Assembly (NCBI RefSeq): GCF_000737325.1
Contig: NZ_CP011125.1
Coordinates: 8,804,001-8,868,000, forward strand
Origin: Sandaracinus amylolyticus
Lineage (GTDB): Bacteria > Myxococcota_A > Polyangia > Polyangiales > Sandaracinaceae
Direction of reading: 5' to 3'
DNA: 64,000 nucleotides
Shown here: positions 1 to 64,000 of the stretch, piece after piece
Position numbering within the stretch: position 1 is the stretch's first letter
Layout: each line of letters opens with the position of its first letter
Notes under the pieces: model-generated
Database searches by the model: none
What the model saw: only the letters and a program-made list of their open reading frames with translations
Told to the model about the DNA's origin: nothing
Made by a program: the position numbers and the translations under genes

Positions 1-252
1 CGTGAGGCGATCCGCGTGCTGGATCTTGCAGCGGCGCTTCTTCTTGCCGTTGATCAGGATCTCGCCGTCGCGGTCGACCTCGTTGAGGTTGAACTCGCGG
101 CCGTCGAAGACGATCTGCGCGTGGTACTCGGCGAGCGAGCGGTCGTCGATGGGGATGTCGTTGCCGCCGGCGCGGCCGATCGACGTGAGCTTCTTGAAGA
201 TCGAGTAGACCTTCGGCCGCCCTTCGGGCCGGATCCACTTCAGCGAAGGCAT
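1..252 (-). CDS. FHA-domain protein, N-terminal fragment (cut by window edge)
   Basis: Reads leftward from an ATG at 252 and stays open to base 1, giving 84 residues. The visible part is a forkhead-associated (phosphothreonine-binding) domain start: a GR.GGN.I.IDD block, then S..YHAQI with the conserved Ser and His, then a strand ending in INGKKKRR. FHA domains bind phosphothreonine peptides. In myxobacteria this exact type of N-terminus often precedes a sigma-54 AAA+ activator, but that part lies outside the window, so the full identity is inference. It diverges from the lipoprotein gene starting at 361. Confidence 0.8.
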   Translation of the reverse strand, partial: MPSLKWIRPEGRPKVYSIFKKLTSIGRAGGNDIPIDDRSLAEYHAQIVFDGREFNLNEVDRDGEILINGKKKRRCKIQHADRLT

Positions 253-360
253 CGCGACCAGTCTACTCCGGAAGCGCGGGCGGGGCGCGGAATCGCGACG
301 CCGAGCGTACGTGTCATGCGTGCGCGCCGATCGGTATCCTCGGGCGCCGGAGGGGGCAGC

Positions 361-1764
361 GTGAAGGCGACGACGCGGACGATCCTGGTCACGATCGCGA
401 TGGGGCTCGGTGCGTGCAGCGGTGGGAGCGAGGCGCCGCCCACACCGACCCGGCCCGCAGCCGCGCATCCCACGACGCCTCCACCGACCACGACGCCCGC
501 GACGAGCGAGCCGACCGCCACGACCGAGCCCGCGGCGACGACGCCTCCGACGCCGCCGCCCGCGCCCGAGCCCGCCGCGGCGCAGGCCGATCCGCTGCGC
601 GCGCGCATCCAGGCGGATCCCAACGACGCGCAGGCGCGCTGCGAGCTCGGGTGGCTCTACTTCGACGTGGGCAACCTCGACGGCGCGGACGCGGAGACGC
701 GGCGTGGCGTCGCGACCCTCGAGAACGACTTCCGCCTCGCCGACGCCTCGAAGCGCAACACGCTCGGCGCGTGCCTCTACAACCGCGGGCGCATCGCGGA
801 GGCGCGGGCGCGCGCGCTGACCGACGCGGAGGCGACGCGCACCGGCCTGACGAGCGCGCTCGGCGACTACGAGCGCTCGCTCTGGTATCGCGAGAACGAG
901 GCGGTGCGCGGGCGATGGAACGACGTCGCGACCGAGCTCGGCCGCCGCGGCGAGCGACCGGAGACCGTGCCCGCGACGCTGTGGACCTACGCGACCGGGC
1001 GGGAGAACGAGGTGTGCGGCGCGCCGGTCGAGGAGGGCGACGACACGATCGGCGAGGACTCGACCGAGGGCAGCTGCGCGGTGCACGTCGAGGCGGTCGC
1101 GCGCGGTCGTGAGCGGCGACAGGCCGCGGTGATCTCGATCGGCGACTACGACGACGCGGGCACGCCCGATCAGGTCTGGGACGATCGCGGCGAGACCTCG
1201 TACGAGCTGCTCACGTTCGACGGACAGAGCTGGATCACGCGCGGGCCGGTGTACTCGGTCGAGGGGATGGACTCGACGGTCACGATCGATCTGCGCTTCC
1301 AGGACGTGCAGCCGGGCGGCGACCCCGAGGTCCTCGTGGTGGTCGAGGACGAGTGGTACATGGAGGCCGACGACGACGAGGACTACGAGTCGACCGACAC
1401 GTACGGCACGCACGGCGAGCTCTCGATCTGCGGCGTGCCCGAAGGCGCGACCGACATGCTCTGCGCGGAGATCGTCACGCGCGAGGAGAGCCACGGCGGT
1501 GAAGAAGAGCGCGTCGAGAGCGTCGCGGTGCGCTTCGCGGGCGAGGGGCGCGTGACGATCCGCGGCCGCATGGAGGGCGAGCGCGTGCGCGAGGAGACGA
1601 CGGTCGCGCAGATCTGGACCGACGAGCTCGCGGCGCGCGAGCGTGCCGCGCTCGAAGCGCAGCGACGCGCGCAGCAGGCCGCGACGCCGCCGCCCACGCC
1701 GCCGCGCGAGATCACCGGCACGACCACGCCGACGACGACCGGCGCGCCCACCGAGGTGCGCTGA
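361..1764 (+). CDS. TPR-like lipoprotein with Thr/Pro-rich linker
   Basis: 467 aa from a GTG start at 361, chosen because GGAGGGGG lies just upstream (349-356) and the resulting N-terminus is a short lipoprotein signal ending in GLGAC (Cys19). An in-frame ATG at 316 would give an overlong n-region. After the Cys comes a Pro/Thr/Ala linker (about 24-75), then a helical stretch with TPR character (about 78-190, containing ELGWLYFDVGNLDGA), and an acidic C-terminal region rich in Asp/Glu. It ends in another Pro/Thr-rich tail. Probably a periplasmic or outer-membrane-anchored protein of unknown role. Its stop codon directly abuts the stop of the convergent glycosyltransferase gene. Confidence 0.75.
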   Translation: MKATTRTILVTIAMGLGACSGGSEAPPTPTRPAAAHPTTPPPTTTPATSEPTATTEPAATTPPTPPPAPEPAAAQADPLRARIQADPNDAQARCELGWLYFDVGNLDGADAETRRGVATLENDFRLADASKRNTLGACLYNRGRIAEARARALTDAEATRTGLTSALGDYERSLWYRENEAVRGRWNDVATELGRRGERPETVPATLWTYATGRENEVCGAPVEEGDDTIGEDSTEGSCAVHVEAVARGRERRQAAVISIGDYDDAGTPDQVWDDRGETSYELLTFDGQSWITRGPVYSVEGMDSTVTIDLRFQDVQPGGDPEVLVVVEDEWYMEADDDEDYESTDTYGTHGELSICGVPEGATDMLCAEIVTREESHGGEEERVESVAVRFAGEGRVTIRGRMEGERVREETTVAQIWTDELAARERAALEAQRRAQQAATPPPTPPREITGTTTPTTTGAPTEVR

Positions 1765-3903
1765 TCAGCGGCAGTCCCAGACGCGCGCGACGACGACACC
1801 GGAGGACACGGTGTCGTGCGCGATCGTGCACGACGCGAGCGCAGCCTCGTGCTGGTCGAGCTCGTACGCGAATCGCTGCGAGATCACCCACTGCGCGCCT
1901 GCGCCGCGGTGCTCGATCAGATCGTCGCGCAGCGGATCGTGGAGGTCGCGACAGCTCGTGCGGTACTCGACGCGCTCGCCCTCGCCGGCGTGCGCGTTGA
2001 CGTACGCGGTCGCGTCCTCGAGGCCCTCGCACCAGTCGGCGATCTCGAACGCGCGCGTCTCCGCGACGTGCGGCGCGCCGCCGGTCCAGAGCGCGAAATA
2101 GGTGCGCGGATAGGGCTCGGCGCGGAGCAGGCCGAACGTCGCGACGAGCATCACGACGACCGCCGGGACCAGGCGCGCGCGCTCGCTCCGCTTCGCGAGC
2201 AGCGCGCCGAGCGCGTCGGTGCCGATCGCTGCGAGCAGCGCGAGGCCGAGCCACGCCGTCACGACGTAGCGCGAGAGGTCCTGCCGCACGTGCGAGAGGC
2301 TCTGCGCGAACGGCAGGAGGAACGACGCGACGACGAGCAGCGCGTACGAAGGCGAGCGCCGCGCGAGCACCACCGCGCCGAGCGCGCCCGCGATCAGATG
2401 GAGCTCGGGCGTCGTCGCGAGGAACGCGTGCGTGAAGTAGCCGCGCCCCGGGTGGTGCAGGTGCCCGCGGTACCACTCGAGCGGCAGGTAGTCGGTGAAG
2501 TGCCGCACCGCGTGCCCGAATTGCTCGCGCGGATCGGACCAGAGCCACGGCCATCCCGCGTAGACGATCAGCACCGCGACGAGCGCGCCCGCGATCGTCT
2601 CCCACGGGATCCAGAGCCCGCCCTGGCCGCGGCGGCGCGACACCAAGCACGCCGCGAGCAACGAGAGCGGTCCCGACCACACCGACGTCGCGCGCGCGAG
2701 CGTGCCGAAGATCGGAAGCGCGCCCGCCAGCGCGCGCAGCGCGCGCTCCCGCGGCAGGTGCGCGCGCCGGGCGACGTGATCGCCCGTCCCCGCGTCGCGC
2801 ATCCACAGCGCGAGCACGACGAGGAGCGCGGCCCAGATCACGCACGTGACCGCCTCGAGCGTGCATGTGCGCATCAGCCCCGCGAAGTGCGGTGTGCACG
2901 CGAGCAGCGCGGACGCGACGAGGCCGACGCGGCGCGACACGAGGATGCGCCCCGCGATCGAGATCAGCGTGACGACGAGCGCGCCACAGAGCGCCGCGGT
3001 CGCGCGCGCGCCGCCCCATCCGCCGAGCAGCGCGCCCCATCCGTACACCCACTTCGCGACCGGTGGGTGCTCCATGTTCCAGCGCCACGCCGCGGTCTCG
3101 AAGTCGCCCGCGAGCAGGTTCGCGACGTACGTCTCGCCGGCTTTCACGTACGCGAGCTCGTCGATCGAGAAGCCCGCCGCGAGCGCGCGCGGCACGAAGT
3201 AGATGCTCATCAGCGCGAAGACCAGGAGCGCGTCGGTGAGCCACGCGTCGCGGATCGATCCGCGACGCGCGATCACGAGCGCCGAGAGCGCGACGACGAG
3301 CGCGAGCGCGAAGGCGATCGTGCGCGCGGCGGTGCGCGGCGCGGGATCGCTCGACGCGGACACGTGCCACTCGTCGAGATCGACGGGGCGCGAGCCCCAG
3401 GGGCGCGCACCGTTCATGAGCAGCGTGTGCACCCGCAGGTACGCGCCGGGCTCGGTGGGCTCGGTGAGCGCGAGCTCGATCGGGTGCGCGCCCGGCGCGA
3501 GGACGATCTCGTGCGCGTGCACCTCCGTCTCGCCGCGCGACGCGTGCAGCACGTCGGCGCCCTCGACCCGGAGCACGAACGCGCGGTTCGTCTCGATCTC
3601 GAACCGCACCGGCGTGCGGAACCGCGTGACGAACGCGGCGCTCCACGTGATGCAACGACGCGCGCGCTCGCGCGGAAGCACCACCGCGTCGCGCACGATC
3701 TCGCGCGTCGCGTCTTCGGGCGCGGCGTCGCAGGTCTCGCCGCGAGGGCGCCACGAGCGCTGCACGATCCCGCGGCCACGCGTCGGCGCGATGGACTCGA
3801 AGAGCAGCGCGGCAGCGACCAGCACCGACGCGATGGCAACGCCCCAGAGCGCCCAGCGCGCGCGTGTGCTCGCGAGATCCTGCATCCGCCGGCGCGCGAG
3901 CAT
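1765..3903 (-). CDS. GT39/PMT-like membrane glycosyltransferase with periplasmic beta domain
   Basis: 712 aa. The ATG at 3903 is preferred over an in-frame TTG at 3927 because purine-rich GGAGCGGAGA precedes it. One N-terminal TM helix (about 7-30) is followed by a beta-rich region (about 55-165) with a PA14-like flavour (RFEIETNRAFVLRVEG, LAPGAHPIEL). Then come about ten further TM segments. The GT-C signature is visible: an Asp-Glu pair in FSIDEL (about 245) and EHPP (about 277), as in protein O-mannosyl/ArnT-type transferases that use polyprenyl-phosphate sugars. The substrate cannot be told. The soluble insertion between TM1 and TM2 is unusual for the family. Diverges from the HEAT-repeat gene; 44 bp separate the two starts. 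Confidence 0.75.
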   Translation of the reverse strand: MLARRRMQDLASTRARWALWGVAIASVLVAAALLFESIAPTRGRGIVQRSWRPRGETCDAAPEDATREIVRDAVVLPRERARRCITWSAAFVTRFRTPVRFEIETNRAFVLRVEGADVLHASRGETEVHAHEIVLAPGAHPIELALTEPTEPGAYLRVHTLLMNGARPWGSRPVDLDEWHVSASSDPAPRTAARTIAFALALVVALSALVIARRGSIRDAWLTDALLVFALMSIYFVPRALAAGFSIDELAYVKAGETYVANLLAGDFETAAWRWNMEHPPVAKWVYGWGALLGGWGGARATAALCGALVVTLISIAGRILVSRRVGLVASALLACTPHFAGLMRTCTLEAVTCVIWAALLVVLALWMRDAGTGDHVARRAHLPRERALRALAGALPIFGTLARATSVWSGPLSLLAACLVSRRRGQGGLWIPWETIAGALVAVLIVYAGWPWLWSDPREQFGHAVRHFTDYLPLEWYRGHLHHPGRGYFTHAFLATTPELHLIAGALGAVVLARRSPSYALLVVASFLLPFAQSLSHVRQDLSRYVVTAWLGLALLAAIGTDALGALLAKRSERARLVPAVVVMLVATFGLLRAEPYPRTYFALWTGGAPHVAETRAFEIADWCEGLEDATAYVNAHAGEGERVEYRTSCRDLHDPLRDDLIEHRGAGAQWVISQRFAYELDQHEAALASCTIAHDTVSSGVVVARVWDCR

Positions 3904-3947
3904 GCTCGTCGTCTCCGCTCCGGGCAACGGCGGCGTATCCTCTTCGC

Positions 3948-5585
3948 ATGGCCAAGTCGCCGATCGACGAGATCGCTCAGCTGCTCACGCACGACGCGCC
4001 CGAGCGTCGGATCGCCGCCGCGATCGTGCTCGGCGAGCTCAAGGCGCGCGGGCCCGAGGTGATCAAGGGGCTCGTGTCGATGCTCGAGACCGGCGCGCCG
4101 CCGCTGCAGCGCCCTGCCCTCGAGGCGCTCGGACGCATCGGCGCGCCTCGCGCGCTGCCCGCGATGTTGCCGCTCGCCGGCGCGCGCGATCCGGACGTGC
4201 GGCGCCTCGCGATCGACGCGATCGTCGCGTGCGGCGAAGAGGTCGTCGAGCAGGTGAAGGCGCGCGTGCCCACCGCGCAGGGCGACGAGCGCAAGGCGCT
4301 CGACGCGATCCTCGCGCGCTTCGGCGATCGCAAGGAGGCCGTGACGACGCTGCTGGCGAACCTCGAGGCCGCGGATCCCGAGGTCGCGCGCGCCGTCGCG
4401 CTGCAGGTGCGGCCGCGCATCAAGGACGCCGACGCGAAGACGCGGCGCATGTGGCTCTCCGAGGTCACGCGCATCCTCGAGAAGATGAAGAAGACGCCGC
4501 CCGCCTCGCCGATCCCGGTGGCGACCGCGGTGAAGATCCTCGGCTACCTCGAGCGCGACGAGGGCACCGAGATCCTGCTCGAGCACGCGCGCGATCCGCG
4601 CGCGCCGTTCGCGGTGCGGCAAGAAGCGCTGATCGCGCTGCGGTACGTGATCGCGAAGGACGAGGCGCGCACCGCCGACGTGATCGACGCGATGGTCGAC
4701 GCCGCCGAGGCCGACGATCGCATGCTCGCGCAGGCGGCGATCATGGGGCTCGCGGCGGTCGAGCTGCCCGCGAAGCACGCGGGGCGCATCGCGCGGCTCG
4801 CGGTGCATCCCGATCCCGAGCGCGCGCGGATCGCGATCGAGAAGCTCTCGAGGCAGCCCGGCGGCGAGGTGACGAAGGCGCTCGTCGAGGTGGTCGCGAA
4901 GGCCGATCGTCGGCGCGGAGAGCTCGCGGCGAAGGCGCTCGAGGCGCGCGACGACGCGGGCCCCGCGCTCGCGACCGCGCTCGCGGCGGAGACCGACGCC
5001 GATCGTGCGAACACGCTGCGCTACGCGCTGCGCCCGCACACCAAGAAGCTGCCGCCCGCGGCGCGCAAGAAGCTGGTCGAGGCCGCGCTGTCACGCCTGT
5101 CGAGCGGCGAGGCATGGCAGGCCCACGCCGACGTCGCGCGCGAGGCGGACAGCAAGTCGTTCGCGGAGGGGCTGCGCGAGCTCGTCGCGAAGCTGAAGCG
5201 CAGCAAGAACAAGGAGAGCGAGCTGCGCATCGCGCTGGGCCTGCTCGCGCGCACCGAGCACGCGAGCGACGACGATCGCTACGCGCTCGCGTCGCTCGCG
5301 CTGCGCGCGTCGCACCTCGACACGCGGCCGGCGATGCGCAGCGGCGACGAGGGGCTGACGCAGCTCGAGGCGCTCGCGGATCGCGGCTTCGACGTCGGCG
5401 CCGCGCTCAAGAAGGACAAGGCGCTCGAGATGGAGCACCTCTACTACGTCGGCTTCCACTTCGCCGAGGCGGCGCACCCGCTCGGCGAGGAGCTGCTGAC
5501 GCACGTGATGAAGCAGGCCGGCCGCACGAAGATCGGCAAGGCCGCGAAGAACAAGCTGGGGCTCGCGAGCGCAGGCGAAGGCTGA
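3948..5585 (+). CDS. HEAT-repeat protein
   Basis: 545 aa starting MAKSPIDEIA. No signal peptide, so probably cytoplasmic. Built almost wholly of antiparallel helical pairs of 30-40 residues; the clearest lie in residues 20-130, where Pro and the DP(D/E)VRR element recur (PALEALGRIGAPRALPAM, then DPDVRRLAIDAI). HEAT repeats are protein-interaction scaffolds and no catalytic motif is visible. The middle is Lys/Glu rich. Downstream lies a folded RNA element (5605-5648) and a phosphatase gene on the same strand, so co-transcription is possible. Confidence 0.75.
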   Translation: MAKSPIDEIAQLLTHDAPERRIAAAIVLGELKARGPEVIKGLVSMLETGAPPLQRPALEALGRIGAPRALPAMLPLAGARDPDVRRLAIDAIVACGEEVVEQVKARVPTAQGDERKALDAILARFGDRKEAVTTLLANLEAADPEVARAVALQVRPRIKDADAKTRRMWLSEVTRILEKMKKTPPASPIPVATAVKILGYLERDEGTEILLEHARDPRAPFAVRQEALIALRYVIAKDEARTADVIDAMVDAAEADDRMLAQAAIMGLAAVELPAKHAGRIARLAVHPDPERARIAIEKLSRQPGGEVTKALVEVVAKADRRRGELAAKALEARDDAGPALATALAAETDADRANTLRYALRPHTKKLPPAARKKLVEAALSRLSSGEAWQAHADVAREADSKSFAEGLRELVAKLKRSKNKESELRIALGLLARTEHASDDDRYALASLALRASHLDTRPAMRSGDEGLTQLEALADRGFDVGAALKKDKALEMEHLYYVGFHFAEAAHPLGEELLTHVMKQAGRTKIGKAAKNKLGLASAGEG

Positions 5586-5604
5586 GCCTCTGCCAGAGTG
5601 CTCG

Positions 5605-5648
5605 TCCCGTCGGCCCCGGAGGGGACCGCGCGAAGCGCGTGGACGGGA
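5605..5648 (+). other. predicted three-way-junction RNA structure in intergenic gap
   Basis: Outer stem TCCCGTC (5605-5611) pairs with GACGGGA (5642-5648). Inside it sit two hairpins: CCCC/GGGG with loop GGA (5614-5624) and CGCGC/GCGCG with loop GAA (5627-5639). It lies 19 bp after the HEAT gene stop and 40 bp before the phosphatase start, so it could be a terminator or a leader element for the next gene. Confidence 0.4.
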
Positions 5649-5688
5649 GGGGCGGGCGGGCGAGCCGATCGTTCGTCATCTTCGGAGG

Positions 5689-6234
5689 GTGCCGCGCTTC
5701 GAGAAGCTGCTGGTGCTCGATCTCGACGAGACACTCGTGCACGCGCGCGAGGACGCGCTCGAGCGGCCCGCGGACCACGTGCTCTTCGACTATCACGTCT
5801 ACGAGCGGCCCGGGGTGCGCGCGTTCCTCTCACACGTGCTCGATCGCTTCCACGTCGGCGTCTGGACGAGCTCGGGCGAGCGGTATGCGAGCGGCGTCGT
5901 GTCGATGCTGTTCGGCGATCGGTCGCGACTGCGCTTCGTGCTCGCGCGCGATCGCTGCGTGCCGCACCGCGACCTCGAGACCCTCGACACCGTGTACCTG
6001 AAGGACATCCGCAAGCTGCGCGGCTTCGGGTTCGCGAAGGAGTCGATCCTCTTCGTCGACGACTCGCCGGAGAAGATCGCGCGCAGCTACGGCAACCTGG
6101 TGCGCGTGCGACCCTTCGAGGGCGACCCCGACGACGACGAGCTCCCCGCGCTCGCTGCGTACCTCGACGAGCTCGGCGCGGTGCCCGACGTGCGCGCGAT
6201 CGAGAAGCGCGGCTGGCGACGTCGCGCGGGGTGA
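5689..6234 (+). CDS. NLI/FCP1-type HAD phosphatase
   Basis: 181 aa. HAD-superfamily phosphatase of the FCP1/SCP (NLI-interacting factor) type: nucleophile motif DLDETL with Asp11 and Asp13, motif II in WTSSGERYA (about 63-71), the Lys of KDIRKL, and motif III VDDSP. In eukaryotes these dephosphorylate Ser/Thr of the RNA polymerase II tail; the bacterial substrate is unknown. The GTG start at 5689 is the only sensible one since the fold begins at once, but its GGAGG lies directly against it with no spacer, so translation may be weak or coupled. Complete for a minimal catalytic domain. Confidence 0.85.
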   Translation: MPRFEKLLVLDLDETLVHAREDALERPADHVLFDYHVYERPGVRAFLSHVLDRFHVGVWTSSGERYASGVVSMLFGDRSRLRFVLARDRCVPHRDLETLDTVYLKDIRKLRGFGFAKESILFVDDSPEKIARSYGNLVRVRPFEGDPDDDELPALAAYLDELGAVPDVRAIEKRGWRRRAG

Positions 6235-6409
6235 TCGGAGACGATCAACCGCAGAGGGCCACGGAGGGCCGCCGCGAAGAGCTCTCACCCGCTGCGGCTT
6301 CTGCGGTGAATTTCCGGACAACGCGTCTCCGCGACGCCGAACGACCTTCTGGCCGTCCAGAACGCTCGTGGGCAACGCCACATCGCGTTCTGGCTTCGTA
6401 GGACGCTTC

Positions 6410-6631
6410 TCTGCGACGCAGACACACGTCCGGGCGCTGCGGATCGCCTGTCTGCGGCGCAGACGAGCCGTTTTTCTCGTCCGACTGCGTCTCTGCGACG
6501 CAGACGAGCCTCTTTTCTCGCCCGACTGCGTCTCTGCGGCGCAGACCAGCCTCTTTTCTCGTCCGACTGCGTTCTCTGCGGCGCAGACGAGCCTCTTTTC
6601 TCGCCCGACTGCGTCTCTGCGGCGCGAACGG
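6410..6631. repeat. 41-bp-period palindrome array in a 435-bp gene-free gap
   Basis: The 13-bp imperfect palindrome TCTGCG-N-CGCAGA occurs at 6410, 6451, 6492, 6533 and 6575, with a decayed copy at 6616. Steps are 41, 41, 41, 42 and 41 bp. From 6451 on the whole 41-bp unit is conserved, including a spacer containing CTCTTTTCTCG and CCGACTGCG. The first unit keeps the palindrome but its spacer has diverged. The period is not a multiple of three, so this is not a coding repeat. The rest of 6235-6669 holds only the hairpin at 6628-6657. Confidence 0.85.
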
Positions 6632-6657
6632 GCGTCCTGGCGCGTCAGGACGCCCGT
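6628..6657 (-). terminator. hairpin terminator candidate of the VWA lipoprotein gene
   Basis: Perfect 12-bp stem ACGGGCGTCCTG (6628-6639) with its complement at 6646-6657 and a 6-base loop. It lies 12 bp past the stop codon of the leftward VWA gene. There is no U-tract. Confidence 0.6.
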
Positions 6658-6669
6658 GTCCTCGCGCCA

Positions 6670-8436
<1,767 letters not shown>

Positions 8437-8638
8437 CCTGACCTCTCGTGGGAAAGGTGCGACCCTACCCCACTCGGCCTCCGCGCTGAATCGCCGGAGC
8501 GGCCGCGATCGCGACCGGTCGGGACGATCGCGCGAGTGGCGCCGGGGCTTCACGACGGCGTGACCACGGCTCGACACGCGCCGCGCGGGACGCGTGCTTT
8601 CGTGAATGGCGCGTCGGCTGCTAGCGTCGCTGGCGCAT

Positions 8639-9655
8639 ATGCCCCGCTCGCCATTCGCTCGTGTGCTCTCGCTCTCCACGCTGCTCGTCGCGCTGCTCGC
8701 CGTCGGTTGCGGCTCGCGCGCTCGCTTCGAGGTCGTCCGGCCCGCGCTGCTCGACGCTTCGCAGGTCGGCAACACGTTCAGCGTGCAGCCGTTCAACGGG
8801 GTCGATCCCAACGCCGCGTATCAGGTGCAGACGATGCTGCAGCAGCGCATCGCGAACAGCCTGAACCCGTCGATCCGCCTCCTCGCCGCGGGCGGCGGGA
8901 TCATCGTCACCGGCGACGTGATGGACTTCAGCTATCGCGAGGACTTCAGCACCGCGCAGGCGACGTGCTCGCGCAGCGTGCAGTACACCGACGCGAACGG
9001 GCGCCAGCAGACGCGCACCGAGAACTACCCGTGCGTCCAGACGACGCGCTGGGGCAACGCGAGCGCGAGCGTGCGGTTCGTCGTGATGGTCGCGAACAGC
9101 GGTCAGGTCGTGTTCGATCGCACCTACCAGGACGCGCTGCAGAGCTCGACCACCGCGACCAACGGGAGCCCGGGCCCGATCGACGGGCGCGGGATGCTCG
9201 AGTCGATGATCACGTCGTTCGTCGGTCAGTTCGCGCGCGTGATCCTGCCGTGGCCCGACACCGTCGAGGTCGCGTTCACCGACTGCGGCGGCGCCGACGG
9301 ATGCGGTCAGGCGTTCGACCTCGTGCGCGCCGGCAACCTGCAGGGCGCGGAGCAGGTCTACACGCAGATCCTCGGTCCCTACGACGACGCGAGCGCGCAG
9401 CTGAACCCCGAGGACGCCGACATCGTGAGCAAGACGCTCTTCAACCGCGGCGTGATCCGCGCGTACACGGGCAGCTACGAGCTCGGCATGCAGGACCTGC
9501 AGCGCGCGATCGCGATCCGCCCGAGCGAGCAGCAGTGGCACGAGGAGCTCGCGCAGATCGAGCAGCTCGCGGCGGAGCAGGAAGCGCTCGCGAGCCAGAT
9601 GGGCCAGGCGATGGCGCAAGCGCAGGGCGGGAGCGCGATCCAGCAGGTGCAGTGA
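8639..9655 (+). CDS. lipoprotein with C-terminal TPR-like region
   Basis: 338 aa. The ATG at 8639 gives a short signal ending in LLAVGC; the in-frame ATG at 8606 would add 11 residues. The N-terminal half (about 25-200) is a mixed fold with a Cys pair near 105 and 121. The C-terminal part (about 220-310) has helical-pair character typical of TPR, including FNRGVIRAYTGSYELGMQDL. A Gln/Ala-rich tail closes the protein. No enzyme motif was seen. Presumed outer-membrane lipoprotein of unknown function. Confidence 0.7.
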   Translation: MPRSPFARVLSLSTLLVALLAVGCGSRARFEVVRPALLDASQVGNTFSVQPFNGVDPNAAYQVQTMLQQRIANSLNPSIRLLAAGGGIIVTGDVMDFSYREDFSTAQATCSRSVQYTDANGRQQTRTENYPCVQTTRWGNASASVRFVVMVANSGQVVFDRTYQDALQSSTTATNGSPGPIDGRGMLESMITSFVGQFARVILPWPDTVEVAFTDCGGADGCGQAFDLVRAGNLQGAEQVYTQILGPYDDASAQLNPEDADIVSKTLFNRGVIRAYTGSYELGMQDLQRAIAIRPSEQQWHEELAQIEQLAAEQEALASQMGQAMAQAQGGSAIQQVQ

Positions 9656-9733
9656 TCGAGATCGCCGCGGTCGCGGCGCGCGCCTCGAAGCGATGACGGA
9701 GACGCGCGCCGATGGCCAATCAGCAGTATCTCG

Positions 9734-10858
9734 ATGCGTTCTTCCTTTGCTTGGGTGCCGCTGATCGTCGTGCTCGGCGGCTGTTATCTGGATCACGGTG
9801 CGACGGAGCGCGACGGCGGCACGACGCACGACGCGCACGTCGAGCCCGACGTCTGCGCGTTCGAGCCGGGCGGTGAGCTCTTCGAGGTGCAGGCGCTCTC
9901 GGACAACCTCCCGTCGACGCCGTACGACGTCGACGCGAGCGGGCGCGTGTACCTCGAGGTCCTCGGCGACACGTATCGCTGGGACGCGCCGGGCGAGCTG
10001 CTCTCGCTCGACGCGCTCACGGGCGTGTCGCCGTGGCGGATCGCGCGCATCGCGCGGGTCGCGCCGGATGGATCGCTCGCCGGACAGATCTGGCACGGCG
10101 AGCAGACGCACGCGTTCGTGTGGAGCGCCGCGAGCGGTGTCGTCGATCTCTCGCTCGACGACACGGTCGAGTCGAGCGCGACCGCGATCGGCGCGGACGG
10201 CATGGTGCTCGTCAACGAGGCGCGGCGCGCGTCGCTGCGCACGACGACGCGCCACGTGCTGCCGCTCGGCCTGCCGCCCGACGGCCACTCGCGTCATGCG
10301 GTGGTGCAGGCGCTCGACGTCGCGGCCGACGAGGCGGGCTCGGTCGTGGGCACGTCGACCGCGGACGAGACGCTCGACGTGTGGCGCGCGTTCGTGTGGA
10401 CCCACGCGGCCGGTCATCGGCTCTTGCCGAACGACGGCGCGCTGCATTCGCGTGCGCTCGCCATCTCCGACGACGGCGCGTTCATCGTGGGCACCGCGTC
10501 GTCGCTCACGAGCAGCGTGATGACGCCGGTGGTCTGGCGTCGTGAGGTGATCGCGCGCATCCCGCTGCTTCCGCTGCCCGACCTCGCGTGGGGCGCGGCG
10601 ACCGACGTGAACGATCGCGGCGTGATCGTCGGCACCGACAGCGGGCCGAGCGCGACCGGGCCCGAGGCGTACGGGTGGATGATGGTCGGCGAGCGGAAGC
10701 TCGCGCTCGACGCGCTGCTCGCCGAGGGCGACGCGTGGCACGTGACGCGCGCGGTGCGGGTCACCGCGGATCTGCGGGTGCTCGCGGTCGCGGAGCGCGA
10801 GGGCTCGGACGTGCGCGAAGCGGTCTTGCTGCGGCCGCGCTGCGCGCTCGAGGAGTGA
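9734..10858 (+). CDS. lipoprotein with HAF-like beta repeats
   Basis: 374 aa. Lipoprotein signal ending in VVLGGC, followed by an Asp/His-rich linker. The body has repeating units of the type 'A..I...G..VGT', for example AIGADGMVLVN, ALAISDDGAFIVGT and DVNDRGVIVGT. This resembles the extracellular HAF-repeat (beta-propeller-like) family. No catalytic motif is visible. It converges with the chitinase gene, the two stops being 3 bp apart. Confidence 0.7.
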   Translation: MRSSFAWVPLIVVLGGCYLDHGATERDGGTTHDAHVEPDVCAFEPGGELFEVQALSDNLPSTPYDVDASGRVYLEVLGDTYRWDAPGELLSLDALTGVSPWRIARIARVAPDGSLAGQIWHGEQTHAFVWSAASGVVDLSLDDTVESSATAIGADGMVLVNEARRASLRTTTRHVLPLGLPPDGHSRHAVVQALDVAADEAGSVVGTSTADETLDVWRAFVWTHAAGHRLLPNDGALHSRALAISDDGAFIVGTASSLTSSVMTPVVWRREVIARIPLLPLPDLAWGAATDVNDRGVIVGTDSGPSATGPEAYGWMMVGERKLALDALLAEGDAWHVTRAVRVTADLRVLAVAEREGSDVREAVLLRPRCALEE

Positions 10859-10861
10859 GCC

Positions 10862-11929
10862 TCAATAAGGGCGCATGCTCGCGCAGTCGACGTGGTCGCC
10901 CTGCGAGACGCCGAGCATCGACGTGAAGCGCGCGTAGAAGCCGAGCCGATCCGCGACGCGATAGTCGCCGGGCCGTCCGCACTCGAGCCCGCCGTTGATC
11001 ACGTTCACGGTCATGCCGAAGCCGGGCAGGCGACCGGCCGCGCGATCGGCGTCGGTGGGCGTCCAGCGACCGGTGATCACGTCGTGGCACGAGGGCTTCG
11101 GCGACTGCGCCGTGGTCCAGAACCAGAGCGCCGTGCGGAACGCGACGACGCCGTCGCGCGTGACTGCGTCGGGATCGGCGAGCAGATCGACGCCGAGCTC
11201 GCGACCCATCGGGCCGTAGTTGTAGTTCCACGAGAGCTGGATCGGCCCGCGGCCGTGATAGGTGCGGCCGGGCGCGCAGGGGTTCGTCGCGGAGGGCGCG
11301 CAGTACTGGGTGCACGCGCCGCTCTCGCACCCGACCTCTTGGATGAAGTAGAGGCCCCACGCGTATCGGCCGCCGGGCGCGGTGTCCCAGCCGCCCGTGG
11401 TCTCGTGCGCGATGTTCGCGAGGAACGCGGCGACCTCGCGGCGGCGCTGCTCGAGCGTGCCCTCGCGCGCGAACGTCGGGTGGTGCTCGGTGGCCGCGAC
11501 GAGCGCGTCGTACGAGTAGAGCGCGTTGCGCTGCGGGAACATCTCGTCCCACTGCGCGCGGGTGACGAGATCGGCGAACCCGCCGACGGGCGGCGGCGGC
11601 GGAGGAGGCGGCGGAGGAGGCGGAGGGGGAGGAGGCGGAGGCGCGCCGGCGTCCGGCTCGGTGCTCGCGTCGATCGGGGGAGGCGGCGGAGGAGGCGGCG
11701 TGCCGGCGTCGACGTCGTCGTCGGGCGGGAGCGATGCGTCGATGGGATCGGCCCGCGGCGACGTCCCTGCATCGTCGTCGCTCGGCGGATCGATCGGACG
11801 CGCCGCGTCGACGCTCGGCGTCGTTCGGCCGGCATCGATCTCGCCGAGCCCTCCGCGCTCGATCAGGATGCCCTCGCACCCCGAGATCACGAGAGCGAGC
11901 CCGACCAGGAGGACACGCGCGCGCCGCAT
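10862..11929 (-). CDS. GH19 chitinase-like lipoprotein
   Basis: 355 aa. Lipoprotein signal ending in LVISGC, then an Asp/Pro-rich linker with two poly-proline runs (about 78-85 and 97-114), encoded by GGA/GGC microsatellites at 11587-11642 and 11677-11700. The catalytic domain (about 116-355) is a full glycoside hydrolase family 19 unit: HETTGGW with Glu176, YFIQE with Glu198, the [11 protein letters not shown] substrate-cleft motif, and [12 protein letters not shown]19 enzymes hydrolyse chitin beta-1,4 bonds, some also peptidoglycan, with inversion. Both catalytic Glu are present, so activity is likely. Surface anchoring of a chitinase through a proline linker fits a predatory lifestyle (inference). 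Confidence 0.9.
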
Positions 11930-11966
11930 GGAACGAGAGAGGCGCGGCGCGCGCCGATCGGGTCAC

Positions 11967-12749
11967 TCAGAACCGGATGCGCGCTCCGAGGCCCACGTCG
12001 CCCGGTCCCGGCGCGAGCTCCACGCGCTCGGTCGTCGGGCTGGGCGCGTCGTCGATCGCGGCCACCACGATCAGCACCACGCCCGCGATGCCGCCCGCCG
12101 CGGCGACGAACGTGAGCGCGGTGGACACGTCGGCGAGGGTCGACGCGCTGTCGCGATCGTCACGGAGATCGCCGGGGCACACGCCGCCCGTGCACTGCTC
12201 CTCGAGCGTCGAGTACGTGTCGTGCGCCGCGACGCCGAGCCCGATCGCGACCGCGGCGATCACCGCCGAGGCGGAGAGCGTGATCGTGCCCGGGAGGTAG
12301 TCGAGCCCGCCTCCGCCTTCGCTCGTCGTGGGCTCGGTCGTGGTCGCGGTCGTCGTCGCCGCGGCGCGCGCCGCGGCCTCCTCGCGCTCGCGCACGAGCC
12401 GCTCCTGCATGCGCCGCAGGCGATCGAGGCGCGGCTGCGCGAGCTGCGCGGACTCGGTGCCCGGGAACTGCTGCATCACGCGCTCGAGCGCCGCGATCGC
12501 CTCTTCGAGGCGCGCCGCGCGATCCCACGCCGTCGCCGCGTTCAGAAGGAGCTCGGGGCGCGGCGAGAGCGCGAACGCCTCTTCGTACTCGCGCGCCGCG
12601 TCCTCGAAGCGCTCCTGCTCGAAGTAGAGCGTGCCCGCCTGGAAGTGGATGCGCGCCTGCTCGTCGCTCGCCGACGTCTGCGCGCTCGCGCGCGTCGTCG
12701 TCGCGCCCAGCAGCAGCGCGATCGCGAGCACTCCGATCGTCCTCGTCAT
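11967..12749 (-). CDS. TPR protein with signal peptide and C-terminal membrane segments
   Basis: 260 aa. Signal peptide (cleavage after ASA, about 24), then TPR-like helical pairs (about 30-110, including HFQAGTLYFEQERFEDAAREY), an Arg/Glu/Ala coiled region (about 112-130) and a Thr-rich linker. Two hydrophobic segments follow (about 155-175 and 210-235) with a Cys pair in the loop between them. Its ATG overlaps the stop codon of the upstream gene (ATGA at 12749), so the two are translationally coupled. Typical of myxobacterial periplasmic TPR proteins of unknown role. Confidence 0.7.
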   Translation of the reverse strand: MTRTIGVLAIALLLGATTTRASAQTSASDEQARIHFQAGTLYFEQERFEDAAREYEEAFALSPRPELLLNAATAWDRAARLEEAIAALERVMQQFPGTESAQLAQPRLDRLRRMQERLVREREEAAARAAATTTATTTEPTTSEGGGGLDYLPGTITLSASAVIAAVAIGLGVAAHDTYSTLEEQCTGGVCPGDLRDDRDSASTLADVSTALTFVAAAGGIAGVVLIVVAAIDDAPSPTTERVELAPGPGDVGLGARIRF

Positions 12750-14491
12750 CACGCGCCTCCCGGCAGATCGAAGCCCACGAGGATGCTCCCGCCCGTGCCG
12801 TACGTCGTGCCGTCGATCACGACCGTGCCCGCGAGCCCCATCACCGCGAACACGCGCTGTCCGTCGGCGCTCGACGTGATCGTGCTCGCGCCGTCGAACT
12901 CCGTGCTCCCGAGCACCGCCGACCAGCGCCACGCGCCGTCGGGCGTGATCTGCAGCGCGAGCGCGTCGTGCATGCCCACGTTGGGCAGCGCGCCGCCGCC
13001 GAGATCGGCGCCCTCGCCCGACCATCCCGCGATCAGCAGGTGCCCGCCCGCGAAGCGCATGCGGTTCACCCCGCCCTCGCTGTACTGATCCGAGAAGATG
13101 CGTGAGAAACGATGCTCCGCGCTCGACGTGAGGCTGACGAGCGTGAAGCCCTCGCCGAGCGTCAGCGGGATCGCGCCGCCGCCGTAGTCGGCGCCGCCGT
13201 TGGTGCGCGTGCTGAAGTAGACGTTGCCCTCGGCGTCCGCCGTCATCCAGCGCAGCAGCTCGCCCTCTTCGTTCTCCGGCACGCCGTAGATGCGTCCCCA
13301 CTGGGCCATCCCGTCGGCGGCCGAGAGCGCGACGACGTAGCCCTGTCGGAACGTCGTCGGCGTGAGCTCGACGTCGTCGAAGACCATTCCGTCGTCGAGC
13401 TCGCCGCCGACGAACAGCGTGTCGCCGCCGGCCGCGAACGCCTCGATGAACTCGGAATTGCGCGCGAACGTGCGCACCCAGCCGGTGCGCCCCGAGAGCT
13501 CGTGCTTCACCACGAACACGCCGTCGGTCGGCGCGTCGGCGTACGGGATCGGGATGCCCGACGAGTCGCGGTCGTTGCGCATCGAGAAGCCGCCCGAGTA
13601 GTTGCCCGCGACGTACGTCGCGCCGTCGGCATCGCGCGCGACCGCGACGACGTTGTCGTAGCCGGTGCCGCCGTACTGCGCCCACCACCGCAGCGTGCCG
13701 TCGTCGGCGAGCGAGATCACGAACGCGTCCGTTGTGTTCATCGCGCCGAAGAGCGCCTGCGACGCTCCGTCGGCGTAGATCATCGTGGGCGACGCGGTCG
13801 TGCCCGCGACGACGACGTCGCCGAGCGAGCCCGCGATCTGCGCGTCGACGACGCGCTCGAGCGACGTGCCACCGAACGTGCGCGACCACAGCGGCGTGCC
13901 GGTCTCCTCGTCGACGCGCGTCACGAGCGCATCCTCGGAGCCGTGCGAGACGACGGACGCCGAGCCGACCGCCACGGTCCCCGTGAACGCGCCTGCGGCG
14001 ATCAGCGCGCGCTCGCCGGCTGCGATCGCGTTCCACTGCACGCCGGGCACCAGGAGCGACCAGCCGATCTCACCGGACGAGCACGTCGCGTCGACGCACG
14101 CATCGGTCGCCTCGCACACCGTGTCGCAGCCGCCGCACGCGCCGTGATCGCCCGTGACGTCGCGCTCGCAGCCCGCGGCGCCCTCGTCGCAGTCGTCCCA
14201 GCCCTCGGCGCATCCGGAGACCGTGCACGTCCCGGCCTGACACGCGGTGAGCTCGTTGGGCCCGCCGCACTCGGTCGGCTGCTCGTCGACGCGCGTGTCG
14301 CAGTCGTCGTCCTCGCCGTTGCACGTCTCGTCGCTCGCGACGCTGCACCCGTCCGCGCGCGTGCCGCCGTCGGCGTCGACGCGCGCGTCCATGTCGTCGC
14401 CCTGGAACTCGAACTTGCCGAAGTCGTCGATGAAGCTGCAGGCGCCGAGCGAGAGCGTCAGCGCGACGATCGACGTGAATGTGCGAGCCAT
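12749..14491 (-). CDS. lipoprotein with MopE motif and propeller-like repeats
   Basis: 580 aa. Lipoprotein signal ending in LSLGAC. A MopE-type motif (CNGEDDDCDTRVDEQ, about 58-73) and a Cys-rich 'GCxxD..GxHxxCGxCxxxC' region (about 105-140) precede a long beta-rich body. Repeats such as AGAFTGTVAVG, YVAGNYSGGF and LIAGWSGEGADLGG recur in the body and resemble SBBP/beta-propeller repeats of secreted proteins. Probably an extracellular binding or structural protein. Translationally coupled to the TPR gene by a 1-base ATGA overlap. Confidence 0.7.
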   Translation of the reverse strand: MARTFTSIVALTLSLGACSFIDDFGKFEFQGDDMDARVDADGGTRADGCSVASDETCNGEDDDCDTRVDEQPTECGGPNELTACQAGTCTVSGCAEGWDDCDEGAAGCERDVTGDHGACGGCDTVCEATDACVDATCSSGEIGWSLLVPGVQWNAIAAGERALIAAGAFTGTVAVGSASVVSHGSEDALVTRVDEETGTPLWSRTFGGTSLERVVDAQIAGSLGDVVVAGTTASPTMIYADGASQALFGAMNTTDAFVISLADDGTLRWWAQYGGTGYDNVVAVARDADGATYVAGNYSGGFSMRNDRDSSGIPIPYADAPTDGVFVVKHELSGRTGWVRTFARNSEFIEAFAAGGDTLFVGGELDDGMVFDDVELTPTTFRQGYVVALSAADGMAQWGRIYGVPENEEGELLRWMTADAEGNVYFSTRTNGGADYGGGAIPLTLGEGFTLVSLTSSAEHRFSRIFSDQYSEGGVNRMRFAGGHLLIAGWSGEGADLGGGALPNVGMHDALALQITPDGAWRWSAVLGSTEFDGASTITSSADGQRVFAVMGLAGTVVIDGTTYGTGGSILVGFDLPGGA

Positions 14492-14552
14492 CGGGGGCCG
14501 ACTCTAACAGAGCCGCGCGACGCCGAGCGCGCGCCGTCGCAGACTGCCCACG

Positions 14553-15491
14553 ATGCGTGTCGGGACCATCCCGGTGACCGTGGTGACCGGCTTCCTCGGC
14601 GCGGGGAAGACGACGCTGGTGAACGCGTGGCTCGCCGAGCACGCGCGCGGCGAGATCGCGGTGATCGTCAACGAGCTCGGCGCGATCGGCATCGACGGCG
14701 AGCTGCTCGCGGAGCGCGCGCGCACGCTCGTGGAGATCACCGGCGGATGCATCTGCTGCACGACGTACGCGGAGCTCGTGAAGGCGCTCTCCGAGCTCGC
14801 GTCGCGCGCGCCGCACCGGGTGATCGTCGAGACGTCGGGCGCAGCGTCCCCGGCCGGCGTGATCCGCGCGATCAGCCGCACCGAGGCGCTCCGGCTCGAC
14901 GGAGTGATCACGGTGGTGGACGCGACGCGCGTGCCTTCGCTCGCGTCGAACGATCTCGCGCTCGAGCAGATCGGGTACGCCGACGTCGTCGTGCTCTCGC
15001 GCGCCGATATGTGCTCACAGCACACGATCGACGAGGCGCGCGAGTGGGTCGGTGCGCGCAACGGCGCCGCGATCGTCGCGACGTCGGCGCGCGGTGTCGC
15101 GGAGCGCTTCGAGGGCCTGCTCGCGCAGCGCGCGACCGACGTCGGATGGCGCGCGCTGCCCGCGGCGGCACACGCGAGCGCGATCGAGTCGGTGTCGCTG
15201 GTGGTCGACGACGAGCTCGACGAGGATCGCTTCCTCGAGTGGATGGAGGACGAGCTCGCGCGGATCGCCGGGCGTCTCCTGCGCACCAAGGGCGTGCTCG
15301 CGATCCGCGGCGTCGAGCCGCGCATGATCCTCCAGGGGGTCGCCGACGAGGTGGAGGTCACGTTCGGCGCGCCGTGGCGCGACGACGAGGTGCGACGGAG
15401 CCGGCTCGTGATCGTCGGATACGGGCTCGACCGGGACGCGCTCGCGCGCGGTTTCGCGGCGTGTCGCGCGGGCCGAGGCGCGCCTACGTAA
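14553..15491 (+). CDS. G3E GTPase, CobW/metallochaperone family
   Basis: 312 aa. P-loop GTPase of the SIMIBI/G3E class. Walker A is GFLGAGKTT (residues 13-21), the family metal-binding motif is GGCICC (Cys66, Cys68, Cys69), and ETSG forms the switch region. The guanine-specificity motif reads SRAD instead of NKxD, common in this family. The C-terminal CobW domain (about 210-310) is present. Members insert or allocate zinc or cobalt to client enzymes. It lies 6 bp upstream of a potassium-channel gene whose C-terminus is a zinc ribbon, so a shared operon and possibly a metal link are likely (inference). Confidence 0.9.
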   Translation: MRVGTIPVTVVTGFLGAGKTTLVNAWLAEHARGEIAVIVNELGAIGIDGELLAERARTLVEITGGCICCTTYAELVKALSELASRAPHRVIVETSGAASPAGVIRAISRTEALRLDGVITVVDATRVPSLASNDLALEQIGYADVVVLSRADMCSQHTIDEAREWVGARNGAAIVATSARGVAERFEGLLAQRATDVGWRALPAAAHASAIESVSLVVDDELDEDRFLEWMEDELARIAGRLLRTKGVLAIRGVEPRMILQGVADEVEVTFGAPWRDDEVRRSRLVIVGYGLDRDALARGFAACRAGRGAPT

Positions 15492-15497
15492 CGCCCC

Positions 15498-16325
<828 letters not shown>

Positions 16326-16335
16326 GCGTCGACGA

Positions 16336-16800
16336 TCACTCGACGACCGTGCCGAGCGTGCACTCGGGGTCACAGCCCGGGCCGTTCGGGCGGAACCGCT
16401 CGTAGCTCACGATCCACTCGTGCGCGGCGAGGAGCGTCCCGTCGTGCGCGACGAGCTCGAGCCGATACGTGTCGCGGCCCTCGACGTCGATCGCGCGCTC
16501 GCCGCCCGGCGCGAGGTCGAGCCGAGCGCGCCGCGAGCCGTCGCTCCACAGCGCCACGCGGAAGTGCTCTCCGATCGGCACGACCGCCGGGCTCGTGCGC
16601 TCGCCCTCGGCATCGATGGCGGCGTCGACGCACTCGTCGTTGCGGCACACGGTCACCGTGCCGCCGACCGCGGTCGCGTCGTACTCGAGCGCATCGATGG
16701 CCAGCATCGAGCGGCAGAACACCAACGTGCAGTCGGAGTCGACTGGGCCGCAGCCCGCCACCGAGACGGCGAGCGAGAGGAGCGCGAGAGATGGACGCAT
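16336..16800 (-). CDS. small lipoprotein, unknown
   Basis: 154 aa. The ATG at 16800 is chosen because it gives a signal ending in SVAGC directly; upstream in-frame residues to 16863 lack signal character. Beta-rich body with Cys pairs (CTLVFC, CRNDEC, and CDPEC near the end), suggesting disulphides in the periplasm or at the surface. No family recognised. Confidence 0.65.
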   Translation of the reverse strand: MRPSLALLSLAVSVAGCGPVDSDCTLVFCRSMLAIDALEYDATAVGGTVTVCRNDECVDAAIDAEGERTSPAVVPIGEHFRVALWSDGSRRARLDLAPGGERAIDVEGRDTYRLELVAHDGTLLAAHEWIVSYERFRPNGPGCDPECTLGTVVE

Positions 16801-16849
16801 TCGTCGGAGTGTACCCGCGAAGGCGCGTCTCTCGGCATGCGCCGAGCGC

Positions 16850-17749
16850 TCAAGCGTCGTCACGAGACGTCGAGCGCTGCAGCGTCACCTGCTTCGCCTC
16901 CCGGAGCGGCGTGAGCTTGTGAGGGTTGCGGACCGCGTAGATGCGCGTGATCCGGCCGTCCTCGACGACGAAGCTGATCGCGGTGTCGAGCACGCCATCG
17001 ACGTCGATGCGCGCCGCAGGGCCGCCGTTGATCCACATCCGCGAGACGACCGTGCCCGCGCGCGCGCGCTTCGCGAAGCCGGAGAGAGCCCGCACGACCG
17101 ACTCCACGCCGACGAGCGACACCCGGAGCGCAGGGACGACGCCGCCCCCGTCGGGGACCAGCGCCACGTCGGGCGCGAGCACTTCGACGAGGCCTCGCAC
17201 GTCCCCGTCGGTCAGCGCTTCGAGGAAGCGCGCGATCACGGCTTCCTGCTCCGCGCGGGTCACCTGCATCCGCGGTCGGCGGGCGGCCACGTGCTCTCGC
17301 GCGCGGTGCGCGATCTGGCGCACCGCGGCGGGGGTCTTCCCGACGGCTGCGGCGATCTCGTCGTACGGCGTCTCGAACACCTCGCGGAGCACGAACACCG
17401 CGCGCTCCGTGGGCCCGAGGGTCTCGAGCCCGGTGAGCATCGCCATCGAGATGCTCTCCGCGAGCTCGACGTCCTCGGCGACCTCGGGGCCGACGAGGAG
17501 CGGCTCCGGCAGCCACTCTCCGACGTAGTCCTCACGCCGTCGCTTCCGGGAACGCAGCCGGTTGAGCGCCTGCCGGGTGACGATCCGCACGAGGTACGCG
17601 CGAGGATCGCGCACCTCGGGCCGCGCCGCGCTGGCCCACCGCAGCCAGGTCTCCTGCACCACGTCGTCGGCGTCGGCGACGGAGCCGAGCATCTCGTACG
17701 CGACGGTGAAGAGCAGGCCACGGTGGGCGACGAACGGATCGTCGCTCAT
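16850..17749 (-). CDS. ECF41-type RNA polymerase sigma factor with SnoaL-like extension
   Basis: 299 aa. Sigma-70 region 2 lies at about 1-75 (DADDVVQETWLRW). Region 4 (about 115-165) has the HTH in VGKTPAAVRQIAHRARE. The C-terminal about 110-residue SnoaL-like extension replaces an anti-sigma factor in group ECF41. ECF41 landmarks are all present: WLPEP in the linker, DGGG in the extension, and NPHKL near the end (usually NPDKL, so Asp to His here). It overlaps the upstream carboxymuconolactone-decarboxylase gene by 4 bases (ATGA), the hallmark pairing for ECF41. Autoregulation from the promoter at 18371-18397 is likely. Confidence 0.92.
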   Translation of the reverse strand: MSDDPFVAHRGLLFTVAYEMLGSVADADDVVQETWLRWASAARPEVRDPRAYLVRIVTRQALNRLRSRKRRREDYVGEWLPEPLLVGPEVAEDVELAESISMAMLTGLETLGPTERAVFVLREVFETPYDEIAAAVGKTPAAVRQIAHRAREHVAARRPRMQVTRAEQEAVIARFLEALTDGDVRGLVEVLAPDVALVPDGGGVVPALRVSLVGVESVVRALSGFAKRARAGTVVSRMWINGGPAARIDVDGVLDTAISFVVEDGRITRIYAVRNPHKLTPLREAKQVTLQRSTSRDDA

Positions 17750-18339
17750 GTCGCCGCGGCCGTTTCCGCGGTGTGCGCCGCGAGCGGCCGCAGGCCGCAG
17801 CTCGCCGAGAAGCCCTGCGCCTGGATGCCGAGCGCGACGTTGGTGCGGGCCGCGAGGTTCGCCAGCCCGGCGAACGCCGTGAGCTCCAGGAGCGCGGGCG
17901 CGCCGAGCTGCTCGAGCAGGCGGGCGGACATCGCATCGGTGACGCGCGGCGGCGTGTCGCTCATCGCTTCGGCGTACTCCATGACGTCGCGCTCGAGCGG
18001 CGTGAAGACGTGGGACTCGCGCCACCGCGGCACCTCGCGCGCCTTGTTCACGTCGAGGCCCTCGTTGTGGGCAGTGAAGTAGCCGAGGTCGAGGCAGAAG
18101 CTGCAGCCGACCATCGACGCGACCGCCATGTGCGCGAGCGACTTCAGGTTGCGATCGCAGGCGCCCCACTTCTGCGCCTGACCGGACATCCCGAAGAGCG
18201 CCTTGAGCACCGGGCGGTGGTGCCAGAAGACGCCGAGGGACTCCGGCACCTCTCCGAGCATCCGCTTGCTGAGCCTCTTGATCATCGCGCCGTAGATGCC
18301 GGTGATCTCGGCCGCGGGGATCCGTGTCGTTCCTGCCAT
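17746..18339 (-). CDS. carboxymuconolactone decarboxylase / AhpD-like protein, ECF41 partner
   Basis: 197 aa. The ATG at 18339 is chosen since AAGGAGG lies 4-10 bases upstream. The AhpD-like fold shows its redox CxxC in GCSFC (about 85-89) with a downstream His in FTAHNEG. Members act as peroxiredoxin-like disulphide reductases or decarboxylases. In the ECF41 group this gene (or an oxidoreductase or epimerase) is the main sigma target. The gene starts the sigma operon and its stop overlaps the sigma start. Confidence 0.9.
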   Translation of the reverse strand: MAGTTRIPAAEITGIYGAMIKRLSKRMLGEVPESLGVFWHHRPVLKALFGMSGQAQKWGACDRNLKSLAHMAVASMVGCSFCLDLGYFTAHNEGLDVNKAREVPRWRESHVFTPLERDVMEYAEAMSDTPPRVTDAMSARLLEQLGAPALLELTAFAGLANLAARTNVALGIQAQGFSASCGLRPLAAHTAETAAAT

Positions 18340-18370
18340 GTCGCCTCCTTCGCGCTGCGTTCGAGCAGGA

Positions 18371-18397
18371 GACACCGGACGTCGCGCGGATGTGACA
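18371..18397 (-). promoter_or_regulatory. ECF41-dependent promoter
   Basis: Leftward -35 TGTCACA (18391-18397), a 16-base spacer, and -10 TGTC (18371-18374), 31 bp before the CMD start. From memory, the known ECF41 consensus is TGTCACA-N16-CGTC; the match is perfect in the -35 and spacing and three of four in the -10. Confidence 0.75.
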
Positions 18398-18407
18398 GGC
18401 GCCGTCG

Positions 18408-18434
18408 TTGACACGGCGGCCGGGAACATATAGC
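18408..18434 (+). promoter_or_regulatory. sigma-70-like promoter of the arsR operon
   Basis: TTGACA (18408-18413), a 15-base spacer, and TATAGC (18429-18434). The -10 ends 9 bases before the ATG at 18444, so the transcript would start at or next to the start codon, a leaderless or nearly leaderless mRNA. It is divergent from the ECF41 promoter. Confidence 0.55.
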
Positions 18435-18445
18435 TAGACAGCTAT
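18430..18445. promoter_or_regulatory. dyad operator over -10 and start codon (probable ArsR autoregulation)
   Basis: Perfect inverted repeat ATAGCT-AGAC-AGCTAT. It covers most of the -10 element and the first two bases of the ATG at 18444. Placement and symmetry fit an ArsR-family dimer site, so binding would block polymerase. Confidence 0.6.
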
Positions 18446-18773
18446 GCATCGTGAGGCTGCCCTCGACCGCACGTTTCGCGCGCTCGCCGACCCGACGCGC
18501 CGCTCGATGATCCACGCGCTCGCGAGCGGCGAGGCGCGCAGCGCCGGCGAGCTCGGCGCGCGCTTCCGCTCCGCGCAGCCGACCATCTCGCGCCACCTCA
18601 AGGTGCTCGAGCAGGCGTGCCTCGTGGAGCGGCGCGTCGAGGGGCGCGTTCACCGGTTTCGCCTGCGTCGCGAGCCGCTCGCGGAAGCCAGTCAGTGGCT
18701 CGAGCGCCATCAGGCGTTCTGGACCGGCGCGGTCGATCAGCTCGAGCAGCTCCTGAAGGAGTCCGAGCGATGA
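18444..18773 (+). CDS. ArsR-family HTH repressor
   Basis: 109 aa, a single winged-HTH domain: opening helix ALADPTRRSMIHAL, recognition region AQPTISRHLKVLE, wing EGRVHRFRL. No metal-binding ELCVCD-type Cys motif, so not a classical metal sensor. This matches the ArsR subtype regularly coupled to SRPBCC/AHSA1 proteins. The stop overlaps the next ATG (ATGA at 18770). Confidence 0.9.
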   Translation: MHREAALDRTFRALADPTRRSMIHALASGEARSAGELGARFRSAQPTISRHLKVLEQACLVERRVEGRVHRFRLRREPLAEASQWLERHQAFWTGAVDQLEQLLKESER

Positions 18774-19222
18774 GCGCTCCGAGCCCCGGCGTGCTCGTGC
18801 GCCGCTTCTTGAGCGCCTCTCCCGACAGGGTGTTCGCGGCCTTCGCCGACGCGACGCTGGTCGCGCGGTGGCTGCGTCCGTCGCCGGACATCGCGCTCAC
18901 CGTGCTCGCGTTCGACTTTCGCCGAGGTGGTGCGTACCGGTTCGCCTACGACGTGCCGACCGGCGAGCGGATGGTCGTCGGCGGCACGTACAGCGTCATC
19001 GAGCCGCCGTCGCGCATCGTGTTCTCGTGGCTGATCGAGCCGCCCGACGAGCACGCCGGCATCGACTCGGAGGTGATCGTGACGCTGGCTGGAAAGGACG
19101 CCGGCACCGAGCTCACCATCCGCCACACGAAGCTCGGACGCGCGGACGCCGACCTGCGGCACGACCAGGGCTGGCGCGGCGCGCTCGATCTGCTCGACGC
19201 GCGACTGCGAGAGGAGCCCTGA
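18770..19222 (+). CDS. SRPBCC / AHSA1-like protein
   Basis: 150 aa. START/Bet v1-type (SRPBCC) fold of the activator-of-Hsp90-ATPase homologue group: N-terminal RRFLSASPDRVFAAFAD, central EPPSRIVFSW, and a C-terminal helix with WRGALDLLD. It binds hydrophobic ligands in related proteins; the ligand is unknown here. Translationally coupled to arsR and one base from the TfoX gene. The ArsR probably responds to a compound that this protein binds or alters (inference from the conserved pairing). Confidence 0.88.
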   Translation: MSAPSPGVLVRRFLSASPDRVFAAFADATLVARWLRPSPDIALTVLAFDFRRGGAYRFAYDVPTGERMVVGGTYSVIEPPSRIVFSWLIEPPDEHAGIDSEVIVTLAGKDAGTELTIRHTKLGRADADLRHDQGWRGALDLLDARLREEP

Positions 19223-19223
19223 G

Positions 19224-19586
19224 ATGGCGATCGACGAAGCGCTCGCCGCGCAGGTGCGAGCCGCGCTCGCGGACGCGAGTCACGTGCGCGAGGTCAAGAT
19301 GTTCGGTGGCCTCGGCTTCGTGCTGAACGGCCACATGGTCGCGGCGAGCTCCGACCGTGGCCTCCTCGTGCGCGTCGGCGAGCCCGGCGAAGCCGAGGCG
19401 CTCGCCAAGCCGGGCGCTCATCCGATGGTGATGAACGGCCGCACGATGCGCGGCTTCGTCCGGGTCACGGGCGCGCTGGATGCGCGAAGCGTCGAGTCGT
19501 GGCTGCGACTGGCGCGCGTTTTCGTCGAGACGCTGCCCGCGAAGGAGAGCGGTGCCGGCTCCAAGCGCAGGAGGGCGACGCGATGA
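19224..19586 (+). CDS. TfoX N-terminal domain protein
   Basis: 120 aa. Single TfoX/Sxy N-terminal domain with the family motif KMFGGLGFVLNGHM (about 28-41). It lacks the C-terminal domain of competence regulators. Such stand-alone proteins commonly sit with ArsR-SRPBCC genes. The Lys/Arg-rich tail (KRRRATR) overlaps the next start. Third gene of the operon. Confidence 0.85.
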   Translation: MAIDEALAAQVRAALADASHVREVKMFGGLGFVLNGHMVAASSDRGLLVRVGEPGEAEALAKPGAHPMVMNGRTMRGFVRVTGALDARSVESWLRLARVFVETLPAKESGAGSKRRRATR

Positions 19587-20041
19587 TGCGGAGGATCGGA
19601 GTCGGCGCGCTGTGTTATCTCGTGCCCACGTTCGTGTTGGGGTTCGTGTGGCACCTCGTGGTGTTCGAGAGCTACTACGAGCGTCTGGCGATGTATCGAC
19701 AGGACGTGATCGTCCCGTTCGGATTCCTGTCGATGACGATTCAGGCCCTGCTCTTCGCCTGGGTCTTCGACACTTCGTTCGCTCGTCGCGCAGCGGGTGT
19801 GGGTCGGCGCGCGCTCGCCTTCGCTGCGTTCGGCGCCGCGCTCTCGTGGAGCTTCACGACGATCGCCGTCGCCGCGAAGAACGTGATGACGTCCGTGCCG
19901 GACTACCTGCTCATCGAGACCGCGTTCACCGCCGTGCAGTGGGCGATCGTCGGGCCGCTGATGGCGCTCTCGCACGCGAAGCTCGCGCCGGCGTCGGACG
20001 CGGCTCCGCCTCGAGCATCGGCGGCGATCGCGCCTGAATGA
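19583..20041 (+). CDS. four-TM membrane protein, unknown
   Basis: 152 aa. The ATG at 19583 (second ATG at 19586) has GGAGGG 8 bases upstream and overlaps the TfoX stop. Four hydrophobic segments are visible (about 5-25, 42-60, 73-93 and 108-128). The loop after TM1 has FESYYERLAMYRQD. Resembles small DUF1761-like membrane proteins but no motif fixes it. Last gene of the arsR operon, followed by a hairpin. Confidence 0.7.
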   Translation: MMRRIGVGALCYLVPTFVLGFVWHLVVFESYYERLAMYRQDVIVPFGFLSMTIQALLFAWVFDTSFARRAAGVGRRALAFAAFGAALSWSFTTIAVAAKNVMTSVPDYLLIETAFTAVQWAIVGPLMALSHAKLAPASDAAPPRASAAIAPE

Positions 20042-20045
20042 ACGT

Positions 20046-20064
20046 GCGCTCGTGCCTCGAGCGC
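20046..20064 (+). terminator. hairpin after the arsR operon
   Basis: GCGCTCG (20046-20052) pairs with CGAGCGC (20058-20064), with a 5-base loop. It starts 5 bp after the stop. No U-tract. Confidence 0.45.
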
Positions 20065-20152
20065 GAATCGCGAGATCGTCGACGGCAGTCGCCGAGATGC
20101 TCTGAAGTCGGAGCGCGCGCGATTAGATCCCCGAGAGCACGAGTCCGGACTC

Positions 20153-20776
20153 ATGCGCTCGGTCGAGATCGCGGGTGGGGCGATTGCGGCGCTTCTCGCG
20201 CTGATGGCGGCACCGTGCCGCGGCGACCCACCGCTGGAATTCCGACACGAGAGCTACGTCGGCGTCGCGCCTTCTGCCGATGACGACGTGACGTGGACGC
20301 GCGTGCTGTGGCTCGATCGCGGTCTCCTGCACGTCGAGGCGCGTTACGGCTACGAGGGCGACGACATCGCCACCGCGCTCGGCGGGCTCCACTTCGCGGG
20401 AGGCTCCACGCTCACGTACGACGTGCACCTCGCGCTCGGGCTCTCCGCGGGCGCGACCTCGGGCGGAGTCGTGGCATATCGCGCCGAGCTCGTGCTGGGC
20501 ACGCTCGATCTGTCGAGCGAAGGCGAGCTCTTCGTCGAGTGGTCACAGCGCGCCGAAGCGTTCTTCTTCACGTGGACCGAGCTCGGCTGGTCACCCATCG
20601 AGTGGCTGCGCGTCGGCGGCGCGATGCAGAGGACGCGCTTCTACCAGAGCGCGCGAGACGTCGATGCAGGCCCGTTCGCCGGCGTGTCGTCGGAGTCGAT
20701 CGACGTCGCGCTCTATCTTTTCGGGCTCGGCACCGACGAGACGAACGGGCTCGTGTCGATCGGCGTGACGTTCTGA
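20153..20776 (+). CDS. predicted outer-membrane beta-barrel protein
   Basis: 207 aa. Signal peptide (about 1-24, cleavage after CRG). The body is alternating-residue strands rich in aromatic and Gly residues, for example RVLWLDRGLLHVEARYGY and AELVLGTLDL. The C-terminal strand ends in Phe (VSIGVTF), as expected for insertion by BamA. No specific family recognised. Confidence 0.6.
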   Translation: MRSVEIAGGAIAALLALMAAPCRGDPPLEFRHESYVGVAPSADDDVTWTRVLWLDRGLLHVEARYGYEGDDIATALGGLHFAGGSTLTYDVHLALGLSAGATSGGVVAYRAELVLGTLDLSSEGELFVEWSQRAEAFFFTWTELGWSPIEWLRVGGAMQRTRFYQSARDVDAGPFAGVSSESIDVALYLFGLGTDETNGLVSIGVTF

Positions 20777-20820
20777 GCACGTCAGTCGACGGCGATGCCG
20801 CGCGCAGCCGGGACGGAGAG

Positions 20821-20850
20821 AGGGCCCACAAGATCACTCTTGTGGGCCCT
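20821..20850. terminator. strong 13-bp hairpin, probably bidirectional terminator
   Basis: AGGGCCCACAAGA (20821-20833) pairs perfectly with 20838-20850 around a TCAC loop. It lies 16 bp past the stop of the leftward 43-aa gene and 44 bp past the barrel gene stop on the other strand. Confidence 0.65.
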
Positions 20851-20866
20851 CCGAGGGTCCGTCACG

Positions 20867-20998
20867 TCAGTCGACGCACGGATGTTCGAGGTGGATGGGG
20901 AAGGGCTTCTTCCGGTATTCGATCCTACCGTCAGGAAGCCTGCGTCGGCGGCTGAACCGAATCGGTCCGCCGCACTTTCGGCAGCTCTGGTGAGCCAT
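20867..20998 (-). CDS. 43-aa Cys-motif miniprotein
   Basis: 43 aa, beginning MAHQSCRKCGG, ATG at 20998 with GAGGAA about 9 bases upstream. One CxxC knuckle (Cys6, Cys9), a very basic middle (RRRR and later KK), then HLEHPC with two His and a Cys. The spacing would allow a small zinc site (C, C, H, C or H). Followed by a strong hairpin. Unrecognised; a nucleic-acid-binding mini zinc ribbon is the best guess. Confidence 0.55.
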   Translation of the reverse strand: MAHQSCRKCGGPIRFSRRRRLPDGRIEYRKKPFPIHLEHPCVD

Positions 20999-21046
20999 TG
21001 TCGGGTTCCTCATCTCCGCGAGGAACGGATGAATCACACCAGAGTC

Positions 21047-21074
21047 TTGACCGATCGGCGCTCGGGCCGATAAC
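21047..21074 (+). promoter_or_regulatory. sigma-70-like promoter of a putative small RNA
   Basis: TTGACC (21047-21052), 16-base spacer, GATAAC (21069-21074): four of six -10 bases match TATAAT. A U-tract terminator follows 63 bp later with no gene between. Confidence 0.45.
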
Positions 21075-21080
21075 TTGGGC

Positions 21081-21170
21081 TCGCTTCACGGAAGCCAGAT
21101 CCACCGCTGCTCCTCAGTAGTGGGCGGTCTGAAGAGAGGGCCCGGGTACCAGCCGGGCCCTTTCTTTTTT
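21081..21170 (+). ncRNA. putative small noncoding RNA (about 90 nt)
   Basis: The interval from the predicted start to the terminator has no ATG-led frame but folds well. Hairpin 1 is GCTTC-ACG-GAAGC (21083-21095). Stem 2 is CAGA (21096-21099) with TCTG (21128-21131), continued by CCAC (21101-21104) with GTGG (21120-21123). The terminator hairpin follows. It is not a tRNA, and SRP or 6S hallmarks are absent. The identity is unknown. Confidence 0.42.
21137..21170 (+). terminator. canonical Rho-independent terminator
   Basis: AGGGCCCGG (21137-21145) pairs with CCGGGCCCT (21153-21161), followed by TTTCTTTTTT reaching 21170. It is the only hairpin in the window with a proper U-tract. Confidence 0.8.
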
Positions 21171-21230
21171 CCGTCAGTCACGCCGCCGTCGTAACTGCCG
21201 ACGCATCGTGCGCATCATACGACGATGCGC

Positions 21231-21256
21231 CGGCACCGCCCCGAAGAGCGGTGCCG
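21231..21256 (-). terminator. hairpin terminator candidate of nrdJ
   Basis: CGGCACCGC (21231-21239) pairs with GCGGTGCCG (21248-21256), 9 bp past the nrdJ stop. A second stem-loop, CGCATCGT (21202-21209) with ACGATGCG (21222-21229), lies just beyond. No U-tract. Confidence 0.55.
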
Positions 21257-21265
21257 CTCACTCGT

Positions 21266-24200
21266 TCAGCTGCAGCCCAGACTCGCGCCGCAGTTCAGGC
21301 ACTTGTAACAAGCGCCGTTGCGGACCGTGATGTGGCCGCACTGATCGCACATCGGCGCGTCGCCCATCATCTCGCCGAGCTGCTGGTCGAGCACGCTGCC
21401 GCCGCCCTTCGCCGCCGCGTGATCGGCGCCCGCGAACGCGAGCTCGATCTGCGGCGCCTTCGTGATCGCCGGGGGCGCCATGCTGTCGATCTGGCCCGCC
21501 GGGAGCTTCTGCACCGCGTCCGCGTCCGTCGGGTTCGAGAGCTCCATCTGCGTCTCCGCCGGCGGCACCTGCGCGAAGTCGTAGCGCTGGAGATATTCGA
21601 CTCCGAGCACGCGGAAGACGTAGTCGATGATCGACGTGCTGAACTTGATGTTCGGGTGTCCCTCGACGAGACCGCCCGGCTCGAAGCGCGTGAACGTGAA
21701 CTGATCGACGTACGCGCTCAGCGGCACTCCGTGCTGGAGGCCCATCGACACGCTGATCGCGAAGCAGTTCATCAGCGAGCGGAAGGCCGCGCCTTCCTTG
21801 TGCATGTCGATGAAGATCTCACCGAGCGAGCCGTTCTCGTACTCGCCGGTGCGGAGGAACACCTTGTGGCCTCCGACCTTCGCCTCCTGCGTGAAGCCGC
21901 GGCGACGCTTGCTCATGCGGTGACGCACGCTGATCGGCGGCGCCTTCGCGTTCTCGACCGTGCGCGGCTTCGCCGGCTCGCTGACGACCTGCGGGACGAG
22001 CGCAGCCGCGGGCGCCGCCGCGATCTTCTCGCTCTTCGCCTCGGCCTTGTCGTCCTTCTCCGCGCTCGACGTCGAGAGCGGCTGGCTCGCCTTGCACCCG
22101 TCGCGATAGAGCGCGACCGCCTTGAGGCCGAGCTTCCAGCCCTCGTGATAGATGCGCTCGACCTCTTCGATCGTCGCCTCGTTCGGCAGATTGACGGTCT
22201 TGCTGATCGCGCCGCTCAAGAACGGCTGCGCCGCCGCCATCATGCGAACGTGCGCCATCGGCTCGATGAAGCGCTTGCCGTGCTTGCCGCAGCGGTTCGC
22301 GCAGTCGAACACCGCGTAGTGCTCCTTGCGCAGGTGCGGCGCGCCCTCGACCGTCATGCGGCCGATGACCACGTCGTTGAGCTCCTCGATCTGCTTGCGG
22401 GTCAGACCGAAGTGCTCGAGCAGCGTGAAGCCGGGCTTGTTGTACTGCTCGGGCTTGATGCCGAGGCGCTCGAACGCGCTCGTCCCGATCACCCACGGCG
22501 AGAGCGCCTGCGACGCGTCGAACACGCCGGGCAGCGCCTTCTCCGCCTTGCTCAGCTCGCTCTCGGTCAGGCCCTTCTCGATCAGCATCGAGCGCGTCAG
22601 ATAGGGCGCGCCGGTGAACGTGTTGGTGCCGCTGACGTACGCGATGATGTCGGCGATCTGCGCCGGCGAGTAGCTGAGATTGCGAAGCGCGTCGGGCACG
22701 CTCTGATTGACGATCTTGAAGTACCCGCCGCCCGCGAGCTTCTTGAACTTCACCAGCGCGAAGTCGGGCTCGATGCCCGTCGTGTCGCAGTCCATCAACA
22801 GGCCGATGGTGCCAGTCGGCGCGAGCACGGTCGCCTGCGCGTTGCGATATCCGTACTGCGTGCCGAGCTCGACCGCGTGATCCCAGTCCTCGCGCGCCGC
22901 GCCGAGGAGATCGTCGGGAACACCGGTGTCGCCGCTGCCGACGATGGCGGGGAACTCCGCCTCGTCGATCATGTAGGCCATGTCGCGGTGCTTGCCCATC
23001 ACGCGCAGCATCGGCTGGCGATTGCGCATGAAGCCCGGGAACGGGCCCTTGCTCGCCGCCATCTCCGCGCTGGTCTTGTACGCGTGACCGGTGAGGATGG
23101 CAGTCAGCGCGCCGCACCACGCACGGCCAGCATCGCTGTCGTACGGGATGCCGAGGCGCATCAGCAGCGTGCCGAGGTTCGCGTAGCCGAGCCCGAGCGG
23201 ACGATAGTCGTGGCTGTTCTTGCCGATCCGCTTCGTCGGATAGCTCGAGTGATCGACCAGGATCTCCTGGCTCGTGAACATGATGCGAATCGCGTGGCGA
23301 TATCCCTCGACGTCGAACTTCCCGTTCTCGTCGAGGAACTTCACGAGATTGATCGACGACAGGTTACAGGCCGTGTCGTCGAGGAACATGTACTCGCTGC
23401 ACGGATTGCTCGCGTTGATGCGATCCGTGTTGGGGCACGTGTGCCACGCGTTGATCGTCGAGTCGTACTGCACGCCGGGATCGGCGCACTGCCACGCGCT
23501 GTCCGCGATCTTCCGCCAGAGCTCGCGCGCCTTGTACGTGTCGACGACCTCGCCGGTCGTGCGCATCGTCGTCTGCCACTCACCGTCCTGCTCGACGGCG
23601 CGCATGAACTCGTCGTTGACGCGGATCGAGTTGTTCGAGTTCTGGCCGCTCACCGTGTGATAGGCGTCGCCGTTGAAGTCCGCGGGATAGCCGGCCGCGA
23701 TCAGCGCGCGCGCCTTCTTCTCCTCGCGGGTCTTCCACTCGATGAAGTCGACGATCTCCGGGTGATCCATGTCGAGGCAGACCATCTTCGCGGCGCGCCG
23801 CGTGGTCCCGCCCGACTTCGTCGCGCCCGCCGCGCGATCGAGCACCTCGAGGAAGCTCATCAGGCCCGAGCTCGTGCCGCCGCCGCTCAGCTTCTCCTGG
23901 CGTCCGCGCAGGTTGCTGAAGTTCGTGCCGGTGCCCGAGCCGTACTTGAAGAGGCGCGCCTCGTTCTTCACGAGCTCGTAGATGCCCATCAGGTCGTCGC
24001 CGACCGACTGGATGAAGCACGCCGAGCACTGGGGGCGCTCGTAGGCGTTCGTCGTCTCGAGGACGTCGTCCTTCTTCTCGTCCCAGGCCCAGTTGCCGCC
24101 CTGGCCCTCGATGCCGTAGCGCTGGTAGAGGCCGAGGTTGAACCAGACGGGCGAGTTGAACGCGGCGCGCTGGGTGACGAGCAGGTACGAGAGCTCGGCC

Positions 24201-24628
24201 TCGAACGCGTCGGCGTCCTCCTTCGTCGCGAAGTAGCCGCCCTGCGCCTCGCCGGCCTCGCGCACGGTGCGCGCGATGCGGTGGACGAGCATCTTCACGC
24301 TCGTCTCGCCCTTCTTCGCGTCGCCCTTCACGCCCGCCTTGCGGAAGTACTTGGAGACCGCGATGTCGGTCGCGAGCTGCGACCAGTCCTCGGGGATCTC
24401 CGCGCCGCGCATCTCGAACACGACGGAGCCGTCGGGGTTCGTGATGACGCTGTCGCGCAGCTCGTAGATGATCTCGTCGAGCGGCTCGACGCCCGAACGC
24501 GTCCAGCGCCGCGCGATGCGGAGGCCTTGCTCCTCGATGGGCAGCGCGTGGTGACGCGCGCTCGCGGGAGAGTGCGACTGCGGCTTGCTGTCGACGGTGT
24601 TGCTCACGGTTCGAGTATCTACGGACAC
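21266..24628 (-). CDS. nrdJ: class II (B12-dependent) ribonucleotide reductase
   Basis: 1120 aa. Reduces ribonucleotides to deoxyribonucleotides with adenosylcobalamin. The GTG start at 24628 is chosen because GGGAGG lies 6 bases upstream; the frame runs to 24793 without support. Landmarks: a Cys in QCSACF (about 200), NSNNSIR, the catalytic loop NPCSE (about 408-412) followed by ACNLSSIN, and PTGTIGLLMDCD (about 605-616). The C-terminal tail carries CDQCGH and CYKCLNCG, a redox/zinc Cys cluster. Full length for the NrdJ group. Aerobic B12 dependence is normal for this lineage. A 330-nt or longer leader may carry regulation, but no clear NrdR box was seen. Confidence 0.93.
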   Translation of the reverse strand: MSVDTRTVSNTVDSKPQSHSPASARHHALPIEEQGLRIARRWTRSGVEPLDEIIYELRDSVITNPDGSVVFEMRGAEIPEDWSQLATDIAVSKYFRKAGVKGDAKKGETSVKMLVHRIARTVREAGEAQGGYFATKEDADAFEAELSYLLVTQRAAFNSPVWFNLGLYQRYGIEGQGGNWAWDEKKDDVLETTNAYERPQCSACFIQSVGDDLMGIYELVKNEARLFKYGSGTGTNFSNLRGRQEKLSGGGTSSGLMSFLEVLDRAAGATKSGGTTRRAAKMVCLDMDHPEIVDFIEWKTREEKKARALIAAGYPADFNGDAYHTVSGQNSNNSIRVNDEFMRAVEQDGEWQTTMRTTGEVVDTYKARELWRKIADSAWQCADPGVQYDSTINAWHTCPNTDRINASNPCSEYMFLDDTACNLSSINLVKFLDENGKFDVEGYRHAIRIMFTSQEILVDHSSYPTKRIGKNSHDYRPLGLGYANLGTLLMRLGIPYDSDAGRAWCGALTAILTGHAYKTSAEMAASKGPFPGFMRNRQPMLRVMGKHRDMAYMIDEAEFPAIVGSGDTGVPDDLLGAAREDWDHAVELGTQYGYRNAQATVLAPTGTIGLLMDCDTTGIEPDFALVKFKKLAGGGYFKIVNQSVPDALRNLSYSPAQIADIIAYVSGTNTFTGAPYLTRSMLIEKGLTESELSKAEKALPGVFDASQALSPWVIGTSAFERLGIKPEQYNKPGFTLLEHFGLTRKQIEELNDVVIGRMTVEGAPHLRKEHYAVFDCANRCGKHGKRFIEPMAHVRMMAAAQPFLSGAISKTVNLPNEATIEEVERIYHEGWKLGLKAVALYRDGCKASQPLSTSSAEKDDKAEAKSEKIAAAPAAALVPQVVSEPAKPRTVENAKAPPISVRHRMSKRRRGFTQEAKVGGHKVFLRTGEYENGSLGEIFIDMHKEGAAFRSLMNCFAISVSMGLQHGVPLSAYVDQFTFTRFEPGGLVEGHPNIKFSTSIIDYVFRVLGVEYLQRYDFAQVPPAETQMELSNPTDADAVQKLPAGQIDSMAPPAITKAPQIELAFAGADHAAAKGGGSVLDQQLGEMMGDAPMCDQCGHITVRNGACYKCLNCGASLGCS

Positions 24629-25102
24629 GGCTTTCCTCCCGCCACCTACGCATTGGCCGCAGTCGCGGCGTTTTCCGCTGGGTCTCGGCCGGACCCCCCA
24701 GGTCCGACCCGAACGGCAACGGAGACGAACGACAAGACAAAGAAGAGAAGAGACAAAGGGACCCCGGCCCCTGAGCTGCGGCGCCCAGGGCATGTCTCCC
24801 CCTGTTTCCCGGAAAAGGGACGAGTCCCCGATCGAGCTACGTCCGACCCGGCCTACGACCGGGGACGGTACGTCCTGTCACACAAGTCGCTGCCTCGCAC
24901 CTACAAGGGGTGGGCTCGTCGTCCACCCGAACCCACGACGGCTTGTGGAAGGACCCCCTGGATAAACGGGCACCGGAGGGGTGGTCAAGGGGTCTGAACG
25001 CATGTTTTTTCCGATTCGCATTTCTCCTGCGATTTCAGCATCTTGAGTTGGCATCACAGGGGATGCGGAGAGCGCTCGGGCGGCAGGTATCGGGGACGAT
25101 GA

Positions 25103-25136
25103 CGCGAGATGACGATATGTGCACTGTCATTTCGCG
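25103..25136. promoter_or_regulatory. stem-loop / dyad element in the intergenic region
   Basis: CGCGAGATGAC (25103-25113) pairs with GTCATTTCGCG (25126-25136), eleven pairs including one G-U, around a 12-base loop. It could be an operator or an RNA hairpin. Confidence 0.4.
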
Positions 25137-25377
25137 AACCATACAAGCTGTCGTGGTGCCCGCCCCAGAAAACCGCAAGACCGCGCGGCGGTATCGCACC
25201 GGATCGCACCCGAGACGCGGGGTTTCCCTCGGGGTGTCGTCGCGGATCGCCGGCGAGACGAGCGGGTGACGGATCCGTCGCGATCGCCCGGGCGCGGCAG
25301 CGATGAAAGAACTTTGAAGTCGCGCAGATGCCCGCCAACCCCGTTGCCCTCGCGGCGGCGCGCGGGTTAGAAGCGAA

Positions 25378-25409
25378 ACGCCGGGGAAAGTGGGGACGCA
25401 CCCCGGCGT
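25378..25409. promoter_or_regulatory. 9-bp inverted repeat upstream of the AIM24 operon
   Basis: ACGCCGGGG (25378-25386) and CCCCGGCGT (25401-25409) with a 14-base spacer, centred about 78 bp before the first AIM24 start. Possible operator or 5' leader hairpin. Confidence 0.4.
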
Positions 25410-25470
25410 ATTCGGAGCGCCTCGGCCGCGCGGTAGGACCACCGTGTGGCGGGTCTCGGAGGAGACATCG

Positions 25471-26289
25471 ATGGATCAGCAGCCGCAGTACGCGCAGCCG
25501 CAGCACCCGGGGCATCCCGGCGGCTACGGGCAGCAGCCCATGCAGGGCATGACGCCGGCGCCGATGGGCGCGCCCGCGGGGGGCGCGAGCGTCGCGCACG
25601 CCATCACGCACGGCCCGTCGTTCGCGATGCTGCGCGTCGATCTGCAGCCCGGTCAGGTCGTGATCGCCGAGGCGGGCTCGATGGTCGCGCGGCACTCGCA
25701 CGTCGCGATGGAAGTGAAGATGAACGCGGGCAAGAGCGCCGGCTTCCTCGCGAAGGTCTGGGCGCTGATGATCGCGTTCATCCGCAAGGTCGTCGGCGGC
25801 GAGACGTTCTTCGTGAACCACTTCAGCGCGCCGCAGCCCGGCAGCGTGTGGATCGCGCCGACGATGAGCGGGCAGATCGCGCATCGCCGCCTCAACCCCG
25901 GCGAGAAGCTCGTGCTCTCGAGCGGCGCGTACGTCGCGAGCGCCGGCGACATCGACGTGAAGATGAAGTTCGGCGGGCTGAAGTCGATCCTCGCGAAGGA
26001 GGGCGCCTTCATGCTCGAGGTGAGCGGCACCGGCGATCTCTGGTTCACCAGCTACGGCGGGATCCAGGCGATCGACATCAACGGCCCGTACATGGTCGAT
26101 AACGGCCACCTCGTCGGGTACGAGGGCAACCTCACCATGAACATCAAGAGCGCGGGCGGCGGCCTGCTCGGGTTCATGGCGTCGGGCGAAGGGCTCGTCT
26201 GCGAGTTCAACGGACAGGGCCGCATCTACATCCAGTCGCGCAACCTCAGCTCGCTCGCGGGCTGGCTCACCCCGCTCATGCCTTCCTGA
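25471..26289 (+). CDS. AIM24-family protein with Gln/Pro/Gly-rich N-terminus (copy 1)
   Basis: 272 aa. The ATG at 25471 has CGGAGGAG upstream. A 45-residue Gln/Pro/Gly/Met-rich disordered extension (repeats of QPQ, GHPGGYGQQP) precedes the AIM24/TIGR00266 beta-prism domain. Family motifs: AEAGSMVARH, GGETFFVNHF, SSGAYVAS, GEGLVCEFNGQGRIYIQSRN. A hydrophobic stretch is present around KVWALMIAFI. AIM24 in yeast is mitochondrial; the bacterial role is unknown. First of three tandem paralogues. Confidence 0.88.
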   Translation: MDQQPQYAQPQHPGHPGGYGQQPMQGMTPAPMGAPAGGASVAHAITHGPSFAMLRVDLQPGQVVIAEAGSMVARHSHVAMEVKMNAGKSAGFLAKVWALMIAFIRKVVGGETFFVNHFSAPQPGSVWIAPTMSGQIAHRRLNPGEKLVLSSGAYVASAGDIDVKMKFGGLKSILAKEGAFMLEVSGTGDLWFTSYGGIQAIDINGPYMVDNGHLVGYEGNLTMNIKSAGGGLLGFMASGEGLVCEFNGQGRIYIQSRNLSSLAGWLTPLMPS

Positions 26290-26301
26290 GGAGTCACGAC
26301 G

Positions 26302-26979
26302 ATGCAGATCGACATCGGATATCGTCCCGCGCACTCGCTCGCGAAGGTGTCGCTGGGCCACGGCGAGCAGATCGTCGCGGAGTCGGGCGCGCTCGTCGGC
26401 ATGAGCACGAACGTGCACATGCAGACCCAGTCGCAGGGCGGGCTGATGGGCGGGCTCAAGCGCCTCTTCGGCGGTGAGAGCTTCTTCCGCAACACGTTCA
26501 CCGCGAGCAACGGGCCCGGCGAGGTGCTCCTCGCGCACGCGCTCAACGGCGACATGGTGACGCTGGAGATGACGCCGGGAGGTTATTTCCTCACGAGCTC
26601 GTCGTTCATCGCGTCGACGCCGAACGTGCAGATCGAGACGAAGCTCGGCGGGATGAAGAGCTTCTTCTCCGGCGAGGGCATGTTCGTCATGAAGGCGAGC
26701 GCGCAGTCGCCGGGACAGCTCCTCGTCGGTGCGTTCGGCGGCATCGAGGAGCTCGTCTGTCAGGGCAACATGGTGATCGACACCGGTCACCTCGTCGCGT
26801 GGGACGCGAGCCTGACCTACAAGGTCGGCAAGAGCGGCAGCGGGTGGATCGCCAGCTTCCTCAGCGGCGAAGGCCTCGTGTGTCACTTCGAGGGCCAGGG
26901 GCGCATCTGGATCCAGTCGCGCAATCCCCCGGCGTACGGGCAGGCGGTCGCGGCGATGCTGCCGCCGCGCAGGGCGTGA
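26302..26979 (+). CDS. AIM24-family protein (copy 2)
   Basis: 225 aa, 12 bp after copy 1 with GAGG before the ATG. AIM24 domain only. Landmarks: AESGALVGMS, FGGESFFRNTF, SSSFIAST, SFLSGEGLVCHFEGQGRIW. It lacks the disordered N-terminus of copy 1. Divergence from its neighbours is high, so the duplication is old and each copy may have its own role. Confidence 0.88.
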   Translation: MQIDIGYRPAHSLAKVSLGHGEQIVAESGALVGMSTNVHMQTQSQGGLMGGLKRLFGGESFFRNTFTASNGPGEVLLAHALNGDMVTLEMTPGGYFLTSSSFIASTPNVQIETKLGGMKSFFSGEGMFVMKASAQSPGQLLVGAFGGIEELVCQGNMVIDTGHLVAWDASLTYKVGKSGSGWIASFLSGEGLVCHFEGQGRIWIQSRNPPAYGQAVAAMLPPRRA

Positions 26980-27010
26980 TCTCGGCGAAGAGAAGAGGAG
27001 AACGACGAAC

Positions 27011-27697
27011 ATGCGTTACGAGCTTCTCGAGAAGCCGGACTTCACGATGGTGAAGGTCACCTTCGATCAGCAGGGCGAGTCGATGCTCTGCGAGGCGAGC
27101 GCGATGGTCGCGCGCGACTCGAAGATCGACATGAAGACGCAGATGCAGGGCGGCTTCCTCGCGGCGGCGAAGCGCAAGCTGCTCGGCGGCGAGAGCATCT
27201 TCCAGAACACGTTCACGGCGACCGCGCCCGGCCAGTCGCTGTACTTCGCGCCGGCGCCCGAGGGCGACGTGCAGGTGCTCGAGCTCGACGGGCACACCCC
27301 GATCCTGATGAACAGCGGCGCGTTCCTCGGCGCGGCGCCGAGCGTGAACCTCGACACGAAGTGGGGCGGCACGCGCGGCTTCTTCAGCGGGCAGGGCTTC
27401 TTCCTCCTCAAGGCGGAGGGCACGGGCCCCGTGTTCTTCGCGAGCTACGGCGGCATCCACGCGGTCGACGTCGGACCGGGTGGATACGTGTGCGACACCG
27501 GGCACGTCGTCGCGTTCACCGGCGGGCTCAACTACAACGTGCAGCGCCTCGGCGGGCTGAAGAGCCTCTTCTTCAGTGGCGAGGGTCTGGTCTGCAATTT
27601 CCAGGGCCAGGGGCGCCTCTGGATCAGCACGCGCAACCCGGGCGGGCTCGTGAACTTCGTGCATCCGTTCCGTCCGGTGCAGCGCTCGAACGGCTGA
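27011..27697 (+). CDS. AIM24-family protein (copy 3)
   Basis: 228 aa, 31 bp after copy 2. AIM24 domain with CEASAMVARD, LGGESIFQNTF, NSGAFLG and SGEGLVCNFQGQGRLWIS. Ends RPVQRSNG. A hairpin follows about 20 bp past the stop. The three genes form an obvious operon. Confidence 0.88.
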   Translation: MRYELLEKPDFTMVKVTFDQQGESMLCEASAMVARDSKIDMKTQMQGGFLAAAKRKLLGGESIFQNTFTATAPGQSLYFAPAPEGDVQVLELDGHTPILMNSGAFLGAAPSVNLDTKWGGTRGFFSGQGFFLLKAEGTGPVFFASYGGIHAVDVGPGGYVCDTGHVVAFTGGLNYNVQRLGGLKSLFFSGEGLVCNFQGQGRLWISTRNPGGLVNFVHPFRPVQRSNG

Positions 27698-27716
27698 AGA
27701 AACCGAGTCCACGTGC

Positions 27717-27736
27717 TCCGCACGTTCCCGTGCGGA
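27717..27736 (+). terminator. hairpin after the AIM24 operon
   Basis: TCCGCACG (27717-27724) pairs with CGTGCGGA (27729-27736) around a TTCC loop. No U-tract. Confidence 0.5.
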
Positions 27737-27797
27737 CCCCGCGCCAGCGAGCGCTCCAGCTGGACTGAGCTAAGCCTCGCGCGTGCGAGGTGAGGTC

Positions 27798-30110
27798 GTG
27801 AAGACGGCGATCGCGATGCTCGCGATCGCCGTCGTCGTTCCGGTGGTGGCGCGCGCGCAGTCCTCGTACGACGTGCAGTCGCGGACGATCGCGCGGGTGC
27901 TCGCGTCGGGCGGGATCGGCGGGCGCTTCGGGCGTCCGCTGTGTCAGCACGGGCTCACGATCGAGCCGTCGCAGAGCGCGCTCTTCACGTACGCGCTGGT
28001 GCGCGAGGCGCGATCGCCCGACGCGCCGATGGTGCTCGACACCGGCGGGCTGCTCGCGCCGCACGGCGTCGCGCGGTTCGCGGCGGTGTCGGATCCGACG
28101 GCGCTCGCGGAGCTCGTCGATCGGCTCGGCTATCGCGCGCTCGCCTTCGGCGTGGAGGAGCTGGGCGCGCCGCGCGCGTCGCTGCTCGACGTGATCCGAT
28201 CGCTGCGGCGGCGCCGCATCCCGTCGATCGCGACCAACCTGCGCTGCGAGGACGAGGCGGTCGTGCTCTGCGATCTGCTCGTCGACGCGGGCGATCGTCC
28301 CTCGGTGCACGTCGTCGACGGGCGGCCGATGGCGGTGCTCGCGTTCCTGCCCGACGACGCAGCGACGCAGATCGCGCCGGAGAACTCGGCGGGGCTCTCG
28401 ATCGTGCCGATCGCGGAGCGGATGCCCGAGGAGGTTCGGACCGCGCGCGCGATGGGCGCCGAGGTCGTCGTCGCGGTGGCTGCGATCGAGACCGAGGCCG
28501 CGCTCGAGCTCGCGCGCGAGCTGCCCGAGGATGGTCGCCCCGATCTGCTGCTGCTCGCGGGCAGCGGCGAGCTGCTCTTCGCGCGACCGTCGACCGTGGT
28601 GCCCGCGATCGCCGAGGCGCCGCGCGGCGATGCGGTGGAGATCCTGATCCGCGAGGGCCTCTTGCGCGCGGGCTACGAGATGGTCGTGCAGCCGCTCGGC
28701 GGGCGCGGCATCGACGTCGGCGAGCCGGTGCTCGACTTCCTCGATCGCATCGGCGAGGACTACTGCGCGGAGTGGGGCCGCGTGCTCGGCGGCGGGCTGC
28801 TCACGCGCGAGCTCGACGCGAACGGGCTCGCCGAGCTCGCGGCGCGCGTGGTGCTCGAGGCGGCGGACGCGGACGTCTCGGTGATCAACCTCGGCGCGAT
28901 CGACGAGCGCTGGAGGACGGCGCGCGAGGACGCGCTGACGGCGAGCGATCTCTACATCGCGCTCGAGTACGACGAGCCGCTGGTGGTCGCGGACGTGCCC
29001 GCGTCGTGGGTGGTGGAGCTCGCGCGGAGGAGCGCGGACCAGCACCTCGTGACGCCGGGCCTCGAGCGCGACGGAGACGGTGCGCGCGTGCTCGGGAGAC
29101 CCGTCAACGCGCGCGCGACGTATCGCGTGGTGACGCTGCGCTTCCTCGCGAGCGGAGGCGACGGCGCGCTGCCCGCGCTGCCCGAGGGCACCACGTGGAG
29201 CCCGCTCGACGTCGGCACGCTGCGCTCGGTGGTGCTCGAGCGGCTGCAGCGCGGGAGCGAGCTCGACGCGCGCGAGGCGCTCGAGGATCCCGCGGTGACG
29301 CCCGAGTGGATCGTGAGCGCGAACGCCGATGGATCGTTCTCGGGCTCGTCGATCGACAACCCACGACGCCCGGACGGCACGCCGCTCTACGACTCGGCGC
29401 TGCTCAACCGCGGCGACACGATCGCGCTCGGGCTGGAGATCAACCTGCGCGCGGACGCGACGGCGCCCGATTGGTCGTGGGAGAACAGCGGCCTCTTGCG
29501 CTATCGCGCGCAGTGGACGCCGAGCATGACGCCCGGCGTCGCGGGCGCGTTCGCGGAGGCGGTCGATCAGATCCAGCTGCGATCGCTGGGCGCGTGGCGC
29601 GGGCTGCGCGTGGATCCGGCGCACTGGTACGTGCCCGACGCGTACGCCGAGATCTTCCTCGAGAGCGAGCTCAGCGAGCCGCCGGGGCGCGGATGGCACT
29701 GGATGCTCTTCCGCCCGACGATCGGCGCGCGGTTTCCGCTGACGAGCGAGCTCGACGTGAAGCTCTCGACCGGTCTCCAGGCGCAGCTGCTCGATCCGAA
29801 CGGCGAGGCCGAGTGGGGTGTCGGTGCGGTGGTGCAGCTGCGCCCGTGGGACATCGCGCGCATCGAGCAGCGACACGTGACGCTGCAGGGGCTGCTCGAC
29901 TGGTTCGTGGTGGACCTCGGCGATCAGAACCGGTGGCAGCTGCGCGGATCGTTCGACGCGATGTTCGACCTCGCGGGGCCGCTCGCGCTGACGCTCGGCG
30001 TGCGGCTCTACATGCAGCAGGAGCGCGCGGATCAGCTCGGCGTCGCGCTCGATGCGACGGCGGGGCTGCGGCTCGGCTGGCTGGGACGCGCAGTCGGTCC
30101 CGAGCTGTAG
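27798..30110 (+). CDS. degenerate UshA-type 5'-nucleotidase fused to a C-terminal beta-barrel
   Basis: 770 aa from a GTG at 27798 (GAGG at 27787 gives 7-base spacing; GTG at 27783 is in frame too). Signal peptide to about residue 21. Residues 25-270 align in order with the metallophosphatase half of UshA (LDTGGLL where LDxGDxx is usual, FGVEEL where GNHEF is usual), but metal ligands are missing. Residues 280-430 match the 5'-nucleotidase C-terminal domain (ADVSVINLGAI, TASDLYIALEY). The last 260 residues are long amphipathic strands with alternating hydrophobics (LRYRAQWTPSM, WELDVKLST-like) ending RLGWLGRAVGPEL, typical of an outer-membrane barrel. Likely a catalytically dead, barrel-anchored surface protein. 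Family calls are from motif reading, so moderately sure. Confidence 0.65.
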   Translation: MKTAIAMLAIAVVVPVVARAQSSYDVQSRTIARVLASGGIGGRFGRPLCQHGLTIEPSQSALFTYALVREARSPDAPMVLDTGGLLAPHGVARFAAVSDPTALAELVDRLGYRALAFGVEELGAPRASLLDVIRSLRRRRIPSIATNLRCEDEAVVLCDLLVDAGDRPSVHVVDGRPMAVLAFLPDDAATQIAPENSAGLSIVPIAERMPEEVRTARAMGAEVVVAVAAIETEAALELARELPEDGRPDLLLLAGSGELLFARPSTVVPAIAEAPRGDAVEILIREGLLRAGYEMVVQPLGGRGIDVGEPVLDFLDRIGEDYCAEWGRVLGGGLLTRELDANGLAELAARVVLEAADADVSVINLGAIDERWRTAREDALTASDLYIALEYDEPLVVADVPASWVVELARRSADQHLVTPGLERDGDGARVLGRPVNARATYRVVTLRFLASGGDGALPALPEGTTWSPLDVGTLRSVVLERLQRGSELDAREALEDPAVTPEWIVSANADGSFSGSSIDNPRRPDGTPLYDSALLNRGDTIALGLEINLRADATAPDWSWENSGLLRYRAQWTPSMTPGVAGAFAEAVDQIQLRSLGAWRGLRVDPAHWYVPDAYAEIFLESELSEPPGRGWHWMLFRPTIGARFPLTSELDVKLSTGLQAQLLDPNGEAEWGVGAVVQLRPWDIARIEQRHVTLQGLLDWFVVDLGDQNRWQLRGSFDAMFDLAGPLALTLGVRLYMQQERADQLGVALDATAGLRLGWLGRAVGPEL

Positions 30111-30230
30111 TCGAGCTGGGGTCGATCGGGACCAGCGGAGCGCGGGGTGCTCGGGAGCGGCGCTCGCTCCGTGTTTCGCCCCGCTTTCCGCGGTGTTCTG
30201 CGCGGCGCGGACGTTGCTGTTCGCCTTCGT

Positions 30231-30752
30231 GTGCGGACGTCGATGGTGCCGTGGGTCGCGCTCGCGCTGGCCGGGTGTGAGGGAGTGCTCGGCGGGCCGG
30301 AGCACGATCCGACGGACCCACCCGCGTTCGTCGCGCCGCTCGAGTCGGTGACGCTGTTGCCGTTCGACGTGAGGCTCCAGCGCGTCGCGGACGCGGTCGG
30401 CGTGAGCACCGACGATCCGATCCTCGCGGACCTGCGCGCGGCGCGCCTCGAGCTGGGCGATCACGACTACGGCGCGGGCGTCGCGCCCGATCTCGCGTGG
30501 TCGGCGCGCCGCATGACGTCGTGGGCGCGTGCGCTGCGCCCGGTGTGCGCGTCGGAGGCGATGCGCGCGCGGTATCCGGCGCTGCGCGATGCGCTCGAGG
30601 AGCTCGCGATCGCGGCGTACGGGCGGCGCGCGACCCCCGAGGACTACGACGCGTACGACGCGGCGCTCGCCGAGGTGCCGCTCGTCGGCGACGCGCAGTA
30701 CCGCGCGATGTGCATCGCGCTCCTCAGCAGCACGGAGCTCGTGGCGCGATGA
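30231..30752 (+). CDS. lipoprotein resembling the C-terminal part of planctomycete-cytochrome (DUF1588/1592-like) proteins
   Basis: 173 aa. The start is uncertain. GTG at 30231 gives a basic n-region (VRTSM) before the lipobox LALAGC; ATG at 30243 gives a shorter, uncharged one. The C-terminal part (about 110-170) has the 'YGRRATPEDYDAY...CIALLSSTEL' pattern of proteins with the DUF1588/DUF1592 domains. Neither start has a good ribosome site. Translationally coupled to the next gene: the stop and the next ATG overlap by 4 bases. Confidence 0.55.
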   Translation: MRTSMVPWVALALAGCEGVLGGPEHDPTDPPAFVAPLESVTLLPFDVRLQRVADAVGVSTDDPILADLRAARLELGDHDYGAGVAPDLAWSARRMTSWARALRPVCASEAMRARYPALRDALEELAIAAYGRRATPEDYDAYDAALAEVPLVGDAQYRAMCIALLSSTELVAR

Positions 30753-31927
30753 GAGCGATGATCGTGCTCGCGGTGCTGGCGCTCGGGTGCGCGGCGGGCG
30801 AGCTCGATCGCGCGCGGTTCGAGGTCGATGGAGGCGCGGGCGATGGGAGCATCGTGGCCGCGCTCGAGAGCGAGGCCGCGCTGGCGCGACGGCGCGACGC
30901 GATCGCGCCCGAGGACGCGGAGCGCTACGCGCGACGGCTCGCTCCGATGCTGGTGCGTCGCTCGCTGCGCGAGAGCGAGATCGAGCAGCTCGAGCGCGGC
31001 GGGCTCGCGCTCGCGACGGTGCTCGACGCGTGGACGTCCGAGCCGGGCCTCGAGCGCGCGGCGCGCGACATGATCTCGACGCTGCTCGGCACGAGCGGGC
31101 ATCGCGACGGGATCGATCTGGACCTGCCGGGAAACCTCGCGGCGCACCTGGTGCGCGCGGACGCACCGTGGTCCGGGATCCTCACGAGCGATCACTGCGT
31201 CGACGCGAGCGGCGCGGCGAGCGCGTGCGACACCGGCGCGCCCTACGCGGCGGGCGTGATCACGACGCGCGCGTTCCTCGCGGGCAACCACAGCCGCTAC
31301 AACCTCCGCCGCGCGCGCACGCTGATGCGGCGCTTCGCGTGCGTCGACTATCCGATCGCCGACGACGTGCAGCCGCGCCTCGAGCGCGCGCTGCTGATCC
31401 CGATGTTCCGCGCGACGAGCGCCGACGATCAGACCGAGGACGCGGCGCGCGCGGGCTTCGGCAACGGGCTCGCCTGCTACACGTGCCACGGGCAGTTCGG
31501 CGCCCACGCGCAGCTCTTCGTGCGCTACGACCGCGACGGCCGCTACCGCGCCGACGCGACGGGTGCGCAGCGGGCGGGCGGCGAGCTCGGCGTGAGCGAC
31601 GTGGAGGGGCTCTACGCGTCGCACTTCGTCGACCCCGAGCGCGCGCGCGACGAGCGCACCGAGATGCTCGGACAGGAGGTCGCGTCGCTGCCGGACGCGG
31701 CGCGCGTGATCGCGACGAGCCCCGCGTTCCTGCCGTGCGCGACGCGTCATCTGCTCGCGTACGGCTTCGATCTCGCGGAGCCCTCCGGGCCCGCGATCGA
31801 CGCACGCACGGTCGACGAGATCGTGCGCGACGCAGGGCCCGATCCCTCGCTGCGCGCGCTCGCGCGCGCCGCGTTCCTGCACCCCGACGTGATCCGCGCC
31901 GCGCTCGCCGCGAACGAGGCCCGATGA
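30749..31927 (+). CDS. lipoprotein with c-type haem motif
   Basis: 392 aa. Lipoprotein signal ending in VLALGC. Helical body with a DUF1588/1592 flavour. One c-type haem-binding motif C-x2-C-H (Cys243, Cys246, His247, in CYTCHGQFG). Further Cys at CVDYP and near LPCATRHL. Probably periplasmic electron carrier or structural haem protein. The second gene of a three-gene operon; stop overlaps the Tat-protein start (ATGA). Confidence 0.7.
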   Translation: MRAMIVLAVLALGCAAGELDRARFEVDGGAGDGSIVAALESEAALARRRDAIAPEDAERYARRLAPMLVRRSLRESEIEQLERGGLALATVLDAWTSEPGLERAARDMISTLLGTSGHRDGIDLDLPGNLAAHLVRADAPWSGILTSDHCVDASGAASACDTGAPYAAGVITTRAFLAGNHSRYNLRRARTLMRRFACVDYPIADDVQPRLERALLIPMFRATSADDQTEDAARAGFGNGLACYTCHGQFGAHAQLFVRYDRDGRYRADATGAQRAGGELGVSDVEGLYASHFVDPERARDERTEMLGQEVASLPDAARVIATSPAFLPCATRHLLAYGFDLAEPSGPAIDARTVDEIVRDAGPDPSLRALARAAFLHPDVIRAALAANEAR

Positions 31928-33444
31928 CCAAGCCGTACGTCGATCGACTGCCCTCGTCGCAGCGCCGGACGTTCCTCAAGTGGCTCGCGCTCGCGAGCGC
32001 GGCGCCCGCGCTCTCGACGTCGTTCCGCGCGCGCATCCGAGACGCCGCGCTCGGCCGCGCGCACGCGCAGCTGCCGCCCGACGCGACGTTCCTCGTCGAG
32101 ATCTGCATGCGCGACCAGCTCGACTTCGGGCACGTGATGGTGCCGCCGGGGCTCGCGCGCCACGCCTCGCTGCGCCGCGGCGAGCACGGCCGGCAATGCG
32201 CGCTCTTCTACCGGCAGGACGAGCTGATCGAGGCCGCGCCCGACGTGTTCCTCACGCCGCAGTCCGAGGTGCTGCGCCCGTACGTCGGCGACATCGCGAT
32301 GATGGAGCTCTGCGAGCTCACCGACGGTCCGGTGCACGGGCACGAAGCGGCGAACCCGGTGCGCTCGCCCGGTCGCACGCGCGCGCAGGGCAACGGCCGC
32401 ATCGCGATGTGGGAAGGCGAGCCGGGCGGCGACAGCTCCGAGGGCGCGTTCTACTCGAGCACGCCCACGCCCTTGGCGCTGCACAACTGGTGGCAGCGCC
32501 AGCACGACGGGACGATCCACAACGCGGTCGTCATCAAGGGCACCGAGCGCGCCCACGCGATGTACCACTTCGGCGCGGGGCTGCCGGGGAGCGAGCCCGA
32601 TCGCTTCCAGACCGTCGACGCGCTGATGCGCGAGTTCCCCGCGACCGCGATCGATCGCAACGTGCTGCCCGATCCCGGCGAGGCCGAGCTGGTGCGTCGC
32701 TTCCTCGGTCGGGTCGATCCGCGGCTCTTGGAGTCGCGCGGGTACTCGGCCGCGGCGGTGAGCGCGCACGACGCGCAGCTCGACGACGTGCAGCGTCTCC
32801 TGCACCTCGGCGCACCGCGGGTGGTCGATCTGCGGCTGACCGAGGAGGACGTCGCGTTCTGGTCGGCGGATGTGCCGGCGCGCTACGGGCGCACCCGCAT
32901 CGACGCGTGGGAGCAGGCGGCGTACGCGTTCAAGCTGATCGAGGGCGGGCTCGTGCGCAGCGTCGCGATCGAGATCGACGTCGGCGACGTGCACGGCGAG
33001 CGCACCGAGGCGCAGATGCGCGATCAGACGCTGACGACGGTGCTGCCGCTCGTCAGGCTGATCGAGCGCTTCCAGGCCGCGGGGATCTGGGATCGCACGC
33101 TGATCGCGATCTCGAGCACCGACGGAGGGCGCGCGCCGGCCGCAGGCTCGTCGGGCGACGAGGGGAAGAACGGGTTCCTCCTCGCGGGCGGTCGCATCCG
33201 CGGCGGCTACTACGGCGACGTGCGCGTCGCGGGTGACGACGGCGACGGGCACCGCTACAGCTATCACATGCCCGACGGCGCGAGCGGCGCGGCGATCGCG
33301 GAGGGCACGCTCGTGAACGATCGGCGCATGAGCGGCGCGCCGGTGTGGAGGACGATCGCGCGCGCGCTCGACGTGCCCGACGAGGCGGTGATGCGCTTCC
33401 CCGACATCGCGAGCGCGCGCGCGTGTCAGTGGATGCTGAAGTGA
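31924..33444 (+). CDS. Tat-exported DUF1501-like (sulfatase-fold) protein
   Basis: 506 aa. Twin-arginine signal with RRTFLK at residues 14-19, followed by a hydrophobic segment to about 35. The mature part resembles DUF1501, a sulfatase/alkaline-phosphatase-like fold, with a characteristic 'IDVGDVHGERTEAQ...LTTVLPLVRLIERFQAAGIWDRTLIAISSTDGGR' order. These occur in pairs with haem lipoproteins of the DUF1588/1592 type, as here. Function unknown; folded export by Tat suggests a cofactor or metal. Confidence 0.8.
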   Translation: MTKPYVDRLPSSQRRTFLKWLALASAAPALSTSFRARIRDAALGRAHAQLPPDATFLVEICMRDQLDFGHVMVPPGLARHASLRRGEHGRQCALFYRQDELIEAAPDVFLTPQSEVLRPYVGDIAMMELCELTDGPVHGHEAANPVRSPGRTRAQGNGRIAMWEGEPGGDSSEGAFYSSTPTPLALHNWWQRQHDGTIHNAVVIKGTERAHAMYHFGAGLPGSEPDRFQTVDALMREFPATAIDRNVLPDPGEAELVRRFLGRVDPRLLESRGYSAAAVSAHDAQLDDVQRLLHLGAPRVVDLRLTEEDVAFWSADVPARYGRTRIDAWEQAAYAFKLIEGGLVRSVAIEIDVGDVHGERTEAQMRDQTLTTVLPLVRLIERFQAAGIWDRTLIAISSTDGGRAPAAGSSGDEGKNGFLLAGGRIRGGYYGDVRVAGDDGDGHRYSYHMPDGASGAAIAEGTLVNDRRMSGAPVWRTIARALDVPDEAVMRFPDIASARACQWMLK

Positions 33445-33487
33445 TCAGTCGCTCCGCCGGCGCTTCGCCATCCGAGCGCGCGCGCGA

Positions 33488-34108
33488 TCACTCCTCGGTC
33501 GCTGCGGGCTCCGCGGGCACCGGCACGGTGCCGAACACCAGCCGATAACCGCCCGGCGCGGGAAGGCGCGCCTCGATGCGGCCGTCGGTCCACGTCGCGT
33601 CGACGAGCTCCCAGCCGCTGCACAGGTTCGCGACGTTCGGCAGCGGATCGAGGCCCTCGCGACAGATCGTCGCCTGCTCCATCGCGAGCACGAGGCGCAG
33701 GTTCGCGCGCCCGGGATCCCGCGGCTGTCGCAGCGACACGACGACCGGGCTGCGCGTCGCGTTGATCGCGCCGTCGAACGAGACGATCGGGCCCACGCGG
33801 CGGAAGCCCTCCGCGACGTGCGCGGGGTTCAGCGCGGCGCGCGCCGTGGCGACGCGCATGCGGCGCGCATCGCCGATCGGCAGGCCGGCGGGGACGAACA
33901 CGCGGAAGCCGCTGCCGAGCTCGAAGGTCATGCCCGCTTGACCGACGGCGGCGGTCGCTTCGTCGCGCCCGCGCGTCGTGGGCGGCTCGGCGGGCGCGGC
34001 GGCGGTCTCGTCGTCCGCGTGGTCTTCCTGCGCACGCGACTGCGGCGCAGCGAGCGCGAGCAGGAGCGAGAGGGTCGCGAGGGCGATGACGGATGGACGC
34101 ATCGACAT
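33488..34108 (-). CDS. secreted protein, unknown
   Basis: 206 aa. The ATG at 34108 is chosen for GGAGG 7 bases upstream; a second ATG is at 34102. Signal peptide cleaved near SRAQ. The mature part has an Ala/Glu/Asp-rich stretch, then a beta domain with 'FELGSGFRVFVPAGLPIGD' and two Cys (CREG, LCSGW). No family recognised. Last gene of the leftward A2M cluster. Confidence 0.65.
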   Translation of the reverse strand: MSMRPSVIALATLSLLLALAAPQSRAQEDHADDETAAAPAEPPTTRGRDEATAAVGQAGMTFELGSGFRVFVPAGLPIGDARRMRVATARAALNPAHVAEGFRRVGPIVSFDGAINATRSPVVVSLRQPRDPGRANLRLVLAMEQATICREGLDPLPNVANLCSGWELVDATWTDGRIEARLPAPGGYRLVFGTVPVPAEPAATEE

Positions 34109-34154
34109 GGCGTGGCCTCCAGAGGTGGTCGATTTCATGTAGCGCAAACTCGCA

Positions 34155-34418
34155 TCAGCGCGCGGCGAGCACGCTCACGACGATGCCCGCGAGCACGAGC
34201 GCGAAGAACGCGCCCGTGGAGCCGAGGAAGCGTCGATGGACGGCGTGGCCCGACTCCTTCCAGGTGTCGCGCGCGTAGAAGCGCCAGCCCTGGAAGAACA
34301 GCGCGCCGAGCGAGACGTCGTCGCGGCGATGCGGCAGCAGCAGCAGCGCGTGCACGGCCGCGCTCAGCCAGGCGAGGAACGCGAGCGCACCGATCCCGAT
34401 CGCGAGGAGCTGGGCCAT
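34155..34418 (-). CDS. small two-TM protein
   Basis: 87 aa. ATG at 34418 (a GTG two codons earlier at 34424). TM segments at about 3-25 and 66-86, with a short basic cytoplasmic loop (LPHRRDD, VHRRFLG). Starts 19 bp after the second A2M gene and probably co-transcribed. Role unknown. Confidence 0.6.
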   Translation of the reverse strand: MAQLLAIGIGALAFLAWLSAAVHALLLLPHRRDDVSLGALFFQGWRFYARDTWKESGHAVHRRFLGSTGAFFALVLAGIVVSVLAAR

Positions 34419-34437
34419 TCGCACAGGGTATCCGAGC

Positions 34438-37400
34438 TCACTCGACGTCGCGCGGGGGCGCGACCTCGAGCGGGCGCGGCGCGAGCACCGTGATCGCCCC
34501 CGGCGCGTCGGCGGGATGCGCGATCACCGCGAGCCCCTCGAGCGTGCCGTGCACCGACCAGCGCAGCGGCAGCGGGAGCACCGCCGCCACACCCGCCTCC
34601 ATCGCGGGCAGCGTGACGCGCACGAAGCGCGGCTCGCGACGCGCGACGTCCAGCGCGCCGCGATCGCGCACCAGCTGGAGGAGCGCCTCGTCGGCCTCGA
34701 CGCCCGCGGGGAGCTGCAGGTCGACCACCACGCCGCTCGGGATGCGCTCACGCGCACGCACCGTGAGCTCGAGCGCGGCGACGTCGCCGGCGTCGCCGGG
34801 ATCGCCGTCGAGCGAGAGCTCGATCGGCGCGCGATCGATCGCGCGGAACGGCAGATCGAGCACCGTCTCGGCGCGCGCGATCACGTGCACGCCGGGCCCG
34901 CCGCGGCGCAGCGAGACGTCGACATCGCGCGCGTGGTCGATCGGGATCACCGCGATTCCATTCGTGAATTCGACAGCGTACGAGCGACCGTTCGCGACCA
35001 GCGCGAGAGAGGGCGCATCGCCGGCGCCGAGCACGCCGTAGCTCGCGGCGGCGAGCATCCAGAAGAGCGGCTCGCCGCCGCGCCGCGCGATCACGTGATC
35101 GCGATCGAGCGCGCCCGCGACGAGGCGCACCGCGAGCTCGCTCTCGCCGAGCTGATGCGCGGCGAGCGCGAGAGCGAGCGTCGACGAGAGCTGCTCGAAG
35201 CCGCTGTCGCGCGGCTCGCGCGTGCGCACCACGAGACCACCGCCGCTCTCGACGTCGACGACCGCGGCGCGGGCGCGCTCGAACATCACGCGTCCGTACG
35301 CGTCGCGCGGATCGGCGAGCAACAGGCCCGCGGCGAGGCGCGCGAGCACGACGGGCTCCTCGGGCACCCGACGCAGCGCGCGTCGGATGCGGGTGCGAAG
35401 CTGCGCCGCGTACGCGCTCACCGGATCGAGCTCGGCTTCTTCGGCATCGGCAGGATCGGGCACGCCTGCGGCGGCGAGCGCGACGAGCTGCTGCGACCAC
35501 GACGCGAGGTCGTCGCTCGAGGTCGACTGCAGCGCCCAGCGCGCGCGCTGCAGCGCGGCGGCCGCGTCGTCGTCCTCCTCGGCGAGCGCGGAGAGCGCGA
35601 CGATCGCGCATGCCGTCGCGACCGCGCGATCGTGGCCGGTGAACGATCCGTCGGGCTGCTGCGCCGAGAGAAGTCGCGCGCGCAGCTCGGGATCGATCGG
35701 TGCGCCCGCCATCGTCGCTGCCCAAGCGAGGGTCGCCGCGTCGTGCTCGCGGCGCTCGACGAGATCGGGATCGCGATGCAGCGCGCTCGGGTGCATCACG
35801 ACGACGCGCGCGATCGCGCGCGTCGCGCTCGCGGGCTGCTCGAGGCGCGTCTGCCACTGCTCGCGGAAGAGCGCGGTCGCGCTGCGCACGCGCCACGGAT
35901 GCAAGCCGGCGTCGACCGCCACGCGCCAGCGCACGGTGCGGATCGGCTCGTTCGACTCGCTGAGCGTGATCGTCGCCTCGCCCGCGCCGATCGCGGTGCC
36001 GCGCAGCTCGATCGTGATCGCGCGCGCAGTGCCCGCGGGCAGCGCGAGGGACTCGCTGGTGCCCTCGATCGGCGCAGCACCGCCCACCGTGATCGCGAGC
36101 TGGCGATCCTGCGGCGACGCGTTCGTCACGACGAGCGACAGTGACACCGGCTCGCCCGCGCGCAGCCGCGCCGGCATCGCGCCGGTGACGATCAGGGGCG
36201 CACCGAGCCGCGCGCGTGCCTCGGCGAGCGCGACGCTGCCCTCGGGCGTGAACGCGACCACGAGCGCGCCCCAGGTGCGCGGCTCTTCGTCGATGTCGAG
36301 CGCGACGCGCTCGCCGAGCGTCACGATGCGACCGCCCGCGCCGACGCCGGGCTCGGTGGGACGGCGCAGCGCGAGCGGCTCGGGATCGACCTCGAGCTCA
36401 CCGGGGAGATCGTTCCAGAGGCGCGCGCCCTGTTCCTGCGCGGCCGCCGCGGGCTGCGAGGGCACCGCGCCGACCGAGACCGGCACGATGCCGCCGTGCT
36501 GCAGCAGCTCGATCGTCGCGCGACCGAGCTCGGCGCCGCGCAGCCGCGCGACGAGCGCGTCCTCGCCGACCGCCTCGGCGTAGGGCGAGCCCGAGGGCAG
36601 CACGCGCGCGCTGGGATCGGCGACGTCGTCGCCGTTGCCAGGAATCCCGTCGGGCCCGCTCGAGAAGAGCTCCCATCCCGGCAGGGGCGACCACGCAGCG
36701 AAGCGCGCACGACCGGTGATCGCGCGCAGCACGAAGGGGCGGCCCCACGCGTCCACGAGCTCGCGCGCCGGGATCTGCCCAACTCCGTCGATCCACATCG
36801 AGGAGAGATGACGCAGCCAGGTCGAGGGATCGCCGAGGCGCGCCCACGGTAGGTCGAACCCGTTCGACTGCACGAAGCGGCGCAGCGCGACCATCAGCCG
36901 ATAGAGCCGCTCGCGCGTGATGCGCGCGGCGACGCGATCGTAGGTGAACGCGGGATCGACACGACGCAGCTGCTCGATGGTGAGCGGCTCGCCGCCGAGC
37001 CCGGTCGCGCCCTCCGCGCCGAGATCGCCCGAGCCCTCGAGCGCGGCGAGGATCTGCGCGTTGAAGTCCCAGCGCCCGTTCGTCTGCACCGCGACGTCGT
37101 CGATGCGCCCCGGGACCGCGCCCGCGACCTGACGCTCGATCGCCGAGAACACGAGCGCGAGGCGCCCGGTGAGGAAGCGCGACTGCGCGCGCCAGGGATC
37201 GCGCAGCAGTCCCTGCGCGACGGGATCGTCGGGCGTGGGCATCGGGATCGTGCGTCCTTCGCGGAGCACGAAGGGCGCGCCCACGTCGATCGGCGTCGCC
37301 GCGGAGAGCGCGCCTGCGATCAGCGCCGGGCTCGCGGTCGCGGGCTCGGTGCGCAGCGTCGCGAGCGGGCCGAGCGCGTCGTGTCGGATCGTCTGCGCGA

Positions 37401-39159
37401 GCGCGCGCGCCTCGTCGAGCGGCAGCGCGATCGTCCACGCGCGCGCGGTGATCACGTCGGACGTGGTCGACGCGGTGCGGAGCCCGCTCGCGTCGAGCGC
37501 CGCATCGATCGCGAGCGGTGCGCCGGCCTCGGCGAACACCAGCGCGCTGCCGCCGCGTACCTCGCGTCCCTCGATGATCGGGCGCGCGCGCACCAGCAGC
37601 GGGCCGGCGACGTCCTCGGGGATCGGGAGCTCGATGCGGGTCTCGCCCGGCGCGAGCACGCGCGCTGCCACCGCGTGCTGCAGGCCGCTCTCGACCGCGA
37701 GCACCGACACCGCGATCGGCGCGCGCGCGACCGACGCGGCGCGCGCGATCTCGAGACGCAACAACGCGCCGCTGCGCACCCGCACCTCGTCGGCGCGCAC
37801 GCGCGCGGTGCCGTCGGCGTCGAGCGGAAGGCACACCTCGCGCTCGAACGCGCGCGGACCATCGCCGACGCGGATCGTCACCGCGGCCTGCGCGTCGCCG
37901 CCACAGTGTCCGCTCGCGTCGTTGCCGGTGATCGAGACGTCGAACGTCGCCACGCCGCTGGCGTCGGTGGTCGCGGTGCGCTCCGCGCCGAGCCGTGGCC
38001 CCGAGATGCGCACCGGCACGCCTGCGCTCGCCGCGCGTCCTTCGAGATCGACGACGCGGACGAAGATGCGCCCGCCGAGCTCCGGGATCAGCGCGCCGCC
38101 TTCGACCGCGAGCGACGCGACGTGATCGACGCGCGACACCCGCACCGTTGCCTGACCGTCGCCGCGCCCCAGGCCTTCGCGCGTGACCGTCGCGTGGATC
38201 GTCGCGTCCGACCACGCGCCGCCGATCGCCGGCGCGCGCCACGCCATGCGCGTGCGGCCCGTCGCGTCGGTGCGCGCGGTGCGACCGGGATCGTCGTGCT
38301 CGAAGCCCGAGAGCTCGACGAGCGCGTTCGGCACCGGACGCCCATCGGGACGCCGCGCGACCACGTCGACCGCGATCGCGGCGCCGGGCTCGATCACGCG
38401 GCGCTCGGGCGCGATCGACACCAGCAGCGCAGGCGCAGCCGGCTCGGCGACGAGCGCGCTCGCACGCGCGCTCACCACGTTCTCCTCGGCGTCCTCGGCG
38501 CGCGCCTCGATGCTCACCTGACCGACCACGTCGCGACCCACCGCGAAGACGTGCGCGAAGAGGCCCGCGGCGTCGGTGCGCACCACGATGGGCGCGCCGA
38601 GCGGATGATCGTGTGCGTCGCGCGCGACGAGGCGCACCTCGACGTTCGCGATCGCACGCCCGGTGCGCGCTTCGCTGAGACGACCGAACGCGTGCACGCG
38701 TCCTTCACGCGGCACCTGAGCGCGCGCGACCCAGAGCTGGATCGCGCGAGGCTCGGTCACGCGGACCGTGAGCTCGAAGCGGCGCACCACACCGCGCGAG
38801 AGCACGCGCAGCACCACCGGGAACGCGTCCGGCGCGTCCTCGGGAATCGCGAGCTCGAGCGTCGCGCGGCCCGACGCGTCGGTCCGCATCGGGACCGTCG
38901 GAGCGCTGGGATCGAGCGCGGTGGTGAGCTGGATCCCGGCGTCGGCACCGGGGCGCAGATCGCTGGTGCCGATCACCTCGTACGCGGTGAGCAACCACCG
39001 CAGATGCCCGCCGCGCGGCGCGCTGAGCGCCCCTTCGAGCCCGAGCTCGAGCCCCTGGATCTCGGCGCCGCGCAGCGACGTGCGGCCCGCGCTCTGGGCG
39101 GCCGCGGAGGCGGTGAATAGCGAGATCGCGAGCAGAATCGAGATGTTACGCATCATCAT
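34438..39159 (-). CDS. alpha-2-macroglobulin-like protein without thioester (copy 2)
   Basis: 1573 aa. Start ATGATGATG at 39159, with GGAGGTGG 7 bases upstream. Signal peptide (cleavage after SAAAQ, about 21). Tandem Ig-like/MG domains (PGAAIAVDVVARRPDGRP, ISGPRLG, TTDASGVATFDVS) then a GspG-like segment (about residues 800-853: DAWGRPF, SSGPDG, GDDVAD), a late MG domain (VTNASPQDRQL) and an alpha-helical region with QPDGSFTGHDRAVATACAIVAL (terpenoid-toroid/TED-like). The thioester CxEQ is absent, as in E. coli YfaS. Bacterial A2Ms are thought to trap proteases in the periplasm. Overlaps copy 1's stop by 4 bases. Confidence 0.8.
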   Translation of the reverse strand: MMMRNISILLAISLFTASAAAQSAGRTSLRGAEIQGLELGLEGALSAPRGGHLRWLLTAYEVIGTSDLRPGADAGIQLTTALDPSAPTVPMRTDASGRATLELAIPEDAPDAFPVVLRVLSRGVVRRFELTVRVTEPRAIQLWVARAQVPREGRVHAFGRLSEARTGRAIANVEVRLVARDAHDHPLGAPIVVRTDAAGLFAHVFAVGRDVVGQVSIEARAEDAEENVVSARASALVAEPAAPALLVSIAPERRVIEPGAAIAVDVVARRPDGRPVPNALVELSGFEHDDPGRTARTDATGRTRMAWRAPAIGGAWSDATIHATVTREGLGRGDGQATVRVSRVDHVASLAVEGGALIPELGGRIFVRVVDLEGRAASAGVPVRISGPRLGAERTATTDASGVATFDVSITGNDASGHCGGDAQAAVTIRVGDGPRAFEREVCLPLDADGTARVRADEVRVRSGALLRLEIARAASVARAPIAVSVLAVESGLQHAVAARVLAPGETRIELPIPEDVAGPLLVRARPIIEGREVRGGSALVFAEAGAPLAIDAALDASGLRTASTTSDVITARAWTIALPLDEARALAQTIRHDALGPLATLRTEPATASPALIAGALSAATPIDVGAPFVLREGRTIPMPTPDDPVAQGLLRDPWRAQSRFLTGRLALVFSAIERQVAGAVPGRIDDVAVQTNGRWDFNAQILAALEGSGDLGAEGATGLGGEPLTIEQLRRVDPAFTYDRVAARITRERLYRLMVALRRFVQSNGFDLPWARLGDPSTWLRHLSSMWIDGVGQIPARELVDAWGRPFVLRAITGRARFAAWSPLPGWELFSSGPDGIPGNGDDVADPSARVLPSGSPYAEAVGEDALVARLRGAELGRATIELLQHGGIVPVSVGAVPSQPAAAAQEQGARLWNDLPGELEVDPEPLALRRPTEPGVGAGGRIVTLGERVALDIDEEPRTWGALVVAFTPEGSVALAEARARLGAPLIVTGAMPARLRAGEPVSLSLVVTNASPQDRQLAITVGGAAPIEGTSESLALPAGTARAITIELRGTAIGAGEATITLSESNEPIRTVRWRVAVDAGLHPWRVRSATALFREQWQTRLEQPASATRAIARVVVMHPSALHRDPDLVERREHDAATLAWAATMAGAPIDPELRARLLSAQQPDGSFTGHDRAVATACAIVALSALAEEDDDAAAALQRARWALQSTSSDDLASWSQQLVALAAAGVPDPADAEEAELDPVSAYAAQLRTRIRRALRRVPEEPVVLARLAAGLLLADPRDAYGRVMFERARAAVVDVESGGGLVVRTREPRDSGFEQLSSTLALALAAHQLGESELAVRLVAGALDRDHVIARRGGEPLFWMLAAASYGVLGAGDAPSLALVANGRSYAVEFTNGIAVIPIDHARDVDVSLRRGGPGVHVIARAETVLDLPFRAIDRAPIELSLDGDPGDAGDVAALELTVRARERIPSGVVVDLQLPAGVEADEALLQLVRDRGALDVARREPRFVRVTLPAMEAGVAAVLPLPLRWSVHGTLEGLAVIAHPADAPGAITVLAPRPLEVAPPRDVE

Positions 39160-42100
39160 CGCGCCACCTCCCACAGCGGGCGCGGCATCGGCACCGGAGG
39201 TCTGGGCTCGGGCGGCGGCGACGCGTCGGCCTCGGGCGGCTCGGGCTCGGGGCCGTCGTCGGCGATCACGAGCTCGCGCGAGGGCAGCACGCTCACCGCG
39301 CGCACGTCGGCGCGCGGCGGCGCGGCGTCGTCCCACGCGCTCGCGCCGAGGCCGCGCAGCGTGCCGCCGACCGACCAGCGGGCGCGCACCGGGATCGCGG
39401 TGAAGCCGCCGGGCGCCATCGGACGCAGGTGCAGGCGCAGCGTGGCGCCCTCGAGCTCGGGCGGTGCGGCGAGCAGCGCGGTCATCGCCTCGCGCGTGGG
39501 CTCGTCGAGCTCGGCGCCCGCGGGCAATTCGATCTCGACGATCGGTCGCGCGATCACCCGCGCGCCGCGGTTGTGCACGGTGAGCAGCGAGCCCGAGCGC
39601 ACGTCGCGCGCGCCGGTCTCGCCGGTCCACGCGAGATCGAGGCGCGCGCTGCGCGCGGGCGCGACGTCCCACGGGAGCGCGTAGCGCAGATCGATCGTCG
39701 CGAGGGCGAGCGCGCCCTCGGGCAACGTGATCACGATGCGATGCGCGCCCGGCGCGCCGAGCCCGTCGAGCGTCGCGCTCGCGACGCCGCCCTCGAGCGC
39801 GCTCTCGATCGCGCGTCCGTCGAGCGTCACCGCGATCGACTCGATCGCCCCGCGCGTGAGCAGCGCGGCGGCCGCCGATGCGAGCGCGCGCACCCGAGGC
39901 GGCCATCGGTGCGCGCCGCGCGCGATGTCGGCGATGTTGCGGAGCAGCGGCATCGCGCCTTCTGGCTCGCCCATCGCGATGCGCGCGAGCGCGAGGTGCG
40001 CGGTGGGCTCGACGCGCGGCTCGATGCCGCCGTCGTCGGCGTCGGGCTCGAGCCACGCCTGATCGCCTCCGTCGGACGAGCGCAGCGCGAAGACGTGGCG
40101 CTCGGCGCGGCGCAGCATCTCGCTCGCGCGCGGATCGTCGGCGCCACGGCGGCTCAGCGCGAGCGCGGCGGCGACACGCGCCCACGTCGCGGGCGCGTCG
40201 GAGGCACGCGCGCCTTCGGCCGACGCGAGGCGGCGAAGGCGATCGACGAGGCGCAGCAGATCGTCGCGCGCGCTCGGGTGCGCATCGACGTCGCGGATCG
40301 CCGGCGCGAGCGCGACGAGCATCGCCGACGCGGGCGCGAACACCGGCATGTCGGGGCGCACGATGCGCGCGTCGCGCACCTCCTCGGGCAGCTGCGTCGC
40401 GAGCGAGCGCAGCGCGGCGGCCGCCGCGTCCTCGCTCAGGTTGGGCAGCGTCCATCCCGCCCCGAGCAGCGTCGCGAGGTGCAGCGGGTCCCAGCCGCGG
40501 AACCAGCCCTCGTCGACGCCGGGGTCGGTCGGCAGCTGCGAGAGCACCGCGTCGCGCGCGACGTCGGGCATCGGGCGGCGCGCCATCGCGAGCGCCCAGG
40601 CGGCCTGCACCGCGTCTCCATCGCTCGCCCACTCCGCGGGGTCGCCGACGATCGCGCCGCCCACCGCGACGCGCAGCTGACCGGGGCCGCGCTGCAGCGC
40701 GCGCGCGGGCACGTCGATCGTGATCTCGTCGCCGCTCCCCACGAGCTCGCGACGCTGCTCGACCACGCGTCGTGCGTCCTCGATCACCACGATCGGCCGG
40801 CGCACCGCGTCGAGCGCGGTGCCGTCCTCGCGCAGCGCGCGCACCACGATCGCGCCCTCACCGGCGGCGCGCGCACGCACCACCGCGATCGCCTCGCGCG
40901 AGTCGCCGGGCGGGATCTCGATCGGCGCGAGCGGCTCGACGTCGAGCCCTGCCGCGCCCTCGATCGTGATCTCGAAGCGCGCGCGCAGCGGCTCGGTGGT
41001 GCGATTCTGCACGCGCACCGGCAGGCGCATCAGGTCGCCGATGCGCGCGGCGGGCGGCACCGGCGCGTCGACCATCGCTTCCTGATCGACGCGGACCCTG
41101 CCGCGACCCGAGGTGATCCAGCCCGACGTGGTCCAGCCGATCGCCTCGAGGCGATACGTCGTGAGCGCGTCGGCGAGCGGGATCGTGATGCGCGCGGTGC
41201 CGCTCGCATCGAGCGCGACCTCGCCGACGAAGAACAGCGTCGCGGGGAACTCCTCGCGCACCACCGAGCCCATTGCCTGGAGGCGATCCGGCGCGACGGG
41301 CTGCGCGGGGGCCTGGGCCTGCGGTGCTTCACGCGCAGGCGCGTCTCGCGCGCGACGGCCGCGGCCACCCTCGGCGTCGTCGGCGAAGTCGTAGGCCACG
41401 CTCTCGCCGCTGGCGGCGGCGCCGCCCATCGCCTGCTGCTCGATCTCGCGCGCCATCCGATCAGCTTCGGCCTGCATGTCGGCGAGCTCGGCCTGCAGTC
41501 GGATGTCCGACTCGCTCACCGTCGCGGTCACCGGCCCGGCGCGTCGCTCTTCTTCCGCCGCGAGCCCGAGCCGTCGGTACGCGGTCACCAGCGCCTGCAG
41601 CACGCGCTCTCCCGGCGCGAGCCGCGAGAGCTGCTCCATCAAGCGGTCTTCGCCCGAGATCACCGCGTACGGCGTGCGCGCCGGCACCGCGCGCTCGAAC
41701 GGATCACGCACGTCGTCGGCCGTGCCCGCGCGCCCATCGGGCCCCGGCGACGCGAGCTCGTAGTCGACCGCGCGCGACGACACGACGAGCGCGGGGCCAC
41801 GCCCTCCGACGCGACGGAGCGCGAACGGCCGACCCCACGGATCGATCAGCGCGTCCGCAGGAAGCATCCCGAGCTGCACCACGCGCGCGAGCCAGCGCTC
41901 GGGCGGCTCCCCCGCCGATGCACGCAGCGCTGCATCGTCGTCCGGATTCGCGAACCGCGTGAGCGCGACCAGCAAGCGCACCAGCCGCTCGCGCGCCACA
42001 CGCCGCGCGATGCGATCGAACGTGAAGCTCGGATCCGCCGCGGTGATCATCGCGAGCGTCAGCGGCTGACCACCGAGCGTGAGCGCCTGCGAGGGCGCGA

Positions 42101-44336
42101 GCAGGTGCATCGCGACCACGCGCTCCACCACATCGGGTCGCAGCTCCACGCGCGTGCCGCTCGTGCGCACCAGCGCATCGCGCGCGGCGCGGTCCGACCC
42201 CAGCTGCGCCACCGCGCGCTCGATCGCGTGCATCACCGGCGCGAGACCACGACGGCGCAGCTCCTCGCGCGCCGCGATCGGATCGCGCAGCACGCCGCCC
42301 GCGAGCACCGGCGCGCTGCCGGTCGGGCTCTCGTGCGTGTCCCACGGCTCCTGCACCAGCGGCGCGGGCTGCGTCACGGCGCCGTCGAGCGGCAGCGAGC
42401 TCGCGAGCGACGCGCGCACGTAGCGCTCGTTCGTCGCGTCGAAGGGCCCGCGCAGCACGTCGCGCAGCTCGCCCGCGATCCACTCGAGCGCGAAATCGCT
42501 CTCCCCACCGTGCGCCGCCTCGTCGCGCGCGAGCAGCGCGATCCACCCCCGCTCCGGCGACACGCTGGCACGCACCGCGACGTCGGCGCGCTCGCGCACC
42601 CGATGCAGCTCGCGCTCGGGCGTCACGTCGAGCGCGAACGCGTCCGCGGGACGCACGAGGATCGCGGTGATCGTGCCGCGCTCGATCAGCGCCGCGCCGA
42701 GCTCACCCATCGGGCGCGACGCATCCGCCGCCGACACCGGACGCGCGCGCACCCGGAGCACGCCCTGCACGTCGGCCGGCAACACGAGCGTCACGCTCCG
42801 CGCGCTCGCATCACCCCACGCCGCGGCGACCGCGCGATCGTTCGCGAGCGCCTCGACCAGCACCAGGCGTCCGTTCGCGCGCGGACGCCGGATCAGCTCG
42901 ATCTCCACCCGCGACCCGGGCGCGACCACCGGCGTGCGCGCCCGCGCGAGCACGCCCGCCTCGAGCGCCACCCGCGCGCACACCGTCGCGAGCGTCGACG
43001 CCGGCTGGGTGCGCACCTCGACCTCGAAGCTCGTCGCGGGCTGCCCCGCGCACGCCCCACCCTGCGCGCGCGCCGCCGCACCGCGCGGCAGGCGCACCCG
43101 CACCGAGGCGAGCCCGTGCGCATCGGTGCGCGCCGTCGCGCGTCCGTTCGGCACGCCGAGCCCACGCACCTCGAGCTCCACGCCCTGCGAGATCGGCCGC
43201 CCGCGCGGGTCGCTCACCGCGAGGTACAGCTCGGTGTCGATCTCGGGCACCAGCCCGCCCGCCTCGGGCGTCGCCGCGACCAACCATCGCGTGCGCGCGA
43301 GCGTGTACGCCGCCGAGCCCACCAGCGTGCCGTGCGCCGCGTGGCTCACGCGCGCGATCACCTGCCGCGGCGCCGCGTCGCCCGCGAGGAAGCTCGGCGC
43401 GCGCGCGTCGATCACCGCGATGCCTTCGTCGTCGGTCACCAGCTCGAGCGGCGATGCGTTCTCGTCGCCGACCGTCAGCGACACGCGCGCGCCGCGCACC
43501 GGCGTGCCCGAGGGCGTCGTCACCCGCACCCGACCGCCGAGCGGCGCGCCGGGCTCGAGCACCTCGCGGTCGAGCGTGACCTCCACCGCGAGCCGCTCGA
43601 CGGTGCGCCGCACGATCGTGATCGCACGCGCGGCGAGCGGCGCGCCTTCCGCCTGCGCCTGCACCGTCCATCGCCCGAGCGCCGCGCCCTCGGGGATCAC
43701 GATCTCGACCGATGCCGCGCCCGACGCGCCGGTCTCGGTGCGCCGCTCCGCGACCATCGTGCCCTGCTGATCGTGCAGTCGGAAGACGATCGGCGCGCTC
43801 GGGATCGGCGCGCGATCGCGCACCGCGCGCACCAGCGACCAGACGCGCACCGTCTCGCCCGGCTGATAGCGATTGCGATCGGTCAGCACGTCGACGCCCC
43901 GCGCCGCGAGCTGCGTCATCGGGAACCGGAAGACGCGCCCCGCGATCCCGGCGCGATGCACGTGCACCTCGATCCACGGCGCCGCGAGATCCTCGAGCGG
44001 CACCGGCACCTCGATGGTCACACGTCCTTGCTCGACGCTCCGCGCGTGCGCGCGCAGCACCACCTCGCGGCCGTGCCCTACCCTTCGCTGCTGCGTGAGC
44101 GTGACGTCGAGCTCGAGCCCCGGCGTCGGGCGCAGATCGGAGAGGCCCTGGACCTCGTACGCGGTGCCGTGCAGGCGCACCATCGCGCCGCGCTCGGCGG
44201 CGGTGCTCCCGTGCAGCGCGAGCTCGTAGCCCACCGGGCTCGCGGGATCCACGGCGTCGGCGTCCTGTGCGCGGGCGAGCGCTGGGGCGAAGAGGACGAG
44301 AGCGAAGAGAAGAAGAGAGCGCGGGCTCGTGCGCAT
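39156..44336 (-). CDS. alpha-2-macroglobulin-like protein without thioester (copy 1)
   Basis: 1726 aa. ATG at 44336, AGGAG upstream. Signal peptide to about 23. MG/Ig-like domains fill residues 30-560 (PGETVRVWSLVR, TDDEGIAVIDA). About residues 825-880 carry the GspG-like segment (DPWGRPF, SPGPDGRAGTADDV). A Glu/Ala/Gln-rich coil (about 955-1020) follows, then the canonical MG7 signature (EFPATLFFVGE, DALTTYRLEAIGWT, RLPVRVQNRT) at about 1030-1130 and a helical TED-like region. No CxEQ thioester; only a few Cys in the whole chain. Longer than copy 2 by the coil. Stop overlaps copy 2's start. Confidence 0.82.
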   Translation of the reverse strand: MRTSPRSLLLFALVLFAPALARAQDADAVDPASPVGYELALHGSTAAERGAMVRLHGTAYEVQGLSDLRPTPGLELDVTLTQQRRVGHGREVVLRAHARSVEQGRVTIEVPVPLEDLAAPWIEVHVHRAGIAGRVFRFPMTQLAARGVDVLTDRNRYQPGETVRVWSLVRAVRDRAPIPSAPIVFRLHDQQGTMVAERRTETGASGAASVEIVIPEGAALGRWTVQAQAEGAPLAARAITIVRRTVERLAVEVTLDREVLEPGAPLGGRVRVTTPSGTPVRGARVSLTVGDENASPLELVTDDEGIAVIDARAPSFLAGDAAPRQVIARVSHAAHGTLVGSAAYTLARTRWLVAATPEAGGLVPEIDTELYLAVSDPRGRPISQGVELEVRGLGVPNGRATARTDAHGLASVRVRLPRGAAARAQGGACAGQPATSFEVEVRTQPASTLATVCARVALEAGVLARARTPVVAPGSRVEIELIRRPRANGRLVLVEALANDRAVAAAWGDASARSVTLVLPADVQGVLRVRARPVSAADASRPMGELGAALIERGTITAILVRPADAFALDVTPERELHRVRERADVAVRASVSPERGWIALLARDEAAHGGESDFALEWIAGELRDVLRGPFDATNERYVRASLASSLPLDGAVTQPAPLVQEPWDTHESPTGSAPVLAGGVLRDPIAAREELRRRGLAPVMHAIERAVAQLGSDRAARDALVRTSGTRVELRPDVVERVVAMHLLAPSQALTLGGQPLTLAMITAADPSFTFDRIARRVARERLVRLLVALTRFANPDDDAALRASAGEPPERWLARVVQLGMLPADALIDPWGRPFALRRVGGRGPALVVSSRAVDYELASPGPDGRAGTADDVRDPFERAVPARTPYAVISGEDRLMEQLSRLAPGERVLQALVTAYRRLGLAAEEERRAGPVTATVSESDIRLQAELADMQAEADRMAREIEQQAMGGAAASGESVAYDFADDAEGGRGRRARDAPAREAPQAQAPAQPVAPDRLQAMGSVVREEFPATLFFVGEVALDASGTARITIPLADALTTYRLEAIGWTTSGWITSGRGRVRVDQEAMVDAPVPPAARIGDLMRLPVRVQNRTTEPLRARFEITIEGAAGLDVEPLAPIEIPPGDSREAIAVVRARAAGEGAIVVRALREDGTALDAVRRPIVVIEDARRVVEQRRELVGSGDEITIDVPARALQRGPGQLRVAVGGAIVGDPAEWASDGDAVQAAWALAMARRPMPDVARDAVLSQLPTDPGVDEGWFRGWDPLHLATLLGAGWTLPNLSEDAAAAALRSLATQLPEEVRDARIVRPDMPVFAPASAMLVALAPAIRDVDAHPSARDDLLRLVDRLRRLASAEGARASDAPATWARVAAALALSRRGADDPRASEMLRRAERHVFALRSSDGGDQAWLEPDADDGGIEPRVEPTAHLALARIAMGEPEGAMPLLRNIADIARGAHRWPPRVRALASAAAALLTRGAIESIAVTLDGRAIESALEGGVASATLDGLGAPGAHRIVITLPEGALALATIDLRYALPWDVAPARSARLDLAWTGETGARDVRSGSLLTVHNRGARVIARPIVEIELPAGAELDEPTREAMTALLAAPPELEGATLRLHLRPMAPGGFTAIPVRARWSVGGTLRGLGASAWDDAAPPRADVRAVSVLPSRELVIADDGPEPEPPEADASPPPEPRPPVPMPRPLWEVAR

Positions 44337-44460
44337 GGAGCTCCTGGTCACGCGTCGTACGACCCACGCGACGCGATTCGCCGTGGGTGCGGACCTTGGG
44401 ACGCGCGAGGAGCCTATCCGTTCCACTGCGCGCGCTCGTAGTTCGCGCGCGCCGCGGAGA

Positions 44461-45330
44461 TCAGTCGTTCGCGGCGGGCACGACCGCGAGATCCTCCGCG
44501 ACGGTCATGTGGAAATGGAAGCGATGCAGCGGGTTGTGCATCAGCATCGGCGGCCCGACGTCGCTCGTCATGCCGCGCCCCTCGAACCACGCGCGGAAGT
44601 CGCGGACCAGATCGGGGTCGTTGTAGTAGATGCGCAGCCGACCGCCCGAGCAGGTCGCGAGGATCTTCGCGAGGTCGATCACGCGCGCGCGCAGCAGCTC
44701 GACCTCGCGCGCCGAGCGCTGCGCGTAGTTGTCGGGATAACGCCCGCCCCCGATGTTCTGCGCGATCATCGCGTGCTCGAGGTACAGGTCGACGTCGACG
44801 CCGCGATCGTGGGTCTGATGGCGCGGCCCCGCCGCATCGAGGTCGCCGACCGTCACCACCTCGCCGGGCCAGCGACGCTGGTACTCCGCGGCCGTCGCCG
44901 CGATCAGCGAGACGAGCCCGGGGCGCGCCCAGCGATGATCGTCGGTGGTGTTGCGCCACGTGCGCCAGAGCCCGCCCGACTCGCGCCCGGTCGGGAGCTG
45001 CCAGCGACACCGCGGATACGGCGCGCCCTCGTCGCACGCGGGATCGCGCGGGTACTCGAGCGCCGGGCGCAGGCACGCGTAGTCCTCGTCGCTCGGCGCA
45101 GCGAGGATCGCGCCGTCGGGCGCGAAGCGCGGGTCGTGCGTGCCGGCGTCCTCCGGCGTGCTCGCCGCGACCACCACACCCGCATCGGGGCTCGGCTGGT
45201 CGCGCCGGGTCTCGACCACGATCTCGCCCGCCTCTTCCCCGGCGAACGCGAGGGCCACCGCACCGAGCGCCGCCCCGACGAGCGGGAGCGCGAGCCAGAC
45301 CACCGGAGGAACGCGTGCAGGACCTGCCAC
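44461..45330 (-). CDS. MepA-like (LAS-family) murein endopeptidase
   Basis: 289 aa, GTG start at 45330. N-terminal TM/signal anchor (about 9-30). The C-terminal half matches LAS-type zinc peptidases (MepA): first motif HQTHDRGVDVDLYL (His and Asp ligands, about 170-183) and second motif HRFHFHM (about 268-274). MepA cleaves D-Ala-meso-DAP crosslinks in peptidoglycan. Residues 65-150 have Cys pairs. 124 bp upstream of the A2M gene on the same strand, so it may lead that operon: a wall-cutting enzyme next to protease-trap proteins fits attack or defence at the envelope (inference). Confidence 0.75.
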   Translation of the reverse strand: MAGPARVPPVVWLALPLVGAALGAVALAFAGEEAGEIVVETRRDQPSPDAGVVVAASTPEDAGTHDPRFAPDGAILAAPSDEDYACLRPALEYPRDPACDEGAPYPRCRWQLPTGRESGGLWRTWRNTTDDHRWARPGLVSLIAATAAEYQRRWPGEVVTVGDLDAAGPRHQTHDRGVDVDLYLEHAMIAQNIGGGRYPDNYAQRSAREVELLRARVIDLAKILATCSGGRLRIYYNDPDLVRDFRAWFEGRGMTSDVGPPMLMHNPLHRFHFHMTVAEDLAVVPAAND

Positions 45331-45397
45331 GACGAGGGCTGCGGGTATCGCAACGAGGCGCCCGGCGCAAGGATTCGAGCGCGACCCGAGATCGGAT

Positions 45398-45426
45398 TTG
45401 ACAGCCTGCGACCTCTCTCCAATACT
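45398..45426 (+). promoter_or_regulatory. sigma-70 promoter of the tRNA gene
   Basis: TTGACA (45398-45403), 17-base spacer, AATACT (45421-45426): perfect -35, four of six at -10, about 50 bp before the tRNA. Confidence 0.7.
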
Positions 45427-45478
45427 CCGCCGCTACCTCGACCGTGGGGCCCAAAACTCCGCGGAAAACGAGCGAAAC

Positions 45479-45552
45479 GGCGACGTAGCTCAGTCGGCTA
45501 GAGCGGGCGTTTCATACGCGCTAGGTCAGTGGTTCGATTCCACTCGTCGCCA
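45479..45552 (+). tRNA. tRNA-Met (CAT)
   Basis: 74-nt cloverleaf. Acceptor GGCGACG (45479-45485) pairs with CGTCGCC (45545-45551), discriminator A. D-arm TAGCTCAGTCGGCTAGAGC, anticodon loop TTCATAC with anticodon CAT, T-loop TTCGATT. The G1-C72 pair rules out the initiator (which has an unpaired C1). CCA is not encoded. Elongator Met is the first choice; tRNA-Ile2 with modified CAT cannot be fully excluded. Confidence 0.92.
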
Positions 45553-45780
45553 TCATCTCCGTGAGATCATCGAGCCCCGGCCGTGCCAGCGGTCCGGGGC
45601 TTCGACGTTCTGGCGGCTCGGCCCACCTGAGGCCGATCTCGGCGCGACGTCGCCACCGCGAAAATCGCGAGCGGCTGCGCGTCCCGGCTGGCGCGCGAGC
45701 GGACGAGCGGGAAGAAATGGAGCGCGCGACGCGGACGTTGCGCGCGAACCCCGGTGCGCTGCCCCGGGTCGAGGTGCGTG

Positions 45781-47196
45781 GTGCTGGTTCGGATGGACGA
45801 GCGCGGGGCCGGGGGGCCCGGCGAGCGACAGGGACGCGCAGGGTCCCATGCGACGCGCGAAGGCCTCGCGCGATCGCTGGCGCGCACCGTTCCGCTCGCA
45901 TCCGCGCTGGGCGCCGCGCTCGGCTCGGCGCTCGCTGCGCTCGTGGTGCACGCGCTCTCGCTCGCCGTTCCACTCGCGCCGGTGCTGGTCACGTGGGCGG
46001 GCATCGGCGCCGCGATCGCGGGCGCGCTCGCCGTGCGCCGCGCGACGCGCCGCTTCGATGCGGTGGCGCGCTTCCTCGAGATGCGCATCGCCGCGACCAG
46101 CTCGCAAGCGCGACGCGAGCAGGACGCCACGCGACGCGAGCGCAAGCTCGCCGCGGACCTCGCGCGGAAGACCGAGGAGCTCGAGGCCAGGCTGCGCGAG
46201 CGCGCGCTGCTCTTCGAGGTGCTGCGCGAGAGCGCGAGCAGCCACGACCTCGACTCGGTGCTGCGCGCGCTCGTCGACCGGCTCGGGCCCGCGCTGCGCT
46301 TCCGCGAGGTCGCGGTGCTCATCCAGCAGGGCGAGCGGCTCGCGATCCGCGCCGCGTGGGGCTTCACCGATCCCAGCACCGTGCTCGGGCGCACGATCCG
46401 CGTCGGCGAGGGGCTCTCGGGCGAGGCGGCGGCGAAGGGCGAGTCGGTGGTGGTGCCCGACGTCGCGGCGGCGCCCGAGTACCTGGCGTTCTGGGGCGAG
46501 GTCCCGCGCACCGGCTCGTTCATGTCGGTGCCGATCCAGGTGAAGGGCGCGATGATCGGCGTGCTCGCGCTGACCCGCCCGCCGACCGATCCGCTGACCG
46601 AGGAAGAGACGCGCTACGTCGAGGCGCTCGCCGATCAGGTCGCGCTCGCGATCCACAACGCGCAGCTCTTCGAGGAGCTCGAGGCGCGCTCGACCCACGA
46701 CGCGCTCACCGGGATCGCGAACCGCCGACTGTTCGAGGAGCGTCTCGCGAAGGCGCTCGCCGACTCGCGGCGCTTCGGGCACGCGGTGTCGCTGCTCGCG
46801 ATCGACGTCGACCACTTCAAGAAGCTGAACGACCGCTGCGGTCATCCCGCGGGCGACGCGGTGCTCGTCGAGGTGGCGCGCGTGCTCGCGCGCGGTGTGC
46901 GCGAGGTCGACACGGTCGCGCGCGTCGGCGGCGAGGAGTTCCTCGTCGTGCTCGCGGGCGCGGACGAGCACGAGGCGGCGAAGGTCGGCGACAAGCTGCG
47001 CGCCGCGGTCGCCGCGATCGAGCTGCCGGGCACGAAGGACCAGCCGCTCGGTCGACTCTCGATCAGCGTCGGCGTCGCGAAGGCGCGCGAGGGCGAGACC
47101 GCGGAGGCGCTGGTCGCGCGCGCGGACTCGGCGCTCTACGACGCGAAGCGCAAGGGTCGCAATCGCGTCTCGACCTGGCCGCCCCCTTCCGCGTGA
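45781..47196 (+). CDS. GAF-GGDEF diguanylate cyclase
   Basis: 471 aa. The start is uncertain: GTG at 45781 has GAGG 6 bases upstream; ATG at 45793 is an alternative. Two hydrophobic segments (about 40-60 and 67-90), a coiled linker (about 105-145), a GAF domain (about 145-300, FREVAVLIQQGERLAIRAAWG) and a GGDEF domain (about 305-465). The active site reads GGEEF (383-387) and the inhibitory I-site RxxD (374-377, REVD) sits exactly five residues before, so it should make c-di-GMP and be feedback-inhibited. Signal unknown. No other c-di-GMP gene in view. Confidence 0.9.
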   Translation: MLVRMDERGAGGPGERQGRAGSHATREGLARSLARTVPLASALGAALGSALAALVVHALSLAVPLAPVLVTWAGIGAAIAGALAVRRATRRFDAVARFLEMRIAATSSQARREQDATRRERKLAADLARKTEELEARLRERALLFEVLRESASSHDLDSVLRALVDRLGPALRFREVAVLIQQGERLAIRAAWGFTDPSTVLGRTIRVGEGLSGEAAAKGESVVVPDVAAAPEYLAFWGEVPRTGSFMSVPIQVKGAMIGVLALTRPPTDPLTEEETRYVEALADQVALAIHNAQLFEELEARSTHDALTGIANRRLFEERLAKALADSRRFGHAVSLLAIDVDHFKKLNDRCGHPAGDAVLVEVARVLARGVREVDTVARVGGEEFLVVLAGADEHEAAKVGDKLRAAVAAIELPGTKDQPLGRLSISVGVAKAREGETAEALVARADSALYDAKRKGRNRVSTWPPPSA

Positions 47197-47319
47197 AACG
47201 ACGTCGTCGCGTCGACCGTAGACGTGGACGTGAACGACGACGATCGGACCGCGCGTGGCCCCCGACGAAGCGCCTCCTGGTCGCAGCGCGATGCGCGCGC
47301 GCATGGGACGCTGCGCGAC

Positions 47320-48630
47320 GTGACGAGCACACGCGCGACGAACCTGACCGAGCGGATGACCGACGCGCTCGATCGCTGTTTCACCATGGACTTCAGCACG
47401 CTGGCGCGCGTGCACGGCGAGCTCGACGAGCGCGCCATCCCCGATGCGCTGCGCGCGCTCTCGCAGCGCCATCCGCTGCTCTCGGCGCGCGTGATCCGAC
47501 GCGCCGGGCTCGCGACGCAGTTCGCGCTCGGCGAGGCGCCGCCGATCGCGCTCTCGTTCCGCGACGCGCAAGACGCCTGGGCCTCGTTCTCTTACCGACA
47601 TCGCGTGTGGGACGACGCCGGGCCGCGCGGCGTGCTCGATGTCGTTCGTCACGGTCCGCACGAGCGCACGTTCGTGCTCACGCTCCACCACCTCGTCAGC
47701 GACGGGCGCTCCGGTGTGATGGTGATGCGCGATCTGCTGCGTCTGCTCGGTGAGCCGGGTCGCGCGCTGCCCCCGGTCGAGTCCCCCGGACAGGCGGCGT
47801 ACTACCCCGAGCCCGTGCGCGGATGGCGTCGTCTGCGCCCCACGCTCGCCGCGCTCTCCGCGATGCAGCGCCCGCCTCAGCCGGTGCGGCTGCGCCCCGA
47901 CGCGCTCGCCACGCCGGACGAGAGCGAGGTCGTCGTCCGCCCGATCGTGATCGACCCCGAGCGCACCGAGGCGCTCACGCGCGCCGCGCGCGAGACCGGC
48001 GCCACGCTGCACGGCCTCGTCTCCGCGGCGCTCGCGATGGCGGTCGCGCGCGAGATGGAGCGCGGCGAGGTCGTGCTCGACGTGATGCACCCCGTCGATC
48101 TGCGGCGACGCGTGCCCGAGATGCCGCGCGACGTCGTCGGCTACTACGTCTCGTCGGTCTCGACGCGCCTGCGCACCGACCCGGCGGGCGATCCGCTCGC
48201 GCTCGCGCGCGAGGCGACGAATGGCGTGCGCCGCGCGATCGATGCGGGCGAGCACTGGACGAGCGCGCCGGGCGGCGGCGCGGTGATCGTCGCGGCGACG
48301 CAGCTCATGGGTCGCGCGCTCACCTCGTCGCTGCTCCCGAAGCACGTCTTCACCGGCGCGCTCGCGGTGACGAACCTCGGCGTGCTGGAGCAGCTCGGGC
48401 TCGAGCACGCGTACGGACCGCTCGAGGTGCGCGCCTGCGGGTTCGCCGCCGCGCCCTCGATCCTCGGCTCGCTCCTGGCGGCGGTCAGCACGTTCCGCGG
48501 CACGCTCACCATCGCGGTGGGCCACACCGTCCCGCTGATCTCGCGCGAGCGCGGCGAGCGCATCGCGGCGCACACCGAGGAGATCCTCGCGCGCGCAGCC
48601 GATCGCGCCGCGCTCTCGCTCGCCGGGTGA
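47320..48630 (+). CDS. HHxxxDG acyltransferase (condensation/PapA-like family)
   Basis: 436 aa from GTG at 47320, chosen as it begins just before the fold; GTG at 47224 and ATG at 47356 are possible. Catalytic motif HHLVSDG (HHxxxDG) lies about 122 residues in. The C-terminal half has the second lobe with DVMHPVDLRRRVP and TNLGVLEQLG typical of PapA5/alcohol acyltransferase-like members of the CoA-dependent acyltransferase superfamily. These esterify alcohols or lipids, or condense peptides. The substrate is unknown. Confidence 0.75.
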   Translation: MTSTRATNLTERMTDALDRCFTMDFSTLARVHGELDERAIPDALRALSQRHPLLSARVIRRAGLATQFALGEAPPIALSFRDAQDAWASFSYRHRVWDDAGPRGVLDVVRHGPHERTFVLTLHHLVSDGRSGVMVMRDLLRLLGEPGRALPPVESPGQAAYYPEPVRGWRRLRPTLAALSAMQRPPQPVRLRPDALATPDESEVVVRPIVIDPERTEALTRAARETGATLHGLVSAALAMAVAREMERGEVVLDVMHPVDLRRRVPEMPRDVVGYYVSSVSTRLRTDPAGDPLALAREATNGVRRAIDAGEHWTSAPGGGAVIVAATQLMGRALTSSLLPKHVFTGALAVTNLGVLEQLGLEHAYGPLEVRACGFAAAPSILGSLLAAVSTFRGTLTIAVGHTVPLISRERGERIAAHTEEILARAADRAALSLAG

Positions 48631-48668
48631 TCTCGGCGCGCGCGGTGCGCATATGCTCGCGCTGCGAA

Positions 48669-50225
48669 ATGTCGCGCGCGCGAGAAGAGCTCGAGGCCGT
48701 CGTCCGCTTCGCGGACGCGCTCCCCGTCGCGGTCTGGGTCGGCCGCGCGCCCGGCGGCGAGGTCGTCTACGTCAACCGCGAGTTCGAGCACATCCTCGGC
48801 ATCACCCCGCCGGAGGGCGCGGCGCGCGGCAACTACGTCGGGCCCTACGGCGTGCACCTGCCCGACGGCGCGCCGTACCCCGAGGACCAGATGCCCTTCG
48901 AGCGCGTCATGCGTAGCCAGCGCACCGAGATCATCGACGATCTCGTCATCCACCGCCACGACGCGACGAAGTGCTACCTGCGCGTGCTCGCGCGACCGCT
49001 CTTCGACGACGACGGCGCGATCGCCTACGTCGTCGAGGCGTTCACCGACATCACGCGCGAGGTCGAGACCGAGCGCATGCGCGCCGAGAGCGAGCAGCGC
49101 CTGCACGCGATGCGCCGGCTCGAGTCGGTCGGCAGCCTCGCGGGCGGCATCGCGCACGACTTCAACAACCTGCTCGCCATCGTGAAGCTCGTCGCGACGC
49201 AGCTGCGCAAGGACGAGCGCGATCCCACCCGCCTCGCGCTGGTGCAGCACCTCGACGACGTCGCGGCGAGCGCCGCGAAGCTCACGCGCTCGTTGCTCGG
49301 CTTCGCCCGGCGCGGACAGCACGCCGCGCGTCCGATCTCGCTCGCCGACGTGGTCGCGCCGATCGTGGAGCTCGCGCAGCGCACCTTCGAGCGACGCATC
49401 GTCGTGCGCGCCGAGCTCGAGGCGTCCGCCGACGTCGTGCTCGGCGATCCGACCGAGCTCGAGCAGGTCGTGATGAACCTCGTGATGAACGCGCGCGACG
49501 CGCTCCCCGGGCCGGGGCACATCGTGGTGCGCACCCGGCGCGAGCACGTCCCCGAGGGCCATCCCGTGCTCGCGCCCGGCGATCACCTCGTGCTCGACGT
49601 CGTGGACGACGGCCCAGGCGTCGATCCCGCGGTGCGCGATCGTGTGTTCGAGCCCTACGTCACGACCAAGCTCGTCGGCGCGACGAAGGGCACCGGGCTC
49701 GGGCTCTCGACGGTGTACGGCGTCGCGCGCGCCCACGGCGGCACCGCGGAGATCGCCGAGACCTCCGCCGCGGGCACGACGATGCGCGTGTGGCTGCCCG
49801 CGTGCGACGTGCCGGCCGAGCGCACCACGCCCGCGACGTCGCACGTCGTGCGCGGCAGCGGCACGATCCTCGTCGTCGACGACGAGCCGCTCGTGCTCAG
49901 CATGACCGCGCACACCTTGGAATCGCTGGGCTACGACGTGATCGCCGCGGGCAGCGGGCGCGAGGCGGTCGACGCGTTCCGCGATGCGCACGACCGCATC
50001 GGCGCGGTGGTGCTCGACATGGTCATGCCGGGCATGGACGGACGCGAGACCGCGCTCGCGCTGCGCGCCATCGATCCCGTGGTGCGCGTCGTCATGACGA
50101 CCGGGCTCGTGCCCACCAGCGACGACGTCGAGCCCGCCCGCGACCTCGACGTTCGCGAGGTGCTGTCCAAGCCGTACGACGAGGCCGAGCTCTCGCAGGC
50201 GGTCGCGCGCGCCCTCGCGCCGTGA
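48669..50225 (+). CDS. hybrid histidine kinase (PAS-HisKA-HATPase-REC)
   Basis: 518 aa, ATG 48669. PAS sensor domain (about 10-125; ALPVAVWVG, VYVNREFEHILG), then dimerisation helix with phospho-His in GGIAHDFNNLLA (His163), ATPase N-box NLVMNARDA, G1 DDGPGVD, G2 GTGLGLST, and a C-terminal receiver domain with phospho-Asp in LDMVMPGMDG (Asp450) and the conserved Lys in SKPY. Soluble, no TM. Phosphate should pass from His to the attached Asp, with no output domain. It lies just upstream of the exporter operon; a 71-bp gap separates them. Confidence 0.92.
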   Translation: MSRAREELEAVVRFADALPVAVWVGRAPGGEVVYVNREFEHILGITPPEGAARGNYVGPYGVHLPDGAPYPEDQMPFERVMRSQRTEIIDDLVIHRHDATKCYLRVLARPLFDDDGAIAYVVEAFTDITREVETERMRAESEQRLHAMRRLESVGSLAGGIAHDFNNLLAIVKLVATQLRKDERDPTRLALVQHLDDVAASAAKLTRSLLGFARRGQHAARPISLADVVAPIVELAQRTFERRIVVRAELEASADVVLGDPTELEQVVMNLVMNARDALPGPGHIVVRTRREHVPEGHPVLAPGDHLVLDVVDDGPGVDPAVRDRVFEPYVTTKLVGATKGTGLGLSTVYGVARAHGGTAEIAETSAAGTTMRVWLPACDVPAERTTPATSHVVRGSGTILVVDDEPLVLSMTAHTLESLGYDVIAAGSGREAVDAFRDAHDRIGAVVLDMVMPGMDGRETALALRAIDPVVRVVMTTGLVPTSDDVEPARDLDVREVLSKPYDEAELSQAVARALAP

Positions 50226-50296
50226 GCGGATCTGCGTAAAGAACTGCGAAGCCCGGATGCAATTCGGCCGCGCGGCGGGTACACACCTCGCCCATC

Positions 50297-51487
50297 ATGG
50301 CGGACGCGCACGCGCTGAAGCGCCTCGGCATCCCGACGCGGTCGCGGGGCCGCACGGTGTTCGTGGCCCTCGCGGTCGTGGTCGCGATCGCCGCGCTCTC
50401 GCTCGCGGTGATGGCGTGGCGGCGCCGGACCCCGCCGCCCTCGCCTTACGAGTCGGCGCGCGTCGAGCGCGGTGATCTCACCGCGACCGTCACCGCGACC
50501 GGCACCCTCGCCGCGACGAACACCGTCACGATCGGCGCCGAGGTCTCGGGCCGCGTCGCGCGCGTGCTGGTCGAGCCGAACGATCGGGTGAACGTCGGCG
50601 ACGTGCTGGTCGAGCTCGATCCGATCCAGCTCCAGGCCCAGGTGCGCGAGGCGCGCGCGAACGTGTCCGCGGTGCAGGCCTCGCTGCGCGTCGCGCGCGC
50701 GACCGCCGAGGAAGCGGCGCGCACCGCGACCCGCGCCGCCGCGATGCACGGCCGCGGCCTGGTGCCCGACAGCGAGCTCGAGCAGGCGAACGCCGCGCGC
50801 GAGCGCGCCGAGGCCCAGCTCGCGAGCGCGAACGCGCAGCTCGAGGTCGCGCGCGCGACCCTCGCCCGGCAGGACGCGAACCTCGAGCGCGCGGTCATCC
50901 GCTCGCCGATCTCCGGCGTCGTCCTCACGCGGACGGTCGAGCCCGGCCAGGCGATCGCCGCGCAGTTCCAGACGCCCGAGCTCTTCGAGGTCGCGGAGGA
51001 TCTCGCGCGCATGCGCCTCACCGTCGACATCGACGAGGCCGACGTGGGGCGCGTGCAAGAAGGTCAGCGCGCGACGTTCACCGTCGACGCCTACCCCGAT
51101 CGCACGTTCGACGCGACGATCCACCGCGTCGATCTCGCGCCGACGACCGAGGGCGGCGTGGTCGCGTACCGCGCGATGCTCGACGTCGACAACGCCGAGG
51201 CCCTCCTGCGCCCCGGCATGACCGCGACCGCGACGATCGTGACCCAGCGCTTCGACGGCGTGCTGCTGGTGCCCGATCCCGCGCTCCGCTTCGCGCCGCC
51301 CGCGCCGCGCAGCGGCCCCGATCCCACCGCGAGCCTGCCCGAGGGCGCGCGCATCTGGACGCTCGAGAACGGCTCGCCGCGTCCTCACGTCGTGCGCGTC
51401 GTCGCCAGCAACGGCGTGCGCACCGTGATCGAGGGCGAGGGCATCTCCGAGGGCACCGAGGTCCTCACCGGGGTGGTCGAGCCGTGA
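50297..51487 (+). CDS. MacA-type periplasmic adaptor (HlyD/RND family)
   Basis: 396 aa. N-terminal signal-anchor TM (about 17-38), lipoyl halves around the alpha-hairpin (about 60-250, Ala/Glu/Arg-rich coiled coil: QVREARANVSAVQASLRVA), beta-barrel (TVEPGQAIAAQF, VDIDEADVGRVQEG) and a membrane-proximal domain. It links the MacB transporter to TolC. First gene of a four-gene operon. Confidence 0.9.
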   Translation: MADAHALKRLGIPTRSRGRTVFVALAVVVAIAALSLAVMAWRRRTPPPSPYESARVERGDLTATVTATGTLAATNTVTIGAEVSGRVARVLVEPNDRVNVGDVLVELDPIQLQAQVREARANVSAVQASLRVARATAEEAARTATRAAAMHGRGLVPDSELEQANAARERAEAQLASANAQLEVARATLARQDANLERAVIRSPISGVVLTRTVEPGQAIAAQFQTPELFEVAEDLARMRLTVDIDEADVGRVQEGQRATFTVDAYPDRTFDATIHRVDLAPTTEGGVVAYRAMLDVDNAEALLRPGMTATATIVTQRFDGVLLVPDPALRFAPPAPRSGPDPTASLPEGARIWTLENGSPRPHVVRVVASNGVRTVIEGEGISEGTEVLTGVVEP

Positions 51488-52185
51488 CCACCTCGCTGCT
51501 CGAGCTGCGCAAGGTCGAGCGCGTCTACGGGCACGGCGACGCCGAGGTGCGCGCGCTCGACGGAGTCGACCTCGCGATCGGGCGCGCCGAGTTCGTCGCC
51601 GTCATGGGCTCGAGCGGCTCGGGCAAGAGCACGTGCATGAACATCCTCGGCTGCCTCGATCAGCCGACGGGCGGCGAGTACCTCTTCGACGGCGTCTCGG
51701 TCGGCGGGCTCGATCGCGATCAGCGCGCGATGCTGCGGCGCCTGCACCTCGGGTTCGTGTTCCAGGGGTTCAACCTGCTGGCGCGCACCAGCGCGCTCGA
51801 GAACGTCGAGCTGCCGCTGCTCTATCGCGGCGTGCGCAGCGACGAGCGACGCGCGCGCGCCATGTCCTCGCTCGAGCGCGTCGGCCTCGCCGATCGCGCG
51901 CGCCACATGCCGAGCGAGCTCTCGGGCGGCCAGCAGCAGCGCGTCGCGATCGCGCGCGCGCTGGTCACCGATCCCGCGGTCATCCTCGCCGACGAGCCCA
52001 CCGGCAACCTCGACTCCCAGCGCAGCGTCGAGATCATGCAGCTGCTCCAGCGCCTCCACCGCGAGCAGTCGATCACGATCGTGATGGTCACCCACGAGCC
52101 CGACATGGCCGCGTACTGCGAGCGGCTCGTGACCTTCCGCGACGGGCGCATCCTCTCCGACGCGAAGAACGAGGCCCCGTCGTGA
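51484..52185 (+). CDS. MacB-type ABC transporter ATPase
   Basis: 233 aa. Starts at a GTG overlapping the MacA stop (GTGA). Walker A GSSGSGKST (42-50), signature LSGGQQQR (about 146-153), Walker B VILADEPTG (about 166-174), all intact; LolD/MacB/FtsE class. In E. coli MacB this domain is fused to the permease; here it is a separate chain, as in many Gram-negatives. Overlaps the permease start. Confidence 0.95.
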   Translation: MTTSLLELRKVERVYGHGDAEVRALDGVDLAIGRAEFVAVMGSSGSGKSTCMNILGCLDQPTGGEYLFDGVSVGGLDRDQRAMLRRLHLGFVFQGFNLLARTSALENVELPLLYRGVRSDERRARAMSSLERVGLADRARHMPSELSGGQQQRVAIARALVTDPAVILADEPTGNLDSQRSVEIMQLLQRLHREQSITIVMVTHEPDMAAYCERLVTFRDGRILSDAKNEAPS

Positions 52186-53384
52186 TCGGCGCGACGATCC
52201 TCCTCGCGCTGCGCTCGCTGCGCCGCAACCCGCTGCGCTCGTTCCTCACGACGATCGGCATCGTGATCGGCGTCGCGTCGGTGATCGCGATGGTCACGCT
52301 CGGGCGCGGCGCGACCGCGAAGGTCACCAACGAGATCGCCTCGCTCGGCAACAACCTCCTCATCGTCGTGCCCGGCGCCGCGAACCAGCGCGGCCCCTCG
52401 AGCGTCTCGCGCCCGTTCACCCTCGCCGACGCGCGCGCCATCGACGAGCAGATCCCCGACGCGCTCGCGGTCGCGCCCAACGCCGGTGCCGCGGCGCGCA
52501 TCGTCTACGGCTCGCGCAACTGGAGCACCTCGATCACCGGCGCGACCAACGACTGGTTCGTGGTGCGCGACTGGGACGTCGCGATCGGACGCCGCTTCCA
52601 CGAGGGCGAGGTGCGCTCGGGCACCGCGGTCTGCGTGCTCGGCGAGACCGTGCGCCGCGAGCTCTTCGGCTCCGGCGATCCGGTGGGCGCGCGGGTCCGC
52701 GTCGCGAGCGTCGCGTGCGAGGTGATCGGCGTGCTCGAGTCGCGCGGTCAGTCGACGTTCGGCCAGGACCAGGACGACTTCGTCGTGATGCCGCTGGTGG
52801 CGGTGCAGCGCCGTCTGCTCGGCAGCGACGACATCGGCGTCATCGCGGTCTCCGCGAACGACGGCGCGACGTCGCGCGTGCAGTCGGAGATCACCGCGCT
52901 GCTGCGCCAGCGCCGTCACATCCAGCACGGCGAGGAGGACGACTTCTCGGTGCGCGACCTCCGCGAGGTCAGCAACATGCTCGGCGTGGTCACCGGCGTG
53001 CTCACCGCGCTGCTCGGCGCGATCGCCGGCGTGTCGCTGCTCGTCGGCGGCATCGGGATCATGAACATCATGCTGGTCTCGGTGACCGAGCGGACGCGCG
53101 AGATCGGCATCCGCCTCGCGATCGGCGCGCGCTCGCGCGAGATCCTCTCGCAGTTCCTCATCGAGGCGGTCGTGCTCTCGGTCGTCGGCGGGCTCGCGGG
53201 GATCGCGCTCGGGCTCGGCGCGAGCGCGCTCGCGGCGCGCGGGCTCGGCCTGCCGTTCGTGTTCGGCGCCGACGTCGTGCTCGGGTCGTTCGTGTTCTCC
53301 GCGCTCGTCGGCGTGTTCTTCGGGTGGTACCCGGCGCGCCGCGCGGCGCGGCTCGATCCCATCGAGGCGCTGCGACATGAGTGA
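52182..53384 (+). CDS. MacB-type ABC transporter permease
   Basis: 400 aa, GTG start overlapping the ATPase stop. Four TM segments: one N-terminal (about 20-45), a large periplasmic MacB_PCD region (about 50-270), then three C-terminal TMs (about 275-395; FtsX fold, GGIGIMNIMLVSVTERTREIGIRLAIGA, WYPARRAARLDPIEALR). With the ATPase it forms the energised inner-membrane part of a tripartite exporter for macrolides, peptides or lipoproteins. Confidence 0.95.
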   Translation: MIGATILLALRSLRRNPLRSFLTTIGIVIGVASVIAMVTLGRGATAKVTNEIASLGNNLLIVVPGAANQRGPSSVSRPFTLADARAIDEQIPDALAVAPNAGAAARIVYGSRNWSTSITGATNDWFVVRDWDVAIGRRFHEGEVRSGTAVCVLGETVRRELFGSGDPVGARVRVASVACEVIGVLESRGQSTFGQDQDDFVVMPLVAVQRRLLGSDDIGVIAVSANDGATSRVQSEITALLRQRRHIQHGEEDDFSVRDLREVSNMLGVVTGVLTALLGAIAGVSLLVGGIGIMNIMLVSVTERTREIGIRLAIGARSREILSQFLIEAVVLSVVGGLAGIALGLGASALAARGLGLPFVFGADVVLGSFVFSALVGVFFGWYPARRAARLDPIEALRHE

Positions 53385-53423
53385 GCTGCACTGTCATGAG
53401 TGAGCCGCAGCGACATGAGTAGG
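53376..53423 (+). repeat. three CATGAGT repeats, 19-bp period, across macB stop and tolC start
   Basis: CATGAGTGAG at 53376 and 53395 and CATGAGTAGG at 53414. The first spans the permease stop (TGA 53382-53384), the second contains an ATG whose frame stops after eight codons, and the third holds the TolC start ATG (53415). Confidence 0.8.
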
Positions 53424-54884
53424 TGGATCGCGATCCTCGCGGTGCTGCTCGTCGCCGCGCCGGTCCACGCGCAGACGAGCGACGTGCTGAGCCCTGGCGG
53501 CGTCGTCTCGCTCGCCGCCGATCAGAGCCCCACGCTGCGCGCCGCGCTGCTCGAGCGACGCCGCGCGTCGCAGCTCGTCCTCTCCGAGGAGGCTCGCTAC
53601 ACGTTCGTGCTCGGCATGGACGCGTCGCTCGACATCGGCGACACGCCCTCGCTCACCCAGGTCGGCGTCGCGCAGAGCTACCACGAGCAGGTCGTGCTCG
53701 GCGCGCAGCTCTCGCGCGCGTTCGAGTGGGGCATGTCGATGCAGCTGCGCGTCGCGGGCGCGCGCCAGTTCCGCCGCGCGATCCTCCTCGCGACCATCCC
53801 CACGCCGATCGCGATCGGCCCCGGGTACTCGTTCGACGTCACGCTCGGCGTCACCCAGTCGCTCCTGCGCAACGGCTGGGAGCGCAACGGGCTCGCGCAG
53901 CTGCGCCAGGCGCGGGTCGAGCTCGACGCCGCGACCGCCTCGCGCAACCGCGCCGCGAGCGAGCTCGTGCGCGACGCGCTCTCGGCGTACTGGGAGCTCT
54001 GGTACGCGCGGCAGGCGCTCGAGGTCGACGTCGAGGCGCGACGTGTCGCCGCGACCCAGCACGCCGACGCGAACGCGCGGCGCGAGCTCGGCAGCGTCGC
54101 GCCCGCGGACGTGCTCTCGTTCGCGCGGCAGCTCGCGGCGATGGAGGAGACCGTCGCGGCGGCCGAGGGCGAGCTGCGGGTCCGCCAGCTCGAGCTCGCG
54201 CGCGTGATCGGCGGCGAGCGATCGACCGCGCTCTCACCGCACGACGAGGCGCCCACGCTCCCCGCGCCGCGCGACGCCGACGTGATCGCGATCGCGATCG
54301 AGCGCTCGCCCGAGCTCTTCGAGCTGCAGATGCAGGTGCGCAGCGCCGAGGAGGCGGAGCGCACCGCGGGCGCCGCGCTCGAGCCGCGCCTCGATCTGAG
54401 CGGCGAGCTCGGGCTGCACGGCATGGGCTACGACGACGCGGGCGAGCCCTTCGCGCAGGTCGGCCGGTTCGCGGCGGTCACCGGGATGGTCTCGCTCGAA
54501 TTCGAGATGCCGCTCGACGACGCGCAGCGCCGCGCGCAGATGGAGCGCGCGAGCCTCGCGGTGGAGGTCGCAGAGCGCAGGCTCGAAGCGGCGCGCGATC
54601 GCGTGCGCGCCGAGGCCGCGACGCTGCTCGATCGCGCGAGCGTCGCGCGCCGCCGGCTCGCGCTCGCCGACGAGACGGTGCGCATCGCCGAGGAGCTCGC
54701 GCGCGCGGAGCAGGAGCGCTTCGAGCTCGGCGCGAGCACGCCGACGGTCGTGCTCGAGGCGCAGTCCGAGCTCCGCAACGCGCAGCTCCGGCGGCTGCGC
54801 GCGATGATCGATCTCGTGAGCGCGGACCTGCAGATCGCGCACACGACTGGAGAATTGCTCGACGACGTCGCGCTCGACGACTGA
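53415..54884 (+). CDS. TolC-family outer-membrane efflux protein
   Basis: 489 aa from ATG 53415 (GTG at 53400 would extend it by five residues). Signal peptide ending in VHAQ. OEP repeats with long coiled helices: LVSLAADQSPTLRAALLERRR, FDVTLGVTQSLLRNGW, DALSAYWELWYARQALEVDVEARR and later LDRASVARRRLALADETVRIAEEL. It should form the outer-membrane channel of the MacAB pump. Fourth gene of the operon and followed by a hairpin. Confidence 0.92.
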   Translation: MSRWIAILAVLLVAAPVHAQTSDVLSPGGVVSLAADQSPTLRAALLERRRASQLVLSEEARYTFVLGMDASLDIGDTPSLTQVGVAQSYHEQVVLGAQLSRAFEWGMSMQLRVAGARQFRRAILLATIPTPIAIGPGYSFDVTLGVTQSLLRNGWERNGLAQLRQARVELDAATASRNRAASELVRDALSAYWELWYARQALEVDVEARRVAATQHADANARRELGSVAPADVLSFARQLAAMEETVAAAEGELRVRQLELARVIGGERSTALSPHDEAPTLPAPRDADVIAIAIERSPELFELQMQVRSAEEAERTAGAALEPRLDLSGELGLHGMGYDDAGEPFAQVGRFAAVTGMVSLEFEMPLDDAQRRAQMERASLAVEVAERRLEAARDRVRAEAATLLDRASVARRRLALADETVRIAEELARAEQERFELGASTPTVVLEAQSELRNAQLRRLRAMIDLVSADLQIAHTTGELLDDVALDD

Positions 54885-54890
54885 GCGGCA

Positions 54891-54912
54891 GCGCCGCGCG
54901 GGAACGCGGCGC
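54891..54912 (+). terminator. hairpin after the MacAB-TolC operon
   Basis: GCGCCGCG (54891-54898) pairs with CGCGGCGC (54905-54912) around a 6-base loop, 6 bp past the stop. No U-tract. Confidence 0.55.
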
Positions 54913-54929
54913 GGTAGCATCGGGGCCCG

Positions 54930-56780
54930 ATGCAGTCCTCGCTTCGCCTCGCCCTCGCCTTGTCCGTCGCGCTCGCCGCGTGCGCCTCCGACGACACCGA
55001 CCCCGCCGACGCGGCGCCGCACGACGCCGGTCCAGCCGACTCCGGCGCCCGGTGCGACGCGGCGGACTGCGCGCCTGCCTGCCGCATCTCGGGCGCCACC
55101 TTCGAGCCCGGCGCGCTCCACCCCGACAACCCGTGCGAGCGATGCGATCCCTCGCCGTCGGCGAGCGGATGGACGCGCCTCGCCGACGGCGAGGAGTGCG
55201 GCGGTGGCCAGGTCTGCGCCGCGGGCGTGTGCGGGACCGGCTGTCTGATCGACGGCGCGAGCTACCCGCCCGCCGCGACGAGCCCGGACGACCCGTGCCT
55301 CGAGTGCGACCCGACGATCGATCCACGCGCGTGGTCGCCCCGCGCCGACGGCGCCGCATGCGGCGCGGGACTCATCTGCGACGCGCTCGCGTGCGTCGCG
55401 GGCTGCTTCATCGATGGTGCGCTCCGCGCGCCCGGCTCGATCGACCCCGCGACCCCGTGCCGGCGCTGCGCGCCCGAGGCGAGCACGACCGCGTGGACCC
55501 CGCTCGACGACGGCACCGGCTGCGGCGACGGCGCGGTGTGCAGCGCCGCCGCGTGTGCGCCCGGGTGCTTCGTCGACGGCGCGGTCCGCGCGCCGGACAG
55601 CAGCGATCCCTCGAGCCCCTGCCGGGCTTGCGCGCCCTCGACCAGCACCACGGAGTGGACGACGCGCCCCGACGGCGAGCGCTGCGGCGACGGCGCGGTG
55701 TGCGACGCGGGGAGCTGCCGGAGCGGCTGCTTCGTCGAGGGTGCGTTCCGCGCGCCGGACGCGCTCGACCCCGCGAACGAGTGCCGCGCATGCGCGCCCG
55801 CGGCCTCGACGACGGCGTACTCGCCGCGCCCCGACGGCGCGGCGTGCGGCGCCGCGCAGTTCTGCACCGCGGGCGCGTGCGGACCGACGTGGCACGGCTC
55901 GACCCCGAGCGAGCTCGTGCCGGTGTACGGCGGCTCGGCCGCGCCCACGCACGACGGGCGCATCGTCGTCTTCGGCGCGTTCACCAGCGGCGTCGGCTTC
56001 AACGCGTTCACGCAGATCTACAGCCCCGCGAGCGGCACCGTCCGGCGTGGCGCCAGCGCGCCGTACGTGCCGTACCGGAGCTGTGCGGTGACCGCCCGCG
56101 ACGGTCGCATCTACCTGATCGGCGGCAGCCCGTCGGGCGCGCCCGTCCCCACCGTCGCGGTCTACGACCCGATGACGGATCGATTCGTCCCCGGCCCGCT
56201 CATGCCGTTCGCCGCCCACGAGCACGCGTGCGCGCTGGGCGCCGACGGCCGCATCTACGTGTTCGCCACTCAGGACGCGGCGACCCCGGGCGCCCTCTAC
56301 GTCACGTCGCGCACGATGATCCTGGACCCGGCCACGCAGGCGTGGACGACCGGCGCACCGATGCTCAGCCCGCGCCAGCGCGCGACCGCGGTCACGCTGC
56401 CCGACGGGCGGATCGCGGTCACCGGAGGCAACCGCGGCTACATCTTCGGCGCGATCTCGACCCTCAACGAGATCTACTCGCCGGCGCACGACACCTGGAC
56501 CACTGCGGCGCCGATGCCGGTCGGGCTCCACTGGAACGTCGCCGCGCTCCGCTCGGACGGCCGGATGATCGTGACCGGCGGCGTCCACGCGACGACCGGC
56601 GACGTCGAGCGGGCGACCCACGTCTTCGACCCGGTGACGAACGCGTGGGCGCTCGGGACGCCGGTCACCGGCATCCACTACGCAGCCTACGCCGCGACCG
56701 CGTCGGATCAGCGCGTGTACGTGCTCACCGGGCGCGGCTTGGGCGCCGAGATGTCGTCCGTCGTCGACGCGCTCTACTGA
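54930..56780 (+). CDS. Cys-rich kelch-repeat lipoprotein
   Basis: 616 aa. Lipoprotein signal ending in VALAAC. Five Cys-rich repeats of about 55 residues (about 45-325) of the form G-C-x-I-D-G-x-x-x-x-P-x-x-x-x-P-x-x-P-C-x-x-C with a final 'G..CGxGxVC.A..C'. The C-terminal 300 residues form kelch/galactose-oxidase-type beta-propeller blades (DGRIYLIGG, AVYDPMTDRF, LPDGRIAVTGG, RMIVTGG). Probably an extracellular binding protein. Its stop overlaps the upstream frame of the next gene. Confidence 0.82.
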   Translation: MQSSLRLALALSVALAACASDDTDPADAAPHDAGPADSGARCDAADCAPACRISGATFEPGALHPDNPCERCDPSPSASGWTRLADGEECGGGQVCAAGVCGTGCLIDGASYPPAATSPDDPCLECDPTIDPRAWSPRADGAACGAGLICDALACVAGCFIDGALRAPGSIDPATPCRRCAPEASTTAWTPLDDGTGCGDGAVCSAAACAPGCFVDGAVRAPDSSDPSSPCRACAPSTSTTEWTTRPDGERCGDGAVCDAGSCRSGCFVEGAFRAPDALDPANECRACAPAASTTAYSPRPDGAACGAAQFCTAGACGPTWHGSTPSELVPVYGGSAAPTHDGRIVVFGAFTSGVGFNAFTQIYSPASGTVRRGASAPYVPYRSCAVTARDGRIYLIGGSPSGAPVPTVAVYDPMTDRFVPGPLMPFAAHEHACALGADGRIYVFATQDAATPGALYVTSRTMILDPATQAWTTGAPMLSPRQRATAVTLPDGRIAVTGGNRGYIFGAISTLNEIYSPAHDTWTTAAPMPVGLHWNVAALRSDGRMIVTGGVHATTGDVERATHVFDPVTNAWALGTPVTGIHYAAYAATASDQRVYVLTGRGLGAEMSSVVDALY

Positions 56781-56836
56781 TGTCCGAGGCATCGTCGTCG
56801 CGAATATCGGACGGGGCCCGCGAGTCCATCGCGGCC

Positions 56837-58099
56837 ATGCCGCACCGCCTCGCTCCCACCACGTCACCTCGTGCTCCGCGTTGCGTCGCGGTGCTCGCCC
56901 TCGCGCTCCTCGCCGGGTGCGGCTCCGACGACGACGCGACCCGCGACGCCGGCCCGACCGTCGACGCGAGCGCCCCGCCCGACGCCCCCACGACCGACGC
57001 CGCCGCGTCGCCCGACGACGACGCCGGCGCGGGCGCGGGCTACGCATCGCTCGGGCTCGGCTACCGCCACTCCTGCGCGATCACCACCGGCGGCACCGCG
57101 CAGTGCTGGGGCTCGAACGCGCTGGGACAAGCGGGCCTGCCCGAGACCGGCGCCGCGGTGTCGACGCCCGCCGACGTGCAGGAGCTCGGCGCCGTCGTCG
57201 CGATCGCCGGCGGCGAGGACCACTCGTGCGCCGTGCTCGAGGACGGCTCGGTCGCCTGCTGGGGCGAGAACTCCGACGGGCAGCTCGGACGCGGCACCAC
57301 GAGCGTCGGCTCCAGCGTCCCCGCGACCATCGCGGGCCTGACCGGCGTCACCGCGATCGCCCTCGGCGCGTCGCACTCGTGCGCGCTCGCCGGCGGCGCC
57401 GTGCACTGCTGGGGCGCGAACGGATTCGGCCAGCTCGGCGACGCCACCACCACCGACCGCGCCGCGCCGGTCACCGTCCCCGGGATCTCCGGCGCGATCG
57501 CGATCGGCGCCGGCGACTACCACTCGTGCGCCGTGCTCGCGGGCGGTGGCGTGCGGTGCTGGGGGCTCAACACCGACGGCCAGCTCGGCGACGGCACCAC
57601 CGAGAACCGCACCGCGCCCGTCGAGGTCACCGGCGTGACCGGCGTCCTCGAGCTCGACGGCGGCCAGGGGTTCACCTGCGCCCGCACCGCGACCAGCGTG
57701 TCGTGCTGGGGCGCCGGCGACGCGGGCCAGCTCGGCGACGGCAGCAGCGGCGATCGCCCCACCGCCGCGCCGGTCCCGGGCATCACCGGCGCGCTCGGGA
57801 TCGCCGCCGGCTCCCGCCACGCCTGCGCCCGCCTCGCCGACGGCACCGCGCGCTGCTGGGGCTACGGCGCGCGCGGACAGCTCGGCGACGGCTCCGACAT
57901 CAGCGGCCTCCCGGTCATCCGCCGCACGCCGGTGAGCGTGATGGACCTCGACGACGTCGCGGTGATCGCCGCGGGCGGCAGCCACACCTGCGCGCTCGGC
58001 GCGTCGGGCGCCGCGTACTGCTGGGGCGACGACGCCGCGGGACAGCTCGGCGACGAGGCCTCGGGCGCGCAGTCGACGCCGGTCGCCGTGGAGCCCTGA
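56837..58099 (+). CDS. RCC1-repeat lipoprotein
   Basis: 420 aa. ATG 56837 is chosen as it gives a lipoprotein signal (LLAGC, about 30) of reasonable size; an in-frame ATG at 56780 overlaps the upstream stop. Asp/Ala-rich linker, then seven RCC1-type blades about 50 residues long, each with 'GxxHSCA...GxVxCWGxNxxGQLGDG'. Each blade has one conserved CW pair and an HSCA Cys, suggesting a disulphide per blade. Myxobacteria hold many such secreted seven-bladed propellers of unknown ligand. Confidence 0.88.
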   Translation: MPHRLAPTTSPRAPRCVAVLALALLAGCGSDDDATRDAGPTVDASAPPDAPTTDAAASPDDDAGAGAGYASLGLGYRHSCAITTGGTAQCWGSNALGQAGLPETGAAVSTPADVQELGAVVAIAGGEDHSCAVLEDGSVACWGENSDGQLGRGTTSVGSSVPATIAGLTGVTAIALGASHSCALAGGAVHCWGANGFGQLGDATTTDRAAPVTVPGISGAIAIGAGDYHSCAVLAGGGVRCWGLNTDGQLGDGTTENRTAPVEVTGVTGVLELDGGQGFTCARTATSVSCWGAGDAGQLGDGSSGDRPTAAPVPGITGALGIAAGSRHACARLADGTARCWGYGARGQLGDGSDISGLPVIRRTPVSVMDLDDVAVIAAGGSHTCALGASGAAYCWGDDAAGQLGDEASGAQSTPVAVEP

Positions 58100-58170
58100 G
58101 AGACGGCCGAGCGCAGTGGTGCGATGCCTGCGCAGGGCGCGGGCGCGCGCGTCGTGACAGACCTCGCGCC

Positions 58171-58596
58171 ATGCGACTTCGAGCCCTCTGCTGCGCCGTC
58201 CTCCCACTCACGCTCGCCGCCGGTTGCCGCGACGCCGACAACGCTTGGGTCGGCCTCTACGACGTGACCGTCACCGAGACCGTCGCCGCGTGCGGCGGGT
58301 TCGACCCGATGGAGACGGTCACGTCGTCGGTCTGGCGCATCGACACGTCCGACGGCGACGCGTTCGTCAACGGCGCGTGCCGGCTCCCGCTGGACGTGCG
58401 CTCCGAGACCGAGGCGGCGTTCGCCCCCACGCGATGCCTCACGACCCTGCCCGACTTCCGGCACCTCACGATGATGGTCACAGGCGGGATGCTGGTGTTG
58501 GACGGCGACTTCCTCTCCGGCGACATGCAGTACGAGGCCGACGTCGAGGGGCTCTGCGCGACCGGCCACATGACGTTCGAGGGGCGCCGCCGCTGA
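58171..58596 (+). CDS. small lipoprotein, unknown
   Basis: 141 aa. Lipoprotein signal ending in TLAAGC, then a beta-rich domain with four Cys (CGGFD, GACRL, TRCLT, LCATG), possibly two disulphides. No family recognised. 71 bp after the RCC1 gene. Confidence 0.6.
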   Translation: MRLRALCCAVLPLTLAAGCRDADNAWVGLYDVTVTETVAACGGFDPMETVTSSVWRIDTSDGDAFVNGACRLPLDVRSETEAAFAPTRCLTTLPDFRHLTMMVTGGMLVLDGDFLSGDMQYEADVEGLCATGHMTFEGRRR

Positions 58597-58660
58597 CGCG
58601 CGCGCCGTCCGCGTCCGCGGTCTCGCGGGGCTCGTTACGATCGGCGGCGGAGGTGCGCTC

Positions 58661-59416
58661 ATGCCCACGACCCGCGACGACGACACCACCGAGCTCGAGG
58701 AGCTCGAGGCCACGGTCACCGACGAGATCCTCGAGGAGACACCCGCGCGCGCGCTGGTCCTGCTCCGCGCCGTTGGGAGCTCGCTCCGCATCCGCCGCGC
58801 GCTCCTCGCGCGGGGCTACGACGCCGCCGCGCACCGCGAGGGCTGGTCGCTCATCCAGGCGACGATCGGGTTCCTCGACGAGCGCTCCGAGCCCGACGAG
58901 GACGCCGCGGTCGTCGAGGCGATGCGCGAGCTCGAGGCGATCGACGAGCCACTGCTGCGCATCGTGCGCGCGTCGCTGCGCGCCCGTCACCCCGCGCAAG
59001 CGACGCGCGTGCTCGCCGGGCTGCACGCGTCGACCGGCGCGGAGTCGGTGGTGGTCGTCGCGACGCTGCTCGAGCGGCTCGACGCCCTCGGGGAGAGCCG
59101 CGACCGCGGAGATCAGGCGGCGATCGCGACGCTCGCGCGGCGCGGCATCGACGCGGCGGAGCGCGACCGGCTCGCGCGCCTGGTGAAGGCGGCGAAGAGC
59201 GCGAGCCCGCTCGCGCCGATCGACCCCGCGGCCGAGCGGACCGAGCGCGAGCGGCGCAACGCGCTGGTGCGCCTGCGCGGGTGGTACGAGGAGTGGAGCG
59301 ACATCACGCGCGCCGTGATCCGCCGGCGCGACGACCTGATCCGGCTCGGCCTCGCGACCCGGCGCGCCCGCAGCGCGGGCGAGGCGCCGGCCGAGGACGC
59401 GCCGAAGGACGCCTGA
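58661..59416 (+). CDS. helical hypothetical protein
   Basis: 251 aa, ATG 58661 after GGAGG at 58649. No signal peptide, no TM segment; acidic N-terminus (DDDTTELEELE) and an all-helical Arg/Ala/Leu-rich body. The C-terminal 60 residues are strongly basic (ERTERERRNALVRLRGWYEEW, RRRDDLIRLG). Probably cytoplasmic; unrecognised. Confidence 0.6.
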   Translation: MPTTRDDDTTELEELEATVTDEILEETPARALVLLRAVGSSLRIRRALLARGYDAAAHREGWSLIQATIGFLDERSEPDEDAAVVEAMRELEAIDEPLLRIVRASLRARHPAQATRVLAGLHASTGAESVVVVATLLERLDALGESRDRGDQAAIATLARRGIDAAERDRLARLVKAAKSASPLAPIDPAAERTERERRNALVRLRGWYEEWSDITRAVIRRRDDLIRLGLATRRARSAGEAPAEDAPKDA

Positions 59417-59824
59417 GACGCGCCTGCGCGCGACTCGGACGCGATACATCCGCCGCTCCGGCGGCGGTTCGAGGCCATCGACGCGCCCCGAACGCTTCCG
59501 ACGCGTCCGCCCGGGACGATCGCCGCGCTCGGGGAGGCTTCCGACGCGCTCCCGGAGCTTCCGACGCGCTCCCGGAGCTTCCGACGCGCTCCCCGAGCTT
59601 CCGACGCGGGCGGGATCGGCGCGTGGAACCCGTCGGAACCATTGGGAGCGCGGCGGAAGCCCGGCGGGCGCGAGCGTCCGCGACCGCCGGGCGACCGGGC
59701 GCCTCGGAGGGGCGAACGAGGGGCGTCCCAGGCGCGCCGAACGCCGGTCTGCGGCGGCGGATTCCACAATGGCGGATGATTTCGCTTGCAGCGCAACGTC
59801 GGACGGCCGAGTCTGTTCATCCGA
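59417..59824. repeat. 408-bp gene-free gap with a 20-bp tandem repeat
   Basis: A 20-bp unit reading CCGACGCGCT then CCCGGAGCTT is repeated perfectly from 59541 and 59561, again at 59581 with one base changed, and partly before and after (59531-59610). A related element, CGCTTCCGACGCG, lies at 59494-59506. No gene was found here. Contains the upstream region of the lipoprotein gene at 59825. Confidence 0.8.
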
Positions 59825-62476
59825 ATGGAACAAATCCGTCATCGATGCAAACTCGTCTTGGTCGGCGTCGTCGCCGTCGGGCTGGCCGGGATCTTCGCTG
59901 CCGGCTGCGGCGGCGAGCCCAGCGACGGCGGTGACGACGCCGGTGCCACCCCCGACGCGCCGGAGGCCGAGTGCGCGGTCGGCACCGACTGCCCCAGCGG
60001 GGTCTGCACCGCCGGCGAGTGCGCCGAGCCGACCTGCGACGACGGCGTGAGCAACGGCGCGGAGACCGGCGTCGACTGCGGCGGCCCGGAGTGCGACGCG
60101 TGCGCCGACGGGAGCCCCTGCGACGCCGCCGACGACTGCACGAGCGGCGTGTGCAGCCCCGCCGGGACCTGCGTCCCCGCGACCTGCGCCGACGAGGTGC
60201 TCAACGGCGCCGAGACCGACGTCGACTGCGGCGGCGACGCTTGTGACCCCTGCGGCGACGGCAGCACGTGCGAGCTCGCGAGCGACTGCGCGAGCCTCGT
60301 GTGCGACCCCGAGGCCGGCACCTGCACGCCCGCGACCTGCGAGGACGGGGTGGAGAACGGCGCCGAGACCGACGTCGACTGCGGCGGCGACACCTGCGAT
60401 CGCTGCGACGACGGCGCGGGCTGCGCGGTCGCCGAGGACTGCACGAGCGGCGTGTGCGACGCGACCACGTCGACGTGCGCGGTGCCGACGTGCACGGACA
60501 CCGTGCGGAACGCCGACGAGACCGACGCCGACTGCGGCGGCGCGACCTGCGATCCCTGCGACACCGGCGGCGCGTGCAGCGCGCCCGCCGACTGCGCGAG
60601 CGGCGTGTGCACCGCGGGCTTCTGCATCGCGCCGGCGTGCGGCGACGCGGTGACCAACGGCGACGAGGAGTGCGACTCGGGCGCGGTCGACAGCGCGACC
60701 TGCAACGCCGACTGCACCGCGGTGGAGTGCGGCGACGGCCACCTCAACACGACCGCGAGCGAGATCTGCGACGACGGAAACACCGCGGACGCCGATGGAT
60801 GCTCGTCGGCGTGCGCGCAGGAGGCGGGCTGGCTCTGCAGCGGCGCGCCGAGCACCTGCGCCCAGTGCGGCGCGGGGACGTACAGCGACGGAACGGCGTG
60901 CGTCGACTGCGGCACGATCGACGGCTGCACCGCGACGGAGACGTGCGACGTGACCGACGGCAGCGACCTCGTGTGCCCGACCTGCGCGCCCGGCACCTAC
61001 GGCAGCGGCACCGGCAGCTGCACCGCGTGCACGCCGATCGCTGGCTGCGCGGCGGGCCTCGCGTGCACCACGGCGAGCGACTCGATCTGCGGCACCTGCG
61101 CGCCGGGGATGATCGGCGACGGCACCGGCGCCTGCACCGCGTGCGGCACCGGCACCTACGACGCCGGCGCGAGCTGCGCGGACTGCGGGACGATCACGAG
61201 CTGCGCGGCGGTCGAGACGTGCAACGTCGTCGACGGCACCGGCCTGGTCTGCCCGACCTGCGCGAGCGGGACCTTCGGCAACGGCACCGGCGCCTGCACC
61301 GCGTGCACGGGGATCACGAATTGCGCGGCCGGGCTGACGTGCACGTCGGCGGGCAGCTCGACCTGCGGCACCTGCGCGCCGGGCTTCGGCGGCGACGGCA
61401 CGAGCGCGTGCACCGCGTGCGGGGCCGGCACCTACGACGCGGGCGCGACGTGCGCGGACTGCGGGACCATCGCGAACTGCGCGGCGACCGAGCTCTGCAA
61501 CGCGGTGACCGGCGCGGGCCTGACGTGCCCGACGTGCGCGAGCGGCTACTACGGCAGCGGCACCGGCAGCTGCACCGCGTGCACGCCGATCGCGAACTGC
61601 GCGAGCGGCCTGACCTGCACGGCGGCGGGCACCTCGATCTGCGGCACCTGCGCGCCGGGCTACGTGGGCAACGGGACGGGCAGCTGCACGCCCTCGCTCT
61701 ACGCGTTCACGGCGCACACGTTCACGAGCTGCGGCGCGAGCGGCCCGAACGGGCCGACGCTCGCGGGGTGTCGCGGCGCGTACACGACGACGTGGGACGA
61801 GTCGGCGTCGTTCTTCGGCATGACGACCCAGGGCTATCAGCAGTGGACGGTGCCGTCGGACGGCACCTATCGCATCGAGGTCGCGGGCGCGCAGGGCGGC
61901 TCGGACGGCGGCTTCGTCGGCGGACGCGGCGCGCGGGTGCGCGGCGACTTCGTGCTGACGCGGGGCACGGTGCTGACGATCGTCGTCGGCCAGATGGGCA
62001 CGAGCTCGGGCGGCGGTGGCGGCAGCTTCGTCGCGCGCTCGGACGACTCGCCGCTGATCGTGGCGGGTGGCGGCGCGGGCACCGGCAACGGCGACGGCCT
62101 GGGCGGCACGATCACGTTCGGCGGCACGGGCGCCGGCGGCGCCGGGGACTCGAGGGGCTGCGGCTGCTCGGGCGGCGGCGGGATGCTCGGCGACGGTGGG
62201 AGCGCGGTGAGCTCGACCGGCGGTCGGAGCTTCGTGAACGGCGCGGTCGGCGGCTCGAGCACCGGCTGCGACGGCGGCGTTCACGTCGGCGGCTTCGGCG
62301 GCGGCGGCGGCGCGGGCCATCGCGACAACGCGGGCGGCGGCGGCGGCTACGACGGCGGCTACGCGACGTGGGTCGGCATCGGCGGCGGCGGCAGCTCGTT
62401 CAACGGCGGCGCCAACCAGGCCAACACCGCGGCAGTGCGCGAGGGCGACGGCGAGGTGACGATCACGCGCCTGTGA
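59825..62476 (+). CDS. Cys-repeat lipoprotein with C-terminal Gly-rich (ALK/LTK-like) domain
   Basis: 883 aa. ATG 59825; lipoprotein signal ending in FAAGC. Four repeats of about 42 residues (about 55-220) with 'NGAETDVDCGG..CDPC.DG..C....DC.SGVC', then a DSL-like 'CGDGHLN...DDGNTADADGCS' unit. Next are about three near-identical repeats of about 90 residues (about 350-630) with 'CGxGTYDAGxxCADCGTI'. The last 250 residues are a glycine-rich domain (QQWTVPSDGTYRIEVAGAQGG, many GGG runs) like the ALK/LTK ligand-binding Gly-rich region (PF12810). An extracellular, disulphide-rich structural or adhesive protein. Confidence 0.82.
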   Translation: MEQIRHRCKLVLVGVVAVGLAGIFAAGCGGEPSDGGDDAGATPDAPEAECAVGTDCPSGVCTAGECAEPTCDDGVSNGAETGVDCGGPECDACADGSPCDAADDCTSGVCSPAGTCVPATCADEVLNGAETDVDCGGDACDPCGDGSTCELASDCASLVCDPEAGTCTPATCEDGVENGAETDVDCGGDTCDRCDDGAGCAVAEDCTSGVCDATTSTCAVPTCTDTVRNADETDADCGGATCDPCDTGGACSAPADCASGVCTAGFCIAPACGDAVTNGDEECDSGAVDSATCNADCTAVECGDGHLNTTASEICDDGNTADADGCSSACAQEAGWLCSGAPSTCAQCGAGTYSDGTACVDCGTIDGCTATETCDVTDGSDLVCPTCAPGTYGSGTGSCTACTPIAGCAAGLACTTASDSICGTCAPGMIGDGTGACTACGTGTYDAGASCADCGTITSCAAVETCNVVDGTGLVCPTCASGTFGNGTGACTACTGITNCAAGLTCTSAGSSTCGTCAPGFGGDGTSACTACGAGTYDAGATCADCGTIANCAATELCNAVTGAGLTCPTCASGYYGSGTGSCTACTPIANCASGLTCTAAGTSICGTCAPGYVGNGTGSCTPSLYAFTAHTFTSCGASGPNGPTLAGCRGAYTTTWDESASFFGMTTQGYQQWTVPSDGTYRIEVAGAQGGSDGGFVGGRGARVRGDFVLTRGTVLTIVVGQMGTSSGGGGGSFVARSDDSPLIVAGGGAGTGNGDGLGGTITFGGTGAGGAGDSRGCGCSGGGGMLGDGGSAVSSTGGRSFVNGAVGGSSTGCDGGVHVGGFGGGGGAGHRDNAGGGGGYDGGYATWVGIGGGGSSFNGGANQANTAAVREGDGEVTITRL

Positions 62477-62857
62477 GCGAAGCGAAGCGACGCGCTCGAG
62501 CCGGGGGGCTCGAGCGCGTCGCGCGTCCGTCTGCGCAGCAGAGCCCGAACCGCGAGCGTCGTGGACGCGGCGAAGCGCGGCCACGTCGCGAGCCACCCAA
62601 CCGCAACCCAATGCGACGGCAGAACCGCGGTACCGGGCGCGTGGGGGTGGGGCCGACGCCCTCGTGCGACGGGGGCTCGCAGACTCCGACCACATCCTGA
62701 ACGAAGCATCGCGGCAGAGCGCAACGCGCGCGCCGCGATGCGCCCACCGCCTCCCGACGCTCGCGCCGTCTCATGACAGCAGCCCGCGAGTCGGCTGTAG
62801 GAGAGTTGGGGACGCCTCGAAGAGACAGTCGAAACTGCCGTGCAGGAGGTCGTCCCC
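62477..62857. other. 381-bp gap between the Gly-rich lipoprotein and the IS110 transposase
   Basis: Contains the terminator hairpin at 62489-62520 and the left flank of the insertion sequence. No gene is convincing. The 3' part (about 62770-62857) probably belongs to the IS, but IS110 elements lack terminal inverted repeats, so the exact end cannot be read. Confidence 0.5.
62489..62520 (+). terminator. 14-bp hairpin after the Gly-rich lipoprotein gene
   Basis: GACGCGCTCGAGCC (62489-62502) pairs perfectly with 62507-62520 around a GGGG loop, 12 bp past the stop. No U-tract. Confidence 0.6.
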
Positions 62858-64000
62858 GTGGCCAAGCGTACCTATCGGACCGTCGAGATCCAACACGTCG
62901 ACGCGAGCAAGCTCGCCACTGCGCTCGGAGCGTGCTGCATCGTCGCGATCGACCTCGCGAAGACGAAGATGTTCGCCGGCTTCGCGAGCGCAGCGGGTCG
63001 CTGTATCGAGATCGTCCGCTTCGAGCACCCGAAGCAGACGCGCCTGTTCCTCGAGCTGCTCTGCCGTCTTCGTGAGCTCGGCGTCGCGCTCGAGGTCGCG
63101 ATGGAGCCGACGGGCGTCTACGGCGACGCGCTCCGCTATCAGCTGACTCTGCGCGACATCCCCGTGTTCCGCGTCGACGCCAAGAAGGTCCACGATGCGG
63201 CCGCGCTGCTCGACGGAGTGCCGAGCCTGCACGACGCCAAGGCGTGCACGCTGCTCGCGCATCTTCACGCGCAAGGCATCTCGAAGCGCTGGAAAGAGCG
63301 GAGCGCAGTCCAGAGGGCGATGCGCAGTCTGATCGACGAGCGCGACCTCTACGCTCGACCTTTCGAGACCGCGTACGGACGGCTCGAAGCGCTCGTCGCG
63401 CGTCACTGGCCCGAGCTCTCCCAGCACCTCGACATGGACGCCGCGTGGCACCTGCACTTGCTCTGCGAGATGCCCGGCCCTGCCGAGGTCCGCGCCAGAC
63501 GCGGCGATGCAGTCGCGCTGCTCCGACGCGTCTCGCGCGCGGCGCTCTCCTTCGAGCGCATCGAGCAGATCGTCGGCTGCGCCGTCAGCTCGCTCGGCGA
63601 GTCGATGCACGATCAGGAGCGCTCGTTCCTGCGCTCGCTCGCGCGTCACATGCTCGCGTTGCGCGAGCACATCCGCGATGTCGACAAGCGCATCGAGGCC
63701 GAGCTCGCCAATCATCGCGAGCTCCACTCGATCCGCGCCGCGTTCGGCGCCGTCACGACCGCTGCGCTCGTCGCCGACCTCGGCAATCCCGCCGACTACG
63801 AATCGTCCGCGTCCTTCGAGAAGGCGATGGGCCTCAACCTCAGGGTCCAGAGCAGCGGCAACAACGCCGGGCAGCACACGATCCACATCACGAAGCGAGG
63901 TCCCGGACGCGCGCGTCGGTACCTCTTCCTCGCAGCGCTGCGCTTCGTGCAGAGCGACCCCGTCGCGCGTGAGTGGTACCGAGCGCGAAAGGGCTACCGC
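62770..64000 (+). mobile_element. IS110-family insertion sequence, partial
   Basis: Carries the IS110 transposase below. The left end is placed only roughly, near 62770, and the right end is beyond the window. IS110 elements have no inverted terminal repeats and usually no target duplication. Confidence 0.6.
62858..64000 (+). CDS. IS110-family transposase, 3' end cut by window
   Basis: 381 codons visible, open to the last base. GTG 62858 has AGGAGGT 7 bases upstream. DEDD (RuvC-like) catalytic N-domain: Asp32 in AIDLAKTK, Glu83 in MEPTG, then Asp residues in RVDAKKVHDA and LHDAKA. The C-terminal transposase_20 domain (about 285-375) has AFGAVTTAALVADLG, KAMGLNLRVQSSG and TKRGPGRARRYLF with the conserved Ser. 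No frameshift seen, so it may be active. Confidence 0.93.
   Translation, partial: MAKRTYRTVEIQHVDASKLATALGACCIVAIDLAKTKMFAGFASAAGRCIEIVRFEHPKQTRLFLELLCRLRELGVALEVAMEPTGVYGDALRYQLTLRDIPVFRVDAKKVHDAAALLDGVPSLHDAKACTLLAHLHAQGISKRWKERSAVQRAMRSLIDERDLYARPFETAYGRLEALVARHWPELSQHLDMDAAWHLHLLCEMPGPAEVRARRGDAVALLRRVSRAALSFERIEQIVGCAVSSLGESMHDQERSFLRSLARHMLALREHIRDVDKRIEAELANHRELHSIRAAFGAVTTAALVADLGNPADYESSASFEKAMGLNLRVQSSGNNAGQHTIHITKRGPGRARRYLFLAALRFVQSDPVAREWYRARKGYR

Follow-up and report, generated by a model that had tools for sequence, protein, structure and literature searches.

Two tandem genes in the 64-kb window (the whole stretch of DNA analysed here, C1:8804001-8868000 of a 10.3 Mb, single-contig genome) encode large proteins in which an A2M-family scaffold very likely carries, within its bait segment, a pseudopilin domain homologous to that of GspG. 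Taken without the question of homology, the architecture, a GspG-type domain in the bait segment of an A2M, is close to certain. The parts are each known already; their combination within the A2M family appears to be new.

The two genes lie head to tail on the minus strand, copy 2 preceding copy 1 (Table 1). The stop codon of copy 2 and the ATG of copy 1 share bases (ATGA), and therefore the two genes are probably translationally coupled. Pfam recognises MG2 (1.2e-14), A2M/MG7 (1.1e-7) and MG4 (4.2e-6) in copy 2, and MG4 (7.3e-7) and A2M (3.5e-6) in copy 1; the A2M family domain, PF00207, is thus present in both, scoring 27.2 and 32 bits where the cut-off is 21. The N-terminus of copy 2, MRTSPRSLLLFALVLFAPALARA, is signal-peptide-like as judged by eye, as is that of copy 1, and each protein may be secreted or periplasmic. 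Pfam found neither a TED nor a bait domain in the window copies, and both are without the C.EQ thioester motif, which other members of the A2M family may also lack.

A sequence-only reading of this DNA had placed a D(P/A)WGRPF motif and a GPDG...DDV loop in both proteins, at 36600-36770 and 41690-41860, and these coordinates are right. The segment that it outlined is correctly located but too short, the conserved insert beginning ~190 residues before the calcium loop. Both loops conform exactly to the PERCAL consensus G-x-D-G-x-x-[GN]-[TN]-x-D-D and are the only two matches in the six frames of the window; shuffling the residues of both proteins yielded a match in 2 of 6000 cases. The helical module upstream of the pseudopilin-like module in copy 2 is perhaps a degenerate second pilin module; in a search for internal duplication, alignment of module A with module B by hhalign scored 18.2 against 17.1 for the best of 60 shuffles.

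Table 1. Positions in the window of the two A2M-like genes, their parts and their neighbours
Feature	Position	Strand	Basis or remark
Copy 2, A2M-like protein, 1726 aa (P0003)	39156..44336	-	Pfam; no CxEQ thioester
Copy 2 upstream conserved helical module	42030..42296	-	LGGQPL replaces DPWGxPF; without calcium loop
Copy 2 whole conserved insert (residues 688-886 of P0003)	41700-42296	-	conservation
Copy 2 GspG-like pseudopilin module (residues 777-886 of P0003)	41700..42029	-	profile searches, AlphaFold, structure alignment
Copy 2 DPWGRPF motif (GspG DPWG strand)	41823..41843	-	alignment
Copy 2 PERCAL calcium-loop motif GPDGRAGTADD	41712..41744	-	motif match
Copy 2 Arg/Ala/Pro-rich low-confidence linker just before MG7	41265..41399	-	model residues 414-459, pLDDT <50
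Copy 2 A2M domain (PF00207, vertebrate MG7)	40977..41234	-	Pfam, structure alignment
Copy 1, A2M-like protein, 1573 aa (P0002)	34438..39159	-	Pfam
Copy 1 upstream conserved helical module	36952..37212	-	alignment
Copy 1 GspG-like pseudopilin module (residues 737-849 of P0002)	36613..36951	-	alignment to copy 2
Copy 1 DAWGRPF motif (residues 803-809)	36733..36753	-	alignment
Copy 1 PERCAL calcium-loop motif GPDGIPGNGDD	36625..36657	-	motif match
Copy 1 A2M domain (PF00207)	36091..36306	-	Pfam
M74-like protein, just upstream of the A2M pair	44461-45330	-	weakly like murein endopeptidase M74; again only in congener G002
219-aa protein	33488-34147	-	
GAF-GGDEF protein	45754-47196	+	

A 334-aa piece of copy 2 used as a query retrieved relatives from 57 of 194 related genomes. 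Sandaracinus and Sorangium are among the named relatives. In all 18 tandem loci that we read, copy 2 precedes copy 1, and the motif is present in every protein (36/36). Five genomes hold two separate tandem pairs, all with the insert (L038/L039, L040/L041, L042/L043, L044/L045 and L046/L047), and Polyangiaceae-type genomes mostly possess a single, more distant copy. The D, W and G of DxWG are invariant in alignments of 34 and of 50 sequences. Within the loop, G206, D208, G212 and D216 (model numbering) are invariant in the 50 relatives and D215 is found in 49 of them; the PERCAL consensus holds strictly in 39/50 and in relaxed form in 50/50. The two other A2M-like ORFs of the genome, L196 and L198, contain no DxWG, calcium-loop motif or CxEQ in the stretches examined, and therefore the A2Ms of this genome do not share the insert as a rule. 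The three genes listed last in Table 1 were considered as members of a unit with the pair and rejected, recurring only in the congener among the loci examined.

CxEQ is likewise absent from every motif-bearing relative within the Polyangiales, and this family therefore looks like a derived, thioester-less branch of the A2Ms. Since the window copies lack the thioester, a role for them as a protease trap is unproven. Thioester A2Ms with a GspG-like insert do exist, both in Acidobacteriota (L122, L191/L142, L192/L143, L193/L144 and L185) and in Myxococcota (L182, L183 and L184), and in these the insert follows the Pfam bait-region domain and precedes the A2M domain, the same place as in the window copies. 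The T2SSG domain of L144/L193 lies above the Pfam cut-off (23.8 bits, E 4.7e-5), and the L144 insert matches many short GspG-sized ORFs across genomes, with E down to 6e-9. Moreover, one acidobacterial protein (L185:852-6476, minus strand) contains three consecutive DxW...G-x-D modules separated by GspG-like helices, the array being succeeded by a carboxypeptidase-regulatory-like domain. A second (L188:1031-5569, plus strand) seemingly has three tandem GspG-like modules, likewise in the bait position of an A2M protein, and no CxEQ was found in the stretch of it that was examined.

These observations bear on the alternative that the A2M pair, having no thioester, has been repurposed, for instance as an adhesin or a scaffold of the envelope, and that the module serves it as a structural spacer, with no trap function. 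That is a real possibility, though we would bet against it. It accords with the loss of CxEQ throughout the motif-bearing Polyangiales copies, with the lack of Pfam TED and bait domains in the window copies and with the pairing of two paralogues, which suggests a heteromeric scaffold; the insertion at the same place in thioester A2Ms, however, argues that the module is compatible with a trap.

The genome also encodes a GspG-like protein and other pseudopilin-like proteins (C1:1272570 region), and the module might accordingly mimic GspG so as to dock onto the type II secretion machine of the same cell, by which the protein would be secreted or at whose pseudopilus it would be retained. We regard this as unlikely, given that the hydrophobic alpha1-N helix, a requirement for assembly into a pilus, is missing from the module and that the A2M pair is distant from the T2SS genes and outside any T2SS gene cluster. 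On inspection, no prepilin cleavage site with a hydrophobic alpha1-N precedes the module (residue 737 or 777) in either chain. With alpha1-N missing, polymerisation of the module into a pilus also seems unlikely.

Evidence that the segment is related to GspG comes from several directions, each of moderate weight and together convincing. A profile of the segment built from 34 relatives, searched against all PDB sequences, returned GspG/PulG entries only (3g20, E 0.0055; 5wda, 0.82; 1t92, 0.83; 29jd, 2.2), and the alignments to 3g20, 5wda and 1t92 run from the helix through the calcium loop. T2SSG was the only recurrent Pfam family, matching 16 of the 34 members against one or two for every other family, and a blind T2SSG scan of the whole genome picks out copy 2. 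For T2SSG the Pfam cut-off is 21 bits, and the window copies fall below it (copy 2 scores 18.6); only relatives pass it, namely L144 and, at 22 bits, the copy of the congener G002. Against 58 GspG-type pseudopilins from the same order, hhalign returned Prob 97.3 and E 1.9e-11. When the calcium loop was removed the score was 32.9, and none of 40 column shuffles exceeded 15.1, although this match is short, covering 10 columns around DPWG. The helix alone gave no significant sequence match to the GspG profile in hhalign.

An AlphaFold model of the insert was made for copy 2 with 50 sequences, copy 1 being judged by alignment to it. The model has a mean pLDDT of 87, with most of the core >93, and a pilin-like fold; the C-terminal fold of GspG with its DPWG strand is thus seen in the predicted model for copy 2 and by alignment for copy 1. 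The top Foldseek match was 3g20, but with an E of 0.63 and a probability of 0.84. In VIA-align the top five matches are all GspG/EpsG/PulG structures (4lw9, Z 8.8; 3gn9, 8.1; 3fu1, 8.1; 3g20, 7.9; and 5o2y, calcium-bound PulG, 7.6), aligned over 94-101 residues at an rmsd of 2.6-4.5; the notes of the aligner itself rate a Z of about 8 as middling, and the weight lies in one family filling the first five rows. Type IV pilins form the next group, with Z ~4. PDB profile search, profile-profile alignment and predicted fold therefore agree with the likeness to GspG that had first been read from the letters, and neither outcome named there as refuting it, a missing structural match to GspG or an MG-type fold, was seen.

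Calcium is coordinated in GspG 3G20 by D117 and D125, the side chains at motif positions 3 and 11 (PMC3396595), and is required for the activity and folding of pseudopilins (PMC3396595, PMC6692295). Both of these aspartates, residues 874 and 882 of P0003 in copy 2, are invariant in the window family. PERCAL is also found in other folds, such as bacterial peroxidases (PMC3396595), as well as in a subtilisin-like frame (L138), and so the calcium loop alone is insufficient to assign a protein to GspG. An isolated PERCAL in an unrelated helical domain, without GspG ancestry, would in addition fit the lack of a significant match for the helix by itself. Nevertheless, sharing of the loop only is very improbable in view of the loop-free profile match, short as it is, the invariant D, W and G of DPWG in the 50 relatives, the length of the fold match to GspG and the similarity of the L144 insert to GspG-sized ORFs.

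A further proposal, in which the segment has diverged from part of an MG domain, has the position between MG domains in its favour but is scarcely credible, as the model consists largely of helix plus a small sheet of pilin type, and the segment has an MG fold on either side.

The same flanks place the module within the scaffold. A 605-aa model of copy 2 reads, in order, MG domain, linker, insert, two helices, low-confidence linker and MG domain, and the flanking MG parts fit residues 846-1088 of Salmonella A2M (4u48) with a Z of 14.4. The bait-region domain of E. coli A2M forms part of MG8, and its bait is disordered at residues 923-942 (PMC4498604). Because the flanks are the MG domains that surround the bait region of the Salmonella and E. 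coli proteins, the modelled insert occupies the A2M bait-region position, at the vertebrate MG6/MG7 junction. The Arg/Ala/Pro-rich linker of copy 2 is likely, judging from the model, what remains of the bait loop.

Compared with GspG/PulG/EpsG (PF08334; 3g20, 5o2y, 4lw9), the window modules have in common the alpha1-C helix, the DPWG strand, a short sheet and the ligand positions of the calcium loop (G-P-D-G-x-x-[GN]-[TN]-x-D-D), the exact PERCAL consensus being set in a pilin-like fold as in GspG and not in a peroxidase insert. In contrast to GspG, they lie mid-chain in proteins of 1600-1700 aa, without a prepilin leader or hydrophobic alpha1-N, outside a T2SS cluster and with another conserved helical module in front. 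The window family shares with the A2Ms of Salmonella (4u48) and E. coli (ECAM, 4rtd) an MG scaffold and an A2M domain after the bait segment, but differs in the folded pseudopilin-like module at the bait position and in the lack of CxEQ.

The trigger of an A2M is set by its bait region, normally a disordered loop. The presence at this position, in more than one phylum, of a folded domain of pilin type that bears a calcium loop suggests that parts of secretion pili have been recruited into bacterial relatives of complement. In complement C3 and C5 the corresponding site of the scaffold holds a small folded insertion, the anaphylatoxin (ANA) domain. The position of the pseudopilin domain may be likened to it, making the bait position a bacterial site of domain insertion, comparable to the anaphylatoxin site of vertebrate complement, although ANA is a disulphide-bonded helical bundle whose fold is unrelated to the pilin-like module.

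For an A2M with a GspG-type domain in its bait segment, we tentatively propose a calcium and bait mechanism, which is possible rather than probable. The domain comprises helix alpha1 in its C-terminal half, the DPWG strand and the calcium loop, but no membrane helix, which entry into a pilus would require. By analogy with GspG, the loop would bind calcium and aid folding of the domain outside the cytoplasm. The resulting rigid, calcium-dependent domain might hold or present the leftover flexible bait linker, or else block the cavity; once the linker is cleaved or calcium is lost, the domain would come free and the A2M would change its conformation. The window pair has no thioester, and there capture would be non-covalent or the scaffold would have another role. 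A more speculative extension, which we consider doubtful, is that pseudopilin domains are a recurrent, portable replacement of or addition to the bait region, with arrays of up to three in some Acidobacteriota (L185, L188), giving calcium-gated traps that are set only while calcium keeps the module folded extracellularly and are sprung by cleavage or calcium loss. Calcium control of some bacterial A2Ms is thereby offered as a testable idea. The literature that we searched, with most subscription journals and the architecture databases lying outside it, contained no account joining a macroglobulin with a pseudopilin or T2SSG domain.

Lastly, GspG-like modules and the PERCAL motif also turned up outside A2Ms. 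Two proteins of NC10/Methylomirabilota (L119:4137-5501 and L123:8203-9348, both plus strand) combine DUF4388, a membrane-like segment and a C-terminal GspG-like module, and so show the pseudopilin module in yet another setting that is not a pilus. A 411-aa protein of Planctomycetota (L117:8110-9342, plus strand) ends in a T2SSG domain (E 4.7e-9) with no adjoining pilin-type N-terminus. The subtilisin-like frame mentioned above (L138:772-3141, plus strand) carries its PERCAL motif as the insertion GPDGLPNTADD.
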